Position numbers and translations under genes: made by a program. 64,000 nucleotides of DNA from Desulfovibrio sp. MES5 (lineage in GTDB: Bacteria > Desulfobacterota > Desulfovibrionia > Desulfovibrionales > Desulfovibrionaceae): positions 62,001 to 126,000 of the forward strand of contig NZ_MJUZ01000049.1 of assembly GCF_002237645.1 (NCBI RefSeq), read 5' to 3'. Shown in pieces: positions 1 through 64,000 of this stretch (positions are counted from its first letter, which is position 1; each line of letters starts with the position of its first letter). A model generated the notes under the pieces. It had not been told where the DNA came from, searched no databases, and saw only the letters and a program-made list of their open reading frames with translations.

Positions 1-109
1 GCCAGCCCCGGCTACCGCAGGCAGCCTAGAGCAATTTCACCCTGAAATTCCTCCAGGTGCCGCCCCAGGCGGCATGACGGCAATCTCAACACTTTTCAGG
101 AGAACCGTT

Positions 110-1144
110 ATGGGCTCAGCGCCTTTTGACCATCTTAGCCGAGAAATGACATCCTTCATGCGTTCCAGCGTTCTTGCTGCCTTGGCCGAACTTGATTTTG
201 GCACAGTCATCCTCCAGAACGGCAACAGCCTCGACGTTGCCGAGCTTGCCCGGCTGTGCGCGTGCGATGAACGGGGCGCCGAGACCCTGCTGGATGCGCT
301 TGCCGCTCTGGGCTATTTCGCCAAAACCGGAACTGGAGCCGCGGCCCGGTATTCCGTGGCAGAAGAATACAAAACCTATCTGGACAGCCGCCACCCATCA
401 ACATTTATTCCAATGATGCGGCACATGGCTGGCTTGCAGCGCTCGTGGGCACGTCTTGCGTGGGCCGTGCGGGACGGCAAACCGCAGGACAAAATCCCCA
501 GTATTCTCGGAGCGGAACAGGACAGGGTATCGTTCATTATGGCCATGAATTCCATAGCCGTCAGGCTGGTGGACAGCACGGTAGCTTCGCTGTTCAGTGC
601 CGGGGTTCTGCCTGCCGCCAGCAAGGGGCTGCGGATTCTGGACATTGGCGGCGCATCCGGCACCTATACTGAAGCCTTTCTCAATAACTTGCCGGAGAGC
701 ACCGCCACCATCATCGACCTGCCTGTCGCCATTGCACAGGCTAAAAACCGCTTCGGGGGCACGAGCCTCGAGTCGCGCGTCAGCCTGATAGAGTGCGACT
801 TTACAAAGGACGCCCTGCCCTCTGGTTTCGATTTTGCCTGGATAAGCGCCATAATCCATCAGATGAACCGCGAAAAAAGCCGCATGCTCTACGCCAAAGC
901 CCTGGATGCGCTGAAACCTGGCGGCATTGTGGCCGTTCGCGACTACGTAATGCGCCAAAACCGCACCTACCCGGTTGACGGCGCGCTTTTTGGCATCAAC
1001 ATGCTTGTGAACACACAGAACGGCATGGTCTACACCTATGAAGAAATCAGGGAAGACCTCGAGCTGGCAGGCTTCACCGAGATTGTCCACGCCGTTGACG
1101 TGCCCAGCATGTCCGCTGTAGTGACCGCGAAAAAACCCGGTTAG
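110..1144 (+). CDS. SAM-dependent O-methyltransferase (plant/bacterial O-MT family)
   Basis: Predicted 344-aa methyltransferase. The N-terminal ~100 residues look like the winged-helix dimerisation domain typical of O-methyltransferase family 2 (VAELARLCACDE, ETLLDALAALGYF). The SAM-binding glycine loop ILDIGGASGTYT follows around residue 185 and a post-motif region IDLPVAIAQAK after it. The substrate cannot be deduced. I start at ATG 110 because CAGGAG lies 7 bp upstream; an in-frame ATG at 74 has no ribosome site. The gene appears to be monocistronic and is followed by a hairpin repeat. Family assignment is firm, function is not. Confidence 0.8.
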   Translation: MGSAPFDHLSREMTSFMRSSVLAALAELDFGTVILQNGNSLDVAELARLCACDERGAETLLDALAALGYFAKTGTGAAARYSVAEEYKTYLDSRHPSTFIPMMRHMAGLQRSWARLAWAVRDGKPQDKIPSILGAEQDRVSFIMAMNSIAVRLVDSTVASLFSAGVLPAASKGLRILDIGGASGTYTEAFLNNLPESTATIIDLPVAIAQAKNRFGGTSLESRVSLIECDFTKDALPSGFDFAWISAIIHQMNREKSRMLYAKALDALKPGGIVAVRDYVMRQNRTYPVDGALFGINMLVNTQNGMVYTYEEIREDLELAGFTEIVHAVDVPSMSAVVTAKKPG

Positions 1145-1170
1145 AGCTGGTTTCACTTTGGGCTGCGTTG

Positions 1171-1220
1171 TGGGGGAGGGATCCTTTTGTAAAAGGGTCC
1201 CTCCCCCACGCCCCCTAAAG
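1171..1220 (+). repeat. Family A 3'-associated GC-rich hairpin repeat, copy 1
   Basis: Begins TGGGGGAGGGATCC, has a TTTTGTAAAA centre and closes with GGGTCCCTCCCCCA, followed by ACGCCCCCTAAAG. It forms a long hairpin 26 bp after the methyltransferase stop and is oriented like that gene. Other copies are near 9000, 14570, 24400, 28070, 35910, 40020 and 44540. Confidence 0.85.
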
Positions 1221-1289
1221 CATTTTGCTTTTGAAACACTCCCTGTTTCAACCCATCATTCTGGCGGAAAACGTGGTTTGCGCCAGCCA

Positions 1290-1528
1290 TCAGCAGGCTG
1301 CTCGCTCTATTAACCAATTGCTGTCTTTGCGGCAGTCGTTGGCGAGTCTACGAGCCTTACGAATGGCGACAGCGACTACACAGAACAAGACGTATAGTTA
1401 CTCATGCTGTCTTCAAGCGTAGCTTCCTGTGTCACAACGCTTGAAGCATCCGTAGCTTCCTTCGTCGCAACGGCCAAAGCTCGCCAGAATCCACGCCGCT
1501 TCGTGGCGGCTGCCGCCTTCGCGTCAGC
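1290..1528 (+). repeat. Family C composite intergenic repeat, copy 1
   Basis: Closely matches 41340-41580: both carry the same run of phrases ATGGCGACAGCGA, CATGCTGTCTTCAAGCGTAG, CTTGAAGCATCCGTAGCTTC, CTTCGTCGCAACGGCCAAAG and then a CCACGCC...GTGG palindrome. No credible coding sequence is present. The rest of the gap from 1145 to 1908 holds the hairpin repeat before it and a palindrome and terminator after it. Confidence 0.75.
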
Positions 1529-1555
1529 AGAGCAATTTCAAAGTGAAATTGCTCT
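1529..1555. repeat. Perfect 27-bp palindrome closing the composite repeat
   Basis: Arms AGAGCAATTTCA and TGAAATTGCTCT (12 bp each) around AAG. Related AGAGCA...TGCTCT hairpins occur at 35595-35630 and, with a different stem, at 36070-36105. Confidence 0.8.
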
Positions 1556-1709
1556 AAAAGTTTTATTGTAGTTTAGTATGGGGCTGGCGGCTCTGTGCAG
1601 ACGCCCGCCGTCCAGACATCTGCACAGTTTGTCTACACGGCTGCGGCATGCGCGGCAAAACCGGATGTGCTGCGCAAAAATCTTTATAAACACTGTGTTA
1701 CCAATACCA

Positions 1710-1744
1710 AGGCCCGGAGAAATATGCTCCGGGCCTGTTTTTTT
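1710..1744 (+). terminator. Rho-independent terminator without an obvious upstream gene
   Basis: Ten-bp stem AGGCCCGGAG/CTCCGGGCCT, 7-nt loop AAATATG, then GTTTTTTT. Nothing coding precedes it on this strand within about 560 bp, so it may end a small RNA starting near 1560-1640, or be the remnant of a lost gene. Confidence 0.75.
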
Positions 1745-1907
1745 GCCGCTCTTTCCCCCTGCCCGCCCGAAATCAGGGCCATGGCGCGCAGCCAGAATAA
1801 AAATGATTTTTTTCTCAAATTATCATCCAGATGATGGAATCAAAACTTCACCCCGCCTAGCATGCGCAATCAAACGTATTTTGCGCACGTACAAGAAAGG
1901 GTGAGCT

Positions 1908-2161
1908 ATGAATCAGGATTTTTGTGCATCACGACTGCCAGTATTTACCTACCTTTGTGAAAATGTTCGTAAATCTGGAAACACCCCCTGTAGGCCTTTG
2001 CAGGCTTTGCCATAGCGTGGTTGGCATTCGTTCTTTTCTGGGGAGTGCTTGAACCGTTTTCCCGCGTCGTCCCCCAAGTTTTCAAAACAATCGAGCATGG
2101 TAGCTCTAAAAAAAGTCCATTGCTCAAGCGCTGCACGCGAGCGTGGCGCTCCGCCACATGA
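1908..2161 (+). pseudogene. Possible small membrane-protein gene broken by a frameshift
   Basis: ATG 1908 follows GAAAGGGTGAGCT and encodes 35 residues beginning MNQDFCASRLPVFTYLCENV before a stop at 2013. From about 1994 the +2 frame continues as a credible transmembrane segment (AIAWLAFVLFWGVLEPF) and runs to a TGA at 2159-2161. Joining the two near 2000 gives a ~83-residue protein with a soluble head and one membrane helix. The far 3' end overlaps repeat sequence. I recognise no family. It could be a genuine decayed gene, a sequencing indel, or chance. Confidence 0.35.
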
Positions 2162-2275
2162 CGTGGACCCTACCGCTCTTCAGCGTTGCGACGACAAGCG
2201 GCAAAAACCCGCTAACGGCTCCCGCAAATCGCATTCTTGGCAGAATGACGGTTGAAATATGAAGCATTTCAACCG
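2094..2275 (+). repeat. Family B intergenic repeat, divergent copy
   Basis: Contains CGCTGCACGCGAGCGTGGCGC, split by a CCACATGACGTGG palindrome, then AATCGCATTCTTGGCAGAAT and GAAGCATTTCAA. These phrases parallel those at 4970-5075 and 35635-35730. It partly overlaps the 3' end of the broken small ORF. The remaining bases to 2496 are the nhaB leader, with nothing else evident. Confidence 0.5.
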
Positions 2276-2496
2276 TGCTCTGATCTGGAAAATTATTTTC
2301 CCTAAATCCGGCCTGGCGCCTTCTCTAACCCCGCCCTTCCGCCTTCTTTGTCGTCGCCTGGCGGCAGTTATCCCTTATCGCATAAAATCAGCGCGCAGCA
2401 TGGTCAGAGGTTGCGCCGGGGCTGCATTTCCTGCTACACAGCCAGTATCTCGTGATTTTCTTTCCATTAAATTCTGAGCGGTGCAGGGAGACGACT

Positions 2497-3954
2497 ATGC
2501 AGCATATTTTTTTCAGCAGCTTTCTAGGCAAATCGCCACTCTGGTATAAATATACGGTGCTGGCCTTTCTGGTGGCCAACCCTGTTCTCAATATTGTGGT
2601 CGGCCCCTTTATAACGGGCTGGCTGCTTCTGCTCCAGTTTATCTTTATTCTTTCTCTGGCGCTGAAGTGCTACCCCATTCCCGCAGGCGGCCTGCTGGCC
2701 CTGGAGGCCATCATCATCGGCATGACCACGCCTGATGCCGTGTACCAGGAGGTAGCCACCAACCTGCCCACATTGCTTTTGCTCATCTTTATGGTGGCGG
2801 GCATCTACTATCTGAAAGACGTGGTTTTTGTCGTTTTTACCCGACTGTTTATCGCCATCCGAAAAAAACACTGGCTGTCGCTGGCATTCTGCATTGTCAG
2901 CGCCACACTTTCCGCCTTTCTGGACGCCCTGACTCTCATGGCCATCATTATTGCCGTCTGCTTCAATTTTTACGCCATTTTTCGCAAGGTGGCCGGGGCC
3001 TTTACCCCGACCAACGGTAAAGAAGCCCCTGAAGTTGAAGAATTTTGCGGCTTTTTGCGCAATATCATCATGCACGGCGCTCTGGGAACAGCCCTTGGCG
3101 GCACCATGACCATTGTGGGCGAACCGCAGAACCTCATGATCGGCACCATGATGAACTGGTCATTTGCAGAATTTTTTATGCACAACGCCGTCATCGCGGT
3201 ACCGGTAGCCATTGTGGGCTTTACCCTCTGCCCCCTGCTTGAAATCTTTCGCTTTCCCGGTTTTGGATACCAGCTGCCGGAAGCCATCCGTGAGCTTATT
3301 GTCAAAGACGCCGCCAAAAAAGCGCGCCAGCTTTCAGACCAGACGCGCTTTCTTTACATCACCCAGTGCGTGGTGGGCATACTGCTGATTTTGGCCCTGG
3401 CCCTGCACGTGGCCGAAATCGGCCTGCTTGGCCTTACGCTGATCATCCTGCTTTCGGCCATGACGGGCAAAACCAAGGAACACGACTTTTCCGAAGCCTT
3501 CAACAACGCCATGCCCTTTGTCTGCCTTATCATCGTCTTTTTTGCCATTCTGTCGGTGGTGCACGACCAGCATCTGGTGACGCCGCTGGTGGAATGGGTG
3601 TTCCAGTTCCAGGGCAAACCCCAGTTGCTGGCGCTGTATGTGGTCAACGGCACGCTGTCGTTTGTGAGCGACAACGTCTTCATCGCCTCTGTCTTTATTA
3701 CCGAAATGGACAAAGCCCATACGGCAGGCCTGTTCTCCAGCGACTGGTACGAAAAAATCGCCGTGGTGGTGAATATGGGCACCAACATTCCCGCTGTGGC
3801 GACGCCCAACGGGCAGGCGGCTTTTCTCTTTTTGCTCACGTCTTCGCTGGCGCCGCTCATCAAGCTCTCGTATATGCGGATGGTCAAACTGGCATTTCCC
3901 TATACCGTGACCATGACTGCCACCGGAGCCCTTTGCATCTACTTTTTCCTGTAG
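2497..3954 (+). CDS. nhaB: Na+/H+ antiporter NhaB
   Basis: 485-aa integral membrane protein with about ten or more hydrophobic helices. It closely follows the NhaB pattern: an N-terminal FLGKSPLWYK block, LALKCYPIPAGGLLALEA, the highly conserved ATLSAFLDALTLMAIII segment, GEPQNLMIG, and LSFVSDNVFIASVFI. NhaB exports Na+ in exchange for protons at the inner membrane, supporting pH and sodium homeostasis. Start chosen at ATG 2497 after GCAGGGAG; an upstream in-frame ATG at 2452 lacks a ribosome site. It is followed 37 bp later by a PII-like gene on the same strand, so the two are probably cotranscribed. Confidence 0.95.
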   Translation: MQHIFFSSFLGKSPLWYKYTVLAFLVANPVLNIVVGPFITGWLLLLQFIFILSLALKCYPIPAGGLLALEAIIIGMTTPDAVYQEVATNLPTLLLLIFMVAGIYYLKDVVFVVFTRLFIAIRKKHWLSLAFCIVSATLSAFLDALTLMAIIIAVCFNFYAIFRKVAGAFTPTNGKEAPEVEEFCGFLRNIIMHGALGTALGGTMTIVGEPQNLMIGTMMNWSFAEFFMHNAVIAVPVAIVGFTLCPLLEIFRFPGFGYQLPEAIRELIVKDAAKKARQLSDQTRFLYITQCVVGILLILALALHVAEIGLLGLTLIILLSAMTGKTKEHDFSEAFNNAMPFVCLIIVFFAILSVVHDQHLVTPLVEWVFQFQGKPQLLALYVVNGTLSFVSDNVFIASVFITEMDKAHTAGLFSSDWYEKIAVVVNMGTNIPAVATPNGQAAFLFLLTSSLAPLIKLSYMRMVKLAFPYTVTMTATGALCIYFFL

Positions 3955-3991
3955 CCGCCCGACCCTGGCAATACATGTGGAGAACACACCA

Positions 3992-4666
3992 ATGAATATT
4001 CAGTTTACGCCCGCCAAGCTGCTTGTGGTCTTTGGCGAATGCGGCTGCGGCATGGCCATCGTTGACGCCTCCAAGGAAGGAGGCGCACGCGGCGGCACAA
4101 GGCTTCATGGCCGCTGTCTGGCTGAAGACGGTTGCGTCTGCGGCTCGTGCCCGGATTGTGTTGATCAGGATATTATCCTCATCCTCATGCAGGATGAGGC
4201 TGAAAGCGTTATTACAGCCGTTGTGGAAGGGGTTTTGAAAAATCCCCAATGCCGTGCAGGCGCAGCCATAGTGCTGGACGTGCCCAAGGCCCTGCTGCGT
4301 GCCGGCCAGACAGCCAGCGACGAGCCTTTATTACATACCATCGAGGGAGAAGACATGAAATCCGGCTACACCATGATATGCAGCATCATCAATCACGGAC
4401 AGGCCGAAGAGCTCATGGCCGTGGCCCGGCAGGCCGGAGCTCGCGGCGGCACCATACTGGGCGCCAGAGGAACGGGCACTGAAGAAGACGTAAAATTCTT
4501 CGGCATCAGCCTGACGCCTGAAAAGGAATTTCTGCTCATCATAAGCGAGAACACCTCAACAGACGCCATCTTACAGGCGCTGGGCAGTCAGCCGGTCTTC
4601 AGCGAGCCGGGGGGCGGCATTGTCTTTACCACCAGCATTGAGCGCTACATATCCCTCAATGCCTGA
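3992..4666 (+). CDS. Two-domain PII-like (GlnB-fold) regulatory protein linked to nhaB
   Basis: 224-aa soluble protein with a duplicated layout. Residues ~8-100 contain EGGARGGTRLHGR followed by a cysteine cluster (Cys42, 48, 50, 53, 56), and residues ~125-224 contain QAGARGGTILGARGTG, the PII B-loop-like signature. Each half resembles one PII/GlnB-like protomer (P-II proteins bind nucleotides and small effectors and often gate membrane transporters). Location directly downstream of nhaB suggests it tunes that antiporter; this is inference. The ATG at 4355 (residue 122) is preceded by GAGGGAGAAGAC, so the C-terminal domain could also be made alone (103 aa). Start 3992 has GGAG 9 bp upstream; a GTG at 3977 is less likely. 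Confidence 0.75.
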   Translation: MNIQFTPAKLLVVFGECGCGMAIVDASKEGGARGGTRLHGRCLAEDGCVCGSCPDCVDQDIILILMQDEAESVITAVVEGVLKNPQCRAGAAIVLDVPKALLRAGQTASDEPLLHTIEGEDMKSGYTMICSIINHGQAEELMAVARQAGARGGTILGARGTGTEEDVKFFGISLTPEKEFLLIISENTSTDAILQALGSQPVFSEPGGGIVFTTSIERYISLNA

Positions 4667-4889
4667 TGCCATCAGCGTCCGGTTCGGCCTGAAGCGGGCG
4701 CGTGACGGCAGGCGTGAACCGCCGGCAGCTGTGTTATGCCAATGCCTTTTGCGCTGCTGCATCCTGAGATGGCCTGACGATTACGCCACGGGCCTGTGCC
4801 CCTGCGGCGCGAGCGCTTTCTGCTTGCGTCGCTGAGCGCCGCAGCACGGAACAAATGCCTTGAGAAGGCATGGATATAGCTGAAAATTC

Positions 4890-4923
4890 AAAGGCCGGAG
4901 CGACGTTACGTGCTCCGGCCTTT
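4890..4923. terminator. Bidirectional hairpin terminator between PII-like gene and cinA
   Basis: Twelve-bp arms AAAGGCCGGAGC/GCTCCGGCCTTT around a 10-nt loop, between two convergent genes. The T tract is short, so termination strength is uncertain. Bases 4667-4889 hold nothing recognisable. Confidence 0.7.
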
Positions 4924-4938
4924 GTAAAATCAGCTCCG

Positions 4939-5079
4939 CTTTGGAGCATGTTACCTTTGAAAAATTAACCACGCTAACGGAGCACGAGAGTGCAGCGCGC
5001 TACAACGTGGCGTGGATTCGGCCAAAAACGCAATTTTCGGCTGAATGACACATTGAAAAATGAAACATTTCAAAAATAG
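4939..5079 (+). repeat. Family B intergenic repeat, copy 2
   Basis: Shares an ordered series with 35595-35737: GAGCAT, GTGCAGCGCGCTACAACGTG (GTGCCGCGCGCCACAACGTG there), CGTGGATTCGGCC, CAATTTTCGGCTGAATGA and AAACATTTCAAA. It fills the space between the terminator and the 3' end of cinA. Confidence 0.75.
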
Positions 5080-5085
5080 CCTGGT

Positions 5086-6357
5086 CTAAATGGCTGCCAC
5101 GGCCCAAAGGGCTTCCACGGGCAGACCCGCCAGATGCCTGCGCAGCATGTCCAGCGCGTGGCTTGAAGCCAGACGCCGCGTCCAGTCCCGCCCAAGATAG
5201 CGTCCCTGCGGCCGCAGTTCACGCAGCCATACATCCTGGCCATGGCTCAGCGCCACATACACCAGCCCCACGGGTTTATTTTCAGTGCCGCCGCCGGGCC
5301 CGGCCACGCCAGTAATGCCAAGGCCGTAATCCGCCCCGTAACGCTCACGCGCCCCTGCGGCCATGCTCCGGGCCACTTCCGGGCTTACGGCCCCGTGCCG
5401 CGCCAGCAGTTCTTCAGGCACCCCCAAAAGCCGGGTCTTGGCTTCGTTGGCATAGGTGATCAGGCCATAGCCGAAGACTTCCGATGAGCCGGGCTGGTCT
5501 GTGATACGCTTGGCCAGCAGCCCGCCGGTGCAGGATTCCGCCGTGGCCACGCTTTGCCCGCGCAGACGCAGCCCCTCCACCACCACGGCCTCCAGGCCCG
5601 TCACATTGACGCCATAGACCACGTCGCCCAGACGCTCGCGCACCTCGTTCACCACGGGCATGGCCAGAGCTTCGGCAGCTGCGGCGCTCTCCGCCTTGGC
5701 CGTCACCCGCACGAACATTTCCGCGTCTCCGGCGTAAGGGGCGGCCGTGGGGTTGACGCCTTCCGTCAGGTCAGCGATGCGCAACGCCGCCGTGCCTTCG
5801 CCAATACCGAAGGTGCGCACCATAAAGGATGTAATGACCGAATCCGTCATGTTCTGCAAAAATGGCACGACGCTGTTTTCCAGCATGGGCAGAAGTTCGG
5901 ACGGGGGCCCCGGCAGCAGGATGACCCATTGCCCGCAGCCCGCTGGCACGGCGCAGCCCGGGGCAGTGCCCGCCTCATTGGGAAAGGCCACCGAACCGCG
6001 CGGCAAATAGGCCTGCTTGAGCTGATTGGCCGATATGGGGCGTTCGCCAAAATAGTCACGCAGACGGCGCAGGCTGTCCGCATCTTCTTCAAGGGGGCAC
6101 CCCGTGACCTGCGCCACGGTTTCTTTGGTCATATCGTCATCCGTGGGTCCAAGACCGCCGGTGGTTATGATGATCTGCGCGCGCCCGAGGGCCTCGCGTA
6201 AGGCGGATTCAAGCCGTCCGCCGTTATCCCCCACCGTATGCACCTGCAAAAGATCCAGACCCAGCGCTGAAAGCGTTTTGGCCACGTGGGCGGCGTCGGT
6301 GTTGACAGTATGCCCCAACAGAAGTTCCGTACCCACTGAAATGATTTCCGCCCTCAT
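5086..6357 (-). CDS. cinA: CinA family nicotinamide-nucleotide amidohydrolase
   Basis: 423-aa protein. The N-terminal MoaB/MogA-like half starts MRAEIISVGTELLLGHTVNT and carries ITTGGLGPTDDD. The C-terminal PncC-like half contains VATAESCTGGLLAKRI and GITGVAGPGGGTENKPVG. CinA proteins recycle NMN produced by NAD-consuming enzymes (C-terminal deamidase) and have an ADP-ribose pyrophosphatase-type N-terminal activity. Start fixed at 6357 by an ideal AAGGAGGCCGC ribosome site; the 83 residues that would precede it in frame are not conserved-looking. Convergent with the PII-like gene and divergent from metY. Confidence 0.95.
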   Translation of the reverse strand: MRAEIISVGTELLLGHTVNTDAAHVAKTLSALGLDLLQVHTVGDNGGRLESALREALGRAQIIITTGGLGPTDDDMTKETVAQVTGCPLEEDADSLRRLRDYFGERPISANQLKQAYLPRGSVAFPNEAGTAPGCAVPAGCGQWVILLPGPPSELLPMLENSVVPFLQNMTDSVITSFMVRTFGIGEGTAALRIADLTEGVNPTAAPYAGDAEMFVRVTAKAESAAAAEALAMPVVNEVRERLGDVVYGVNVTGLEAVVVEGLRLRGQSVATAESCTGGLLAKRITDQPGSSEVFGYGLITYANEAKTRLLGVPEELLARHGAVSPEVARSMAAGARERYGADYGLGITGVAGPGGGTENKPVGLVYVALSHGQDVWLRELRPQGRYLGRDWTRRLASSHALDMLRRHLAGLPVEALWAVAAI

Positions 6358-6736
6358 GCGGCCTCCTTGCATCCTTAGAGCCTTGCCGCCCCGACAGAGC
6401 GACAGGACAAGCATATTAGCGCTTGCCCGCATGCCATGCAACCGGGTTCGGCTTGGACCAGGCGGTGTTGACGGCACATGATTTGCCCTCATGCCGGGCA
6501 ACTGCGCCTCAGGCCGACGCGCGCGCTCTGATCCGTATTCTGGCCCGAAGACAAGCAAGGGCACAGGCACTTTTTGACAAAGAGCCTGATGGCCTGTACT
6601 GCCCATGCCCAGGTATTGACAAAGCTAATCGCTTACGACATGGTATTACATACTAAATCAATAAGTAATATACGCACGGCGCAGAAAGCCGGTATGATGC
6701 GAGGAATAGAGCGGCCTGCCGCAAAGGGGAACCACA
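6358..6736. other. Divergent intergenic region cinA/metY
   Basis: 379 bp with no credible gene. A TTGACA at 6616-6621 in an otherwise AT-richer stretch is a possible -35 for metY, but no well-spaced -10 accompanies it. No recognisable SAM or other methionine-type riboswitch was seen. Confidence 0.5.
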
Positions 6737-8026
6737 ATGAATCATGAAAAAGGCTTGCGGTTTGAAACCCTGCAAGTGCACGCCGGGCAGGAGAAGCCAG
6801 ACGCAGCCAGCGGATCAAGGGCCGTGCCCATTTACCAGACGACCTCCTACGTGTTTGACGACTGTGCCCATGCCGAGGCCCGTTTCAACCTGACCGACCC
6901 CGGCAACATTTACAGCCGTTTGACCAATCCCACGCAGGACGCTCTGGAACAGAGAGTGGCGGCTCTTGAAGGCGGCGTGGGGGCTCTTGCCACGTCCAGC
7001 GGCGCGGCAGCCGTGAGCTACGCACTGCAAAATCTCGCCAGCGCCGGGGACCACATTGTTGCCGCCAAGACTCTGTACGGCGGCACCTACAATCTGCTTG
7101 CCCATACGCTCAAAACCTGGGGCATTGAGACAACCTTTGTGGACCCCGCAAAGATGGATTCCTTTGAAGAAGCCATCACGCCCAAGACCCGCGCCATCTT
7201 TGTGGAGAGCATGGGCAACCCCCACAGCAACATTGTGGATATGGAAGCGCTGGCAGCTCTGGCCCACCGCCACGGCATCCCTCTGGTGGTGGACAACACC
7301 TTTGCCACCCCCTGGCTTATGCGCCCCATTGAATACGGCGCGGACATCGTCGTGCATTCCGCCACAAAATTCATGGGCGGACACGGCGCGGCCCTTGGCG
7401 GCGTCATCGTGGACAGCGGCCGCTTTGACTGGGCCGCGTCCGGCAAGTTTTCCCACCTGAGTGAGCCAGATCCGAGTTATCACGGTCTGAGCTTCACTAA
7501 GGCCGTCGGGGCGGCGGCCTATATAGTGCGGGCACGGGCCATCCTGTTGCGCGATCTTGGCGCGACGATGGCCCCCCTGCACGCTTTTCTGATCCTTCAG
7601 GGGCTTGAAACACTGTCGCTGCGCGTGGAACGCCATGTGCAGAACGCCCTGGCCGTGGTGCGCCATCTGCACAATCACCCGAAGGTGCAGACCGTCAATC
7701 ACCCGAGCCTGCCCCACAGCCCCAGCCACGGTTTGTATAAGCGCTACTTCCCCAATGGGGGCGGCAGCATTTTCACCATTGAAGTCAAGGGCGGCGCGGC
7801 CGAGGCCAGAGCCTTTATCGACAGATTGCGCATCTTCTCGCTGCTGGCCAACGTGGCTGACGCCAAATCGCTTGTGATCCACCCCGCGTCCACCACGCAT
7901 TCACAAATGACCGAAGAAGAATTGGCGCTTACGGGAATATGGCCCAATACCGTGCGCCTTTCCATAGGCATCGAACACATTGACGATATCCTGGCTGACC
8001 TGGATCAGGCATTGGCAGCCCTGTAA
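6737..8026 (+). CDS. metY: O-acetylhomoserine sulfhydrylase (MetY-type, PLP-dependent)
   Basis: 429-aa Cys/Met-metabolism PLP enzyme. It opens with FETLQVHAGQ and PIYQTTSYVF, has SRLTNPTQDALEQRVAALEGG, the VVDNTFATPWL motif, and the PLP-binding lysine Lys211 in HSATKFMGGHG. Length and insertion pattern match O-acetyl-L-homoserine sulfhydrylases, which make homocysteine directly from O-acetylhomoserine and sulfide in the cytoplasm, a sensible route in a sulfide-rich cell. Start has AAGGGG 6-7 bp upstream. A terminator follows at 8049, so the gene is probably monocistronic. Confidence 0.93.
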   Translation: MNHEKGLRFETLQVHAGQEKPDAASGSRAVPIYQTTSYVFDDCAHAEARFNLTDPGNIYSRLTNPTQDALEQRVAALEGGVGALATSSGAAAVSYALQNLASAGDHIVAAKTLYGGTYNLLAHTLKTWGIETTFVDPAKMDSFEEAITPKTRAIFVESMGNPHSNIVDMEALAALAHRHGIPLVVDNTFATPWLMRPIEYGADIVVHSATKFMGGHGAALGGVIVDSGRFDWAASGKFSHLSEPDPSYHGLSFTKAVGAAAYIVRARAILLRDLGATMAPLHAFLILQGLETLSLRVERHVQNALAVVRHLHNHPKVQTVNHPSLPHSPSHGLYKRYFPNGGGSIFTIEVKGGAAEARAFIDRLRIFSLLANVADAKSLVIHPASTTHSQMTEEELALTGIWPNTVRLSIGIEHIDDILADLDQALAAL

Positions 8027-8048
8027 GCATTAAACGAAGCCGCCTCAC

Positions 8049-8084
8049 AAAAGCTCCCATGCCACGCCGCATGGGGGCTTTTTT
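8049..8084 (+). terminator. Terminator of metY
   Basis: AAGCTCCCAT/ATGGGGGCTT stem (one G-T pair), followed by TTTTTT. Confidence 0.85.
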
Positions 8085-8300
8085 GCCGCACAGAACTGTA
8101 AGCGGACCTTTCTTGCCGCGATATATCGGTGTTACGTAAATAAATCGTCACCTCGTGCGGACCGCGCCAAAATCCATTGTCTTTTACAAGGGCATTGCAT
8201 AAAGTGCCTCAGGCGGCGTCAGGCCCGCGCGGGCAAAATGTTTTCCCGTAGGCGCGGCGCACCACAGCGTATACTGCGCACCCCTCTGAGGAGAATTTTC

Positions 8301-8756
8301 ATGTTGAAAAAGTTTGTGGCCTTTGTGTTTGTTATGCTTCTGGCCATGCCGGCTCTGGCGGAAGAGCTGAACACCAAATATTTTACTGTCTCTGTTCCCG
8401 AAGGCTGGAAGGTCATCATGCCTCCCACTGAAAAGCAGGGCACCACCAGCGCCATCTTCGCCAATTCCGCCGGGGATGCCTCCGTGACTTTTGTGATCGG
8501 CCCTAACAGCGGCGCAGATACCAAAACCATTGCGGACATGTTTGCCAAACAGTTCAAGTCCACCAAGCCTCCTGTTGAAAAGGGCGGTCAGTATACTTTC
8601 ACCTTTGCGCAGCAGGACATCACGAGCCAGGCGTGGGTCGCCTCTCAGGGCGACGTGTTCATGATCACGGTTATGGCTGGCGACCGCAAATCTGCTGCGG
8701 CTTTTGTGAAAAAGCACGTCAAGAGCGCCGATTATCCCGCATTGCTGCCCAAATAA
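8301..8756 (+). CDS. Small exported protein, paralogue of the product at 28245
   Basis: 151 aa. Residues 1-20 form a signal peptide (MLKKFVAFVFVMLLAMPALA, cleavage after ALA). The mature part begins EELNTKYFTVSVPEGWKV and ends in a Lys-rich KKHVKSADYPALLPK. The pattern 'TKYFTV.VPEGW...' recurs in the minus-strand product at 28245 (TKYYSIELPADW), which also ends in a YKALVP-type tail, so the two are paralogues. I do not recognise a named family with certainty. GAGGAG precedes ATG 8301; the longer in-frame ORF from 8238 has no signal. A strong terminator follows. Confidence 0.85.
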   Translation: MLKKFVAFVFVMLLAMPALAEELNTKYFTVSVPEGWKVIMPPTEKQGTTSAIFANSAGDASVTFVIGPNSGADTKTIADMFAKQFKSTKPPVEKGGQYTFTFAQQDITSQAWVASQGDVFMITVMAGDRKSAAAFVKKHVKSADYPALLPK

Positions 8757-8774
8757 ATTTCGTCTGTTTTGACG

Positions 8775-8811
8775 AAAAAACGGCCATGTCATCTGCGACA
8801 TGGCCGTTTTT
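8775..8811 (+). terminator. Terminator after the small exported protein
   Basis: Stem of AAAAACGGCCATGTC and GACATGGCCGTTTTT with a 6-nt loop; runs of A and T on the two sides would let it act in both directions. Confidence 0.9.
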
Positions 8812-8850
8812 CATTTATGGCGTCACAAACGCCAGTCTTCATATCTGATC

Positions 8851-9025
8851 AGAGCATTTTACGAATGAAATGAGTTCACTGCTCTAAAAGGATTTTCCTG
8901 ACAATTCTTTCCTCGAGATGCGATTCAGACGCTACGTCACGATGTTGCGCACTGCATTCTCGTGCAGCGGTAGAGCAATAAAGGTTTTAGAGGGTGGGGG
9001 CCCCTCCCCCACAAAGCATTTCAAA
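8851..9025 (-). repeat. Mixed repeat block: AGAGCA hairpin plus deleted family A element
   Basis: 8851-8886 has AGAGCATTTT...CTGCTCT. 8983-9025 is the family A element in minus orientation (read on that strand: TTTGAAATGCTTTGTGGGGG, then AGGGGCCCCCACCC, CTCTAAAAC) with the central CCTTTTGCAAAAGG hairpin missing. It lies 60 bp 3' of the minus-strand glycosyltransferase, again oriented like the preceding gene. Confidence 0.65.
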
Positions 9026-9084
9026 GACAAAATACTCCGGCAGGCGGAACCGTTGCCGCCGAAGGCTTCAGGACTTGAATCGCC

Positions 9085-10053
9085 CTAGCCGTGGCCGCAA
9101 TCCTGCCATATTTTTTTAAGGTACATAATCAACTTTGGATCAAATGCGCTGGCCTTTCCGTACTTTACTATTTTGTTGTCCAGCAGCCTCTTGCTGCGCA
9201 CAAGCGCTTCCCGCACCGGATTATACGCCGGGTCTTCCTCAACTGTTACTTCATGGTTCTGGTTCACATCCACGACCCGGTACCGCCTGGGCGTTTTCCA
9301 GTGGCGTATGCACAGGTCGAACAGAAAGCAGTTTACGTTGAAAAGCCCCAAACCGCCGTCACTGGCCACAAAAAGTTCGGAGTGTTCCTTGTGTTTATTC
9401 AGGTCGGTCTTGCCGTAATCGGTAACGTTATCGACGCCAAAATCCGTAAAATAAGATGCGGAGTAATAGTAGTACTGGGGCAAGTCGGCGCAAACCATAC
9501 GCACGCCATAGTCGCCGTCTTCCGCGCCATAAAGCCCGTAGTCTTCGTTCCAGACTCCGAGAACATCCGATACTATCTTGGGAACCAGTATGCACTGGCC
9601 CTGCAGGTTAGTCAGGCAAATACCCAGTCGCCCGTCAGGAGTCTCCAGCCCACCGGGGTTCATGTGCATCTGCTCCGTGTTATGGCAGGGCCCAAGGGTA
9701 GAAAAGGGTTTTCCGTGCCGCCACAGGGCAAAAAGTCTTTCCAGCCAGTCTGGCCCCGTAACGCAGATGTCATTGTCGAGCTTCATGTAATAGGGGGCGT
9801 CCACGGCGTCCCAGCCGATATTGCAGGCGCACGCTATCCCCATATTTTGCGGCAAAAGAAAAAGATTATCGATGATTCCATCAGATTTAAACTGACGCAG
9901 ACGTTCACGCAACTCCGGCGAGCTGCCATTGTCCACCACAGTCACTGTATACGGAATTGCAGAGCTGGTCTTACGCAGAGCAAGAATAGTTTTTTGCGTC
10001 AAAAGAGGCCTGTGGAATACGGGAATTGTTATATTCACAAGAGGAGAAGACAC
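9085..10053 (-). CDS. Family 2 glycosyltransferase
   Basis: 322 aa if started at GTG 10053, which has a near-perfect AAGGAAGGAG 5 bp upstream; in-frame ATGs farther out (10107, 10083) lack such a site. GT-A fold signs: NITIPVFHRP at the N-terminus, VTVVDNGSSPELRERL, the LPQNMGIACACNIGWD region, and the nucleotide-sugar/metal motif MKLDNDICV. A later NEDYGLYGAEDGDYGVR block resembles the acceptor/base region of GT2 enzymes. It probably modifies a surface polysaccharide or protein; donor and acceptor are unknown. No glycan-cluster neighbours are present. Confidence 0.85.
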   Translation of the reverse strand: MSSPLVNITIPVFHRPLLTQKTILALRKTSSAIPYTVTVVDNGSSPELRERLRQFKSDGIIDNLFLLPQNMGIACACNIGWDAVDAPYYMKLDNDICVTGPDWLERLFALWRHGKPFSTLGPCHNTEQMHMNPGGLETPDGRLGICLTNLQGQCILVPKIVSDVLGVWNEDYGLYGAEDGDYGVRMVCADLPQYYYYSASYFTDFGVDNVTDYGKTDLNKHKEHSELFVASDGGLGLFNVNCFLFDLCIRHWKTPRRYRVVDVNQNHEVTVEEDPAYNPVREALVRSKRLLDNKIVKYGKASAFDPKLIMYLKKIWQDCGHG

Positions 10054-10526
10054 GTTTACTCCTTCCTTTTGACTGCCGTCCATACTGTATCCAACCAAAT
10101 CAGTCATATGACGAACTTGGACAGAGACATCGTTTTTTCCAGCGGACAAACCCTGCGCAGCCCCGGCACCCCGGCATGGAGCTGCGGCTATTCTTCACCC
10201 GAAAGCAGACTTACCTGAGACACAGCACGGCCTGCGGTTCCCTTGTCTTCACATTGATTAACGCGAGCAGCCTGAGCCTGCCGTCAGGATAGATAGTGAC
10301 AATAAACCCTCTTAACTCCCATAGCCACCCTGCCGCAAAAGCGCAAGCGGCCCCCTCAAAAAATGCGCTAAGACCTGCAATGGCAGCACCATAGGATCAT
10401 CTGCATCCAGATGAGCGCCCACAATGTTCTTGCTACTTTTTATTTTTTTGTGCTACATACGGCCCAAGCAACATGATGCCGTCAAACATTGTCCACGGTC
10501 AAAAAACTCAACGGAAGGATACGATT
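10054..10526. other. Divergent intergenic region upstream of nikK
   Basis: About 470 bp without a credible gene. It must contain the promoters of the glycosyltransferase and the nickel transporter operon. I looked for an inverted-repeat NikR operator and found no convincing one. Confidence 0.5.
10430..10459 (+). promoter_or_regulatory. Candidate sigma-70 promoter for the nickel transporter operon
   Basis: TTGCTA and TACATA separated by 18 bp of T-rich sequence, about 70 bp before the nikK start. Weak matches; position is reasonable. Confidence 0.4.
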
Positions 10527-11297
10527 ATGTGGAAGTTCTGCTGCGCGTGCTTGGCCCTTGCACTTTTTTGGGGGACCCAGGCTCAGGCCCATTTTGGCAT
10601 GGTCATTCCTTCCACCCCCACTATCACGGACAAAAAAGAATCTCCGCTCAAACTGGACATAGCCTTTGCTCACCCTATGGAACTGCAAGGCATGCCCATG
10701 GCGGAGCCCAAGGCCTTCACCGTTACTCATGACGGCGCGACCGAGGATATCAAAAGCCTGCTCAAGCCCGCCACCATTATGGGCAACAAAGCCTGGACAG
10801 CCTCATACGCCATCAAGAAGCCCGGCGTCTATCAGTTCGCTGTTGAGCCGCAGCCCTATTTTGAACCCGCCGAAGACTGCTTCATCATCCACTATACCAA
10901 GACCGTAGTAGCCGCTTTTGGCGAAGAGGAAAACTGGGGGCAGCCGCTGGGCCTCAAGACCGAGATCGTTCCTCTTGCACGCCCCTTCGCCAACTACGCT
11001 GGCAATGTTTTTCAGGGCCAGGTGCTGCTTAACGGCAAGCCCGTTCCAGGCGCGGAGGTCGAGGTTGAAAGCTACAACAAGGGCAAGGGCCATACCGCCC
11101 CCAACGAATATTACGTCACCCAGGTAGTCAGGGCCGACCAGAATGGCGTGTTCACGTATGGCGTGCCCTGGGCTGGCTGGTGGGGCTTTGCCGCCCTGAA
11201 TACGGCGGAAGAAAAAATGAACTATGAGGGCGAAGCCAAATCCGTTGAGCTGGGCGCTGTTATCTGGGTCAACTTTGTGGCTCCCCGCACAAAATAA
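10527..11297 (+). CDS. nikK: Periplasmic nickel/cobalt transport accessory protein (NikK, DUF4198)
   Basis: 256-aa exported protein. Signal peptide MWKFCCACLALALFWGTQAQA is followed by HFGMVIPSTPTI, placing a histidine at the mature N-terminus as is usual for this family. The DUF4198 body includes AFAHPMELQGMPM and an Ig-like segment GQVLLNGKPVPGAEVEVE. NikK proteins assist nickel uptake by ECF transporters in the periplasm and are known mainly from delta-proteobacteria. First gene of a five-gene cluster. Start 10527 has GGAAGGA upstream; the 18 residues available farther upstream lack a signal. Confidence 0.85.
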   Translation: MWKFCCACLALALFWGTQAQAHFGMVIPSTPTITDKKESPLKLDIAFAHPMELQGMPMAEPKAFTVTHDGATEDIKSLLKPATIMGNKAWTASYAIKKPGVYQFAVEPQPYFEPAEDCFIIHYTKTVVAAFGEEENWGQPLGLKTEIVPLARPFANYAGNVFQGQVLLNGKPVPGAEVEVESYNKGKGHTAPNEYYVTQVVRADQNGVFTYGVPWAGWWGFAALNTAEEKMNYEGEAKSVELGAVIWVNFVAPRTK

Positions 11298-11442
11298 AAA
11301 ACGGCTGAACATTGCGGCGCAGGTGCGCGCCTGCACATGCGCCAGTACTTGAGGGCATCCGCCCACCCTGCCGCCGGGCAATTTCAAAGGGTGACTGCCC
11401 CATGCCGCAGGAATGCAACAGGGAACTCGTGTGAAACGCGCA

Positions 11443-11481
11443 ATCCGGCCCCATACCGTTCGCCACGGCATGGGGCCGGAT
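11443..11481 (+). promoter_or_regulatory. Perfect hairpin in the nikK-cbiM gap
   Basis: Twelve-bp arms ATCCGGCCCCAT/ATGGGGCCGGAT with a 15-nt loop, no T tract. It sits in a 263-bp gap inside an otherwise tight operon and is followed by a short direct repeat AGCTTACTGT. Likely an mRNA processing or stability element that uncouples nikK from cbiM levels. Confidence 0.55.
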
Positions 11482-11560
11482 TACGAAAGCTTACTGTAAA
11501 AGCTTACTGTGAAACTTCAGGAATGCGCCCATAGCCGACGCTCCAGCATAAGGATGACCC

Positions 11561-12193
11561 ATGCATATTGCCGAAGGTGTTCTGTCCCCTCCCGTTCTGG
11601 CCGCAGGCTATGCTCTGACGGCCGTGGGCACGGCCCTTGGCCTGCGCCGCCTGGACTATGACAAGCTCATGACTGTGGCCATTCTGGCCGCAACCTTTTT
11701 TGTGGGTTCGCTCATACATGTTCCCATCGGCCCTTCCAGCGCGCACCTTATCCTCAACGGTCTTCTGGGCGTACTGCTGGGATGGGCGATCTTTCCCGCC
11801 ATTCTGGCCGCCCTTGCCTTGCAGGCGCTGCTCTTTCAGTACGGCGGCCTCGTTGTTTTGGGCGTCAATACGTTCACCATGGGCTTTTCAGGGCTTGTGG
11901 CCTGGTACGTTTTCCGCAGCCTCGTTCGTCTCTGGCCGGGCGTGAAGGGTTTACGTGTCGCGGCCTTTTGCGGGGGAGCCATCGGCGTGCTGGGCGCAGG
12001 CCTGCTCACCGCCCTGGCCCTGGCGTGGAGCAATGAGGGCTTTCTCACCGCCGCACGGCTCATTTTTCTGGCTCACCTGCCTGTCATGCTGGTTGAAGGG
12101 CTCATCACAATGTTTACCGTTGGCTTTATTGCCCGCGTCCGCCCGGAAATGCTGCACATTTCCAGCGCCGCAATCCAGCCGGGCCAGGCCTGA
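11561..12193 (+). CDS. cbiM: Nickel/cobalt ECF transporter substrate-binding membrane protein CbiM/NikM
   Basis: 210 aa, about six to seven helices. It begins with the diagnostic MHIAEG, whose N-terminal amine and His2 coordinate the metal in CbiM/NikM structures, and contains VPIGPSSAHLILNGLLG and VNTFTMGF. This is the S component that captures Ni2+ or Co2+. The accessory genes nikK and nikL around it, and the absence of a cbiN, favour nickel. AAGGATGACCC precedes the start. Confidence 0.93.
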   Translation: MHIAEGVLSPPVLAAGYALTAVGTALGLRRLDYDKLMTVAILAATFFVGSLIHVPIGPSSAHLILNGLLGVLLGWAIFPAILAALALQALLFQYGGLVVLGVNTFTMGFSGLVAWYVFRSLVRLWPGVKGLRVAAFCGGAIGVLGAGLLTALALAWSNEGFLTAARLIFLAHLPVMLVEGLITMFTVGFIARVRPEMLHISSAAIQPGQA

Positions 12194-12213
12194 GCAGCCG
12201 GAAAGGAGTTTTC

Positions 12214-13020
12214 ATGTTCCTTCTCAATGCCGCTTCATTCCGGATAGTCCGCGCAAAATGGGCTGGCCGTACCCCCCCCGGCTGCCTGCCGTTGCAGCGC
12301 CCTCTTGGCCGATCGCTGCCATTGTCCGCGTCTCTGGCCGTTCTGCTGCTTGCCGCAGCGCTCCTGCTTGCGCTTCAGACTCCTGCTCTGGCGCACCGGG
12401 TGAATATCTTCGCCTGGACCGAAGGGCCGCTGGTTGCCGTCAAATGCGGCTTCAGCGGGGGCAACAGCGTGAGGAACGGAGAGGTCACGGTATACGATGC
12501 GGCTGGCGGAGAAGTTTTGCTCACTGGCCGGACAGACGCGGAAGGACTTTTTCGCTTTGATATTCCGCCCAAAGGACGGGAGCACGGCCTGCGCATACGT
12601 ATCAATGCTGGTGAAGGGCATCAGAACGAGTGGCAGATGGAAGCGGCCGAACTGGCGCAGGCTCCCGCCGCGGCTTCGCCTGCGCCCCATAATGCCGAAA
12701 CCACGGCCAGTACAGCGGCGAAAAACACCGGCGGCCACATCGCCGCGCCGCTGGCCGCAAGCACGGGGCAACCCGACGCCACAAAAATCTCTGGTTCCGG
12801 CCCGGTAAGCGCTGTAGAAGTTCAGGCCATTGTGGATGCCGCTCTTGAGGCGCAGGAGGCAAGATTCTCCGCCCTGCTGGACTCCCGCCTGTCCCCCGTG
12901 CGGCGGCAGCTGGCCGAAATGCGCACAGACGAACCGGGCATACGAGAAATCGTGGGCGGTATGGGCTGGTTTGTGGGGCTGGCCGGACTGGCCCTTTACT
13001 TCCGTTCCCGACGGCGGTAA
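12214..13020 (+). CDS. nikL: Nickel transport accessory membrane protein NikL
   Basis: 268 aa. A long N-terminal leader ends in a hydrophobic segment ALAHRVNIFAW, giving another exposed His after ALA, then an Ig-like periplasmic domain (GNSVRNGEVTVYDAAGGEVL...DAEGLFRFDIP), an Ala/Pro/Thr-rich linker (~150-195), and a C-terminal helix GMGWFVGLAGLALYFRSRRR. This layout is that of NikL/CbiL subunits of nickel ECF systems. Placed 20 bp after cbiM with AAAGGAG before its ATG. The first ~45 residues are unusually Arg/Pro-rich for a signal sequence, so the real start may be internal. Confidence 0.82.
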   Translation: MFLLNAASFRIVRAKWAGRTPPGCLPLQRPLGRSLPLSASLAVLLLAAALLLALQTPALAHRVNIFAWTEGPLVAVKCGFSGGNSVRNGEVTVYDAAGGEVLLTGRTDAEGLFRFDIPPKGREHGLRIRINAGEGHQNEWQMEAAELAQAPAAASPAPHNAETTASTAAKNTGGHIAAPLAASTGQPDATKISGSGPVSAVEVQAIVDAALEAQEARFSALLDSRLSPVRRQLAEMRTDEPGIREIVGGMGWFVGLAGLALYFRSRRR

Positions 13021-13028
13021 CTGTCGGC

Positions 13029-13793
13029 ATGTTTGACCAACCCTTTGTACGCCCTTCGGCCATACAGCGCATTGACCCGCGTGTGCGTATGGCCCTTGCC
13101 GCGCTGACCGCGTTGTGCCTTTCGATGCTGCAGGACGTAACGGCCAGCTGCGCGGGGCTTGGTCTGGGTCTGACGTTGCTGATACTGGCCCGTCCGCCCC
13201 TGCTGCCGCTGTTGCGTCGTCTGGCGGTGGTCAACATGTTTGCGGCCTTTTTGTGGTGCGTTACCCCACTGACCATGCCCGGACAGGAAGTGGCGCGGTG
13301 GGGCTTCATAGGCTTGAGCGCCGAGGGACTGCATCTGGCCCTGCTGGTCACCATCAAGTCCAATGCCATTGTCTGTGTTTTTCTGGCCCTTGTGGCCACA
13401 ATGGACACGCCAACGGCAGGGCATGCCCTTGAACGCCTGCACTGCCCGCGCAAGCTGGTGTTTCTTTTTCTGTTCACTGCCCGGCAGGTGCACGATATCG
13501 CGCAGCAGTGGCAGTGCTTGAGCGTTGCCGCACGGCTACGCGGCTTTCGCCCGCGCACCGGCATGCACACATACCGCACAGTGGCTTCTTTGTTGGGATT
13601 GTTGCTGGTACGCAGCTACGAACGTTCACAACGAGTGCGCGAAGCCATGCTGCTGCGGGGATTTTCGGGCCAGTTCCGTTCTGTGACGGTATTTAAGGCG
13701 CGTCCCGTGGACGGCCTTTTTGCCCTGTTGATGCTGCTCTGCCTTGCAGGACTTGTGCTTATGGAATACCGGGATCAAATGTATGGACTGTAA
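13029..13793 (+). CDS. cbiQ: ECF transporter transmembrane component CbiQ/NikQ
   Basis: 254-aa membrane protein, the T component linking the ATPase to CbiM. It has the N-terminal PSAIQRIDPRVRMALAALTA block and the two cytoplasmic coupling motifs with Ala-Arg-Gly-like signatures, here VAARLRGF and REAMLLRGF. It starts 8 bp after nikL and its 3' end overlaps cbiO by 11 bp, implying translational coupling. Confidence 0.9.
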   Translation: MFDQPFVRPSAIQRIDPRVRMALAALTALCLSMLQDVTASCAGLGLGLTLLILARPPLLPLLRRLAVVNMFAAFLWCVTPLTMPGQEVARWGFIGLSAEGLHLALLVTIKSNAIVCVFLALVATMDTPTAGHALERLHCPRKLVFLFLFTARQVHDIAQQWQCLSVAARLRGFRPRTGMHTYRTVASLLGLLLVRSYERSQRVREAMLLRGFSGQFRSVTVFKARPVDGLFALLMLLCLAGLVLMEYRDQMYGL

Positions 13794-14526
13794 TACAGAA
13801 AAAAACTGCATCTTCAGCCTCGAGAACATTCATTTTCATTATGAACGGGACGGCAAGATCCGCCAGGTGCTCCAAGGGGTTGATCTGGCCCTTCTGCCGG
13901 AGCAGCATATCGGCTTTTATGGCCCCAACGGCAGCGGCAAAACGACGCTTTTCCGCTGTATTACAGGTCTGATAACCCCGCAGCAGGGCTGTGTGCGTTT
14001 TCATGGCCGTGAAATGCGCGCCGAAAAAGACTTTCACAGCCTGCGCTGCGCCGTGGGTTTTGTGCTGCAGCATGCCGAAGACCAGCTGTTCTTTCCCTCC
14101 GTGCTCGAAGATGTGGCCTTTGGGCCGCTGAACCTGGGGCTGTCGCCCGAAGCCGCTCGCGAGCGGGCGCATGAAACCCTGCGCAACCTCGGCCTGGACG
14201 GTTTTGAAAACCGCCTTACCCACCGGCTTTCAGGCGGCGAAAAAAAACTGGTGTCCCTCGCGGCAGTGCTGGCCATGCGGCCCGAAGCCCTGCTGCTTGA
14301 TGAACCCACCAACGGTCTTGATAATGAGGCCCGCGAACGCATCATTGATATTTTGCAAAAGCTCCCCACCGCCCGCATCACCATCTCGCATGACTGGGAC
14401 TTTCTCGCCCGCGTATCCACCACCTATCTGACGCTTGCTCATGGCCGCCTTAACGCCTGCGCCCCCAGTTTCAGCCACACGCACGCCCATGCCCATCCTT
14501 TGGGCGACGAACCCCACGCCCATTAG
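13783..14526 (+). CDS. cbiO: ECF transporter ATPase CbiO/NikO with His-rich tail
   Basis: 247-aa ABC ATPase energising nickel/cobalt uptake. Walker A GPNGSGKTT, Q-loop VLQHAEDQLF (typical of CbiO), signature LSGGEKK and Walker B ALLLDEPTNGLD are all intact. The last 20 residues form a histidine-rich tail (THAHAHPLGDEPHAH) that could bind nickel at the cytoplasmic side. The ATG at 13783 overlaps the end of cbiQ; a start at 13744 is possible but would add 13 unconserved residues. Confidence 0.92.
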   Translation: MDCNTEKNCIFSLENIHFHYERDGKIRQVLQGVDLALLPEQHIGFYGPNGSGKTTLFRCITGLITPQQGCVRFHGREMRAEKDFHSLRCAVGFVLQHAEDQLFFPSVLEDVAFGPLNLGLSPEAARERAHETLRNLGLDGFENRLTHRLSGGEKKLVSLAAVLAMRPEALLLDEPTNGLDNEARERIIDILQKLPTARITISHDWDFLARVSTTYLTLAHGRLNACAPSFSHTHAHAHPLGDEPHAH

Positions 14527-14552
14527 AGCAACGATATTTTGAATATTTTGTA

Positions 14553-14610
14553 GAAGAGGGACCCTTTTGCAAAAGGGTCCCTCTTCCACGTCCCCACCCC
14601 CCAAAATCTT
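14553..14610 (+). repeat. Family A hairpin repeat, 3' of cbiO
   Basis: A perfect 34-bp palindrome (GAAGAGGGACCC, TTTTGCAAAA, GGGTCCCTCTTC) followed by the family's CACGTCCCCACCCCCC tail. It begins 27 bp after the cbiO stop in the same orientation. The remainder of the gap to 15100 has the CTGATCTG...TTATCTGCTCT trailer found with other copies, and otherwise nothing coding. Confidence 0.85.
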
Positions 14611-15103
14611 TATCCTGTCTGTAATATTTCAGGGCCTTTACTGATCTGGTGCGAGGATCAAGCGACAGCGCCTTCCAGGCCTCACGCCATCTCAATTTAT
14701 CTGCTCTGAAAGCGTGTACGTGACACCGCGCTGGCTGCTGCAAGCGGGCGCTCTTTGTGGAGACTCAAGTGTGGATTGTCCGGCCCGCACCGCACAGGCA
14801 AGCAGCAGCGAGGCTTCAGCCGGTGGTTCGCTGGCGCTGCGGGCATAGCCTTGACTGCGGCCCGGCGGCATGATCAGTCAGAGACGCCGCAGAAGAGTTT
14901 ATCAACAATATTATGTAATAATACTATAATGTTCCACGCCAACACCAGATTTTATTCCGGCATGGCTCAGGGGTTCCAGATGGCTCAACACAGGAGCCCC
15001 CAATAGTTTTTTTACTAATCACATCTTCCAAACCCGGTGCTGCCTGTCAGTACTAGATTTCCTTGCTGGTATAAGATAATTTTCCAAAGGCACAATTCAC
15101 CTT

Positions 15104-15112
15104 TGATATAAT
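15104..15112 (+). promoter_or_regulatory. Extended -10 promoter of the diguanylate cyclase gene
   Basis: TGATATAAT is a perfect extended -10; a poor -35 (TTCCAA) lies 19 bp upstream. It is about 104 bp before the ATG. Confidence 0.55.
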
Positions 15113-15215
15113 TCGCGTACTTCCCGAGCAGTGTCAGCTCTGGCCAGCCTGCAACTGAAAACTCGCCCATTCCGTTCGCCTTTTTTTGCGAAGAGACGAC
15201 AGCAAAGGCTTTTTT

Positions 15216-16580
15216 ATGTCAAAACTGCCAAATATTGGCCCTCAATTTATTCAAACTGAAACACGCGACCCCATATGGGAATGGCATATCCCTTCCGACA
15301 GCCTCTACCTGAGCGCCGGGGCAATCAAGCTGTTGCAATTTGAGGAGCATGTGCCGCGCAGCATGAAGGATTTTCTGAGCCATTGTCCCCTGGAGGGGCT
15401 GGTGCCCTACCTCGAATCGGTGGAAAAAATCCTTAATGGTTCGCAAGGCCCTTTTCTTGAGCTTATTTACATGCTGGGCAAATTTATGGTGCGAGCCCAG
15501 ATGACGGTTTTACAGCGCGACGTCTTTGGCCGCGGCACCATTGTGGTGGGCGCCCTGGCCGCCATTGACAGGCAAAAAATCGAACCGACCTTTACGCCTG
15601 TCCTGAACAGCCGTTCCCTGATCAATCCCCCTGCCCCAAGCTCCGACGCAAGCCGTCTGTTGCTGGCCCTCAACGCTGCCAGTGACGGCCTCTGGGATTG
15701 GAACCCCATTGACGGCACCGTGTATTTCAGCCCGCGCTATCTTTCCATGTTGGGGTACACCGCCAGCGCCTTCCCCCAGGTGGTGGAGTCGTGGATCAGC
15801 AGGGTGCATCCCGATGACTATGAAAACATTGTGCCCATGCAGCTGCGCATTGTTGAAAGTCCCGAACACGGGGACAGTTTTGAATGCACGTACCGCTTTT
15901 TACGGGCTGACGGCACCTGGGCCTGGATACTGGGCCGCGGCTACGTGACCCAACGGAACGCCAGCGGCAGGGCCACCCGTATAGTGGGTCTGCACACCGA
16001 TGTCAGCGCAGGCCAGGGCGACCGGGCGCAGCTTGAAAACCTTGTGCGCAATGACCCGCTCACCGGCCTGCGCAGCCGCACCTACTATGGCATGACGGTT
16101 GAGAGGCTGGAGCAGCAAAAAATACGCCCTGTGGGCATTGTCGCCTGTGATATGGATGGGCTCAAGCTTATCAACGATTATCTCGGCCACCCCGAAGGCA
16201 GCAGGATGCTTTGCCAGGCCGCGCTTATTCTGCGCAGCAGCCTTTACGCCCCCGACTGCATAGCGCGTATGGGAGGGGACGAGTTTGTCGCCATATTGCC
16301 CGGCTGCACGCAGGAGCAGCTTGAAAAAGCCATTGTGCGCATCAACAAGGCCTTTGAAACGCACAATGCCGACCCGGACAACATCCCCATCCGTATGTCC
16401 CTCGGCGGCGCCTGTGCTGAAGATATGGGCACCTCTCTGGCCCAGCTTCTTGTAATGGCGGACCGCGACATGTTGCTTGGCAAACACAAGGAACGCATCC
16501 GATGGCGCAAGCACATAAAAAGCTGGATAGAAAAAAATACAAACAAGATTGTGCAGATAGAAGACTGCCGCTATATGTAG
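15216..16580 (+). CDS. PAS-GGDEF diguanylate cyclase
   Basis: 454 aa, no membrane segment. Residues ~1-130 are an unassigned sensory region, ~145-275 a PAS fold (SDGLWDWNPIDGTVYFSPRY, WISRVHPDD, then a PAC-like FRADGTWAWILGRG), and ~285-435 a GGDEF domain with the active-site RMGGDEF intact and the usual DPLTGLRSR start. It should make cyclic di-GMP in the cytoplasm in response to an unknown ligand or redox signal. The RxxD inhibitory site is absent (YAPD at that position), so product inhibition may be weak. The ATG at 15216 has only AAAGG nearby. Confidence 0.9.
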   Translation: MSKLPNIGPQFIQTETRDPIWEWHIPSDSLYLSAGAIKLLQFEEHVPRSMKDFLSHCPLEGLVPYLESVEKILNGSQGPFLELIYMLGKFMVRAQMTVLQRDVFGRGTIVVGALAAIDRQKIEPTFTPVLNSRSLINPPAPSSDASRLLLALNAASDGLWDWNPIDGTVYFSPRYLSMLGYTASAFPQVVESWISRVHPDDYENIVPMQLRIVESPEHGDSFECTYRFLRADGTWAWILGRGYVTQRNASGRATRIVGLHTDVSAGQGDRAQLENLVRNDPLTGLRSRTYYGMTVERLEQQKIRPVGIVACDMDGLKLINDYLGHPEGSRMLCQAALILRSSLYAPDCIARMGGDEFVAILPGCTQEQLEKAIVRINKAFETHNADPDNIPIRMSLGGACAEDMGTSLAQLLVMADRDMLLGKHKERIRWRKHIKSWIEKNTNKIVQIEDCRYM

Positions 16581-16590
16581 TCCCTGTCGC

Positions 16591-17706
16591 ATGCCTCTTG
16601 ACGCGCCCCGCGCTTTGAGACAAAGTGTGCCCATGTCGGATGATAACCCTCCCCCTACAATGGCCCTCGACTCTTCCGCAACGGAATGCCCTGTTGTGCA
16701 AGAGACCGAGAGCGGCCAGAAGTTACTTCAGTTTTTGCAGCGCCGTCTGAACCTCCCTCAAGCCATGCTGCACCGTTGGGTGCGCACTGGACAGGTGAGG
16801 ATAAACGGTTGCCGATGCAAACCTTTTTCGCGCGTACAGGCTGGCGACCTCGTTCGCTTGCCTCCTTTTGCCATAAAAATGGCCGCGCAGTGCGACGATC
16901 CGCTGCCAGCGCCCGCACGCAAACCCCGTAACAGTGAAGACGCTGCAAGCGGCCCTCCGCTGCCGCCCCTTATCGGCTCCAGCGGCTACCTGTGGGCCTT
17001 TGACAAGCCCGCCGGCCTGCCAACCCATCCCGGCACCGGGCATGAAGACAGCCTGACAACCCGCTTGGCCCGGCACTTTGCGAGCGCAAGCTTTATGCCC
17101 ACGCCTGTGCACCGGCTGGACAAGGAAACCTCGGGCATCCTGCTTGTGGCCGCATCCTATGCGGCATTGGACGAAGCCCAGCGAGCCCTTCGCGGTCAGC
17201 GCATGGTCAAGGAATATGTGGCATGGATCGCCGGCCGCTGGCCCCACGAAAGAACCTGCCTTGTACGGCATTTTTTGCGCAAGGACGCAGTACGCGGATT
17301 TGAAAAGATGTGCACCGTCAGCGCGGATGTGGCCGACGGCAAAGAAGCTCTTTGTCTTGTGCGGCCCCTGATAGTGGACGACGGGGCAAGCCTTGTGCAG
17401 GTGCGCCTGCTCACGGGGCGCACCCATCAGATTCGTACCCAGCTTGCCAGCCTTGGGCATCCTGTGCTTGGCGACGCCAAATACGGGCAGGCCCGTCCTG
17501 GAAGCCCGCTGTACCTGCACGCCCTGCGCATGATCCTGCCGGATGGCGCGGCTTTTGCCAGCCTGCCCCCCTGGACGGGCGCGCGTGCCGTAGCCGCCCT
17601 GCCCGACCCCATTGCCTGCGGCGACGGCTTGCCCTCGCCGCCGCCACTCCTGTGCGGGGTATTCCCATTGGGCGGCGAAGGTGCTACAATTCCTCCTTTA
17701 CATTAG
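16591..17706 (+). CDS. RluA-family 23S rRNA pseudouridine synthase
   Basis: 371 aa. An S4-like RNA-binding domain (residues ~45-95: LLQFLQRRLNLPQAMLHRWV, GQVRINGCRC) precedes the catalytic domain, which has VHRLDKETSGILL with the catalytic Asp and the LLTGRTHQIRTQLASLGHP motif. This is the RluC/RluD/RluA group, which isomerises uridines in 23S rRNA; the exact site cannot be told. The C-terminal ~50 residues are Pro/Ala-rich and unusual. No strong ribosome site: ATG 16633 is an alternative start that would remove 14 residues. Confidence 0.88.
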   Translation: MPLDAPRALRQSVPMSDDNPPPTMALDSSATECPVVQETESGQKLLQFLQRRLNLPQAMLHRWVRTGQVRINGCRCKPFSRVQAGDLVRLPPFAIKMAAQCDDPLPAPARKPRNSEDAASGPPLPPLIGSSGYLWAFDKPAGLPTHPGTGHEDSLTTRLARHFASASFMPTPVHRLDKETSGILLVAASYAALDEAQRALRGQRMVKEYVAWIAGRWPHERTCLVRHFLRKDAVRGFEKMCTVSADVADGKEALCLVRPLIVDDGASLVQVRLLTGRTHQIRTQLASLGHPVLGDAKYGQARPGSPLYLHALRMILPDGAAFASLPPWTGARAVAALPDPIACGDGLPSPPPLLCGVFPLGGEGATIPPLH

Positions 17707-17786
17707 AGCTCGCACTGGCGGGCCTTTCAAAAAGCGCCCCGCGCACTGCTAGCGGCCTATCTTCAGGCCGCCACAAGGTTATAGAT

Positions 17787-19151
17787 ATGGCTGAAAATCC
17801 GCCGCGCATCATTCTTGTGGGCCGCCCCAACGTGGGCAAGTCCACTCTGTTCAACCGCCTCATCCGCAGCAATCGCGCCATCACCCATGACAGGCCCGGC
17901 ATCACCCGTGACCGCATGGACGGCGTGGTGCGCCGCAAGGGCATGCCCGTATTCGGCATTGTCGATACTGGCGGCATCACCCTTGACGCACATGCCATGG
18001 TGGTGGAAGGCCCAGAGGGCATCCGCGGCTTTGAGCAGGATATCCTGAACCAGACAGAGGCCGCCCTCAAAGACGCCACAGCTGTGGCCTTTGTGGTGGA
18101 TGGCCGCGACGGCCTGCTGCCGCTGGACGAGCATCTGGCCGCCCATGTGCGGCGCAAGGGCCTGCCGACCCTCTGCGTTGTCAACAAGGTGGACGGCGCG
18201 GAACACGAAGACGAGCGCATGGCGGAGTTTCACGCCCTGGGCTTTCCCCTGCTGGCCGTCTCCGCCGAGCACGGGCACAACATAAACGCGCTGGTCGAAG
18301 ATCTTATTGCCCTGCTGCCCGAAGAAAGCTCGGAGGAGCCCCCGGCCCCGCCCACGCTGCGTCTTGCCATGCTGGGCCGCCCCAATGCGGGAAAATCCTC
18401 GCTTATCAACGCCCTGTCGGGTGAAGACCGCATGATTGTCTCGGATGTGGCGGGCACTACCCGCGACAGCGTGGACGTGCGCTTTACCAAAAATGGCAAG
18501 GACTATGTTTTCGTGGACACGGCTGGCGTTCGCCGCCGCACGAAGATTACGGACAGCGTGGAAAAGTATTCGGTCAACTCGGCCATCAAGTCGACCACCA
18601 AGGCGGACGTAACCCTTCTGACCCTGGATGCGGCAGAGGGCGTGAGCCAGCAGGACAAGCGCCTCATGGACATGCTCAACACGCGCAAGATTCCCTTCAT
18701 GGTTCTTATCAACAAGTGCGACCTTGCCCCCCGCAACGCGCTTGACCAGTTGCGAAAGAACGTCAGCGAACTGTTGTCGTTCTGCCCCCATGTGCCCGTT
18801 CTGCTCGTTTCCGCCCTGAAGGGCAAAGACATTGGCAAGATATTGCCTCTGGCGCAGAAAATTCATGACGAATGCAGCGTCCGCATCTCCACGGGCAAGC
18901 TCAACCGCGCCATGGAAGAAGTGCTCACGCGCCACCAGCCCCCTGTGGTCAAACGCGTGCGCGCCAAGTTTTTCTATCTTACCCAGGCCGAATCAGAACC
19001 GCCGACCTTTGTCTTTTTTGTGAGCGACGCGGAACGTGTGCCTGAAAGCTACACCCGCTACCTGGAACGGGCGCTGCGAAAAATCTTTGAAATCACGCAC
19101 GCGCCCATGCGCATACATTTGCGCTCAAGCCACAAAAAGAAAACAGCGTAA
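17787..19151 (+). CDS. der: Ribosome-assembly GTPase Der (EngA)
   Basis: 454 aa. Two tandem G domains: the first with GRPNVGKST, DRPGITRD and NKVD; the second (~residue 193 on) with GRPNAGKSS, DVAGTTRDSVD, DTAGVRRR and NKCD. A KH-like C-terminal domain ends KIFEITHAPMRIHLR. Der binds the 50S subunit and is essential in most bacteria. ATG 17787 follows ACAAGGTTATAG and gives exactly the family length; the open frame extends upstream only by overlapping the pseudouridine synthase. Confidence 0.97.
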   Translation: MAENPPRIILVGRPNVGKSTLFNRLIRSNRAITHDRPGITRDRMDGVVRRKGMPVFGIVDTGGITLDAHAMVVEGPEGIRGFEQDILNQTEAALKDATAVAFVVDGRDGLLPLDEHLAAHVRRKGLPTLCVVNKVDGAEHEDERMAEFHALGFPLLAVSAEHGHNINALVEDLIALLPEESSEEPPAPPTLRLAMLGRPNAGKSSLINALSGEDRMIVSDVAGTTRDSVDVRFTKNGKDYVFVDTAGVRRRTKITDSVEKYSVNSAIKSTTKADVTLLTLDAAEGVSQQDKRLMDMLNTRKIPFMVLINKCDLAPRNALDQLRKNVSELLSFCPHVPVLLVSALKGKDIGKILPLAQKIHDECSVRISTGKLNRAMEEVLTRHQPPVVKRVRAKFFYLTQAESEPPTFVFFVSDAERVPESYTRYLERALRKIFEITHAPMRIHLRSSHKKKTA

Positions 19152-19201
19152 GCCCGCACGGGCGGTTCGCCGTTGCCGGCGCGCCGCTGCTCAAAAATAC
19201 A

Positions 19202-19245
19202 AGAAGTCCGAATGCGGAACGTCCGCTTCGGACTTCTGTTTTTTT
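19202..19245 (+). terminator. Terminator of der
   Basis: Eleven-bp arms AGAAGTCCGAA/TTCGGACTTCT, then GTTTTTTT. Confidence 0.9.
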
Positions 19246-19406
19246 ACCCCGCCGCGCCCACCTCTTTTTCCGCCCATCTCCCATGCGGCACTTGACAAAC
19301 GCGGCGGGCTCGCATTGACAGAATGACCGCAATAAGGCAATAGAAAATCCTTCATCTAATATGACGTGCAAAGTCTGCGCGCACAATTTTCTCGTAGGAG
19401 GGGCAG

Positions 19407-20537
19407 ATGAAAAAAGGTATGACATGGCTTGCCGCAATGGCTGTCTGCGTGACGTTGGCCGCGCCTGCTCAGGCTGCTGATCCCATCAAGATCGGCGTGC
19501 AGGGAGCCCAGTCCGGCGACTTGGCTTCTTACGGCGTTCCCAGCTTGAACGCGGTAAAAATCGTTGTGGATCAGGTCAACGCCAAGGGCGGCCTGCTTGG
19601 CCGCACCATTGAAGTTGTGCCGCAGGACGACCAGTGCAAACCCGAAATGGCCACCAACGCGGCCACCAAACTGATTTCTGAAAAAGTCAACGCTGTAGTC
19701 GGCCCCATTTGCTCCGGCCCCACCAAGGCTTCATTGCCCCTGTTCCAGGAAGCAGCCCTTATCGCGGTGTCGCCCACGGCCACCACGCCCGGCCTGACTG
19801 AAGAAGGCAAGAACCCGCTCTTCTTCCGCACAGTGGCCAATGACAATGCCCAGGCCACGCTGACCAGCGACTTCATGCTCAAAAAGCTCAAGGTCAAAAA
19901 GGTCGCCTACCTGCATGACAACGGCGACTACGGCAAGGGGTTTGCCGACAAGAACCGCGAAATTATGGAAAAAGGCGGCACGGAAACCGTGCTTTTTGAA
20001 GCCGTTACCCCTGATGCCGTGGACTTTTCCGCTGTGGTGCGCAAACTGCGCCGCGCCAAGCCCGACATCATTGTCTTCGGCGGCTACCAGCCCGTGGCCT
20101 CCAAGCTGTTGCAGCAGATGCGCCGCGACAACCTGAAGACCCCGCTCATCGGCCCCGACGGCGTGAAGGATGAAACCTTCCTCAAGATGACCGGCAAGGA
20201 CAGCGAAGGCACCTACGCCTCCTATCCCAAGGACACCAGCACCCTGCCCGAATACAAAGTGGCGCGTGAAGCCCATATCAAGGCTTTCGGCAGCGAGCCC
20301 GGCTTCGGCTACTACAATGCCTACGCCGCCGCCCAGTGCCTGCTGGCCGCCATTGAAAAGGCCGGCAGCACCGACACCGCCAAGGTCAAGGACATTCTGC
20401 GCGACAACAAGGTGGACACCCCGCTTGGCAAGATCAGCTTCAACGCCAAGGGCGACGCCGCCGGTATGGGACTTTCCATATACCAGGTTAAAGACGGCAA
20501 GTTTGTGGAACTCGACCACAGCATTGTCCTTGAATAA
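19407..20537 (+). CDS. livK: Branched-chain amino-acid ABC transporter, periplasmic binding protein
   Basis: 376 aa. Signal peptide through APAQAA, then the type I periplasmic binding fold: DPIKIGVQGAQSGDLASYG, QVNAKGGLLGRTIEVVPQDD with its Asp-Gln-Cys, and AYLHDNGDYGKGFAD. It captures leucine/isoleucine/valine or related ligands in the periplasm. AGGAGGGGCAG precedes the ATG. It heads the livKHMGF operon; a hairpin after the gene probably lowers downstream expression, as usual for binding-protein genes. Confidence 0.93.
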   Translation: MKKGMTWLAAMAVCVTLAAPAQAADPIKIGVQGAQSGDLASYGVPSLNAVKIVVDQVNAKGGLLGRTIEVVPQDDQCKPEMATNAATKLISEKVNAVVGPICSGPTKASLPLFQEAALIAVSPTATTPGLTEEGKNPLFFRTVANDNAQATLTSDFMLKKLKVKKVAYLHDNGDYGKGFADKNREIMEKGGTETVLFEAVTPDAVDFSAVVRKLRRAKPDIIVFGGYQPVASKLLQQMRRDNLKTPLIGPDGVKDETFLKMTGKDSEGTYASYPKDTSTLPEYKVAREAHIKAFGSEPGFGYYNAYAAAQCLLAAIEKAGSTDTAKVKDILRDNKVDTPLGKISFNAKGDAAGMGLSIYQVKDGKFVELDHSIVLE

Positions 20538-20545
20538 ATGATCAA

Positions 20546-20577
20546 GGGGGGCGCGGCCAAGGTCGCGCCCCCGTTTT
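20546..20577 (+). terminator. Attenuating hairpin between livK and livH
   Basis: Nine-bp arms GGGGGCGCG/CGCGCCCCC followed by GTTTTC. The short T tract and the continuing operon suggest partial readthrough. Confidence 0.75.
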
Positions 20578-20658
20578 CACACGCATTTTCGGCCCCGGTC
20601 GACGGCAATAACGGAACTTACGCCAGAGGGCACACCCGGCTCTGGCGCGTGGGACGGC

Positions 20659-21567
20659 ATGGACATCCAATTTTTTATAGAACTTTTCTTTGGTGGACTC
20701 ACCAGAGGCAGTATCTATGCGCTTATAGCTCTGGGCTATACTCTTGTTTATGGCATCATTGAGCTTATCAACTTCGCGCATGGTGAAATTTATATGCTTG
20801 GCGCTTTCACGGCCCTTCTCGTGGCCGGAGCTCTGGGCGTTTACGGCTTTCCTGCCGGGGGCATACTGGTAGTTGCCGCCCTTGCGGCCATTGTTTGGTG
20901 TGCGGCCTACGGCTTCACGCTTGAAAAGGTAGCCTACAAGCCCCTGCGTGGCGCGCCGCGCCTTTCGCCGCTTATTTCGGCCATCGGCATGTCCATCTTT
21001 TTGCAGAACTATGTACTGCTGGCCCAGACCGCGGACTTTGTGCCTTTTCCCAATCTGCTTCCCGAAATGAGCTTTCTTGACTACATCGACAATGTCATGG
21101 GGCCCAGCGACTTTCTTATTCTGCTGGTCAGCACTCTGGCCATGCTGGCCCTTACGCTCTTTATCCGCTACACCCGCATGGGCAAAGCCATGCGCGCCAC
21201 GGCGCAGAACCGTAAGATGGCGCTTCTGCTGGGCATCAACGCCGACCGCATCATTTCGCTGACATTTATTATCGGCTCGTCACTGGCGGCCCTGGGCGGC
21301 GTGCTCATTGCCTCACACATGGGGCAGGTCAACTTCGGCATCGGTTTTCTGGCGGGGCTCAAGGCCTTTACGGCAGCAGTGCTCGGCGGCATCGGCTCCA
21401 TTCCCGGCGCCATGCTCGGCGGCCTTGTGCTCGGGCTGGCCGAAAGCTTCACCACTGGCTATTTTTCAGGCAACTATGAGGACATGCTGGCCTTTGCCAT
21501 TCTTATCCTCATCCTTATTTTCCGGCCCGACGGTATCCTCGGCAAAGCCAAAGTGCAGAAGGTATAG
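20659..21567 (+). CDS. livH: Branched-chain amino-acid ABC permease LivH
   Basis: 302-aa inner-membrane protein, about eight helices, beginning QFFIELFFGGLTRGSIYALIALGYTLVYGIIELINFAHGE, the conserved LivH opening (quoted here as overlapping short blocks GGLTRGSIYALIALGYT and INFAHGE). The cytoplasmic coupling loop contains TRMGKAMRATAQNRKMA. It forms the channel with LivM. Two bases separate it from livM. Confidence 0.94.
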   Translation: MDIQFFIELFFGGLTRGSIYALIALGYTLVYGIIELINFAHGEIYMLGAFTALLVAGALGVYGFPAGGILVVAALAAIVWCAAYGFTLEKVAYKPLRGAPRLSPLISAIGMSIFLQNYVLLAQTADFVPFPNLLPEMSFLDYIDNVMGPSDFLILLVSTLAMLALTLFIRYTRMGKAMRATAQNRKMALLLGINADRIISLTFIIGSSLAALGGVLIASHMGQVNFGIGFLAGLKAFTAAVLGGIGSIPGAMLGGLVLGLAESFTTGYFSGNYEDMLAFAILILILIFRPDGILGKAKVQKV

Positions 21568-21569
21568 CC

Positions 21570-22793
21570 ATGCAAAGAGTCATCAAGGCCGCCGTAGCGG
21601 CACTCTGGTTCATGCTGCTCACCCTGCCCGTTCTTGGCCTCAAGCTGAACACCATTGAACGCACCGTCACCTGGCGGCTGGATCGCATAGCGCTTCTGGG
21701 CGTTGCCATCTTCGGGCTCGCCATGCTGTGGGACTGGTGCTTCTCACGCAAGGCAAGAGGCCTGGCCATCATCAAGCTGCCTGCCGGTTTCGGCATTGGC
21801 CCCGCCATGGCCGCGCTTTCGCAAAAGCCCAAGCTCATGGCGGGCAGTCTGGCGATTCTGGCTGCCGTCCTGGTTGTCATGCCCCTGGTGAGCTCCTTCT
21901 ACCAGACCAACATCATGATCTCGGCCCTGCTCTATGTGATGCTGGCTCTTGGTCTGAACATCGTGGTGGGCCTGGCCGGTCAGCTCGTGCTGGGCTATGT
22001 GGCCTTTTACGCCGTGGGCGCATACGCCTACGGCCTGCTGCACCAGTTCTTCGGCTTCGGCTTCTGGATGTGCCTGCCCATCGGCGGTTTTGTGGCCGTT
22101 ATCTTTGGCCTGGCGCTGGGCTTTCCCGTGCTTCGCCTGCGTGGCGACTACCTCGCCATTGTCACGCTCGGCTTTGGCGAAATAGTGCGCCTGGCCCTGC
22201 AAAACTGGACCACCCTCACCGGCGGGCCGCGCGGCGTGAGCGACATCCCCCGCCCCGGCCTTTTCGGCATGCAGATGGACATCAACACCAGCACCACCTA
22301 CGTGTATTATCTGGTGCTTGTGGCTGTGGTCATTACCATTGTGGTCATCAGCAGGCTCAAGAACTCGCGTGTCGGCCTTGCTCTGCAAGCGCTGCGTGAA
22401 GACGAGATCGCCTGCGAGGCCATGGGCATCGATATCATGCGGGTCAAACTTTCCGCCTTTGCCCTCGGTTCGTGCTGGGCTGGCTTTGCCGGAGTCATCT
22501 TTGCGGCAAAGACCACCTATATCAACCCGTCAAGCTTCACCTTTATGGAATCGGCCATGATCCTGTCCATGGTTGTGCTTGGCGGCATGGGCTCCATCAC
22601 CGGCGTTGCCATAGCCGCGTTCATCCTCATTCTTGCGCCGGAATATCTGCGGGCCTTCTCTGAGTACCGCATGCTTATCTTCGGGGCCATTATGGTTATT
22701 ATGATGATTTTCCGGCCTCAGGGTCTTATCAGCGGCGAGCGTCGCAGATACCGCATCAGCGCCCTCCACGACGCCGAAGGAGGCCGCCAGTGA
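21570..22793 (+). CDS. livM: Branched-chain amino-acid ABC permease LivM
   Basis: 407 aa. The LivM core starts around residue 115 (NIMISALLYVMLALGLNIVV, GLAGQLVLGYVAFYAVGAY) and carries the coupling loop RVGLALQALREDEIACEAMG. About 100 extra N-terminal residues with two or three helices are present, as in E. coli LivM. It overlaps livG by 4 bp (ATGA-type junction). Confidence 0.94.
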   Translation: MQRVIKAAVAALWFMLLTLPVLGLKLNTIERTVTWRLDRIALLGVAIFGLAMLWDWCFSRKARGLAIIKLPAGFGIGPAMAALSQKPKLMAGSLAILAAVLVVMPLVSSFYQTNIMISALLYVMLALGLNIVVGLAGQLVLGYVAFYAVGAYAYGLLHQFFGFGFWMCLPIGGFVAVIFGLALGFPVLRLRGDYLAIVTLGFGEIVRLALQNWTTLTGGPRGVSDIPRPGLFGMQMDINTSTTYVYYLVLVAVVITIVVISRLKNSRVGLALQALREDEIACEAMGIDIMRVKLSAFALGSCWAGFAGVIFAAKTTYINPSSFTFMESAMILSMVVLGGMGSITGVAIAAFILILAPEYLRAFSEYRMLIFGAIMVIMMIFRPQGLISGERRRYRISALHDAEGGRQ

Positions 22794-23575
22794 AACCCGT
22801 GCTTGAAGTACAGGAACTTTCTCAGGATTTTGGCGGTCTGCGCGCGCTCAACGAGCTGTCGCTCACGGTCAACAGCGGTGAGATTGTAGCTCTTATCGGC
22901 CCCAACGGCGCGGGCAAGACCACGTTTTTCAACTGCGTGACGGGCATCTACACCCCCACCGAGGGCAAGATGTTTCTTCACGACAGCAAGGGCGATCCGC
23001 AATTGCTCAACGGCAAAAAACCCCACGCCATCACCGCCATGGGCATGGCCCGCACCTTTCAGAACATCCGCCTTTTCGGCGACATGACTGTGCTTGAAAA
23101 CGTCATGATAGGCCGCCACTGCCGCACTAAGTCAGGCATTATGGGGGCCATTCTGCGGGACGGACACACCCGCCGTGAGGAGCAGGAAAGCATCGACGCA
23201 AGCTACGCCTTGCTGGAACTGGTGCGTTTGCAGGACTTCTGGAACGAAGCGGCCCGCAACCTGCCCTACGGGGCGCAGCGCCGCCTTGAAATTGCCCGCG
23301 CGCTGGCCACCGAGCCGCACATGCTGCTGCTGGACGAACCCGCCGCAGGCATGAACCCCCAGGAAACCAACGAACTCAAGGAGCTGGTCTGCTCCATCCG
23401 TGACGACCAGCAACTTTCCATCCTGCTGATTGAACACGATATGGGCATGGTCATGTCTCTCTCGGACCGTATCTACGTTATGGAGTACGGTTCGTGCATC
23501 GCCACCGGCAAACCCGAAGAAATACGCGCCAACCCGCGCGTCATCAAGGCATACCTGGGAGAAAGCGATGCTTGA
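22790..23575 (+). CDS. livG: Branched-chain amino-acid ABC ATPase LivG
   Basis: 261 aa. Walker A GPNGAGKTT, LivG-type insertion MARTFQNIRLFGDMTVLENV, signature-like LPYGAQRRLEIARAL and Walker B LLLDEPAAGMN. One of two different ATPases of the transporter. It overlaps livF by 8 bp. Confidence 0.95.
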   Translation: MKPVLEVQELSQDFGGLRALNELSLTVNSGEIVALIGPNGAGKTTFFNCVTGIYTPTEGKMFLHDSKGDPQLLNGKKPHAITAMGMARTFQNIRLFGDMTVLENVMIGRHCRTKSGIMGAILRDGHTRREEQESIDASYALLELVRLQDFWNEAARNLPYGAQRRLEIARALATEPHMLLLDEPAAGMNPQETNELKELVCSIRDDQQLSILLIEHDMGMVMSLSDRIYVMEYGSCIATGKPEEIRANPRVIKAYLGESDA

Positions 23576-24272
23576 GCTGCGCAATGTTGATACGTTTTAC
23601 GGCAATATCCAGGCCCTGCGGGATATTTCGCTCAAGGTGGAAGAAGGCGACATCGTAACCCTCATCGGGGCGAACGGCGCGGGAAAATCCACCACCCTCA
23701 TGACCGTGTGCGGCATCAACCGCCCCCGTCAGGGCGAGATTTTCTGGTATGGCAAACCCATACATACCTTGCCCCCCCACGAAATCGTGGCGCTCGGCAT
23801 CTCGCAGGTTCCCGAAGGCCGACTGATTTTTCCCGATCTGAGCGTGCGCGAAAACCTGGACCTCGGGGCCTTTCTGCGCCAGGACAAGGAGGCGGTTAAG
23901 GACGACCTGGACTACGTGTTCAGCCTTTTTCCCATCCTTGCGGAACGTCGCAAACAGGCCGGAGGCACCCTTTCTGGCGGCGAACAGCAGATGCTGGCCA
24001 TCAGCCGCGCCCTCATGGGGCGGCCCAAGCTGCTCCTGCTGGACGAACCCTCCCTGGGGCTTGCGCCCATTATCATTCAGCAGATTTTTTCCATCATCCA
24101 GAAGGTCAATGCCAACGGCACCACGGTCTTTCTGGTGGAACAGAACGCCAACCAGGCCCTGCGCATCGCCACACGCGGCTATGTGATGGAAAACGGCCGT
24201 ATTGTCATGAGCGACAGCGCCGCCAACCTGCTGAAAAGCGAGGAAGTGCGCACGGCCTATCTGGGCATGTAG
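23568..24272 (+). CDS. livF: Branched-chain amino-acid ABC ATPase LivF
   Basis: 234 aa. MLELRNVDTFYGNIQALRDI, Walker A GANGAGKST, SQVPEGRLIFPDLSVRENL, signature LSGGEQQMLAISRAL and Walker B LLLDEPSLGLAP define LivF. The ATG at 23568 follows GGGAGAAAGC and matches family length; a longer frame from 23430 only overlaps livG. Last gene of the operon. Confidence 0.95.
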   Translation: MLELRNVDTFYGNIQALRDISLKVEEGDIVTLIGANGAGKSTTLMTVCGINRPRQGEIFWYGKPIHTLPPHEIVALGISQVPEGRLIFPDLSVRENLDLGAFLRQDKEAVKDDLDYVFSLFPILAERRKQAGGTLSGGEQQMLAISRALMGRPKLLLLDEPSLGLAPIIIQQIFSIIQKVNANGTTVFLVEQNANQALRIATRGYVMENGRIVMSDSAANLLKSEEVRTAYLGM

Positions 24273-24300
24273 CACACAGCAATAATCAGCTGTCCGACAA

Positions 24301-24344
24301 AAAACGGGCGCGGCGTTCGTAATGAACGCCGCGCCCGTTTTTTT
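24301..24344 (+). terminator. Strong terminator of the liv operon
   Basis: Eighteen-bp arms (AAAACGGGCGCGGCGTTC and its complement) with a 5-nt loop, then a T run. Confidence 0.95.
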
Positions 24345-24379
24345 ATGAGCTTTTTTGAGCGGCTTTTTTTTGAAATGCT

Positions 24380-24440
24380 TTGTGGGGGAGGGACCCTTTT
24401 GCAAAAGGGTCTCCTCCCCCACACCCCCTCCCCCTAAAAC
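24380..24440 (+). repeat. Family A hairpin repeat, 3' of livF
   Basis: TGAAATGCTTTGTGGGGGAG, GGACCCTTTTGCAAAAGGGT, CTCCTCCCCCACACC and the CCCCCTAAAAC tail. Placed downstream of the operon terminator and in its orientation. Confidence 0.85.
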
Positions 24441-24552
24441 CTTTATTAGCTTTTGGAGCTTGTTAAGGCTCCAAAAGGCACGCGAGGGCAGCGCGCTGGC
24501 CACGGCTTATTTTAAGGAAGCCCTGATTAAAGAGCCTCCTGGAAACGCTGAT

Positions 24553-25605
24553 TTATTCTCTGCCGCCCGGCAGTTCGGCTATGGATTCCCCGTCCACAGC
24601 GTGGGTCTTAAAGCTCCTGCGCGCCGCCGCTTCCGAAGTATTGGCGTAGCAGTAGACACAGCCGTGGGGGCAGGTGTTGTACTGGCCAATGTCCTTGCAG
24701 GGCACGCACAAACAGGTGGGACGCTGGCCGGGGTCACGGGGGTACTCCGTCCCCGAAGCAACGCTGAGAACGCCAGACGCGCCGGGCAAGAGCATCTGTT
24801 CGCTGGCGCTGATGCCAAAAAGTTCCAGCACGTCCGGATGGCGGCGGGTCAGCCGCAGTATGAGCTCGGGATCAGTGCAGCGGTTATGCTCCACCCCCTG
24901 GGCTAAAAGATCCGCCTTTTCGCCACAGGTTGCGGCCCGCATGCCGTGCCGCGCGCAGATTTGCGCTATGCCCGCCGCCATACGGCGCATTTCGTCAGGC
25001 GTAAAATCGCGCCAGGTCATGCCCTTGCGCCGTAGATTTTCCGCCACCTTGCGATAGGGGGCAATGTCGGCAAAACTGAAGACAAGCTTGGTGGTGCAGC
25101 CCGCCAGGGCTTGCGCCAACCTCTCCACCCGCTCCAGTAAATCCTCGCACGAAAGCATGCGGCAGCCAGGATTGGCGGCCAGCATAAGAGGGTCGAAACG
25201 CCACACCGCGCGATCCGGCCCCACCGCTTCCGCCAGACGCCGGAATGTTTCCACCCGACGCGCAAGCGGCGGCACCCCCGGCTCCCATCCTTCGGCCTCA
25301 TAGTCGTTGAGCGTGTATTGCACGTAGGAAGCGAGGCCGCGTGCCTCCACGGCAGGCAGATACCCAATGAGGGGCTGCGGATTTTTGCTCCAAAAAACCA
25401 CGACCCGCGCCCGCGACAACGAGACATGCTGCGGCTTGCCGCTGAAGGGATTAACCCAGCACGCGTAACCAGCCTCAAGCCTTTTCATGAACCAGGGCAT
25501 GTAGAAAGCGGGAATGTCCGTGGCGCGGCTCACCGCCAGCAGAGTGGGCGCTACTGCCCGCACAGGGCCGGACTCGGCATTGATGGTGACAAGAGGCCAT
25601 TTCAT
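24553..25605 (-). CDS. DUF1848 family protein with iron-sulfur cysteine cluster
   Basis: 350 aa. N-terminal half has AVSRATDIPAFYMPWF and VVFWSKNPQPLI; the C-terminus has CVPCKDIGQYNTCPHGCVYC followed by YAN, a CxxxC(x)nCxxxCxxC arrangement reminiscent of a radical-SAM-type [4Fe-4S] site. These features match DUF1848, a family of unknown reaction. The presumed ATG at 25605 has no clear ribosome site; a TTGACA lies only ~15 bp before it, so the true start may be internal. No functional partner is adjacent. Confidence 0.8.
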   Translation of the reverse strand: MKWPLVTINAESGPVRAVAPTLLAVSRATDIPAFYMPWFMKRLEAGYACWVNPFSGKPQHVSLSRARVVVFWSKNPQPLIGYLPAVEARGLASYVQYTLNDYEAEGWEPGVPPLARRVETFRRLAEAVGPDRAVWRFDPLMLAANPGCRMLSCEDLLERVERLAQALAGCTTKLVFSFADIAPYRKVAENLRRKGMTWRDFTPDEMRRMAAGIAQICARHGMRAATCGEKADLLAQGVEHNRCTDPELILRLTRRHPDVLELFGISASEQMLLPGASGVLSVASGTEYPRDPGQRPTCLCVPCKDIGQYNTCPHGCVYCYANTSEAAARRSFKTHAVDGESIAELPGGRE

Positions 25606-25926
25606 GCGCGCAGTGTGTCAAGGGCGCGGGCGGCAGTCAATACATGCATGCGGGGCGCCGCTGGCGTCACAAACGCCTTGCCTGTGACACTCTACAGATA
25701 CGTGCGTTCGGGAGCCGTCAGACGTCACGCGTGCCCCTGCCGTCGCAGCGCGCCGCGCCACCTTGGCAGGATGATCTGGAGCGTGACCGCACAGAGGGGG
25801 CCATACCGTGACGCCTCCACTACACGCGCGGGGCGACGCCGTAAGCTTGTTTTGACAAATTTCACGCAGTTGCTATTGTCCCAACAGAGCCCCATACTGA
25901 TAAAACTTTAAACACCTTGGTATTGC
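25606..25926. other. Divergent intergenic region upstream of the queD operon
   Basis: 321 bp with no credible gene. GC-rich through 25840, then AT-richer around the operon promoter. Confidence 0.5.
25852..25879 (+). promoter_or_regulatory. Sigma-70 promoter of the queD operon
   Basis: Perfect TTGACA (25852-25857), 16-bp spacer, TATTGT (25874-25879), about 45 bp before the first gene. Confidence 0.65.
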
Positions 25927-26094
25927 ATGTCTTTTCTTTCATGGCTGCAGCGCATCTTCACACCGCCTTCCACTGGCGACCCGGACCTGGATAACGGAGG
26001 ACAGGGTTTTCAGTGGAACCAGAACGTCCGTATCGTGCTGGCCATTATCATCGTCATACTCTCGGCCTTCGTGGTCTACAGGATACTGTCCTGA
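25927..26094 (+). CDS. 55-residue single-pass membrane protein
   Basis: A short soluble N-terminus (MSFLSWLQRIFTPP...) precedes one helix, VRIVLAIIIVILSAFVVYRI, near the C-terminus. Its TGA overlaps the queD ATG (TGATG), and a promoter lies just upstream, so it is the first gene of the operon. No family recognised. Topology suggests a small inner-membrane anchor or regulator. The Shine-Dalgarno is not obvious, which lowers certainty. Confidence 0.65.
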   Translation: MSFLSWLQRIFTPPSTGDPDLDNGGQGFQWNQNVRIVLAIIIVILSAFVVYRILS

Positions 26095-26501
26095 TGTCAA
26101 AAAAACTCTGGCGTCTCACTGTGCGTGATGATTTTTCCGCCGGGCATGCCCTGCGCCACTATGAAGGCAAATGCGAACGCATGCACGGCCACAACTTTGC
26201 CGTGGAGCTTACCGTTGAGGGCAGCCAGCTTGCCGCTGGCACGGAAATGCTGCTGGACTTCAAGGTGCTGAAAAAAGGCCTCAAGGCTGTGCTTGACGCC
26301 CTGGACCACCGCCTGCTCAACGAAACGCCACCCTTTGACCGCATCAATCCCTCGTCCGAAAATCTGGCGCGCCACATCTGGCAGGGCATGGAGGCGCATC
26401 TGGCTGCCCACGACGATCCCCAGGCCCGACTGGTGCGCCTGTACAGCGTCACGGTTTCAGAAAAAGGCGCTCAAAGCGCCACCTATCTGGAAACGGACTA
26501 G
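26094..26501 (+). CDS. queD: 6-carboxytetrahydropterin synthase QueD
   Basis: 135 aa, family length. Zinc-binding histidines in FSAGHAL and the CERMHGHNF block, with the catalytic Cys just before MHGH; later DALDHRLLNE and PSSENLARHIW. QueD converts 7,8-dihydroneopterin triphosphate to 6-carboxytetrahydropterin in queuosine synthesis. Start at 26094 overlaps the upstream stop; the longer frame from 26013 lies inside the previous gene. QueH, the last-step enzyme, is encoded at 61280. Confidence 0.95.
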   Translation: MSKKLWRLTVRDDFSAGHALRHYEGKCERMHGHNFAVELTVEGSQLAAGTEMLLDFKVLKKGLKAVLDALDHRLLNETPPFDRINPSSENLARHIWQGMEAHLAAHDDPQARLVRLYSVTVSEKGAQSATYLETD

Positions 26502-26527
26502 CGGCATCGCCCTCGCGGAGCGCTCCC

Positions 26528-27367
26528 ATGCCACAGGCCCTCTGTCTTCTGCACGCCAATTGCCAAGGCGAAGCCCTGCTGCCGCTGCTGCAAAATACTC
26601 CGGCCTTTGCGCGGCGCTTTGCTATCCGCCACTACGTCAATTACACGCGGGAACATATCGACAGCCAGGATTTGAGCCAGTGCGCGCTCTTTCTGTACCA
26701 AAGGCTGGCCCCCAAATGGGGCGACATTTCCACGGAGCAGATCCTTCCCCGGCTGCCTCAAAGCTGCCAGGCTGTTGAAATTCCCAATCTTTTTTTCAAG
26801 GGCTACTGGCCGTTCTGGACCAGCAAAACATCCATCAATTTTGGCGACAGCCTGTTGGAAAGTCTGCTTGAGCGGGGGCTGAATCCGGAGGAGGCGCTGC
26901 ATGTCTACCTGCGCGCCACGCCGGGCATGATGGATGACGTGTCCGCCGTGGCGGAAGAAAGCCTGCGCCGCGAGGAAGAAAAACAGGCCGAAAGCCCCAT
27001 TGTTTGCGCGCCTCTGCTGCGCGAACTGTGGCAAGAGGAACAGCTTTTCATTACCGTCAACCATCCGGGCCGCACACTGATGTTCCATATGGCCGACAGC
27101 CTGTTGCGCCTGCTTGGGCTGGGCGGCCTGCCGCAAACTGTCCGCCGCGCCTACGCGCACCCGCTGGAGGACTTCTGGCTGCCCATCCATCCCCAGGTGG
27201 GCGCGTTGCTGGGCCTGCCCTTTGCCAGTGCCGCACGGCGTTACCCCGTCTACCAGACCAGCCTGACCCACGCGCAGTACACGAGCTGTTATCTGGCATG
27301 CAAAAGCCACGATACGCCGGATCTGATAACCTTTTTAAAAAACCTGACGCCCGGGCCTACCGCCTGA
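26528..27367 (+). CDS. WcbI-like polysaccharide biosynthesis protein
   Basis: 279 aa, cytoplasmic. Begins LCLLHANCQGEALLPLL, the N-terminal NCQ motif of the WcbI family (putative acetyltransferases or coenzyme-A-binding proteins of capsule synthesis), and later IPNLFFKGYWPFW and ITVNHPGRTLMFHMAD. It follows queD by 26 bp and precedes the flavodoxin-like gene by 23 bp. Its placement with queD is not explained by a shared pathway. Reaction unproven. Confidence 0.72.
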   Translation: MPQALCLLHANCQGEALLPLLQNTPAFARRFAIRHYVNYTREHIDSQDLSQCALFLYQRLAPKWGDISTEQILPRLPQSCQAVEIPNLFFKGYWPFWTSKTSINFGDSLLESLLERGLNPEEALHVYLRATPGMMDDVSAVAEESLRREEEKQAESPIVCAPLLRELWQEEQLFITVNHPGRTLMFHMADSLLRLLGLGGLPQTVRRAYAHPLEDFWLPIHPQVGALLGLPFASAARRYPVYQTSLTHAQYTSCYLACKSHDTPDLITFLKNLTPGPTA

Positions 27368-27390
27368 GCTGAGAACAGAAGGAGTTCTTC

Positions 27391-28014
27391 ATGAAGGTGC
27401 TTCTTATCAACGGCAGCCCCCACCCCAAGGGCTGTACTTTTACGGCGCTGTCCACCGTTGCGGCGCAACTGGAAAAAAACGGCGTTGAAAGCGAGCTGGT
27501 CCAGATCGGCTCCAAGGCCATACGTGGCTGTATTGCCTGTGGAAAGTGCAAGGACACTGGCTACTGTGTTTTCAAGGACGATCCCGTCAATGAAGTTATT
27601 GACCTGCTGCGCGCCGCCGACGGTGTAGTCGTGGGCTCGCCCGTGTACTACGCCGGGCCCAATGCCACCCTCTGCGCCCTGCTGGACCGCGTGTTCTTCA
27701 TGAAGTCTGCGCGCTACGCCTTCAAGCCAGCGGCGTCCGTCGTCAGCTGTCGCCGGGGCGGGGCCAGCGCGTCCTTTGACAGGCTGAACAAATACTTCAC
27801 CATTGCCCGCATGCCCGTGGTTTCCTCCCAGTACTGGAACTCCGTGCACGGCAACAATGCCGAGGAAGTGGTGCAGGACAAGGAAGGCATGCAGATCATG
27901 CGCACGCTTGGCGACAACATGGCATGGCTCATCAAGTGCATTGCCGCTGGCAAGGCCGCCGGAGTCAACCCGCCCGCCATTGAAGCCTGGGAACCCACCA
28001 ACTTCATCCGCTAA
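27391..28014 (+). CDS. Flavodoxin-like NAD(P)H-dependent FMN reductase / iron-sulfur flavoprotein
   Basis: 207 aa. Flavodoxin-fold phosphate loop NGSPHPKGCTFTAL, then CIACGKCKDTGYCVFKDD, a cysteine group like that of ISF-type flavoproteins, and VVGSPVYYAGPNATL. It is likely a cytoplasmic FMN-binding redox protein of the NADPH-dependent FMN reductase family. A good AGAAGGAG site precedes it. Final gene of the operon starting at 25927. Confidence 0.88.
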   Translation: MKVLLINGSPHPKGCTFTALSTVAAQLEKNGVESELVQIGSKAIRGCIACGKCKDTGYCVFKDDPVNEVIDLLRAADGVVVGSPVYYAGPNATLCALLDRVFFMKSARYAFKPAASVVSCRRGGASASFDRLNKYFTIARMPVVSSQYWNSVHGNNAEEVVQDKEGMQIMRTLGDNMAWLIKCIAAGKAAGVNPPAIEAWEPTNFIR

Positions 28015-28044
28015 CCCTTTTGTAATGTTGCGTTGATATACTTT

Positions 28045-28103
28045 TTGGGGGAGGGAACCTTTTGCAAAAGGGTCGCCTCCCCCACGCCCCCACCCCCTAA
28101 AAC
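28045..28103 (+). repeat. Family A hairpin repeat, 3' of the flavoprotein gene
   Basis: TTGGGGGAGGGAACC, TTTTGCAAAA, GGGTCGCCTCCCCCAC and GCCCCCACCCCCTAAAAC, 31 bp after the stop, same orientation. Confidence 0.85.
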
Positions 28104-28180
28104 TCTTAGCATGTTTTAGTATGGTGCAAAGCGTGTCGACCAGAGCGGAGTCAGAATCGTGATAAAAGACGACTGAACGC

Positions 28181-28219
28181 AAGCAAGCCCGGAGGCGTTA
28201 CGCGCCTCCGGGCTTGCTT
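28181..28219. terminator. Hairpin 3' of the exported-protein gene
   Basis: Seventeen-bp arms AAGCAAGCCCGGAGGCG and complement, loop TTACG, no adjacent T tract on either strand. Convergent position suggests termination or mRNA protection. Confidence 0.65.
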
Positions 28220-28244
28220 GTAAAATGTGTCCGGCTGACGCCAG

Positions 28245-28733
28245 CTACGGCTTCAAAGGCACAAGCGCCTTATAGGGACCGCGCATTTTGTAGATAAAAT
28301 CGGCCATCTTCAGGTCGCCGCTGGCCAGCATCATGAGCAGCACTCCGGAGGATTTGTCCTCGCGCACGATTCCATATCCCTTGACGCCCTGCTGCTCAAA
28401 GGTAAATTCCCACTGCCCCTGACGCAGCACCGGGGTGCTTCCCCCCAACCGTTGCGCATTGGCCCTGGCGGCAGTTTCGGCTTCTCCCGCTTTGGCTGGC
28501 CCCACGATAATGAGTATCGAGGATTTATGCTCCTTTTGCCCAAGCAGAACCTGAATGGCATCCTTGACCTTGCTTGGCCCGTTAACAACAACCCAGTCGG
28601 CAGGCAGCTCGATGCTGTAGTACTTTGTCGTCACTGGCACGGCCTGGGCGCTGCCAGCCAGGGGGGGCAGCACCATCACGGCCAGCAGGCAGAACACTGC
28701 CCATATTAGTTTGAAACGGCAAAAAGACTGCAT
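28245..28733 (-). CDS. Small exported protein, paralogue of the product at 8301
   Basis: 162 aa. Signal peptide through LAGSAQA, mature start VPVTTKYYSIELPADWVVVN. Mature domains of the two paralogues align in opening, in an EFTFEQQ versus TFTFAQQ stretch, and in the C-terminal FIYKMRGPYKALVP tail. Function unknown; likely periplasmic. Start 28733 has CTGGAGAATCCC; the 19 residues available upstream in frame are not signal-like. Divergent from the ion-channel gene. Confidence 0.85.
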   Translation of the reverse strand: MQSFCRFKLIWAVFCLLAVMVLPPLAGSAQAVPVTTKYYSIELPADWVVVNGPSKVKDAIQVLLGQKEHKSSILIIVGPAKAGEAETAARANAQRLGGSTPVLRQGQWEFTFEQQGVKGYGIVREDKSSGVLLMMLASGDLKMADFIYKMRGPYKALVPLKP

Positions 28734-29101
28734 GGGATTCTCCAGTATTTTCCAGAATAATTTATGATGAAGATGCCCTGACGGATGCACGGGCAGGCAT
28801 GGCGCACAGTTGCAAACGCGGTTTCAGCTCTGGCCTTGAGGGCCGTAAACCTTGCGGGCGGAGCCCCCAACACAGGACCGCGCAGCGCTGAAAAAGCAGA
28901 TTACCTGTTGTTTGCGTCAGTCCGCAGCACGGCGAGCGTCTTCACCTCTTGTGACTGCACCTTTTCAAAGGAATTTTTTACATAAGATCTCACGTGGATC
29001 AGTGTACGGTCCGCAGGCTTTCATGTCTATAAAAAGGGCATTGCCGCCCCCTTGCCCGACGCGGACAATCTTTGTAGTATCGCGTTCCAGTGAGGGATAC
29101 C
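28734..29101. other. Divergent intergenic region
   Basis: 368 bp with no credible gene. Must hold both promoters; no operator or strong promoter could be assigned. Confidence 0.4.
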
Positions 29102-30004
29102 ATGCGGCAAAAACTGAATTCTTTTCGTTCAAGGCTCTACGTTTACCGTTTTGAGCTGTTGATGACATCCCTTCTGTGCGTCTTTGTCTTCAATATCTTT
29201 TTTCCCGACAATATCTATGGCGGTATGGCCCAGTCCATCTACCTGCCCTTTCAGTTGCTGGCTGGCCTGGTGCTTTTTGAATTCAAGAGGCGCATCATCT
29301 GGCTTGTGGTGCTTTTTGGCGTGCTGCTGATGATCTGCCGGTCGCTGAACCTCTTTTTTGCCAGCAGCCTGCTGGCCGAAGTGCTGCTGCTCTACATCTG
29401 TTTTTTCGGCAGCGTTACCCTGGAGGTTTTCCGGCAGATCGCCCGCGCGCAAATGGTCAGCACGCGCATGATATACGCGGCCATCTGCGGCCTCATGCTC
29501 ATCGCCTATTGCGGATTCTATCTCTTTCTGGCCATTGAATTTGCCAACCCCGGCTCCTTCAACGGCCTCGGCGAAGGCGAAAACGCCATTAACAATCTTT
29601 TCTATTTCAGCTACATCACCATTTTGACCATTGGCTACGGCGACATCACGCCGCATACCTGGATCGCCAAAAACGCGGTCGTGCTGGTGGGCTTTATCGC
29701 GTACGTCTATTCCATTGTGGTCATAGCCACCATTGTGGGCAGGGTACAGCGCGTGCCGCACCCCTCGCCCGCCGGGCAGGCAACAGGCATACCGGCGGCT
29801 ACGCCCCACCCCGCGCCACATCCGGCGGCGCACCCGGCGTCTTCGCATCAGGCGACACAGGCCAGCCCGCTGGCCGACTCTCTGACCAGCCCTCTACCCG
29901 ACGCTCAGGCCAAATCTCTGGCAGAGCCGCAGACGGGTCAGCAAGCGCCGCAGGCCGCGCAGCACTCCTCAAAAGACTCTGACCCCGTGCGCGATCAGGC
30001 CTGA
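29102..30004 (+). CDS. Two-pore-helix potassium-channel-like membrane protein
   Basis: 300 aa. Four N-terminal hydrophobic segments, then an Ion_trans_2-type pore: LFYFSYITILTIGYGDITP with the K+-selective filter TIGYGD at residues 176-181, and a final helix NAVVLVGFIAYVYSIVVIAT. The C-terminal ~85 residues are a disordered Pro/Ala/His/Gln-rich tail rather than an RCK domain. Probably a K+ channel of the inner membrane. ATG 29102 follows GTGAGGGA; the GTG at 29090 is an alternative. Confidence 0.85.
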   Translation: MRQKLNSFRSRLYVYRFELLMTSLLCVFVFNIFFPDNIYGGMAQSIYLPFQLLAGLVLFEFKRRIIWLVVLFGVLLMICRSLNLFFASSLLAEVLLLYICFFGSVTLEVFRQIARAQMVSTRMIYAAICGLMLIAYCGFYLFLAIEFANPGSFNGLGEGENAINNLFYFSYITILTIGYGDITPHTWIAKNAVVLVGFIAYVYSIVVIATIVGRVQRVPHPSPAGQATGIPAATPHPAPHPAAHPASSHQATQASPLADSLTSPLPDAQAKSLAEPQTGQQAPQAAQHSSKDSDPVRDQA

Positions 30005-30055
30005 CAGATACAAAGGTCAAAAAATCCCGCCTCGGTGCAACCGCGTAAATAAACT

Positions 30056-30088
30056 GTGCCATAAACCGCGCTGCGCAGTTTATGGCAC
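30056..30088. terminator. Hairpin between convergent channel and exporter genes
   Basis: Eleven-bp arms GTGCCATAAAC/GTTTATGGCAC with a GC-rich loop; little T tract. Confidence 0.5.
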
Positions 30089-30132
30089 GCGCCTTTTCAC
30101 GCAGCCGCCAGCGAATTGCAGGGCGCGATCCC

Positions 30133-31344
30133 TCAGGCTTTGCGCCTGAACATCCATACGGCCACGCTCACGGTCACAATGCTGATGCAGGTGATCTTGC
30201 CCAGGCTGACAGCCGCGGCGGCCACGGTTATGTCTTTAAGAAAAACTCCCTGGATGATGGCCGTAAAGTGCCGCAACGGATTCAACTGACTGGCGTGCTG
30301 CAAAAAAACCGGCATGTTCATGATGGGCGTCACGCCTCCCGAAATGAGTATGCAGGGCACCCCCACGGTAAACGCGCCCAGAAAGGCCTGCTGCTGCGTG
30401 GCCGACAGGGAGGACACCATAAGCCCCACCCCGCCCGAAGCCGCCGCGAACACCAACATGGCCAGATAGAGCAGCACCACGGAACCTGTGAAGGGCACGC
30501 CGAAGCCCAGTACCGATATGACCAGAAATATGGTCCCGTGCACCATGCCCACAAGACAGCCCGGCACCAGTTTGGCCAGGGCAATTTCTGTAGGTATGGC
30601 GGGCGACACCAGCAGTTGGTCAAACGTGCCCACCTCGCGCTCGCGCGCCACTGAAAGCCCCGTGACCACCAGCCCCAGCATGAAGCTCAGCATGCCAATG
30701 AGGTTGGGCAGAAAAAACCACTGAAATTCCAGATTGGGATTGAACCAGCAGCGCATGCGTATATCCAACCGGGGCACTTCTGCGGCAGCGCTTTGCATGG
30801 CCTGCCCGCGCGGCGTGGCAGCCGCCGTCTGCGTCACGATGCGCTCGAAATAATAGGCCGCGATCTGCGCGGCATTGGAGCGCCGTCCGTCCAGAATAAC
30901 CTGGACCTGCGCCGGTTCGCCCTTTTCGATATGCCGCGAAAATTCCTCGTCAAAAACCAGCACAAAAAGCGCCTGCTGCCGGTCCACAACAGGGCGTATC
31001 TGTCCCTCCCCCTGCAAATGCATCACGCTGCGAAAGGTGGGCGATCCCTCAAGGGCGTGTATGATGTCCCTGCTCCAGCGTCCGCTGTCGTGATTCAGCA
31101 CGGCCACGTCGACATTGCGCACCTCCATAGTGGCCGCCCAGCCAAAGATGACAATCTGCATAAGCGGGGGCACGATGATAAGAAGGCGCGAAACCTTGTT
31201 GCACAAGAGAACCAGCAGTTCCTTGCGCACAATAACGGCCATGCGACGCAGGTTCAGACGGGGAAAAAACTGGCTCAGACGGGCCGCCCCTCGTGCGGCC
31301 AGCCCCTTGCCCGGAGTGGAAGAAGCCCCGAAACGCCGCGCCAT
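30133..31344 (-). CDS. ABC-2 type exporter permease (second)
   Basis: 403 aa. N-terminal cytoplasmic segment, first helix LLIIVPPLMQIVIFGWAA, a large periplasmic domain with SGRWSRDIIHALEGSP, and five C-terminal helices (NLIGMLSFMLGLVVTGLSVA, EREVGTFDQLLVSP). Matches the ABC2_membrane_3 / YhhJ type. Its ATG overlaps the stop of the preceding permease gene (TGATG). With the other permease it likely forms a heterodimeric channel. Final gene of the operon. Confidence 0.88.
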   Translation of the reverse strand: MARRFGASSTPGKGLAARGAARLSQFFPRLNLRRMAVIVRKELLVLLCNKVSRLLIIVPPLMQIVIFGWAATMEVRNVDVAVLNHDSGRWSRDIIHALEGSPTFRSVMHLQGEGQIRPVVDRQQALFVLVFDEEFSRHIEKGEPAQVQVILDGRRSNAAQIAAYYFERIVTQTAAATPRGQAMQSAAAEVPRLDIRMRCWFNPNLEFQWFFLPNLIGMLSFMLGLVVTGLSVAREREVGTFDQLLVSPAIPTEIALAKLVPGCLVGMVHGTIFLVISVLGFGVPFTGSVVLLYLAMLVFAAASGGVGLMVSSLSATQQQAFLGAFTVGVPCILISGGVTPIMNMPVFLQHASQLNPLRHFTAIIQGVFLKDITVAAAAVSLGKITCISIVTVSVAVWMFRRKA

Positions 31345-32471
31345 CACACATCCAGCCTTTTGACGAGATTTTTATACACCAGCCCCAGCAATATGGCGGC
31401 CAGCAGCCCCATAAAGGCCAGGCTGGGGGCGAAAATCGCCCAAACGTCGCCCGTTAGAAAAATGGTGCGCAGGCAGGTGTTGAAGTAGCTGGCAGGCAGC
31501 AACCGCGTAATGGCCTGAAGCGCAGGAGGCATGCTGTTGATGTCAAAAACAAAGCCCGACAGCAGCAGGGCAGGCAGAAAGCCGGAAAAAAGTCCGGCCT
31601 CCGCAGCCACAAGCTGCCCGCGCAAACTGACGGAAATAAGCAGCCCCTGCCCAAGCGCGCTGAGCATAAATACCGATGACAGCAGCAGCAGTATCCACAG
31701 CGAGCCGCGAAACGGCACGGCAAAGAGCAGTACCGCCGCTGTAGCGCACAGGGCCATGCTGAACATGCCCATGCAGAAATAGGGAATGAGCTTGCCCAGC
31801 AAAAGCTGCATGCGGCTTACAGGAGTGGCGAACATGGCCTCCATGGTGCCCCTCTCCCACTCACGGGCAAAAACCAGAGACGTGAGCAGGGTTCCTATGA
31901 GCGTCATGATGACCGTAATGGCCCCCGGCACCAGAAACTGCACGCTCTTGGCCGCCGGGTTGAACCAGAAGCGAGGTTGCACGTTTATGGGAGGTTCGGC
32001 CGCTACTCCGCCGGGCAGGGCCGTGGTCTGCCATCTGGTCACAAGGCCCTGGCTGTAACTCTGGATATACTGGGCGGTATTGGGTTCCGAACCGTCCACC
32101 AGCACCTGCAGCTCCCCTACCCCGCCGCGATCCAGCGTCGCGTCGAAATCCTGCCTGAACACCAGAATTCCCTGCACTTCAGAATCGCGCATAAGGCGGG
32201 CGGCCTCGTCCATACCGCTGACGCCGCGCGTGGAGAACCAGGGGGAATGCGCAAAATCCGCCGCGAGATCCAGGGAGTGCCTGCCGCCGCTTTCATTGAG
32301 CACCGCAAGGCGCAGTATTCCCGCATCCAACGTGATGCCGTACCCGAACAGCAGCAAAAAGACAAAAGGCAGAACCCCGGCCACCAGATAGGAGGACGGG
32401 TCGCGCACGATCTGCTGAAACTCCTTTCGGACAAGGGCAAGCAACTGCCGGAGCCAGAGGTTTTGCTTCAT
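31344..32471 (-). CDS. ABC-2 type exporter permease (first)
   Basis: 375 aa from ATG 32471 (MKQNLWLRQLLALVRKEFQQ); an upstream ATG at 32543 immediately after the ATPase stop is an alternative adding 24 residues. Same architecture as its neighbour: helix GVLPFVFLLLFGYGITLDAG, periplasmic domain, then EREWERGTMEAMFATPVSR-like coupling region (written in sequence as FAREWERGTMEAMFATPVSR). Homologous to YhhJ-family permeases, probably paired with the adjacent permease. Confidence 0.87.
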   Translation of the reverse strand: MKQNLWLRQLLALVRKEFQQIVRDPSSYLVAGVLPFVFLLLFGYGITLDAGILRLAVLNESGGRHSLDLAADFAHSPWFSTRGVSGMDEAARLMRDSEVQGILVFRQDFDATLDRGGVGELQVLVDGSEPNTAQYIQSYSQGLVTRWQTTALPGGVAAEPPINVQPRFWFNPAAKSVQFLVPGAITVIMTLIGTLLTSLVFAREWERGTMEAMFATPVSRMQLLLGKLIPYFCMGMFSMALCATAAVLLFAVPFRGSLWILLLLSSVFMLSALGQGLLISVSLRGQLVAAEAGLFSGFLPALLLSGFVFDINSMPPALQAITRLLPASYFNTCLRTIFLTGDVWAIFAPSLAFMGLLAAILLGLVYKNLVKRLDV

Positions 32472-32546
32472 ATGCCTTCCACCAAAAGAACAAAGGACGA
32501 CGCTGCGCCTTGAGGGCAGCGCGGATTTTCCATTGTCGCGCATGCC

Positions 32547-34496
32547 CTACTGGGGATGCTGCCTGTCATACTCTTCAATACTGGCGATAAAGGCCTCCTC
32601 CAGCGTGGGGTCTTCCACTGTTTTACAGGAGGCCTTGAGTTCATCGGGCGTACCCATGTGGATCATGGCCCCACGGTAGATGAGGGCTATGCGGTCGCAG
32701 TATTCGGCTTCTTCCATAAAGTGCGTGGTGACCAGAACGGCCGCTCCGGCTGTGGTCATGGCCGAAATATGCTTCCAGAAGTCACGGCGGGTGCGGGCGT
32801 CCACGCCGGAGGTGGGCTCGTCCAGAAAAAGCACGGGCGGCTCGTGCAGCGTGGCGCACAACAGGGCCAGGCGCTGCTTCTGGCCCAGGGGCAGGTCAGC
32901 GGTGCGGCTGTGCAAAAAATCCTGCAACTCAAGGGCCCCGGCCAGTACGGGCAAAAGTTCGTCGCGCCGTTGACGGTTCAGGCCATACAGTTCCGCAAAT
33001 ATTTTTATATTTTCCGTCACCGGGATGTCGGGATACAAAGAAAACTTCTGCGCCATGTAGCCCAGGCGGGCGCGGGCATTGCTGCCCGCCGTGAGCAGAT
33101 CCATGCCGTCAACCGCGCACTGGCCCGAAGTGGGCCGCGAAAGACCGCAAAGCATGCGAAAGGTGGTGGATTTGCCCGCTCCGTTGGGGCCAAGCAGACC
33201 GAAAATCTCGCCGGGCCGCACGGAAAAACTGATGTCGTGCGCAGCGGTAAAGTCTCCGAATTTTTTGGTGAGGTTGTTGGCCTCAATGCTGGGTGAGGAC
33301 TGGGACTCTGCCGGGGCGTCCCCCCTTGCGCCTGGCGCGGAGCCAGATGGCGCGCCAGCGGGGCCAGACGGTGCACCTGACGAATGGGTCGGGCCAGACT
33401 CAGCACCGGGCAGGTCAGCCCCTGTGCCTGACGGGTTTGCCTCTGCGCCGGACGAGTTCGCCGGGCCGGGAACGCCGGATGCCCCTGACGGGCCGGAGCC
33501 ATTTATCGCATACAGCCTGCCATACGGCGACGGCTTCTGGTTGATGCCGCCCACCGCGCTCATATAGGCGTCTTCAAAACGCGGCGACACGGGTTCGCCG
33601 CCCTTTTCCCGAACGTCACGCTGCAACTCCGGCGGGGCATCCTTTGCCAGCACAAGACGGATACGGCTGCCCTGAACAAGCGCGTCCTCAATACCGGGGC
33701 GCATACTCCAGGTGGCCAGCTCGTGCCTGTGGGCCCCGGCGGGCGTTTTAAGCAAAAAAACCCTGTCCCGCACCCTGTCCGTGAATTCCTGCGGGGCTCC
33801 GGAGTAAAGAACCCCGCCCTTGTCCAGAACAACCACCTGCGGGCAGCGTTCGGCTTCATCCAGATAGGATGTGGCCCAGATCACGGTCATGCCGTTGCGG
33901 CTCAGATCCTGCACCATCCGCCACAGTTCGCGCCGTGACTGCGGATCAACGCCCACGCCCGGCTCGTCCAGCAGCAACAGACGGGGCGACCCCAGGAGCG
34001 CGCAGGCAATGCCAAGCTTTTGCTTCATGCCGCCAGAAAGACGCCCGGCCAGCCTGTCCGCAAAGGGGGCCAGCGACGTAAACTTGAGAAGACGGTCAAA
34101 AAGCTCCTGCCGTGCCTGCCCTTCCAGGCCGCGCAAACTGGCGTGCAAGGTCAGGTTGCCCATAACGCTGATGTCTTCGTACAGGCCGAAGCGTTGCGGC
34201 ATATATCCAATGCTGTTGGCGCTTTCGCTCACAAGCTTGTACGGGGCTTTGCCAAAAACCATGGCCTCGCCGCTCGTTGGGCGCATGAGCCCGGCGAGAA
34301 TGCGCATAAGGGTGGTCTTGCCCGCCGCGTCCGGCCCCACAAGCCCGGTTATGCGCCCGGCGGGCACAGTGGCCGAAACGCCGCTCAGCGCTGTTACGAG
34401 GTGGGGCCCCTTGCCGAAAGTCATGCCCAGATCACGCAGTTGCACGGCCGCTTCACCCTCAATGGAAGGGCTTTGAACCGCTGTCGCCACGCTCAT
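32547..34496 (-). CDS. Fused double ABC ATPase (RbbA/YhiH-like)
   Basis: 649 aa with two nucleotide-binding domains. NBD1 (~15-250): Walker A GPDAAGKTT, signature LSGGMKQKLGIACAL, Walker B LLLDEPGVGVDP. NBD2 (~410-640): Walker A GPNGAGKST, a divergent signature LPLGQKQRLALLCA, Walker B LFLDEPTSGVDA. A linker of about 70 residues (~335-405) is almost only Ser, Gly, Ala and Pro. It lacks the C-terminal membrane domain of E. coli RbbA; the membrane part is supplied by the two following genes. Overlaps the HlyD gene by 4 bp (ATGA). Confidence 0.9.
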   Translation of the reverse strand: MSVATAVQSPSIEGEAAVQLRDLGMTFGKGPHLVTALSGVSATVPAGRITGLVGPDAAGKTTLMRILAGLMRPTSGEAMVFGKAPYKLVSESANSIGYMPQRFGLYEDISVMGNLTLHASLRGLEGQARQELFDRLLKFTSLAPFADRLAGRLSGGMKQKLGIACALLGSPRLLLLDEPGVGVDPQSRRELWRMVQDLSRNGMTVIWATSYLDEAERCPQVVVLDKGGVLYSGAPQEFTDRVRDRVFLLKTPAGAHRHELATWSMRPGIEDALVQGSRIRLVLAKDAPPELQRDVREKGGEPVSPRFEDAYMSAVGGINQKPSPYGRLYAINGSGPSGASGVPGPANSSGAEANPSGTGADLPGAESGPTHSSGAPSGPAGAPSGSAPGARGDAPAESQSSPSIEANNLTKKFGDFTAAHDISFSVRPGEIFGLLGPNGAGKSTTFRMLCGLSRPTSGQCAVDGMDLLTAGSNARARLGYMAQKFSLYPDIPVTENIKIFAELYGLNRQRRDELLPVLAGALELQDFLHSRTADLPLGQKQRLALLCATLHEPPVLFLDEPTSGVDARTRRDFWKHISAMTTAGAAVLVTTHFMEEAEYCDRIALIYRGAMIHMGTPDELKASCKTVEDPTLEEAFIASIEEYDRQHPQ

Positions 34497-35491
34497 GACC
34501 CGGCGGCCTCGTCAACAACAATGGTAACGGGCATGCCCTGGCGCATGAGATTTTCAGGGTCAGCGACCTGCACCCGCAGACGGTACACCAGCGCGGTGCG
34601 CACCTCGCGGGTTTCCACGGTTTTGGGCGTGAACTCCGCCGTGGGGGAAATGAACCCCACCTTGCCGGGAAAACTTTTGCCCGGAGCCGCATCCACCATG
34701 ACGCGCACAGCCATGCCCGGCTTGATGCGCCCAAGGTTTGGCTCGTCCACGTAGGCCCGCAGCCATACCGGATCCGTGAGGGTCAGCGTGTATACGGTCT
34801 GGCCCTCCTGCACGATGGCCCCGGCCTCGCGGGCGCGGGTGAGCACAATGCCCTTTTGCGGAGCGGCAAGCACGCTGTCGTGCAGCTGTATTTCAACGCG
34901 CTTCAGAGCGGCTTCCGCCCCAGCCACGGCGGCGCGCTGCGCCAGCACGTCTTCTTCCCGATAGCCGGAAAGCAGCATATCCAGCTGATCCTGGGCAGAA
35001 CGGAGTTTTGCCGCCGTTTCACGCGACTGGGCGCGGGCATTGTCCAGCTCTTTCTGGGAGACGGCGTTGGAAGAACGCATGGCCGTGACGCGGCGCAGAT
35101 TGATGGCGGCATTCTCAGACAGAGCCGTGGCCGCGTTTACCGCAGCCCTGGCCTGGGCAATTTCTTCAACACGGTAACCGCGCTCAAGGCGGGCCAGAGC
35201 GGCCTTTTCACCTTCAAGGCGGGCGGCGGCCTCATCCCGCTGCTGGGTCAGCAGATCGGCGTCCAGTCTGGCCAGGGCCTGCCCTTCGACCACGCTGTCG
35301 CCCTCATCCACCAGCACTTCGGCTATGCGCCCGCCGACGCGAAAGGCCAGATCCACCTGACGTATATCAACATTGCCATATAGCGTGAGGTTGCCTGAGT
35401 GTCGGCCGTCCAGCCAGCGCCACAAAAAAAAGGCTGCCAGCACCAGAACCACCGCAGTAACCACACCCATAACCTTGCGAGAAGTTTGCAT
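34493..35491 (-). CDS. HlyD/EmrA-type membrane-fusion protein of the ABC exporter
   Basis: 332 aa. One N-terminal helix (VVTAVVLVLAAFFLWRWL), then the biotinyl-lipoyl-like halves (NVDIRQVDLAFRVGGRIAEV, LAAPQKGIVLTRAREAGAIV) flanking a coiled coil (~75-205, QRDEAAARLEGEKAALARLE), and a beta-barrel region. It bridges the inner-membrane exporter to an outer-membrane channel (not encoded here). ATG 35491 has GGGAGG; the open frame extends 56 residues further without signal. First gene of the four-gene operon. Confidence 0.9.
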   Translation of the reverse strand: MQTSRKVMGVVTAVVLVLAAFFLWRWLDGRHSGNLTLYGNVDIRQVDLAFRVGGRIAEVLVDEGDSVVEGQALARLDADLLTQQRDEAAARLEGEKAALARLERGYRVEEIAQARAAVNAATALSENAAINLRRVTAMRSSNAVSQKELDNARAQSRETAAKLRSAQDQLDMLLSGYREEDVLAQRAAVAGAEAALKRVEIQLHDSVLAAPQKGIVLTRAREAGAIVQEGQTVYTLTLTDPVWLRAYVDEPNLGRIKPGMAVRVMVDAAPGKSFPGKVGFISPTAEFTPKTVETREVRTALVYRLRVQVADPENLMRQGMPVTIVVDEAAGS

Positions 35492-35594
35492 GGGCCTCCC
35501 GATCTTTAGTAAGACGCCTTCAGAAAAGAACGTCTGCCGTAGTTGGCGCGGGCAGCCGTCGGGCTTGAATCGCCACTGTCTGCCCGCCTCTTCC

Positions 35595-35737
35595 AGAGCA
35601 TTTTGGCTTGAAAAAAGTGTAAATGCTCTAACGCTGCACGAAAGTGCCGCGCGCCACAACGTGGCGTGGGTTCAGCCGAAAAATGCGATTTTCAGCTGAA
35701 TGAAAACTTTGAAACGTGAAGCATTTCAAAGTTAATC
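35595..35737 (+). repeat. Family B intergenic repeat, copy 3, with AGAGCA hairpin
   Basis: AGAGCATTT...AAATGCTCT (35595-35630) followed by CGCTGCACGAAAGTGCCGCG, CCACAACGTGGCGTGGG and ATTTTCAGCTGAATGA, ending AAGCATTTCAAAG. Strong likeness to 4939-5079. Together with the two following entries it fills the 740-bp gap 35492-36230; no gene is evident there. Confidence 0.75.
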
Positions 35738-35879
35738 TGCTTTATGACCGGCCGCCGCATACCACGTAAAGCGACCTGTACAAAACATACCCAGTTCCGT
35801 GCGCCTTGTCCACAGCCATGCGCGTAAACGACGACATAAGACCACGACATTCTGGAGTAATGGCACGTTGAAATGCCTT

Positions 35880-35940
35880 GTGGGAGAAGGATTCTTTAGC
35901 AAAAGGGTCGCCCCCCCCCCACACCCTCACCCCCGAAAAT
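35880..35940 (+). repeat. Family A hairpin repeat, degenerate copy
   Basis: GTGGGAGAAGGATTC, TTTAGCAAAA, GGGTCGCCCCCCCCCC, ACACCCTCACCCCCGAAAAT. The one full-length copy not directly 3' of a gene in its own orientation, and the most degraded. Confidence 0.65.
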
Positions 35941-36069
35941 TCTTATCGTATTTTAGCATAGTACAATGTGTTCTCTGATCTGAGCCGGAGGCCAGAGACG
36001 GCGTCTTGCGCGCATCACACGCCTCGGAAGTTATCTGCCTTATAATGGCGCTGGAAGGATCACGGGCAT

Positions 36070-36105
36070 AGAGCACGTCAACTTTGAAAAAAGTTGACGT
36101 GCTCT
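36070..36105. repeat. Perfect 36-bp palindrome with GAAA loop
   Basis: Sixteen-bp perfect arms (AGAGCACGTCAACTTT and complement) closed by GAAA, a GNRA-type tetraloop in RNA. Immediately followed by a family B fragment CACGCTGCACGAAAGTGCAG. Confidence 0.8.
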
Positions 36106-36230
36106 CACGCTGCACGAAAGTGCAGCGCCATAACGCGCCGCCCCCGGCATTGCTGCCGGGGGCGGAATTGGGGCGTTTTACAGAACCTGTGAAGCTGAAG
36201 GGCAGGCAGAGGGCGCTTGGCCCTCAGTTA

Positions 36231-37688
36231 TCATATTTCAGAAGGATCGATGCCGCAGGCGCGGGCAACACCCGCCCCATAAGCCGGGTCGGCCTTGGCG
36301 CAGTTACGGATGTGCCGCAGTTTGATCATCATGGGCGCGTCGCCCAGCTGGCGGGCAGTGTTGCCAAAAAGGGCTTCCTGCTGCTCGGGCGTCATAAGGC
36401 GGAAGAGCTTGCCGGGCTGTTCGTAATAATCCGCGTCGTCGCAGGGATACGACCAGTGATCGGCATCGCCGTTGATCTTGAGCGGCGGTTCGGCCGCGCC
36501 CGGCTGTTCCTGCCACGCGCCGTAGCTGTTGGGTTCATAATTGGTATGGCCTCCATAGTTGCCGTCCACCCGCATCTGACCGTCGCGGTGGTAGCTGTGG
36601 AAGGGGCAGCGGGCCTTGTTGACCGGGATGAGATGATGGTTCACGCCCAGACGGTAGCGCTGCGCATCCCCGTAGGAGAAGAGCCGTCCCTGGAGCATCT
36701 TGTCCGGCGAAAAGCCTATGCCGGGCACGATGTTGGCGGGGTTGAAGGCTGCCTGCTCCACTTCGGCGAAGTAATTCTCGGGGTTACGGTTCAGTTCCAT
36801 CACGCCCACTTCATACATGGGCACGTCCTTGTGGTACCAGACCTTGGTGAGGTCAAAGGGATGGTAGGGCAGCTTTTCGGCGTCAAGCTCGGGCATGACC
36901 TGCACAAAGAGCGTCCAGCGCGGGAAATCGCCCTTTTGGATATGTTCGAACAGGTCACGCTGATGGCTGTCGCGGTCGCGCCCGATAAGTTCCTGGGCTT
37001 CGGCGTCAGTGAGGTTTTTAATGCCCTGCTGGGTTTTGAAGTGGAACTTGATCCAGTAGCGCTCGTTCTTGGCATTGATAAAGCTCATGGTGTGGCTGCT
37101 GAAGCCGTGCATGTGCCGGTAAGAAGCGGGGATGCCGCGATCGCTCATAACCACGGTGACCTGATGCAGGGCCTCGGGCAGGAGAGACCAGAAATCCCAG
37201 TTGTCTTGGGCGCTGTGCATGTTGGTGTGCGGATTGCGTTTCACCACATGGTTGAGGTCGGGAAATTTGAGGGGGTCACGCAGGAAGAAGACAGGAGTAT
37301 TGTTGCCTACAAGGTCAAAGTTGCCTTCATCAGTATAGAATTTGACGGCAAAACCGCGAATATCGCGTTCGGCGTCGGCCGCGCCGCGTTCGCCAGCCAC
37401 AGTGGAGAAGCGAACAAAGAGATCAGTTTTTTTGCCTACCTGAGAAAAGAGCGAAGCTTTGGTAAAACGCGTTATGTCGTGAGTGACTGTAAACGTGCCG
37501 TAGGCTCCCGATCCTTTGGCGTGCATGCGCCTTTCCGGGATGACTTCGCGGTCGAAATGGGCCAGCTTTTCAAGAAACCATACGTCCTGCAAAAGCATGG
37601 GACCGCGCGGCCCGGCGGTGAGAACCCTGTTGTTGTCGGCCACCGGAGCACCGGCATTGTTGGTGAGTTTGTTTTGATCGTTCGGCAT
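36231..37688 (-). CDS. katA: Monofunctional haem catalase KatA (small-subunit clade)
   Basis: 485 aa. Catalytic His55 in [14 protein letters not shown], the distal Asn in [15 protein letters not shown] (~129-130), and the haem-ligand Tyr339 in [14 protein letters not shown]. It decomposes H2O2 in the cytoplasm, protecting an anaerobe during oxygen exposure. Start 37688 follows AAGGAG; an ATG 60 bp upstream is unlikely. A perfect inverted repeat 86-110 bp before the start is a probable peroxide-regulator operator. Monocistronic by context. Confidence 0.97.
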
Positions 37689-37773
37689 TGTGGTCTTCTC
37701 CTTGGTTTGTCTGTGCGGGCCAAGGGGCGCTACTGCCTGCCCTGACACGACGATGACATGGAAAGAGCCTATT

Positions 37774-37798
37774 GTAAATAGTAATTGTTACTATTTAC
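37774..37798 (-). promoter_or_regulatory. PerR/Fur-like palindromic operator upstream of katA
   Basis: Perfect 11-bp arms GTAAATAGTAA and TTACTATTTAC around TTG; AT-rich like Fur-family boxes. On the minus strand a TACAAT -10-like hexamer begins at its edge, so a bound repressor would cover the promoter. Confidence 0.7.
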
Positions 37799-37845
37799 CA
37801 ACAATCCTTTAAACCCCCTCAAACTCTTTGAACTTACTGGATAAC

Positions 37846-38577
37846 TTACTGCTTCACCGGAGTCTTGCTGCGTAAAATGGGCTTGCCTAGATTCAAGCTT
37901 TCACAGGCATGCGTCACTTCGGCCGCTCTGGCTTCGTTCCCTCTCAAAAGTACCAGAATAACCAGCAGTTTGCCCGACCGCTGCAAGCGCGTTCTCAGGC
38001 CGCGCCCCTCAAGGCGCTGCCGGAGATTGTCAACGCTCTCTTCATCCTTAAAGGCTCCAACCTGAAACACATAATCAAACATATTGCCCACGGGCTGCAG
38101 GCTGTTCAGCACCACGGGGTGGTTTTCCGGGACAGGCTGCGCAGCTTGCCCCGCGTTTGCGCCTGATGCGGGCGCGTTTGCGGGCGCACCAGCCTGCGCC
38201 GCCGGAGCCTGCCCGGCAGCCGGAGCGACTGCGGCGGGAGTGCGCGCCTGAGGCCCGTCAGTCATGCCTGGCGGCAGGCTTTCGCCACGCAGCACGCGGG
38301 CAAAACGCAGTTCTTCGGCTGCAAGAATTTTCTGCTTGGGAGCGGCTTCTTCCGCCGGTTCCACAACGACACCCTTTTTCAGCGCGCCGCCGGCTACGCC
38401 GACCTGCGCAGGGTGCCCCCGCCAATAGGCTCTGCCGCTCATGACGCCGCCCACATAGGCAAGCGCAATGGCCGCCACAATGAGAAAACAGGCCGCCAGC
38501 AGTGAAGAAGGCCGCAGACACAGGCTTTTTGGCGAATCTTGCTGGTCTGACGGAGAATTACGTGACGCTGGAGGCAT
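37846..38577 (-). CDS. SPOR-domain membrane protein
   Basis: 243 aa. Short cytoplasmic N-terminus, one helix LLAACFLIVAAIALAYVGGVM (~28-48), a Pro/Ala/Gln-rich linker (~110-160) and a C-terminal SPOR domain (FDYVFQVGAFKDEESVDNLRQRLEGRG). SPOR domains bind denuded peptidoglycan at the division septum, as in FtsN and DedD. Likely envelope/division role. TAAGGAAAGATT precedes the ATG. Transcribed convergently-to-none, divergent from the gene at 38761. Confidence 0.85.
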   Translation of the reverse strand: MPPASRNSPSDQQDSPKSLCLRPSSLLAACFLIVAAIALAYVGGVMSGRAYWRGHPAQVGVAGGALKKGVVVEPAEEAAPKQKILAAEELRFARVLRGESLPPGMTDGPQARTPAAVAPAAGQAPAAQAGAPANAPASGANAGQAAQPVPENHPVVLNSLQPVGNMFDYVFQVGAFKDEESVDNLRQRLEGRGLRTRLQRSGKLLVILVLLRGNEARAAEVTHACESLNLGKPILRSKTPVKQ

Positions 38578-38760
38578 AATCTTTCCTTAAGGCTAATGAA
38601 TTCTATATACTTTTTATACGAATCTTCAAACCTTTCGTAACATAACAGGCGCGGCTTCAAGCGTAAAGAGCGGCGGCGACGCGCTCGCGTCGCGACTTGC
38701 GGGCACGCCCTGCGCTCTGGTATATATTTTGTGTCTTACAAAGACATTGGGAGTAAGCTC

Positions 38761-39744
38761 ATGACCATCAGCAATCGTTCACGGTACATTCTGCCTCTGA
38801 TTCTCGCCTGTTTCATGCTCGTTTTGTGGGCCGCCGCCTCGATGGCGGCAACGCCGCAAAACCTGTCCATCGTCAACCAAACGGGCGAAGATCTGCTCAA
38901 TATTCACCTGCAGAGGGGAAAGGTCACGCAATTCATGCGTCTGGACATGACGCCCGGCAGCAGCGAAGAAATTGAAAACCCCGGCGGCATGGTCGAGTTG
39001 CGCCTTGATACGGGGCTGGCCCTGTGGACATTCAGCCGCGTTTCTCTGGGGCAGGCAATAAGTCTGACCTTCGGCCCGCAGCCCGACACCCTGACCGTGG
39101 CCACAGGCAAGGGCGAGAGCCTCCAGTTTCGCGCCCGCATGCGCAGCCTGCTGCCGGATGAAAACAGCGGGCCGGTCTGCGCTCTGGACCAGTTTCGCCC
39201 CGGCATGCGCATGAAGGACGTGTGCGCCCTGCTGGACCAAAGCCCCCCGCATGACGACAATGATGCCGTGCTCACCAGTCTTGGTTTCGCGGGCATGGTG
39301 TGGGCGGCGCGCCTGCTGCCGGGCCAGGCCGAAAACGGCAAAACCGGCATTGCCCGTACAAGCGGGCCTGACCGTCTTGAGCATATGGAACTGCGCCGCA
39401 AACTGGACGCCGCAACGCTGAACAAGCTGCTTACAACCCTGTACGCGCAGGGCTACGCCCCGTGGCAGGCCGAACTGCCCGGCCTGGATATGAATTTTGT
39501 TGAAATGCCCAAGACAGATACGGCCAAGCACAAGGAAATACTGCAGCAGGTGCTGGGCTACTTTATGTCTTCCGGCCAGGGCGAAGCCACAGTCATGCTG
39601 GCCCCCGCGTCCATGCTGCCCAAGCTGGCTGACGCCGACAAGCCGCAAAGCGATGTACAGCTGTTTACGCTGACCCTGCGCCACAGCTCAAAAAATCTTG
39701 TGGTGGATGTGGCCGCGTATCAGGCCAGCGAAGGTGGCCGCTGA
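38761..39744 (+). CDS. Exported protein of unknown function
   Basis: 327 aa. Signal peptide ends VLWAAASMAA; the mature part starts TPQNLSIVNQTGEDLLNIHL, a beta-rich domain, and later EHMELRRKLDAATLNKLLTTLYAQGYAPW. No family recognised. The start at 38761 follows GGGAGTAAGC; ATG 38731 would put 10 unlike residues before the signal. Ends at a strong terminator. Periplasmic location is likely; a role is not inferable. Confidence 0.8.
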   Translation: MTISNRSRYILPLILACFMLVLWAAASMAATPQNLSIVNQTGEDLLNIHLQRGKVTQFMRLDMTPGSSEEIENPGGMVELRLDTGLALWTFSRVSLGQAISLTFGPQPDTLTVATGKGESLQFRARMRSLLPDENSGPVCALDQFRPGMRMKDVCALLDQSPPHDDNDAVLTSLGFAGMVWAARLLPGQAENGKTGIARTSGPDRLEHMELRRKLDAATLNKLLTTLYAQGYAPWQAELPGLDMNFVEMPKTDTAKHKEILQQVLGYFMSSGQGEATVMLAPASMLPKLADADKPQSDVQLFTLTLRHSSKNLVVDVAAYQASEGGR

Positions 39745-39787
39745 TCCGGCTCTTTGACGGCAAGGCGTTCATGAAGATGTTTACCAA

Positions 39788-39823
39788 AAACCCGGCCCGG
39801 ATAAAATCCGGGCCGGGTTTTTT
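39788..39823 (+). terminator. Terminator of the exported-protein gene
   Basis: Fifteen-bp arms AAACCCGGCCCGGAT and complement, loop AAA, then TTTTTT. Confidence 0.93.
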
Positions 39824-39990
39824 ATCTGAAGCTGACTACCTGCAAGAAAGTGCATTCTGCGCGTTTGCGGCGCGCCCGCTCCGGCGCTTGACCGAACCCA
39901 TAATCGCACGGACAGCCGCACTTGCGCATTAGATGCAATGTTTCCGCTTCACGTCAGAAAACTCGTTGTCCATACGAAAAGGCAATAAGA

Positions 39991-40055
39991 GTTTTAGGGG
40001 GTGGGGGCGTGGGGGAGGAGACTCTTTTGCAAAAGGGTCCCTCCCCCACAAAATA
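39991..40055 (-). repeat. Family A hairpin repeat, minus orientation, 3' of hypB
   Basis: Read on the minus strand: TTTTGTGGGGGAGGGACCC, TTTTGCAAAA, GAGTCTCCTCCCCCAC, GCCCCCACCCCCTAAAAC. It lies about 40-100 bp 3' of the minus-strand hypB and shares its orientation. The other bases of 39824-40096 hold nothing recognisable. Confidence 0.85.
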
Positions 40056-40096
40056 TCTCTCCCCTACAAAACATTTCAAAGTGAGCCCGGACTACC

Positions 40097-40765
40097 CTAA
40101 ACAGGCCGCCCTTCCTTTTTGGCCGCGCGTTTGTCGCGCAGCCAGCTGTACCACTCCTGAAGTCCCTGTCCCTGGCGGCAGGAAACCTCAAAAATATCCA
40201 GGTCTTTGTTCAGCTTGGTGGCAAAGTTGCGGGCCCGTGTCATGTCAAAGTCCACATAGGGCAAAAGATCAACCTTGTTGAGCACAAGGGCGCGCGCCAG
40301 ATTGAAAAGAAGGGGATATTTTTCGGGCTTGTCGTCGCCTTCGGCCACGCTCAGCAGGGCAACCTTGGCGTCTTCGCCGCAGTCGAACTCCACCGGGCAC
40401 ACGAGGTTGCCCACATTTTCGATAAAAAGGATGTCCACGCCTGTCAGATCAAGGCTGTCCAGAGCGGTCAGAATCATGTTGCTGTCGAGGTGGCAGCCGC
40501 CATCCGTATTGATCTGCACAGCCTGAGCGCCTGTGGCGGCCACACGGCGGGCGTCGTTATCCGTTTGCAGGTCGCCTTCAACCACGGCCATGCGAAACTC
40601 TCCCGCCAGATCGGTCAGCGTGCGTTCGAGCAGCGTGGTCTTGCCTGCCCCCGGCGAACTGATGAGATTCAACGTCAGAATCCCATTGTCAGACAAACGC
40701 TTGCGCACATGGGCCGCCATTTTTTCATTGGCTTCCAGCACATTGCGAACCACGGGAATTTGCAT
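40097..40765 (-). CDS. hypB: Hydrogenase/urease nickel-incorporation GTPase HypB
   Basis: 222 aa. SIMIBI-class GTPase: Walker A SSPGAGKTTLLERT, the metal-linked Cys-His region GGCHLDSNMI, ENVGNLVCPVEFDCGED, and NKVDLLPY. No N-terminal CxxCGC or His-rich extension. HypB delivers nickel to NiFe-hydrogenase with HypA. Its family neighbour hypA lies 855 bp upstream, beyond an insertion of repeat sequence. Fits the nickel transporter at 10527. Confidence 0.95.
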   Translation of the reverse strand: MQIPVVRNVLEANEKMAAHVRKRLSDNGILTLNLISSPGAGKTTLLERTLTDLAGEFRMAVVEGDLQTDNDARRVAATGAQAVQINTDGGCHLDSNMILTALDSLDLTGVDILFIENVGNLVCPVEFDCGEDAKVALLSVAEGDDKPEKYPLLFNLARALVLNKVDLLPYVDFDMTRARNFATKLNKDLDIFEVSCRQGQGLQEWYSWLRDKRAAKKEGRPV

Positions 40766-41097
40766 GCCTGTCTCCTAACAGACTCCGTGTGGAGTCCTTG
40801 GTCTGAAGTATGGGGCGATATGGGAACACTGGGGCGGATCAACATTGAGAATATGCCGTTTCAACGCCTGCGGCACGCCCTTTACGGCGTTGGGCAGCGC
40901 GAGCAAACCGCATGCGCCTTTTTGGCGAGCGCCTCGCTTACACTGCCGCCTGAGCAATTTCAACGAAAACTGGCTCTATCTATAAAAAAGTCAAAAAAAA
41001 GCCCGGCAGCAAAGCAACGCCCGCAGCCGGAACAAAAAACCGCGTTATGGCCTGCCGCCATTTCTGGCCGCGATCTGGCTGGCGTTGTTAAATGACA

Positions 41098-41620
41098 TCG
41101 GACGAACCTGATTTAGACCGGATCACCATAGAAATACTTCACATTTCAATGTGCCATTCTGCCCAAAAGTGTGATTTGTGAGCCGTTAGCGGGTCTTTGC
41201 CGCTTACGGACAGCGAGAGTCATCAGTAGGCTGTCCGTTTAAGTAACCAAGTGCTGTCTTTATCCGTAGCTTCCTTCGTCACAACGGCTAAAGCAGCGAG
41301 AGTCATCAGTAGGCTGTCCGTTTAAGTAACCAAGTGCTGTCGTTGCGGCAGCCGTTGCCCGCAGGGCTTGCCTGAACCGTTGACGGAACCTCTTACGGGG
41401 CAGGACAGCATCGCTACGGATGGCGACAGCGATTATATGGGACAAGCCGTGTCGTTACGCATGCTGTCTTCAAGCGTAGTTTCCTGCGTCACAGCGCTTG
41501 AAGCATCCGTAGCTTCCTTCGTCGCAACGGCCAAAGCTCGACAGAGCCCACGCCACGTCGTGGCGCGCTGCACTCTCGTGCGGCGTTGGAACATGTACCT
41601 TTTTTCAAAGGTACAATGCT
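41098..41620 (+). repeat. Family C composite repeat, copy 2, with internal tandem duplication
   Basis: Resembles 1290-1555 (shared CATGCTGTCTTCAAGCGTAG, CTTGAAGCATCCGTAGCTTC, GTCGCAACGGCCAAAGCTCG). A 48-bp unit starting CAGCGAGAGTCATCAGTAGG occurs exactly twice, at 41211-41258 and 41294-41341. The end (CACGCCACGTCGTGGCGCGC, TGCACTCTCGTGCGGCG) is a reverse-complement of the family B core. It separates hypA from hypB; 40766-41097 shows no gene. Confidence 0.75.
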
Positions 41621-41974
41621 CTAGCTTGCCTCAAGGCGGTTCAGGTACAGTTCCCTGCCCTGCTTGACCACATGGCCGAACTGCTCGCCGCACCCCGGAC
41701 AGGGCTGCACAAGGGCGTCTTGCCCCTCACCGCCAAAATCCGCGCCGCAGAAGGGGCAGTGCAGTTGCAGGGGAAGTTCTTCAAGTTCAAGGCGTGCCCC
41801 TTCATGAGGCGTGCCCTGAATCATAGTCTCAAAACAGAACTGAAGAGACTCGGGCACAATACCAGCAAGGGCACCGTACCTGACGTTCACGGCCTCAATA
41901 CGTGTGCAGCCCAACCGGGAGATTTCCTCTTCCGACATCTTCAGCAGACTTTGTGCAATTGCCATTTCGTGCAT
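41621..41974 (-). CDS. hypA: Hydrogenase nickel-insertion protein HypA
   Basis: 117 aa. Starts MHEMAIAQSLL, with His2 the known nickel ligand, and has a zinc site HCPFCGADF...QPCPGCGEQF. Matches HypA/HybF length. Partner of HypB in nickel delivery. The ATG at 41974 gives the canonical MHEMAI start; no clear ribosome site. Divergent from the TPR gene at 42044. Confidence 0.95.
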   Translation of the reverse strand: MHEMAIAQSLLKMSEEEISRLGCTRIEAVNVRYGALAGIVPESLQFCFETMIQGTPHEGARLELEELPLQLHCPFCGADFGGEGQDALVQPCPGCGEQFGHVVKQGRELYLNRLEAS

Positions 41975-42043
41975 AACGACACAATAACGCAAACCCCCGG
42001 CAAGGTAAAGGCTGTAAGGCATTCTTGCCATTCGGCGTAAATA

Positions 42044-43330
42044 ATGTACATTTCTGCCATGCGTCGCTCAAAATTTTCAGGCGTGTACTCTTTTTCCACC
42101 GACTGGACGGGAAATAACCGCAAGAACCACTACTTCGTCTGGGAACTGTCTGACGGAGCTTTTGCGGTACAGGAACTCAACAAGGCGTTCCAACCGTTGG
42201 CCGAGCCAGAAAGGATCAGCGCCAGTTCATTTGCAAAAAACTTCAGGGCAGAACCAGAAATTCTGGCAATGCCCGTCATGACTCCTGACCTTTCACATCT
42301 TGAAGCCAAAGGAAAATCCGCTGACGGATCCGGCACCGCACAGCAGGCCGGGCAAGCGGACACGGCAGCCTCTGAGCCGTCTGGCGAGACCAGCCCCCGC
42401 CCCAAAACTCCGGCCACGCCTGGCGCACCCCCCGACGCCGCCACGTCTGGAAGTGCTGCTGGCGGCACACCCGCCAGAACTTCTGGCGGCGAAACTGGCA
42501 ACGCATCGGCTGCCCTGAAAAGCCGCGCGCAAAGCGGAACCCAACCCACCCCGCAGGCTGGGCCGCAATCCCTTGATTCGCTACTTTTTGCCAACGAGTC
42601 TGACAGCCTTGTCGCCAGCGTGAGTCAAAGCGCCGCAACGCCCGGCGCGCTACGACCAAAGCAAGCGCGCAAGCTTGCTCCCGAGTCGCTGCGTCCCGTG
42701 GCCACCGATGAGCCAGAGGGCCTGAAGCGAGCTGCTGCTACGCAGAAAAACGAGGTCGCCGCTCCGGCGCGAACTCCCCAGTTGCGCCTGCAGCCGGTAG
42801 AAAAAGATATTTTGACGGCTGCAACGGACACGCCCGCGCGTCGGGTCCAGCCGGACGTAAGCCCGACGGCCATGAGCCGCCCGATGGATCTGGAGGCCAT
42901 GCGCAAGGCCAAGATGACGGAAGCGCGCCTGCGCGAAACCTTTCGTCAGACCTTGCTGCGCCTCAGGCGTCCGCGCGAACGCAAGGGCGCGCTGGCCGCG
43001 CTGGAACAGCTTGCACAATCAACCGAAAACATCTGCACCGCGCACAAGCACATGTTCAGAGATTTTGGCGTCAGTCTGCGTCAGAATTCGCAACTCGCGC
43101 TGGCTCTTTTGTTCAGCCGCAGAGTGGTGGAACTGGCCCCGGATGATGACCATGCCCACTTCAATCTGGCCCGCATTCTCTGTTCGCTGGGCCACTTTGA
43201 TGAAGCCGCGGCCCATGTACGTACAGCCATGAATATGGGTGGCGAAGAGCCGTTGTACTTTCGGATGCTGGTGCATATTCGCAAAGAAATGCTGCAAAAA
43301 CGGGGACAATCCGCCTCCCGTGACCGCTGA
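42044..43330 (+). CDS. Protein with disordered centre and C-terminal TPR-like repeats
   Basis: 428 aa. N-terminal ~75 residues (RRSKFSGVYSFSTDWTGNNR...YFVWELSDG) look like a small folded domain, residues ~80-300 are Ala/Pro/Ser/Thr/Gln-rich and probably disordered, and ~340-415 contain TPR-like helices (NSQLALALLFSRRVVELAPD, AHFNLARILCSLGHFDEAAA). No signal peptide. Function unknown; scaffold-like. Start is 42044 or 42059 (MRRSKFSG), neither with a good ribosome site. Probably cotranscribed with the AMIN gene 41 bp downstream. Confidence 0.75.
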   Translation: MYISAMRRSKFSGVYSFSTDWTGNNRKNHYFVWELSDGAFAVQELNKAFQPLAEPERISASSFAKNFRAEPEILAMPVMTPDLSHLEAKGKSADGSGTAQQAGQADTAASEPSGETSPRPKTPATPGAPPDAATSGSAAGGTPARTSGGETGNASAALKSRAQSGTQPTPQAGPQSLDSLLFANESDSLVASVSQSAATPGALRPKQARKLAPESLRPVATDEPEGLKRAAATQKNEVAAPARTPQLRLQPVEKDILTAATDTPARRVQPDVSPTAMSRPMDLEAMRKAKMTEARLRETFRQTLLRLRRPRERKGALAALEQLAQSTENICTAHKHMFRDFGVSLRQNSQLALALLFSRRVVELAPDDDHAHFNLARILCSLGHFDEAAAHVRTAMNMGGEEPLYFRMLVHIRKEMLQKRGQSASRDR

Positions 43331-43371
43331 ACATATCCAGGACAAACTCGTTTCGGCAGGAGCCTTTTGGC

Positions 43372-44232
43372 ATGAATAAAGTGATTTTAAGTCTTCTTCT
43401 GGCAGTCTGCGTGTTGGGCATGGCCCTCATTATGCTCAATGAAAAGATGCGCAAGCCGGAGCAGGCCCCCGTTGCTCAGGCGAGCGTCAATCAGCAGGCC
43501 GCCGACCCCGGCGTGGACAGTCAGACAGGGCCGGAGGCGGCTTTGCCGTCGCTTGGCGATGCCGTGCAGGCTCCCAAAAGCAGTGGAGGCGCACAGCCAT
43601 ACCTTCCGCCCCTGCCTGTGGAGTCCGGGCATACCCCGGCTCCGGCCGACACCGCGCCCCACCTGGGCGACAAAGCCCCATACACGGCTGAAGCCGTGCC
43701 CGTGCACCCGCCGCTGCCTGAACCGGCGAAACACAAACCCGATTTTTCCGGCACGCCTGAAAAATCATCCGACGCCGCCAAGCCCGAAACGGCCAGCACC
43801 GCCGCTCCTGCCGCGTCCGGCGCATCCGCCGCTCCGGAAAAAGCCAGAACGCCGGAAAAAGCCGCCCCTGCGGAAAAACCTGCTTCCGGCAATACGGAAA
43901 AAGCCGCAAAAGCCGCGCCGCAAAAGCTGGAAATCACGCGATTTGTGGTTTTTGCCCGCGACAAGGGAGCAACCGTTCGCCTCGTGGGCACGGCTCCCCT
44001 CAATTACAAGAACATGACCCTCAACAGTCCTGAAAGACTTGTGGTTGATCTGGACGGCAAATGGCAGGTCAAAGCGCCGGGCGTGCCCAAAAACCCCGTG
44101 GTTACCAATGTGCGGCTGGGTAAGATGGACGGCAAAACCAGAGTTGTCATTGACCTCTCCGGCAAGCCCGCCAGCGTCCGCTATGTCCTGTCCAAGGACA
44201 AGCTCTCTCTGGATATCCGGGTGGACCAGTAG
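43372..44232 (+). CDS. AMIN-domain envelope protein
   Basis: 286 aa. N-terminal helix MNKVILSLLLAVCVLGMALI (uncleaved anchor or signal), a long Pro/Ala/Lys-rich linker (~25-180), and a C-terminal AMIN domain: LEITRFVVFARDKGATVRLV, LNSPERLVVDLDGKWQV, VRLGKMDGKTRVVIDLSG. AMIN domains target envelope proteins to peptidoglycan or secretin complexes. GGCAGGAG precedes the start. No secretin or amidase gene is adjacent, so its partner is unknown. Confidence 0.83.
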   Translation: MNKVILSLLLAVCVLGMALIMLNEKMRKPEQAPVAQASVNQQAADPGVDSQTGPEAALPSLGDAVQAPKSSGGAQPYLPPLPVESGHTPAPADTAPHLGDKAPYTAEAVPVHPPLPEPAKHKPDFSGTPEKSSDAAKPETASTAAPAASGASAAPEKARTPEKAAPAEKPASGNTEKAAKAAPQKLEITRFVVFARDKGATVRLVGTAPLNYKNMTLNSPERLVVDLDGKWQVKAPGVPKNPVVTNVRLGKMDGKTRVVIDLSGKPASVRYVLSKDKLSLDIRVDQ

Positions 44233-44277
44233 TCTGCATGGCCGTGATGCCGCCGGGCATTGAGAATTTTCTGCTGG

Positions 44278-44311
44278 CAAGGCCCCGACGCGCGTCGGGG
44301 CCTTGCTGTTT
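44278..44311 (+). terminator. Terminator after the AMIN gene
   Basis: Twelve-bp arms CAAGGCCCCGAC/GTCGGGGCCTTG, loop GCGC, then CTGTTT. Confidence 0.85.
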
Positions 44312-44452
44312 CAACGGCCTTTCCGCGCGGAACGCTTTTGCCCTTGCCGGGCGTTTTGCCGATGCGCGCAGCCGCGAGGAATTTCAAGCACAGCCGTCAG
44401 GCGACCGGGGAGCCATCTGGATGGCGACAGCACCGGTAGCGCAATGGTACGT

Positions 44453-44585
44453 TGAAATGCTTTGTGGAGGGGGCGTGCCGGTTATCCCCTGCCCCAGCCG
44501 TATAGCTCCTTTTGAAATGCTTTGTGGGGGAGGGATCCTTTTGCAAAAGGGTCCCTCCCCCACGCCCCCACCCCCTAAAACCTTT
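44453..44585 (+). repeat. Family A hairpin repeat, tandem partial and full copies
   Basis: A shortened copy (TTGAAATGCTTTGTGGAGGG, ending near 44495) is followed by a full copy at 44511-44585 (TTTGAAATGCTTTGTGGGGG, AGGGATCC, TTTTGCAAAA, GGGTCCCTCCCCCAC, GCCCCCACCCCCTAAAAC). The trailer TTCTGATCTGAAGCGGG ... TTATCTGCTCT continues to ~44684. The rest of 44233-44976 shows no gene. Confidence 0.85.
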
Positions 44586-44976
44586 AGTGGCTTTATTATA
44601 TGGCAAAGGATTTTCTGATCTGAAGCGGGTTTCCTAAAACAATGTCTTTCAGGCAGCATTCCACCTCAAGGTTATCTGCTCTAATGAAGTTGCTCTCAGA
44701 GGGATATGGGCGGTACATGGCCTATTAATTTTCCGTCACTCAAGCGCAGGGACGTCACAGGGCAAAGACGGGCTAAGCGGGTTCATTAGTGCTGCCGCTT
44801 TTGCCAGCCTTCACCATCACAAATCTTCACCGTCACGGAAAAAACACACACATCGAACGGGCACGGCCACTTTTACGCTTCGGTCGGCCCTGTAAAAATC
44901 CCGGCAATGCAAGGTCTGCCGCCCTCTTGAATTTTATGTCCGATTTGGGCAGGGTGGCGAAAAAATTGAGGCTTTA

Positions 44977-45918
44977 ATGAATCCTCGTGATCTCGTGATG
45001 GTGTTTTCGTCGCTGGCCTCCATGGCGGCTGGCGTTTTTTTACCCCAGTTGGCTGCCCCTCTGGCGGCCATGCCGCGTCTTATCCTCATATTTATGCTGT
45101 TCATGAGTTTTCTGGCTGTGGGCGTGGAGGAACTGCGGCAGGAAAGCCGCACCATGGCTGTACCGCTGTGTCTGCTGACCTTTTATCGGCTCGCCTTGCT
45201 GCCCATACTTTGTATGGTTGTTTTTCGTCTGATCATGCCGCAATTCGCCCTTGGGGCGTTCTTGCTGGGCGCGGCGCCGGTGGGCGTCATGGCTGCGGTT
45301 TTTTCGCTTATGCTCAGGGCCAACACCGCCCTTATTCTTGTGGCTAATATCGCTACCTCGCTGCTGCTGCCCCTGAGCCTGCCTGCCATGCTTTCTTTTA
45401 CCGACAGCGCTTTGCGTCTGCTCGGCCTTACCCCTCTGAACCTGCCCCCGCATCTGGAACTTGGGCATATGGGCCTTTCTCTTGCCGTGACCATTCTGCT
45501 GCCCTTCGCCGCTGCCCATCTGACCCGTACATATTGGAACAGGCTACGCTGCACCCTGCTGCGCCAGCAGTTTCCCCTGCTGACGGTCGCCATCGCTGTT
45601 TCCAATATCGCCATTTTCAGCAATTATGGCGGCGTGTTGCGGCAATCACCTTCATTCATTCTTCAGGCGCTGGGCGCAGCCTGCCTGCTGTGCGTGCTCA
45701 TGACGCTGGCAGCGCTGCCTCTCACCCGCCACATGACGCGACAGACACGGCTGGCTTTTCTCATTTCATTCGGCGTCATCAACAACGTCCTGTTGATGAT
45801 CGTCTGTATGGAATTCTTCAGTGCTACAGAAGCGCTTATGGCCGCCGCGTATCTCGTCCCGCTCTACATCTTGCTGTTCTACTATCGCCTGTGCAGTCGT
45901 GAACCGACACGGACGTGA
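44977..45918 (+). CDS. BASS-family (bile acid:Na+ symporter-like) transporter
   Basis: 313 aa, about nine to ten helices. The pattern of a first half (PRLILIFMLFMSFLAVGVEEL, FLLGAAPVGVMAAVFSLMLRANTALIL) and a repeated second half (FLISFGVINNVLLMIVCMEFF) fits the SBF/BASS fold, which includes bile-acid, pantothenate and arsenite carriers. Substrate unknown. A poor ribosome site; ends 20 bp before the degenerate repeat of the CRISPR array. Confidence 0.75.
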   Translation: MNPRDLVMVFSSLASMAAGVFLPQLAAPLAAMPRLILIFMLFMSFLAVGVEELRQESRTMAVPLCLLTFYRLALLPILCMVVFRLIMPQFALGAFLLGAAPVGVMAAVFSLMLRANTALILVANIATSLLLPLSLPAMLSFTDSALRLLGLTPLNLPPHLELGHMGLSLAVTILLPFAAAHLTRTYWNRLRCTLLRQQFPLLTVAIAVSNIAIFSNYGGVLRQSPSFILQALGAACLLCVLMTLAALPLTRHMTRQTRLAFLISFGVINNVLLMIVCMEFFSATEALMAAAYLVPLYILLFYYRLCSREPTRT

Positions 45919-45938
45919 TATACGGAACGGCGACATAC

Positions 45939-48246
45939 AACTTTGACCGCCTGCGCGGCGGGGGACGGATTACGGAGCGGTGGCGGATTACTGCTGGTCT
46001 TCTGAACCGCCTACGCGGCGGTTAACATAAATGCAGGATAGGTGACGCCCCACAACATCTTCTAAGCCGCCTACGCGGCGGTTAACGATCCAACTGTTTC
46101 CGCTGCCTCCCGTACTGCCTTCTAAGCCGCCTACACGGCGGTTAACTTATAAAGGCCGCGCAGTATAGCTTGCATGTCCTTCTAAGCCGCCTACGCGGCG
46201 GTTAACTTTTCCAAAGAGCTTGTCAAGATTTGTCGCATCTTCTAAGCCGCCTACGCGGCGGTTAACTCTTGGTGTTGGTTGCGCCGTGTTCAACGTAACT
46301 TCTAAGCCGCCTACGCGGCGGTTAACGTCTTGATCAAAACATGAGATGCTCATCGGGTCTTCTAAGCCGCCTACGCGGCGGTTAACGTACGCGTACCGGA
46401 GGAAAACAAAGGGTATTGCTTCTAAGCCGCCTACGCGGCGGTTAACACGGCCTGCTGTGTTGGGGCGCGTGGCCCTCACTTCTAAGCCGCCTACGCGGCG
46501 GTTAACGGGATCTTCGCCCACGCTTTGCGCCGACTGCTCTTCTAAGCCGCCTACGCGGCGGTTAACCGGAGCAAGCCCTTGAGCCGCTTGTACGCGATCT
46601 TCTAAGCCGCCTACGCGGCGGTTAACTCAGGCGCAAAGGCCACAGAATAGCCGAGTGTCTTCTAAGCCGCCTACGCGGCGGTTAACGCAATGCCTCGCGC
46701 TGTATATCGCCCACACACCTTCTAAGCCGCCTACGCGGCGGTTAACAAAATCAGAACCTCGGCGCATGAAGCCGGGCCCTTCTAAGCCGCCTACGCGGCG
46801 GTTAACAAAATCAGAACCTCGGCGCATGAAGCCGGGCCCTTCTAAGCCGCCTACGCGGCGGTTAACTATACTTCTGGCCCGTTTGCAGTATATAACTTCT
46901 TCTAAGCCGCCTACGCGGCGGTTAACTCAGCATCCTTGAGTTGTTCACCCTTCGCGTTCTTCTAAGCCGCCTACGCGGCGGTTAACCCGGCCTGGTTACT
47001 GGCGTGCGCCGCCTTGCTCTTCTAAGCCGCCTACGCGGCGGTTAACCTCAACTACACACAGAAGTCATTCATCACTCTCTTCTAAGCCGCCTACGCGGCG
47101 GTTAACGTAGTCCGCGTCTTCAAACGTCCAATCGCCACCTTCTAAGCCGCCTACGCGGCGGTTAACGGTAGGCGCAAGCCAGCGCACCCCAAGCACGCCT
47201 TCTAAGCCGCCTACGCGGCGGTTAACGTACGCGTACCGGAGGAAAACAAAGGGTATTGCTTCTAAGCCGCCTACGCGGCGGTTAACACGGCCTGCTGTGT
47301 TGGGGCGCGTGGCCCTCACTTCTAAGCCGCCTACGCGGCGGTTAACGGTAATGGTCACTTCAAGGTACGTCTTGTATGCTTCTAAGCCGCCTACGCGGCG
47401 GTTAACGCAAAGAAGTATCTTGCTGAAAACGGCATGACCTTCTAAGCCGCCTACGCGGCGGTTAACGTGCGCATTTACGGCGTGGATTGTCCAGAGCTCT
47501 TCTAAGCCGCCTACGCGGCGGTTAACATCCATACGCCTCAATGCTAAATTGAGGACATCTTCTAAGCCGCCTACGCGGCGGTTAACGACTGCGTGTTTGT
47601 CACACTGTACAACCCTGTCTTCTAAGCCGCCTACGCGGCGGTTAACGCCACAGGGTTGACGCCTTCTGCCACCCTGGACTTCTAAGCCGCCTACGCGGCG
47701 GTTAACGGCACGCTTTTGCTACTGAAGCTATTGCCGAACTTCTAAGCCGCCTACGCGGCGGTTAACTGCACGCCTCCCACGCCGAGAGGCGACAAAAACT
47801 TCTAAGCCGCCTACGCGGCGGTTAACTACCTGCCGGGTCTACTCTCAGCTTCACCATCCTTCTAAGCCGCCTACGCGGCGGTTAACGTAATGGGGGCACC
47901 GGTAGCTTTGGAGGATTGCTTCTAAGCCGCCTACGCGGCGGTTAACTGGTTCTTCCCGATGGATCTTCAATCGATCTTCTTCTAAGCCGCCTACGCGGCG
48001 GTTAACGTGGTTTGTGCGAGGCAATCTGAACCCCATCTCTTCTAAGCCGCCTACGCGGCGGTTAACCTCACCTCCCCCGCCTTCGGCGCTTGCACCCCCT
48101 TCTAAGCCGCCTACGCGGCGGTTAACTTGATGAGCTGGTTTTCATAGCTGTCTGTTTTCTTCTAAGCCGCCTACGCGGCGGTTAACCCACTGCTGGTTGC
48201 ACCAGCGGGGGACGGTAACTTCTAAGCCGCCTACGCGGCGGTTAAC
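45939..48246 (-). CRISPR. Type I-F CRISPR array, 38 repeats plus one degenerate repeat
   Basis: Strict 60-bp period: 28-bp repeat plus 32-bp spacer. Read on the minus (crRNA) strand the repeat begins GTTAACCGCC, has a GCGTA loop and ends GGCGGCTTAGAAG; the CCGCC/GGCGG stem is the Cas6f hairpin. Repeats lie at 45999 + 60n to 48219; a degraded one is at 45939-45966, and the units at 45999 and 46119 each carry substitutions. The clean repeats at the high-coordinate end mark the leader side. There are 38 spacers, 35 distinct: 46747 = 46807; 46387 = 47227; 46447 = 47287. Confidence 0.98.
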
Positions 48247-48346
48247 TAGATACTTTCCGCAAAAAATATAACATATAAGGTATGTTACGTGTTTTTTGCA
48301 GCAGTATGCTTCATTATTTCAAGCCACACATAATACGTTTGAACTA
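48247..48346 (-). promoter_or_regulatory. CRISPR leader
   Basis: AT-rich 100 bp between cas1 and the first clean repeat. Contains an inverted repeat TAACATA (48269-48275) / TATGTTA (48281-48287) about 22 bp from the first repeat, a possible integration or transcription signal. Confidence 0.7.
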
Positions 48347-49298
48347 TTAACTATTTTCGCACAGCCCAATAATGAACCTGAAAAGATAGTCCAACACCTC
48401 CTGTTGCTGGCAACGCTCAATCAGCTCTTCCCTAAAATCCTTATGCGTTTTTTTGCCCGCAGCGCAGGTAAAGGCCGTTGGCATGACCAAGGCGTCCTTT
48501 ACTACGTCCGCAAAATCAAAAACCAAGGCTCCCCGCCGAGTTTTTCCGTGCAATACGGGCAAGGAAAAACTTATCCCAAGTCCGCACAATGCAACGGAGG
48601 CATACCCATAAGCGATGTAGTTTCCGTGATCGAGAAAAGCGTTACACACATCAGCGCGAGTGGCTCCGGCTCTTTTGCCTTCCTCACGGCTAAAGCTGAA
48701 GTCGAACGCTTTGGCCAAGATGCCATAAAGGGCCTTGGCCCATCTGGCCTCAGCAAGCAAAAGTTGCTGGGTGGATTCAGCACCCTCCACATCTTTGAGA
48801 AAAGACTCATGAAGAGCATTGGGGATGCCAATACTCGCCTTTTTGCAGATCCGCATTTTTTCGCCATTGACTTTCAGCATAGCTGGCGCGTTCTTTCAGC
48901 AGTTGTTTTCCAATTTTAACCCGCTCATTTTCGTCCAGCCATTTGACCATCCATGACTGCATATATTCTGTCGGACGATATTCACTTTGTGGCGGCATGA
49001 AAGCCATATCCAGAGCGCCAAAAAGCGGTGAGCCTCCAGACCCGCAAAACCCGACCATCACATGGGATTCGGCCATACGCCGCATGGCCGCATCCGTTAT
49101 GGATGACCCTTTGCCCAGCAAAACAAAGGCGGTGTTACGCTCCGGAAGATTGAAATATGACTCAATCTCTCCGCCGTCCTGCGTCGCGTAGACGATACGG
49201 TTGTCCATCTGCATCACGCGCACGTGTTCCAGATAAAACACATTGGCGCGCTTGGAGAGCATCACGGGCCGGGGATTAACCTGTTTTTTCTCCTTCAT
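48347..49298 (-). pseudogene. cas1: CRISPR integrase Cas1 (type I-F), frameshifted
   Basis: Two overlapping frames make one Cas1. The first (49298 to ~48845) starts MKEKKQVNPRPVMLSKRANV and includes the I-F hallmark VGFCGSGGSPLF and QSEYRPTEYMQSWMVKWLDE. It runs off into 12 unrelated residues. The second frame (~48850 to 48347) continues SIGIPNALHESF, with the catalytic region: Glu in LLLAEARWAKALYG, His in LPVLHGKTRRGALVFD, and Asp residues after it. The frames join near an AAAAA tract (48840-48844) or AAAAAA (48856-48861); removing one A restores a continuous ~317-aa protein. Either inactivation, a sequencing indel, or slippage. Lies between cas6f and the array instead of first. Confidence 0.9.
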
Positions 49299-49304
49299 GG
49301 CAGA

Positions 49305-49886
49305 TCACGGCAAGTCCGGTACACAAAAAAAGTTGTGCGCGCTGCACAGGCCATAACTATTCGGCAGGCACTCGGCCTGCGGCGGCGGCCCTGATTCACG
49401 GCGCACCGCCAGCGTAAAACGCTGCTCCGTGGTTTTGCTGCTAACAATAAAGTAGTCCATCTTCTCCTTTTGCACGGTCTGCATACGGCGCTGCCGCAGT
49501 TGCCCGGCCTCCGCACCAGTTCTACGGTCGCTATTCAAACTAGGTACACGATACCGCCTGAAGGCCACCCAGGCTCCCGCATAATTTTCAGGAACAGATG
49601 CGGGATATTGCAGCCTGGCATAGTCCCGTACCCAGGGCAGCCGAGAGAGCGAGGCCACCAGGGCATCCAGATCATCCCGACTGGAGGCGAATACCCGTAA
49701 TGCTCCTCCACCCCTGTCGCAGACGGCCTGACGCCCTGCCGGTATTGCCAGCGCATAGGTATGCGGCTTTGCCGCAAACAGGGGATGCAGTAAAGCCAGC
49801 ATGCGCCCCCGTAATGCGGGAGCGCTCATACCCGTGTCTTCAGTGGCGGCCAAGGCCTCAATGTCAAAATACACGCGCGGCATCAT
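49305..49886 (-). CDS. cas6f: CRISPR endoribonuclease Cas6f (Csy4)
   Basis: 193 aa. RGRMLALLHPLF includes His34, placed like the catalytic His29 of Pseudomonas Csy4; VAFRRYRVPSLNSDRR and an arginine-rich region (GQLRQRRMQTVQ) resemble the RNA-binding helix, and the C-terminal LPNSYGLCSAHNFF fits the family end. It cuts the pre-crRNA below the CCGCC stem and stays bound. Two bases after csy3 and six before cas1. Confidence 0.92.
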   Translation of the reverse strand: MMPRVYFDIEALAATEDTGMSAPALRGRMLALLHPLFAAKPHTYALAIPAGRQAVCDRGGGALRVFASSRDDLDALVASLSRLPWVRDYARLQYPASVPENYAGAWVAFRRYRVPSLNSDRRTGAEAGQLRQRRMQTVQKEKMDYFIVSSKTTEQRFTLAVRRESGPPPQAECLPNSYGLCSAHNFFCVPDLP

Positions 49887-49888
49887 GG

Positions 49889-50956
49889 CTATGCACTCTC
49901 TGAAAAGACGCCGCCGCGGATGATGCAGGCCATCAAAAACATGCCCTCGGCCGTATCGGGGTCCATATCGCCCGCTCGCAACATATAGCCGAAACCAGAG
50001 ACTTTTTTATCATTACGGAAAAAGAGCTGCGCATCCAGACTTGCGCCATTGGGTTCCACCGGGATGGCAAGGCCACGCTCTGTATAAGCTGGATACCAGG
50101 TATCAATAGTGCGCAGGGCATTGCCCACCTTCTGGTCGCGCAAAGCCGCCTGCCCGCGCTCCTGAACACTGTGCTTGTCCTGATTTTTCGGTACTTCGCC
50201 AACGCAATACAAAGGACGTGCAAAACCCTTGGCCTTATTTTCCAGATAGTTTTGGGAAGGGAACACTTCCAGAGCGCCACGTACCCCAAAGTCCACATCC
50301 GCCTCCACCAGTAAGGACACATCACGCTGCCCACGCAGCCCGGCGGCGATACGCTCGGCAACGGCCTTTTCTGCCTCGGAATAGGAATCAAACGTATTCA
50401 GGGGCATTTGCAGAGCGTCAAAACGAACATCCAGATCAGCCCTGTCCCGCACACGAACGCTCACATGCTCCGCAATGGCTCTGTTGCGCCACAAAAACCG
50501 TCCATTGGCCAGGTTGCGCGCATAGCGGCATGCGAGTTCTATCATGCCAGCGCTGGCCTTGCCATTATTGATAAAGGCAGTCAGCCCTTCCCTGAAGGCC
50601 GTCAGGTCGTCCATATCGTCCGCTTTCCCAGGCGCGCAGGCAAAAAGCGCCGATGAAAGATCAAGAAAACGCACATCAAAACGAACGCGCAACTTTTCAG
50701 CCAGGGGGTCAAGCTTGGCTGAATCTGTAGTCTGAATATTGGAAACTTCTTCGCGTGAAGCGCTTTTTACACTGGCATCGTCATTTTCTTTCTTGCCAGA
50801 TTTATTGATATTTTGCGTTCCCCTGATGCCATGACGCACGACGGGGAGCGGCGAAATACTGCCATCGGCAAACACATTGAAAAAAAGGGCGTCAGTAACC
50901 ATGAGGCAACGCTGAAATGAAAGAACACCGGGCAGTTTTTTAAGAGATTTTGCCAT
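49889..50956 (-). CDS. cas7f: Cascade backbone Cas7f (Csy3)
   Basis: 355 aa. Highly typical motifs: LPGVLSFQRCLMVTDALFF, YARNLANGRFLWRNR, ALEVFPSQ, KVGNALRTIDTWYP and a closing IIRGGVFSES. Six copies form the crRNA-binding backbone. Start fixed at 50956 (MAKSLKKLPGVLSF) after AAAAAGGAA; the longer frame to 51037 overlaps csy2. Confidence 0.95.
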   Translation of the reverse strand: MAKSLKKLPGVLSFQRCLMVTDALFFNVFADGSISPLPVVRHGIRGTQNINKSGKKENDDASVKSASREEVSNIQTTDSAKLDPLAEKLRVRFDVRFLDLSSALFACAPGKADDMDDLTAFREGLTAFINNGKASAGMIELACRYARNLANGRFLWRNRAIAEHVSVRVRDRADLDVRFDALQMPLNTFDSYSEAEKAVAERIAAGLRGQRDVSLLVEADVDFGVRGALEVFPSQNYLENKAKGFARPLYCVGEVPKNQDKHSVQERGQAALRDQKVGNALRTIDTWYPAYTERGLAIPVEPNGASLDAQLFFRNDKKVSGFGYMLRAGDMDPDTAEGMFLMACIIRGGVFSESA

Positions 50957-50979
50957 GATATTTTCCTTTTTACTGGGGG

Positions 50980-51798
50980 TTAGCGTTGTTCCTGATATAT
51001 TCTGTACACGTCGGGCGTTGCCCACTCTGATCTCCACAAAGTTTGCTCCGCCCTGTCTTCATCAAGGCAGCGGCGTATGGGTACATACTGCACAAGCCCC
51101 ACAAGCGGTTCCGCAAAGGCATGTTCGTACCCTTCACGCACGCCGGAGCGTTTTTCAAACGGGGTGGTGGCGGCATAACCAAGGCAGGTGGCAGAAAGCC
51201 AGCCCATGCCGTCGCCCTCCACAGGTTTGTGGCCCAGCGCGGCCACGAACTGCTCCGCGCGGTTGCCCGCACCTTCCTTTTCCAACAGGTCGCGGCGATC
51301 CATCACAGCATAGCCGACGCCTATATGCTCCAGAGCCTCACTGGCGTCACTGCACAAACGGACTTTGCCCATACGGGTAATCGCGCCGCCGGCAAGTCGG
51401 CTTGTTGCAATATGGGAATCAATGCCTTCAGTCGTAGCAAGGTCCCGGATGCCAATAACCAGAGAAACCTCCATATGGGCGCGGGCCACCGGCTGCAGGG
51501 ACAATGCCTGCTTGTTTTTGGAGGAATAGTCCGATCCGTTTAGGGATGAGCCGAAGGTATAGGCCGCTCCGCGACGTAACTGCGGGTTGAATATACCGTA
51601 AAATGAATCACCTAGCGGCGTGTAGCTGTGCAGTATAAAAGCCATTGCAAGCACGTCGTCCGCCATATCTATTTTGCGGCCAAGAGCGTGCGCCATGAGC
51701 CATGCCGCAAGTACTGGCGGGCCGCCCACAAGAAAGGCGGCATTATACATGTTGGCGCCCTGAACCCGCATATGCGGTAGAACAAGATAGGCTGTCAT
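50980..51798 (-). CDS. cas5f: Cascade subunit Cas5f (Csy2)
   Basis: 272 aa. LVLPHMRVQGANMYNAAF, AHMEVSLVIGIRD and SRLAGGAITRMGKVRL correspond to the N-terminal strand, the central beta strand and the RLAGGxI motif of Csy2. It caps the 5' end of the crRNA with Csy1. Shorter than Pseudomonas Csy2 (about 327 aa). Overlaps csy1 by 4 bp. Confidence 0.93.
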   Translation of the reverse strand: MTAYLVLPHMRVQGANMYNAAFLVGGPPVLAAWLMAHALGRKIDMADDVLAMAFILHSYTPLGDSFYGIFNPQLRRGAAYTFGSSLNGSDYSSKNKQALSLQPVARAHMEVSLVIGIRDLATTEGIDSHIATSRLAGGAITRMGKVRLCSDASEALEHIGVGYAVMDRRDLLEKEGAGNRAEQFVAALGHKPVEGDGMGWLSATCLGYAATTPFEKRSGVREGYEHAFAEPLVGLVQYVPIRRCLDEDRAEQTLWRSEWATPDVYRIYQEQR

Positions 51799-52943
51799 CG
51801 AAACGCCTCCTCCATAATGGCCTCAAGGCTGACGCGGGCAGACGAATCCAGCTTCAAAAGACTCTGCCCGGTGCCTTTGTGGGGCATCAGCATTCTGCTG
51901 ACCGCCAGCCGTGCCATGGCGCGGGGCCAGTTATTGCAAAGCCCGCGTACCGATGGGTCCAGTAATCCCCTGATTTCCAGCGGCCGCACGAGGGGCGAAA
52001 CACGGGCATGACGCGGCGGGTCCAGTTCGGGCAGAAGCTCGTCTTCCGGCAGAAGGTGCGCATGCTGCGCCAGCAGTTCCTGAGCCTCTGCCGCCATATC
52101 CAGCACGGCGAGCGCAATGGCGGCAACAAGCTCCTCTTCCCGCTCCCTTTCCCTCAAGGTAACTGTGCTTTCATCCGGTTCCGCCCTCAGCACCTCTTCG
52201 CGAAAAGCGGCGTACGTCTGGACAGCTTCCCTAAAGGGACCGAGTGCATGTACATCAAGCGACAGGCCTTTATGGTACAACGCGAAGGCCTCACGTGTTG
52301 AGGCAGACGTTCCTGGAGCCGACACCATAAGAGGACGTTGCATGTAGCTCGCCAAGTAGCCGACATTCAATGGTTTGGAACCTCCTATACCGAACTGAGC
52401 CTGACGCAGTTTTCGCCTCGGTCCGTCTGGTTCAACCTTTACGGCCTCATTATGGCGCTGCACGAGCCCCTGTTCACGGTCAAAAAACAGCGGACAAATG
52501 CTGCTTGCTGTCATAGGCGTCATGCTCACATAGCCGCCCGGCGCGTCTTTTTTGGGAATAAGCAACTGGCGCAGGCGGTGGTCCACATACTTCATTCCGG
52601 TTCTGAAGCCGGAAGCATTGGCAGCCGCGATGCCTTCAACAATTGCCTTTTTTTCCTCAGTCCCCACGTCTTTCGCTTCCGGAGCGTCAGTAAGAACCCA
52701 GTTGATCTGCTTGACGATGCCTGCCTTGGCTGCCCCGCCTTCCGCATATTCCAATGGGAATGAAAGGCCGCTCGCCAGAAGGGTACGCAACGAAACATAA
52801 GGCATATCCAGTGCGTCTTCAGGCCCGAGGCGTACGCCTGCAGCAATTGCGTTGGAGTTGACTACCTTCGCGGTAAAATGAACAAGCCCTTTTATTTCTT
52901 CTTGATAGTTTTTGGTGGAAAACATCTTCCATTCGTCTTTCAT
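51795..52943 (-). CDS. cas8f: Cascade large subunit Cas8f (Csy1)
   Basis: 382 aa. Sequence is divergent but matches Csy1 in QFGIGGSKPLNVGYLASYMQ (Pseudomonas: QKFGGTKPQN) and in the final LCNNWPRAMARL region. Csy1 recognises the GG PAM and starts unwinding. Somewhat shorter than the usual ~430 aa. AAAGGAGCGCC before the ATG; 33 bp after cas2-3. Confidence 0.87.
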   Translation of the reverse strand: MKDEWKMFSTKNYQEEIKGLVHFTAKVVNSNAIAAGVRLGPEDALDMPYVSLRTLLASGLSFPLEYAEGGAAKAGIVKQINWVLTDAPEAKDVGTEEKKAIVEGIAAANASGFRTGMKYVDHRLRQLLIPKKDAPGGYVSMTPMTASSICPLFFDREQGLVQRHNEAVKVEPDGPRRKLRQAQFGIGGSKPLNVGYLASYMQRPLMVSAPGTSASTREAFALYHKGLSLDVHALGPFREAVQTYAAFREEVLRAEPDESTVTLREREREEELVAAIALAVLDMAAEAQELLAQHAHLLPEDELLPELDPPRHARVSPLVRPLEIRGLLDPSVRGLCNNWPRAMARLAVSRMLMPHKGTGQSLLKLDSSARVSLEAIMEEAFR

Positions 52944-52976
52944 GGCGCTCCTTTCCGTCCGCTGCTGCGGCTGGTT

Positions 52977-55900
52977 TCAAGTTATTCGCCGTATGCCAAA
53001 ACCCAGATCATATATGAAACTATCATCTTTAGTATTATATGAGGTCAGCTCGGCTTGCAGGCCTTCTTCCGGCCATATGCCCGCCTCATGGCACAAGCTT
53101 TCCATTTCCGGCGGGCTGAGCGCCAGCCAGGCATTGGGTGCGGCCTTTTCTTCGAGCATTTCATGTTTGTTGTGCACCCAGCTTGCGCCGTGAGAATCCT
53201 CATCCCAACGAAAATACAGCGCATTTTCGCCTTCAAGTTGCATCCGCCAAAGCTGCTTGCGCCCTGCCCTGTTACGCAGTGGCGTTTGCTCATAGGGCGT
53301 GGCCGACATGCGAAAGGCATCTATGGGACTGCGGCTGAACAGCCCCTCACCTCCATCACTGTCTGCGCCAAAAAACCGCGTAACCCTCGTGGCGATGGCC
53401 GTGTCATCAGCAATGGCAAAGTCACTGCCACCGCCAAGCCGCAACCCGGCATCAATGGTGAGCGCCTCCGCCTGCCAGGGCAGTAACTGGGCAAGATCAT
53501 GCTCTTTATATCGCTTCACCTGCCTTTTGCCTTCGTATCCAGGAAAGATAAAAGCACGAGTATCTTTCGTTCCCTGTTCGCAATTTTTACAGTGACGCAA
53601 ATTGTATCTTAGCACGGCAATATTGTGCGCATTGTCGCAGAAAACGAGACGGTGCCTGTTCACACGCCCAGCAACCTGAACAATGGACTGCGCGCTGGAA
53701 GGCTCAATGACAGCCCAGTCAAAGTCGTGATCCCTGCCCACCTCTTCCACTGGCGTGGCCACAACAATGAAAGGCACTTGCGGCTTCGTGGCGCGGGCCA
53801 CAAGCCCCCGCATTTCCTTGTCTGCGAGGATATGGGCATTCCCTCTCTTGCGGGTCAGCAGATGGTCGAGGCGGCGCTCTTTATGAAACCGGCTGATGCG
53901 CCAGTCGCCCGAGTGATAGCAGGCCACATGGGCATGGGGCAGCGCCTGAGCCAGACTGCGCGCCGTGGCCACAGCCCCGTTGATATTTGCCACACGCACA
54001 AGGCCAAAAGAAATCTGCCTGCCCGACGAAAACTCCCAGGCGTTTTCTGTGTGCAGGCGCTGCACCGCTTCCAGCACCGCAATCTGAAACCCCTGTATGG
54101 AGGGCTCCACCGGTTGTAAAAAAGCCCGTCGCAGGCTGGGCATGCGTTGCAAATGGGACGTCATATCCCTCATGCGTTTGGCATACCATTCTGAAAATGC
54201 AGCGCTTTTGTTGTCAAAAACCAGGACCTCCGGCGCGAGGTTGTCATCAATGACGGCAATGCCTGAAAGTGCGGGAGGGGCGTCTGCCTCTTGCGTCAAT
54301 GCGTGCCGGAGCTTCTGCCCGGAAATCCAGGCGACATGGACGGCGTCAGCCGTGGCCTGAGAAAGCGTGGCCGAAGAACAGACGATATTGCGCCCGAAAA
54401 AAGCGCTCAGTTGCACCAGCCGCAAGACCGCCACAAGGGCTTCCGGCTCATAACCGTCAACCTCGTCCAGCACCAGATCGGCCGTCATGAGGCGCAGCAG
54501 GGCTTTGACGTGATGCCCCTGCCGGTCAGGCCGACCGGCGGCATCCAGAAAATCAATGGTAGACACCAGCAAGGGTGAACCGACGATCACCCTTTCGCGT
54601 TCCGTGCGCCAGAATGGTTCCATCCAGGCAGGCAATGGGCCGGAATCGCCGCTGCACATGATCTCGGATTCGACCACATCCCGATCATCAATGTTTTCTG
54701 CCCGCTTGGCCCAGTCAAAAAGCCTTTGGGTGACGCCATCGCCGATGACCGTGGCCATGTCGGCGGGCAAAATGCCAAGGTCAGATTGCAGAGAGTGCCC
54801 TGTCTGCAAGGTCAAGCTGCGCAAATTGAGCGCAATGGAGCAGCGCGGCGCGGCATCACGCGAAAGAATGCAGGCCGCACGCAGGTTCATTCTTGTCTTG
54901 CCGCTGCCTGTACCAGCCATATTGAAAACAAGGCAGGGCGTGTCGGGATTATCCAGTCGCCAGCGGGCCAAAGCATCGGCAGCGAGGTTTTGCCAGTGAT
55001 AACGTGAGGCTTCGTCCGCTGGTTCCGTAATGGACGCCACTGAAGCCTCTTGCAGACCTTCAAGCGGGCCCGCTGTGCTCTGCGTCAGTTGGCCCATGCG
55101 CCATGCGGCGTTGGCGGCTACATGGGCCACTTCAGTCAAATGCCAGCGCAGCGGCTGGTTGAGGACGCGTTTGTTTTCGACAAATCGGGTATTGGCGGCG
55201 CTTGTGCCGTCATCAAGAGGGGTGGGATATGCTCTGGCGGAAACAGTGTGGTCAGCAAAAATGAGTGCTGCCCGAGCCAGAATAAGGCATGCCCACCAGA
55301 ATTCCGTATGCTCCTTACCCTGGAGCGTCTCGGACAGCGCGCTCAGCTTTGATTCAAGCCGCTGAAAATTTTTCCATATGTCCTTGGGTAGGGACTCGTG
55401 GGGCTGGCTGTAGTCTTGAGGAACATTCTTTGAACGGACATGGGAAGCCTCCACTGAAGGGACGCTTCCACCGTCTTCACCGCCAGAAAAAAGCAAATGG
55501 TGGCTTGCCACAAGAAAATCAATGGCTTCCAAAGCGGTGGCTGGGGCGTGATACGCCCTTGAACCCGGGCCTGTTGGACGTTTTATGACGACGTTAAGCG
55601 CCGCATCGTCATGCAAAACCTGCCATGCCTCCTGCCAGCTTGCACCCTGCCGCAAAGCGCGCAGCAGGCAGACGGATATCCACTCATGGCGCACATCATC
55701 ACGCAGCATTTTGGGATCGCGCAGTTTATTTTGAAAGTATGCTGAATACTTGCCGAGGTCATGAACCAGTGCGGCAGCCTGCGCCAACAGGCAGACACAG
55801 CGAAGCCAGAGCGGGGTTTCTGCCGCGCGCCTGACAAAACGCCGTGAGGTTCGCACGGCAACAGCGCCGTCAGCAGAAAACCTGCCCCGCGCGCCCACAA

Positions 55901-56123
55901 TCCACAGCAAACGCATACGGCGGCGGCCGTCATTCTGATAACAGGCCACCGCCGTATTGCGGGTTGCGCTTTTGCGAAGAGCAGCATGAAGTTCTGCCAG
56001 CCCTTCACGGGTTATGGGCGTCATCCATGTGCGAATACCGGCTCTTGGCGCGTAGCTATCTAAAATCCTTTGCGTTCTTGAAACTGATTTTCGTGTGCAT
56101 TCAGAAATAAGAACAACATGCAT
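52977..56123 (-). CDS. cas2-3: Cas2-Cas3 fusion nuclease-helicase, type I-F
   Basis: 1048 aa. Residues 1-95 are the fused Cas2 domain (MHVVLISECTRKSVSRTQRI, RNTAVACYQNDGRR), typical of I-F. The HD nuclease follows (ALVHDLGKYSAYFQNKL, ~115-130). The helicase has Walker A MAGTGSGKTRMNLRAA, DEVD box VLDEVDGYEPEAL and CSSATLSQAT, with motif VI VAGRVNRHR. It degrades DNA marked by Cascade and partners Cas1. First gene of the operon; GAGG 8 bp before the ATG. Apparently intact. Confidence 0.96.
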   Translation of the reverse strand: MHVVLISECTRKSVSRTQRILDSYAPRAGIRTWMTPITREGLAELHAALRKSATRNTAVACYQNDGRRRMRLLWIVGARGRFSADGAVAVRTSRRFVRRAAETPLWLRCVCLLAQAAALVHDLGKYSAYFQNKLRDPKMLRDDVRHEWISVCLLRALRQGASWQEAWQVLHDDAALNVVIKRPTGPGSRAYHAPATALEAIDFLVASHHLLFSGGEDGGSVPSVEASHVRSKNVPQDYSQPHESLPKDIWKNFQRLESKLSALSETLQGKEHTEFWWACLILARAALIFADHTVSARAYPTPLDDGTSAANTRFVENKRVLNQPLRWHLTEVAHVAANAAWRMGQLTQSTAGPLEGLQEASVASITEPADEASRYHWQNLAADALARWRLDNPDTPCLVFNMAGTGSGKTRMNLRAACILSRDAAPRCSIALNLRSLTLQTGHSLQSDLGILPADMATVIGDGVTQRLFDWAKRAENIDDRDVVESEIMCSGDSGPLPAWMEPFWRTERERVIVGSPLLVSTIDFLDAAGRPDRQGHHVKALLRLMTADLVLDEVDGYEPEALVAVLRLVQLSAFFGRNIVCSSATLSQATADAVHVAWISGQKLRHALTQEADAPPALSGIAVIDDNLAPEVLVFDNKSAAFSEWYAKRMRDMTSHLQRMPSLRRAFLQPVEPSIQGFQIAVLEAVQRLHTENAWEFSSGRQISFGLVRVANINGAVATARSLAQALPHAHVACYHSGDWRISRFHKERRLDHLLTRKRGNAHILADKEMRGLVARATKPQVPFIVVATPVEEVGRDHDFDWAVIEPSSAQSIVQVAGRVNRHRLVFCDNAHNIAVLRYNLRHCKNCEQGTKDTRAFIFPGYEGKRQVKRYKEHDLAQLLPWQAEALTIDAGLRLGGGSDFAIADDTAIATRVTRFFGADSDGGEGLFSRSPIDAFRMSATPYEQTPLRNRAGRKQLWRMQLEGENALYFRWDEDSHGASWVHNKHEMLEEKAAPNAWLALSPPEMESLCHEAGIWPEEGLQAELTSYNTKDDSFIYDLGFGIRRIT

Positions 56124-56756
56124 CTGTCGCTAACCTCAGTTTCAATTTGAAGCGGTCGAAGCGATACAATAGATACAACGATATTTTTCTTCATCTATTA
56201 TGGTGCAAATAAAATCAGGTCAAACCTTATTACTGATTTTTTATGAGCGACTGCCAGGCATTAAAACAAAACTGGCAAGGTGAACCTGATAATACAGTCA
56301 GTTATTGCCCAACAAGCAAGAATATTTTTTTGTTTTGCCCCAAAAAATACGGCTGGGTTTTACACATAACCAGGCAATCACCCAAGATAAATTTTATCTA
56401 CAGATCTTTACAATGCGATATGTTTACAATAAATATATAAGTAGCCTAAAAGTATATAAAAAATTTCAACGGCAATTTACAATAAATTTCATCACAAATA
56501 AAAAAATATACATTTAACATAGATATATCAATACTAGACAACTACAGTATATTTACACACAACAAAATGTTGATACGCGCAATACCCACCCACAATAGCG
56601 TACAAGCGCCATTTTATCATTCTATATACATTAGAAACAGCCCTTGTGGATAATTTTTCATGGCTGGTTTATGGTGGCGGGCTTTTTGTCTCAGTCCTGC
56701 CTGCGCGGCACTGTCCAGAGTCCATCCACCCTGATTCCTCCACAAGGAGAGTGTTC
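56124..56756. other. AT-rich divergent spacer between cas2-3 and focA
   Basis: Base composition of 56,150-56,640 is much richer in A and T than the rest of the window. The possible ORF at 56243 (65 aa) has no ribosome site or credible family. The region carries the cas operon promoter and the focA promoter; nothing else stands out. Confidence 0.5.
56196..56223 (-). promoter_or_regulatory. Candidate promoter of the cas operon
   Basis: On the minus strand TTGACC (56223-56218) and ATAATA/CATAAT (56202-56196) with 15-16 bp between, 70-100 bp before cas2-3. Confidence 0.4.
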
Positions 56757-57644
56757 ATGACCGGAGCGTCCTTTGAAGCGCTGAATCCTCGCCAGATGTA
56801 CGGCAAGGTTGTGGAAACCATGATAATCAAGGCTACGCGGCCACCGCGCCAGGCTTTTTTGCTGTCAGTGATGGCGGGGCTGTTTATCGGACTGGGCTTT
56901 GTATACTGCGCTGTGGCGAATGTGACAGGAGCCGGCAAGATCGTTGGCGGGCTTGTATTCAGTCTTGGCCTCATGCTTGTTGTGGTGCTCGGCGGCGACC
57001 TTTTCACCTCGACCACCATGACGCTTGTGCCACGCGCGAGCAACAAAATCAGCTGGAGGCAGATGCTCGCAAACTGGGGCATCGTTTATGCCGGAAACTT
57101 CGTCGGCGCTATTGCTCTTGTGGCCCTTATCCTTCTCAGCGGGCACCCTTGGAACGACGGCGGCAGCATTGCCCTTTATTACATCAAGACAACCGAATAC
57201 AAGCTGTCCCACACCTTCATTGAAGCCCTGTTTCTGGGGGTCATGTGCAATCTTATGGTCTGCCTTGGCGTGTGGATGGGGTATTCTGGCCGCTCGCTTT
57301 TCGACAAGATGGCAGCCTGCCTTTTTCCTGTGGGCCTGTTCATTGCCTGCGGATTTGAACACAGCATCGCCAACATGTTCATGATCCCCATCGGCATTCT
57401 ATGCAGCGGCATGATGCCCCCCGAAGTGGCGGCCAAACTGGCCGATCCTGTCCACACCCTCTCGCTGCTCACCTGGGAAAACTTTGTGCTGAAAAATCTC
57501 ATCCCGGTAACACTGGGCAACATCCTTGGCGGCGGCGTGCTTGTGGGTCTGTTCCATTGGCTTGTGTTCGCAGATGAAAATACCAGGGAAGCCCGCGCGA
57601 CAAGCGATTCCCACGAAAGCCTGGAAGAGCCGCACGCCGGGTAA
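56757..57644 (+). CDS. focA: Formate/nitrite transporter (FocA/NirC family)
   Basis: 295 aa, six helices. FNT signatures: KATRPPRQAFLLSVMAGLFIG (N-terminal half), LGGDLFTSTTM, WGIVYAGNFVGAIA, and NLIPVTLGNILGGGV near the C-terminus with the second-half GCN-like motif. Moves formate (or nitrite, hydrosulfide) across the inner membrane. Start 56757 has AAGGAGAG; the upstream frame from 56646 has none. Formate use suits hydrogen/formate-driven anaerobic growth. Confidence 0.9.
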   Translation: MTGASFEALNPRQMYGKVVETMIIKATRPPRQAFLLSVMAGLFIGLGFVYCAVANVTGAGKIVGGLVFSLGLMLVVVLGGDLFTSTTMTLVPRASNKISWRQMLANWGIVYAGNFVGAIALVALILLSGHPWNDGGSIALYYIKTTEYKLSHTFIEALFLGVMCNLMVCLGVWMGYSGRSLFDKMAACLFPVGLFIACGFEHSIANMFMIPIGILCSGMMPPEVAAKLADPVHTLSLLTWENFVLKNLIPVTLGNILGGGVLVGLFHWLVFADENTREARATSDSHESLEEPHAG

Positions 57645-58325
57645 TGCCAAGGCAGTTGGGCAGCCGACCGCAGGGGCGGCAATTCTTCAGCATTCCGGGC
57701 ACATCACCGCCATTTTTTGTCTGGCATACACTTATTGACAATATTGCTGGGAGGGGGCGGCGTCCGCAGTGGCGCACAAAAGCCCCCTCCCCCGGTTGTA
57801 TAATGATTTTGCTCGCACACGAGCTGATGCCGCGACCAGGTCTGAAATTTTTTCAGGTTGCGACAGTAAAGATACCTGGTTGCGATATCAGTAGAGACCG
57901 TGTATGTTCGCAAAAGCTTTACGGCGCTCCGCGCTAACGCTTATCGGCGCATGAAGCTGCGCACTGTCTTTCCCACAGTGCGCCGCTGCCCTGCCACCCC
58001 GCCGGGCAGTCCCCCAACAGTTCAGGCAAGCTCTGCGGGCGCTGGCTCAAGCGGCGCTCAGGCCTTTGCGGCAGATGCTTGCCCGCACGGTCATCAAGCA
58101 CATTCACAATGAAATGCCTAACCAGCGGCATATACGCACTATCTTCTTCACTGCACAGGAACGCTTGCATATTTTTCAAAAAAACGTACTCTCCAACAAG
58201 CAGACTAGTATGCCTGCCGCAAAAGCGCGCCACACGGTGCTGCTGCGGCGAATTCCTCTTGGGATTCCGGCATGCTGCTGAAATTTTTCGCGGTGGTGAA
58301 CCCGCCCCGCAGCCAAAGGATTTTC
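57645..58325. other. Long leader region upstream of the RNase E/G gene
   Basis: 680 bp without a credible gene. It includes a possible focA hairpin (GGGAGGGGG/CCCCCTCCC at 57749-57791), a TATAAT at 57799-57804 and a nine-bp hairpin GCGCACTGT/ACAGTGCGC (57959-57983). A transcript from 57810 would have a ~515-nt leader, reminiscent of autoregulated rne leaders elsewhere; that is inference. Confidence 0.5.
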
Positions 58326-61280
58326 ATGACCAAAGACCAAGAAACCCCAGTGACAGAGTCCCAGAATTCAGGCGAACCGAGCCCGAAGCCTTCAAAACCC
58401 AAGACCCGCGCCTCTGCCCGCGGAAAGACGGCTACTGTCTCTCAAACAGCGGCCAAAACGGCAGAAAAAACAGCGCCTCCTTCCCCCGCTTCCAAGACTT
58501 CTCCCAAAGCTTCCCCATCATCCGCCAGTACGGATTCCGCACCAAAATCTGCCAGGCCCAAAACCGCCAGAAACACAACGGCTAAATCCGCTTCAGGCAA
58601 AAAAAGTTCCGGCACGCCTGATGCCGCCAGGGCTGGCAAGTCTGACAACGCGCCTGCGGCATCTGGCACTGCGCCTGCGGTAAAGGCTGCATCTGAAAAG
58701 ACTGCCCGGCCTGCCGCACCCACGGCGCAGACGCCTGCAGAAAAAGATAAAAGCGTGGAAAAAGCGCCCGCCGCGAAATCCAGAAACCCCCGAAGCAGGC
58801 AGACGCCCGCCAAGACTGGCAAGGACGGCGTGACCGTCAAAACAGAGGGCAAGGCCGCTCCAGTGGCAGCCACGGCTGAAGACGTGTCTGCCAACGAAAA
58901 AGGCACTGCCAGAAGCAGGACGGCAAAAACCGGGGCAGCCAAGAGCTCGACCCGGGCGCATGCCGGCAAAAGCACTGCCGCCAAGCCGGATGCCGCCACA
59001 AGCGCCGCTGGCAAGACTGCTGGCGCTGCACAGGGCAAGGCTGCGACACCCGATGCCAGAACTGATGCCCGATCTGACGCCAGGCCCAACGCCAAAGCTG
59101 ATGCCGGAACTGGCGCAAAAACGGCTTCCGCTGCCGGGTCCCGCTCTTCCGCCAAAGCCCGTACCGCCGCGCCGCGCAAAAAAACGTCGGGCCAGAAGCC
59201 TGTAGAAAAGTCCGCCGCGCAGCCTGAAAAGAAAAATCTTCCGTCTTCCGCCAACGCCGCCCAGGCCAAGCCTGCCCCGGCCAAAGCCGAAGCCGGTCAG
59301 CGCCAGCCCCAGGCCGCACAAACCCAGGCAGCCAAGCCCGTTACCGAGGTCAAAGACGCCACCGTTTCCGTCACTGCAACGGTCGCATCCACCGAAGTGC
59401 TGGCGCTGGCTTCCGGCGAAAAGCTGGCCATCGCCAGCCGTGAATCTCTTGCCATTACGGCTTCTGAAACTCTGGCGCTGGAGGCTACAACCGACGCCCA
59501 GGATGCTGAAGAACGCGCTGAAGGCTCCGGCGACGCCCCGCGCCGCAAGAACAGGCGTGGACGCCGCGGAGGGCGTGGTCGCAACCGCAAAAAAGAGCAG
59601 AATGGCGATAATGGCGAAACGCAGGCGAGCAATGAGGCCGCTGCCGATGAGGTAAAGAATGGCGCGCCGCAGAACGGGCAGAGCCAACCCATTGCTGATG
59701 AGGATCAGCCCGGCGCTTCCGCGCCTGCTGCCAGCCCGGACAAGGAAACACCCGAACCGGCCAAGGCAGCCAGCAACCAGAAATCTGCTCCGGCAGCGCC
59801 AACCGCCAAGGGCAAGGGTAAATCCGAATCAAGCTCAGGCAGACGCCGCATGTTCATCAGTGTTCTGCCAGGCGAGCAGGTTGAGGTGGCCCTGACCGAA
59901 GACGGCCAGTTGCTCGAATATTACCTGGACATGCTGCATCAGCGCAAAATCAAGGGCAATATTTACAAGGGCGTCATCCACAATATCGACACCAATCTTC
60001 AGGCCGCTTTTGTGAGCTACGGCGCGGGCAAAAACGGTTTCTTGCAGATTGACGAAATCCATCCGGAATACTGGCTGACGCATCATGAGCCTGCCAAGGG
60101 CAAAAAATTTCCGCCAATCCAGAAAGTGCTCAAGGCCGGACAGGAAGTGCTTGTTCAGGTCGTGAAGGAGCCCACGGGCAGCAAGGGCGCGTTTTTAACC
60201 ACGTGGCTCTCCCTGGCCGGACGTTTTCTTGTGCTCACCCCCGGACAGGAACAGATCGGCGTGTCGCGCAAGGTGGACGACGATGATGAACGCAGCCGCC
60301 TGCGCGAAATGATGAACGGCATTGACCCCGGCCAGGGGCTTGGCGTCATCGTGCGGACGGTCAGCGCTGGGACCACCAAGACCACCCTCAAGACAGACCT
60401 GCAATATCTGAAGCGCGTCTGGCGCGACATCCGCAAAAAAGCCACCGAAGTTACGGCCCCTGCCCTTATCTATCAGGAGCCCGGACTGTCGGAACGCGCC
60501 GTGCGCGACTATCTGACGGAAGACGTGGGCGAAATATGGGTGGACAACGAGGATGTGGCCCAGAGCATCCGCGAAACCGTCAACCTGCTCTTCCCCCGCA
60601 AGAGTGACCTCGTGCGCCTGCACAATGATGTGCGCACCTCCATGTGGGAGCGGTTTAACCTGCGCCGCCAGCTTGACCAGATTTATACCCGTGAAGTGCT
60701 GCTGCCATCGGGCGGCCGGTTGGTCTTTGACCAGACCGAAGCCCTCATGGCCATTGATATCAACTCGGGCAAAATATCCGGCAAGGGCAACTTTGAGGCC
60801 ATGGCCCATAAAACCAATATGGAAGCCGCTGAAGCCATTGCCCGCCACCTCAAGCTGCGCGACATCGGCGGACAGGTGGTTATCGACTTCATTGAAATGC
60901 GCGACAAAAAGCATGTCATTGAAGTGGAAAAAACTCTGCGCAACATCATGAAGAACGACCGCGCGCGCCACGATGTGGGCCGCATGAGTTCCTTTGGCCT
61001 TCTTGAACTTGTGCGCCAGCGTACCGGCTCATCGGCCCTCGCCATCACGATGGAGCCTTGCCCCGCTTGCGGAGGCACGGGCCAGCGCCGCAACCTCGAA
61101 TGGCAGGCTCTCCAGGCCCTTCGGGAAATGCACCGCATGCTGCGCGCTGAAAACAAAGAAAAATGCGTCTACAGCGCCTCGCCCGAACTGGCCCTGTATC
61201 TGCTCAACCACAAGCGCGACAGTCTGCGTGAAATGGAACAAAGCTACAGCAAATGTCTGGAAATATCCGTTCGTCCATAA
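58326..61280 (+). CDS. rne: Ribonuclease E/G with long low-complexity N-terminal extension
   Basis: 984 aa. Residues 1-~505 are almost only Ala, Lys, Pro, Thr and Ser with a late Arg/Gly-rich stretch (RRKNRRGRRGGRGRNRKK). The catalytic core (~505-984) begins RRRMFISVLPGEQVEVAL, has an S1-type domain (GNIYKGVIHNIDTNLQAAFV, KNGFLQIDEIH), the active-site segments ALMAIDINSGK and VVIDFIEMRDKKH, and a Zn-link CPACGGTGQ. E. coli RNase E has its scaffold at the C-terminus; here it is at the N-terminus. Start 58326 follows AAAGGA. It likely drives mRNA decay and rRNA processing. Confidence 0.92.
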   Translation: MTKDQETPVTESQNSGEPSPKPSKPKTRASARGKTATVSQTAAKTAEKTAPPSPASKTSPKASPSSASTDSAPKSARPKTARNTTAKSASGKKSSGTPDAARAGKSDNAPAASGTAPAVKAASEKTARPAAPTAQTPAEKDKSVEKAPAAKSRNPRSRQTPAKTGKDGVTVKTEGKAAPVAATAEDVSANEKGTARSRTAKTGAAKSSTRAHAGKSTAAKPDAATSAAGKTAGAAQGKAATPDARTDARSDARPNAKADAGTGAKTASAAGSRSSAKARTAAPRKKTSGQKPVEKSAAQPEKKNLPSSANAAQAKPAPAKAEAGQRQPQAAQTQAAKPVTEVKDATVSVTATVASTEVLALASGEKLAIASRESLAITASETLALEATTDAQDAEERAEGSGDAPRRKNRRGRRGGRGRNRKKEQNGDNGETQASNEAAADEVKNGAPQNGQSQPIADEDQPGASAPAASPDKETPEPAKAASNQKSAPAAPTAKGKGKSESSSGRRRMFISVLPGEQVEVALTEDGQLLEYYLDMLHQRKIKGNIYKGVIHNIDTNLQAAFVSYGAGKNGFLQIDEIHPEYWLTHHEPAKGKKFPPIQKVLKAGQEVLVQVVKEPTGSKGAFLTTWLSLAGRFLVLTPGQEQIGVSRKVDDDDERSRLREMMNGIDPGQGLGVIVRTVSAGTTKTTLKTDLQYLKRVWRDIRKKATEVTAPALIYQEPGLSERAVRDYLTEDVGEIWVDNEDVAQSIRETVNLLFPRKSDLVRLHNDVRTSMWERFNLRRQLDQIYTREVLLPSGGRLVFDQTEALMAIDINSGKISGKGNFEAMAHKTNMEAAEAIARHLKLRDIGGQVVIDFIEMRDKKHVIEVEKTLRNIMKNDRARHDVGRMSSFGLLELVRQRTGSSALAITMEPCPACGGTGQRRNLEWQALQALREMHRMLRAENKEKCVYSASPELALYLLNHKRDSLREMEQSYSKCLEISVRP

Positions 61281-61972
61281 TGGGCGGGCAAAGCACGGCC
61301 TCCGGGAAGTCCCCCTTCCCGGAGGCCGCTGCAGCCATATCCGCAACGCCAGCGCCCACTGACTCCTCTGGCCCGCAATCCTCCCCTGCCGCTGCGCCCA
61401 ATGCTCGCAGCCTGCTGCTGCACGTCTGTTGCGGCCCTTGCGCCGTCATGCCGATCACGCGGCTGCTGGATGAGGGCTTTGCGGTCACAGCCTGGTATAT
61501 GAACCCCAACATACACCCGCTCTCCGAGTATCTGCGCAGAAGGGACGCGGCGGGCGAATGCGCCGAACGGTTGGGCATTCCCATTCTTTACGATGATGCC
61601 AGCTGGAACATCACCGCATGGCTGCGCGCTGTGGCGGGCCGCGATGCCGCGCCCCAACGCTGCGCGTACTGCTGCTCGAGCCGCATCGAGGCAGCCTTTG
61701 CCGCAGCCAGAGGGCTCGGCTTCGCCTTTGTGAGCAGCAGCCTGCTGTATTCACGCTATCAACCCCATGACGTCATCAGGCAGACAGGCGAGCGCCTGTC
61801 CAGTGCAGACGGCGCGGGACCCGGATTCGTATACAGGGATTTTCGTGAAGACTGGCAGGAAGGCATCGACAGATCAAAGGCGATGGAGCTGTACCGCCAG
61901 CCCTACTGTGGCTGTATTTATAGCGAAGCCGAGCGCTACGAAAAAAAGCTGAAGCGTCTGATTTCAGCCTGA
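61280..61972 (+). CDS. queH: Epoxyqueuosine reductase QueH
   Basis: 230 aa. HVCCGPCAVMPITRLLDEG, MNPNIHPLSEYLRRRDA, QRCAYCCSSRIE and YCGCIYSE form the cysteine pattern of QueH (DUF208), which reduces epoxyqueuosine to queuosine in tRNA using an iron-sulfur cluster. Its ATG overlaps the rne stop (TAATG); ATG 61253 is an alternative. About 40 extra Pro/Ser-rich N-terminal residues precede the fold. Complements queD at 26094. Confidence 0.92.
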   Translation: MGGQSTASGKSPFPEAAAAISATPAPTDSSGPQSSPAAAPNARSLLLHVCCGPCAVMPITRLLDEGFAVTAWYMNPNIHPLSEYLRRRDAAGECAERLGIPILYDDASWNITAWLRAVAGRDAAPQRCAYCCSSRIEAAFAAARGLGFAFVSSSLLYSRYQPHDVIRQTGERLSSADGAGPGFVYRDFREDWQEGIDRSKAMELYRQPYCGCIYSEAERYEKKLKRLISA

Positions 61973-62042
61973 TAAAAAATTTTTGCATTTTTTTGCTTGA
62001 CCTTATCCCGTATTTTCCGTAAACACTTCCTTGCCTGAACGA

Positions 62043-62118
62043 TCCCCGATAGCTCAATTGGCAGAGCGGGTGACTGTTAATCACTAGGTTGGCGGTTCAA
62101 GTCCGTCTCGGGGAGCCA
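62043..62118 (+). tRNA. tRNA-Asn (GTT), CCA encoded
   Basis: Acceptor arms TCCCCGA/TCGGGGA with discriminator G and encoded CCA; D-arm GCTC...GAGC; anticodon loop CTGTTAA with GTT; T-arm GGCGG TTCAAGT CCGTC. Common integration target; phage-like genes follow. Confidence 0.97.
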
Positions 62119-62126
62119 AAGAAATC

Positions 62127-62162
62127 AAGGGTTTGTGGAAATACCACAAACCCTTTTTCTTT
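62127..62162 (+). terminator. Terminator of tRNA-Asn
   Basis: Twelve-bp arms AAGGGTTTGTGG/CCACAAACCCTT, loop AAATA, T run. Confidence 0.93.
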
Positions 62163-62328
62163 ATATTTAGCATTTTATCCCGTTCCTATCCCGCTATGAT
62201 CAGGTATGGGGCGGTTTTTAGTGGTAATGCTAGGTAAAAATCTAAAAACTAGACCGACAGAATTCTTATTAAATTTCGCCAGTACCCCAAGGTTTGCGTT
62301 CAAGCAAGACAATCGTTATCTTCCAAGT

Positions 62329-62529
62329 ATGAGCACAAACAAGGAATACCTTCCTCCACTCAGGCCGTGTATCAAATGCGGCAAAATGCCTCAACGTGAA
62401 ACATCAAGACCGGGTGGAAGAACCCAAGATATTTACCGATATTCCTGTGAATGCGGCAACTGTCCACTCCAGTGGTCTGTCAGCGAATCTGCTGCAATTC
62501 GTTTGTGGAACGCATATGTTGCGACTTGA
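62329..62529 (+). CDS. Lar-like small zinc-ribbon protein
   Basis: 66 aa. Two Cys pairs, PCIKCGKMPQ and CECGNCPLQW, and a terminal SAAIRLWNAYV that resembles the ending of phage Lar (restriction alleviation) proteins. It lies just after tRNA-Asn on the phage-like side. ATG 62329 is preceded by TCTTCCAAGT, a weak ribosome site; a longer frame from 62206 is not credible. Confidence 0.55.
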   Translation: MSTNKEYLPPLRPCIKCGKMPQRETSRPGGRTQDIYRYSCECGNCPLQWSVSESAAIRLWNAYVAT

Positions 62530-62612
62530 CCTATACTTCAGTCGAAAAATAAAAGTATAGCATGGGCAAGGAAGAGGGAAGCCCCCATTTCCCTGCCCAA
62601 GAATCAACTTTT

Positions 62613-62774
62613 TTACCGACCTTCGCTTTCAGGCAAGGCCAGCCTTTCTTGTTCGTCCACAGCATCACGGCTGCCGCTTTTCCCGTTTTCCAGTTCCACC
62701 GCAACCGCCGCTGCAGTGAATACCCCTGCGATTCCGGCCAGTATGCCGCCTATAAATGTCCATTTACTGCTCAT
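62613..62774 (-). CDS. 53-residue membrane protein, phage-like region
   Basis: MSSKWTFIGGILAGIAGVFT begins a single helix with small residues, followed by an acidic/charged tail (ENGKSGSRDAVDEQERL). AAAAGGAG gives a very strong ribosome site, so it is probably made. Size and helix would suit a phage holin-like or host-membrane protein; no family identified. Transcribed with the 23-residue ORF and the CobT-like gene upstream. Confidence 0.68.
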   Translation of the reverse strand: MSSKWTFIGGILAGIAGVFTAAAVAVELENGKSGSRDAVDEQERLALPESEGR

Positions 62775-62853
62775 GGCTATTCTCCTTTTCAGTTGTGCAA
62801 TTGCAGAAGGCGGGATCACTCCCGCCCACTGTTCGTTTGTCGTTTTGAATAGA

Positions 62854-62925
62854 TCAGTCGTCCCAATTTTCCTTGATGACTTGCAGCACAGCAATAGCAA
62901 CAGGTATCCATGCAAGTGGGTTCAT
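62854..62925 (-). CDS. 23-residue hydrophobic peptide
   Basis: MNPLAWIPVAIAVLQVIKEN plus WDD and stop, preceded by a perfect AAGGAGG site 5 bp from the ATG. Looks like a minimal membrane peptide in the phage-like operon. Confidence 0.5.
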   Translation of the reverse strand: MNPLAWIPVAIAVLQVIKENWDD

Positions 62926-63030
62926 ACAGCCTCCTTGGGTATCAGCAGCGCGGGATGCGCCGCCGGTTACAGATGAAAAATGTTGGAATGGGCAGTGCCG
63001 GGTTCCAGCGACAAAAGTCCAGTGGCACCA

Positions 63031-64000
63031 TCATGCTGCACCGCCTTTGAGCAAGGCGGCTTGAAGCATGTCAAACATGACGGGTGCCAGGTCGGGCAGA
63101 TCGTTGATGACCCGGCTGGTCTGTGGCAACAGCTGGCCTATGTGATCGTCACAGATGCCAAGGCCATACGCCTCAAAGCCAAGCTTTTGCGCCACGTTCA
63201 CAGCATGGATTGCTGCGTGTGCGCTATCGGGTATTCCGTCTGTTATGACGAGGATGATTTTCCTTTGCTCCTTAAGGAACAGCATTGTCTGCATAACCCA
63301 CCACAAAGCCGCAGCCAGAGGGGTTCCACCTGAAGCATTGATGTCAAAGCTATCCGGCACCTTTTGACCATGCCGCATAATGGGGAATACAGAACTTGTG
63401 GAAGCCATCGCGGAAAAAGCCGTGACTGCAGGGTTTACGCCCCGGATATTTTCCAGCGCTTTTGCCACAGCAAAGCACGCCTGCCTTGCCAGAACGATGG
63501 GAGCGCCGCTCATGCTGCCGCTGACATCCAGCAGGATATGCACAGCAGTGTTGAGGCCAGCCTGTTCTGCCTCCCTGCGGAAGATGCGTGGATTGCCCGT
63601 TTGCAGCCGATGGAGTGAACCGGGGTGTAAGGCCCCACGTCGGCCGATGCTGCATTGCTTTTGTGTCCGAGCCTGTAAAAGCCCCTGGAGCCGGGTACGC
63701 AAGCCAGTGCTGGCCTGAAGGGCTTGCAACCTCTGCCCCTCAGGTAATGCGCCTGACTGGCGAAACCCTTCGATTGCCACCGTAACCTTCTCAAAGGCCG
63801 ACTCTGCCTGACAATGTGTAAGTGCCGTTGAAAGAAGTTCGCCCAGGGCTTGCGGCAGGTCTTGGGCCTCGGCGTGGAACAGGGCTGCGAGCTGATCTTT
63901 GGCCCTGCTGGGGGATATGGGCGGCTGCGTTTGAGATATACAATCAGACGAAATATCCTGATCTCCTTGCGAGGCAGAATCAGTGCGGTCAGCTCCGTTT
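63031..64000 (-). CDS. CobT-like protein with VWA domain, partial (runs off the window)
   Basis: The frame is open to base 64000 on the minus strand (about 322 residues visible, N-terminus missing). An N-terminal portion (AKDQLAALFHAEAQDLPQAL) resembles CobT; residues near the end hold a von Willebrand A domain with MIDAS parts DVSGSMSG, SGGTPLAAALWW and VITDGIPDS. True CobT is the cobaltochelatase subunit, but CobS/CobT-like pairs also occur in prophages. In this setting, after tRNA-Asn and a Lar-like gene, a phage origin is likelier. GTG 63780 could be misread as the start. Confidence 0.75.
   Translation of the reverse strand, partial: NGADRTDSASQGDQDISSDCISQTQPPISPSRAKDQLAALFHAEAQDLPQALGELLSTALTHCQAESAFEKVTVAIEGFRQSGALPEGQRLQALQASTGLRTRLQGLLQARTQKQCSIGRRGALHPGSLHRLQTGNPRIFRREAEQAGLNTAVHILLDVSGSMSGAPIVLARQACFAVAKALENIRGVNPAVTAFSAMASTSSVFPIMRHGQKVPDSFDINASGGTPLAAALWWVMQTMLFLKEQRKIILVITDGIPDSAHAAIHAVNVAQKLGFEAYGLGICDDHIGQLLPQTSRVINDLPDLAPVMFDMLQAALLKGGAA

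Follow-up and report, generated by a model that had tools for sequence, protein, structure and literature searches.

The locus considered here raises the question of whether a CRISPR system with type I-F effector genes, in which cas1 is interrupted and the genes for interference are still in place, has lost the capacity to acquire spacers, or whether the interruption reflects a sequencing error, is overcome during expression, or divides a protein that functions in two parts. The operon is encoded on the minus strand of the window, a term that denotes here the entire stretch of 64,000 nucleotides that was analysed (G000:C49:62001-126000), in a draft genome of 3.47 Mb and 52 contigs. It begins with a cas2-3 fusion (cas3f; 52977..56123, minus strand, as are all of the features of the locus described below), which matches TIGR02562 over residues 1-1044 of 1048 (E 6.8e-223, above the cut-off for that profile), and continues with csy1 (cas8f; 51795..52943), recognized only by PADLOC as Cas8f (1.6e-32) and displaying no NCBIfam or Pfam match at a threshold of 0.001; csy2 (cas5f; 50980..51798), which falls below its NCBIfam cut-off and above that of Pfam, and is also called by PADLOC; csy3 (cas7f; 49889..50956), identified by NCBIfam and PADLOC, with its start codon set by comparison with a related genome (G017); and cas6f (csy4; 49305..49886), identified by NCBIfam, Pfam and PADLOC. 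The products of cas2-3, csy3 and cas6f all score above their respective NCBIfam cut-offs, and all five genes align over their full length with those of three relatives (G017, G018 and G078), with the exception of the start of csy3, where the first 20 codons of the longest open reading frame in G017 and G078 are unaligned and lie upstream of the likely start; the alignment with cas2-3 of G018 reaches residue 1046 of 1048. A first-pass annotation of the same DNA had described the locus as otherwise intact, and in view of the profile matches and alignments of the five effector genes that description was borne out.

The locus shares with subtype I-F (Csy) the Cas2-3 fusion, Csy1-3, Cas6f, a repeat of 28 bp, spacers of 32 nt and a CC protospacer-adjacent motif (PAM). 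In the usual I-F gene order cas1 comes first, as it does in another member of the same order of bacteria (G025); in the window, by contrast, it is the last gene of the operon, adjoining the leader, and it is also broken. The effector genes of the subtype are present, but a full-length Cas1f is represented only by two separate frames, and from its sequence the locus is best assigned to I-F on its effector genes, its adaptation gene being defective; a complete I-F system is not claimed. Elsewhere in the window, a short and partly palindromic element resembling REP or MITE sequences (from L153:4626-4746) recurs at 44513-44629, 39983-40053, 24371-24447, 28042-28108, 14542-14611, 1168-1215 and at other positions, and G078 and G017 each contain dozens of matches to it.

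The N-terminal reading frame of cas1 (48807..49298) encodes 163 amino acids that match positions 1-148 of the Cas1f profile TIGR03637 (E 3.4e-60), and the C-terminal frame (48347..48880) encodes 177 amino acids that match positions 157-305 of the same profile (E 6.6e-53); the two overlap over 48807-48880 (74 nt). Left of the junction, nucleotide substitutions fall predominantly at third positions of one frame (26 of 30 against G017 and 25 of 28 against G078), and right of it at third positions of a different frame (41 of 46 and 34 of 41, respectively). Because the third-position pattern switches frame at the junction, the change of frame is beyond chance, and the reading frames, the two halves of the profile match and the distribution of substitutions together confirm that cas1 is split over two frames. 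When the intact Cas1 of G017 was aligned with chain 5fcl_A, the E, H and D motif positions, which we take to be the catalytic residues of Cas1, fell in the C-terminal half, as had been proposed initially.

An alignment of four genomes located one extra base in the window's cas1 that is absent from G017, G078 and G018. The first-pass annotation had described this change as a +1 shift at either of two A tracts. One of these, a run of 6 A, is of equal length in the window and in all three relatives, and is ruled out as the site of the change. The other, a run of 5 A, has counterparts of 4 (G017), 5 (G078) and 8 A (G018), each of which keeps the frame, and the bases that flank it vary among the four aligned genomes; the single alignment column occupied by the window only is therefore ambiguous in its placement, such that the extra base can be assigned only to the interval of approximately 48830..48844, which holds the 5-A run and the adjoining variable bases, and need not be an A. 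The description of one extra base was upheld; placing that base within the 5-A run aligns the window most simply with G017, but the data do not compel this placement.

Unbroken cas1 genes encoding 316-317 amino acids, in the same operon with the same gene order, are found in the three congeners G017, G078 and G018. In the first of these, DNA identity amounts to 91% over cas1 and the leader, a conserved sequence of approximately 100 bp between cas1 and the first repeat (48247..48346). Close relatives thus possess intact orthologues and the break is specific to one lineage, as is the case for a recent pseudogene; this comparison, which the first-pass annotation had itself proposed, is blind to the distinction between a real mutation and a read error. 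Across a wider sample, csy3 is present in 21 of 348 genomes from the order, the window's own included, and 18 of those 21 encode a full-length Cas1f frame. The three exceptions are the window's genome, with two frames; G070, with a match of 31 positions; and G255, with none. In G255 (L145-L146; G255:C1:62001-92000), matches to cas3, csy2 and csy3 were found and no match to cas1 within 30 kb around them, and the open reading frames of at least 120 amino acids upstream of cas3 are, as judged by eye, unlike cas genes.

Nine of the 21 csy3-bearing genomes belong to a divergent I-F lineage in which cas1 is the last gene, adjoining the leader in those that were inspected; in all nine (the window's genome, G017, G078, G018, G070, G149, G237, G250 and G124) csy3 is followed, on the same strand, by cas1 or by what is left of it. 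Three further observations concern the distribution of such genes. In G094 (L039:981-1956), a genome of 1.41 Mb that is assigned to the same genus and lies outside the 21, matches to I-F Cas1 extend over two overlapping open reading frames; relatives of Cas1 that are 60-66% identical to the G017 protein are found in IMG/VR contigs classed as viral (L175, L176 and L177); and a scan of genome contigs confirmed one locus, that of Desulfovibrio sp. OH1186_COT-070.

Taken on the sequence evidence, the window's cas1 is probably a very recent pseudogene that arose by insertion of one base. Spacer acquisition in I-F systems requires an integrase formed by Cas1 and Cas2-3. A base inserted near codon 153 would lead to a stop approximately 10 codons later and to the loss of full-length Cas1; without Cas1, no Cas1:Cas2-3 integrase would form and the array would be frozen at its 37 spacers, and Cas2-3, Csy1-3 and Cas6f could still produce crRNA and cut DNA using the spacers already present. 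We infer that the insertion is present in the cell, that acquisition is off, and that interference is working. So read, the change is an ordinary loss of function, a known kind of event that involves no new mechanism.

The array (45999..48246) comprises 38 repeats of 28 bp and 37 spacers, every one of which is 32 nt in length once a mutated repeat (number 36 from the leader) is counted. Spacer 24 is identical to spacer 25 (46747-46838), a duplication within the array, and spacers 16-17 are identical to 30-31, within 150 identical bases situated 840 bp apart (46359-46508 and 47199-47348), a duplication of a block. Spacers were searched for in 79 genomes of the genus, among them that of the window, with three candidates scored in most genomes, such that some protospacers may have been missed, and also in a region of G078; spacers 4 (48007..48038), 19 and 21 matched a single stretch of G078 with zero mismatches, and spacer 24/25 matched the same stretch with two. 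This prophage stretch, in which the match of spacer 4 is accompanied by a CC PAM, encodes terminase, portal and major head proteins (three of its seven proteins are so named, and two of the seven gave no match), and shuffled spacers produced no match within it in 20 rounds. Additional targets were found for spacer 35 in G021 (two mismatches) and for spacer 18 in G044 (three mismatches).

The PAM of I-F systems is given as 5'-CC (GG on the target strand) in the accessible portion of one study (PMC4117759). In agreement, CC adjoins six of the seven targets that have between zero and three mismatches (those of spacers 4, 18, 19, 21, 24/25 and 35), and two matches of spacer 8 with five mismatches, both in G023, lack it. 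The exception among the seven is spacer 10 (47647..47678), a 32/32 copy of part of the fliD gene of its own genome (G000:C30:20442-20473), where GG is found in place of the expected CC. Since spacer 10 matches its own fliD perfectly and no site in the fliD regions of G017 and G078 comes closer to it than 9 differences in 32 positions, it was most simply acquired after the split from those two genomes; nine spacers lie on its leader side. The fliD site should escape cleavage, given the GG on its PAM side, and the self match is therefore uninformative with regard to interference; it was dropped as proof that interference is dead. On these features of its sequence, the array looks recently active.

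Comparisons of the array with broader collections added little to this picture: no match was found among 50,697 phage records, and a search of plasmids returned 10 records, four of which had at least 80% query coverage at approximately 64-67% identity, a result that would be expected from arrays whose repeats are related. In IMG/VR, exact searches found no match for spacers 1, 2 and 6, and for spacer 4 found one contig, which shares 14,155 bp at 100% identity with the G078 region and is hence not independent of it. The repeat variant GTTAACC, considered as a marker of turnover specific to the window, was discarded upon being found in G078 as well.

Two properties of the locus bear on the age of the break. 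When substitutions in cas1 were polarised on G017 and G078, 35 of the 38 on the window's branch were at third positions (17 of 17 in the N-terminal half and 18 of 21 in the C-terminal half), compared with 32 of 38 and 23 of 30 on the intact branches leading to G017 and G078, respectively, with no difference from the window (p 0.16). The window's cas1 thus bears the mark of purifying selection with no relaxation detectable, as would be anticipated for a break that either is very young or is not real. The leader end of the array is similarly undecayed: 36 repeats are identical and the two that deviate are the 36th and the 38th counted from the leader, such that the first 35 repeats (980 bp) contain no mutation. 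In arrays accompanied by an intact cas1, the deviant repeats are numbers 48, 51 and 57 of 67 in G078, 99 and 102 of 103 in G017, and 35, 50 and 51 of 51 in G018.

The locus in G070 (L092:14340-20000 and L093; G070:C2:529340-536221) differs from that of the window. Its cas1 ends after 42 codons, the leader is gone and the first repeat directly adjoins the truncated gene, and repeats 1, 2, 6, 7, 8 and 12 are mutated. Its csy1, csy2, csy3 and cas6f are full length and in the same order, with 69-89% amino-acid identity; the first 33 residues of its cas2-3 were not found, the alignment beginning at residue 34. For that last reason, G070 was set aside as a clean case of fully retained interference. 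On sequence grounds it appears to represent an older and broader loss than that of the window, and it forms a partial precedent for the loss of acquisition with retention of interference genes. The initial claim that, if the break is real, the array cannot grow while the interference genes stay in place stands as the best-supported reading of the locus, in which acquisition would be lost and the interference genes retained, with G070 providing only part of a precedent for it.

The two genomes provide a useful contrast between a cas1 that would be just broken, with no mutations in 35 repeats at the leader end, and a cas1 and leader apparently long lost, with 8 changes in the first 21 repeats (588 bp; Fisher p 0.0004), with the reservation that the deletion in G070 may have taken repeats at the leader end, such that its present first repeat is perhaps not the original one. 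Decay of the leader-end repeats may record the time elapsed since an array stopped growing, although such a clock may be slowed by gene conversion or by selection on the repeats, and these genomes would allow that idea to be tested.

The same lack of decay is what would be seen if the extra base were an artefact of the 52-contig draft assembly and cas1 were intact in the strain. This explanation, the strongest of the alternatives to a real insertion, is unlikely, but carries appreciable weight: the genome is a draft, the site contains a homopolymer, and with neither cas1 nor the leader end of the array showing decay, the single base looks just as a read error would. Against it, a census of genes with third-position bias, in which a shift was flagged if it was uncompensated and lay over 180 nt away from both gene ends, revealed no further isolated interior shift of one base peculiar to this genome in 77 genes of contig C49 and 82 genes of contig C11, as compared with G078. 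On C49 (298 interior runs of at least five), three genes were flagged against G078: cas1, a gene in which four indels sum to zero, the compensation lying nearer the gene end, and a gene that is split at the same place between G078 and G017 as well. Against G017 (78 genes, 314 runs), four were flagged: cas1, one gene with multiple indels, and two with shifts near the start of the reading frame (192 and 281 nt from it) that are absent against G078. On the 200 kb of C11 (270 runs), both of the flags against G078 were clusters of multiple indels. In the reverse direction, there were three flags with single indels in G017 and one in G078. Over the 333 kb inspected, the assembly does not appear to handle homopolymers badly in general, and a single error at this site retains the modest probability given above.

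A second alternative, in which the A run provokes slippage by RNA polymerase or a +1 shift by ribosomes and so yields a little full-length Cas1 and slow acquisition, is highly improbable. Such rescue would account for the appearance of constraint in both frames, the 74-nt overlap between them and the signs of recent activity in the array, and the length of the run varies between relatives, reaching 8 A in G018. The shift that is needed is +1, and a -1 slippery heptamer would not serve. The window's runs of 5 and 6 A are, however, below the lengths at which slippage has been observed: the available text of one study reports slippage by E. coli RNA polymerase as undetected below eight As or seven Ts (PMC6260861), and that of another reports selection against runs as evident at nine nucleotides in a large share of genomes (PMC1088944). 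Furthermore, the length of the run is not conserved (4, 5 and 8 A), three relatives encode Cas1 without any shift, and no stimulatory fold was found, the RNA of the site and of the sequence that follows it being no more stably folded than shuffled sequences (z -0.72). The suggestion in the first-pass annotation that slippage might supply a minor amount of full Cas1 was not supported by these observations, and poly-A slippage was rejected as the main reading.

It is exceedingly unlikely that an active integrase is assembled from two separately translated halves of Cas1: the C-terminal frame does begin with an ATG (48880) that lies within the N-terminal frame, and carries the E, H and D positions, but that ATG is also present in the three intact relatives and is thus not a new start, the Cas1f of 18 of the 21 csy3-bearing genomes sampled in the order is encoded in a single full-length frame, and the other two defective genomes are without two halves of working size. 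A second cas1 acting in trans was dismissed, since profile searches with PF01867 and TIGR03637 found no further Cas1 in the genome.

The outcome that a recent pseudogene in the window would represent, in which cas1 is lost and other cas genes are kept, is already known. In the accessible parts of the corresponding reports, Moritella viscosa LFI 5006 is described as having a Csy-type (I-F) locus with a 'dispersed cas1' and a truncated cas3' (PMC5399434), and strains of Ligilactobacillus salivarius as having split cas genes, which are considered there in connection with self-targeting spacers (PMC11288051). In those instances further genes are affected or the subtype is a different one, whereas the change in the window is of one base and affects cas1 only. 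Among the titles listed by literature searches, none dealt with this locus itself.

A broader proposal, that in the I-F lineage with cas1 as its last gene selection repeatedly shuts off acquisition and keeps much of the interference machinery, is speculative and decidedly doubtful. The motive for such repeated loss would perhaps be the uptake of self DNA, as exemplified by the match of spacer 10 to the organism's own fliD. In the boldest form of the proposal, the short A-rich site (4, 5 and 8 A in relatives) would make the switch reversible. If the proposal were true, the window would capture a locus just after the switch and G070 one at a much later stage, and, with acquisition having been shut off repeatedly within one lineage, the cost of acquisition would become measurable.
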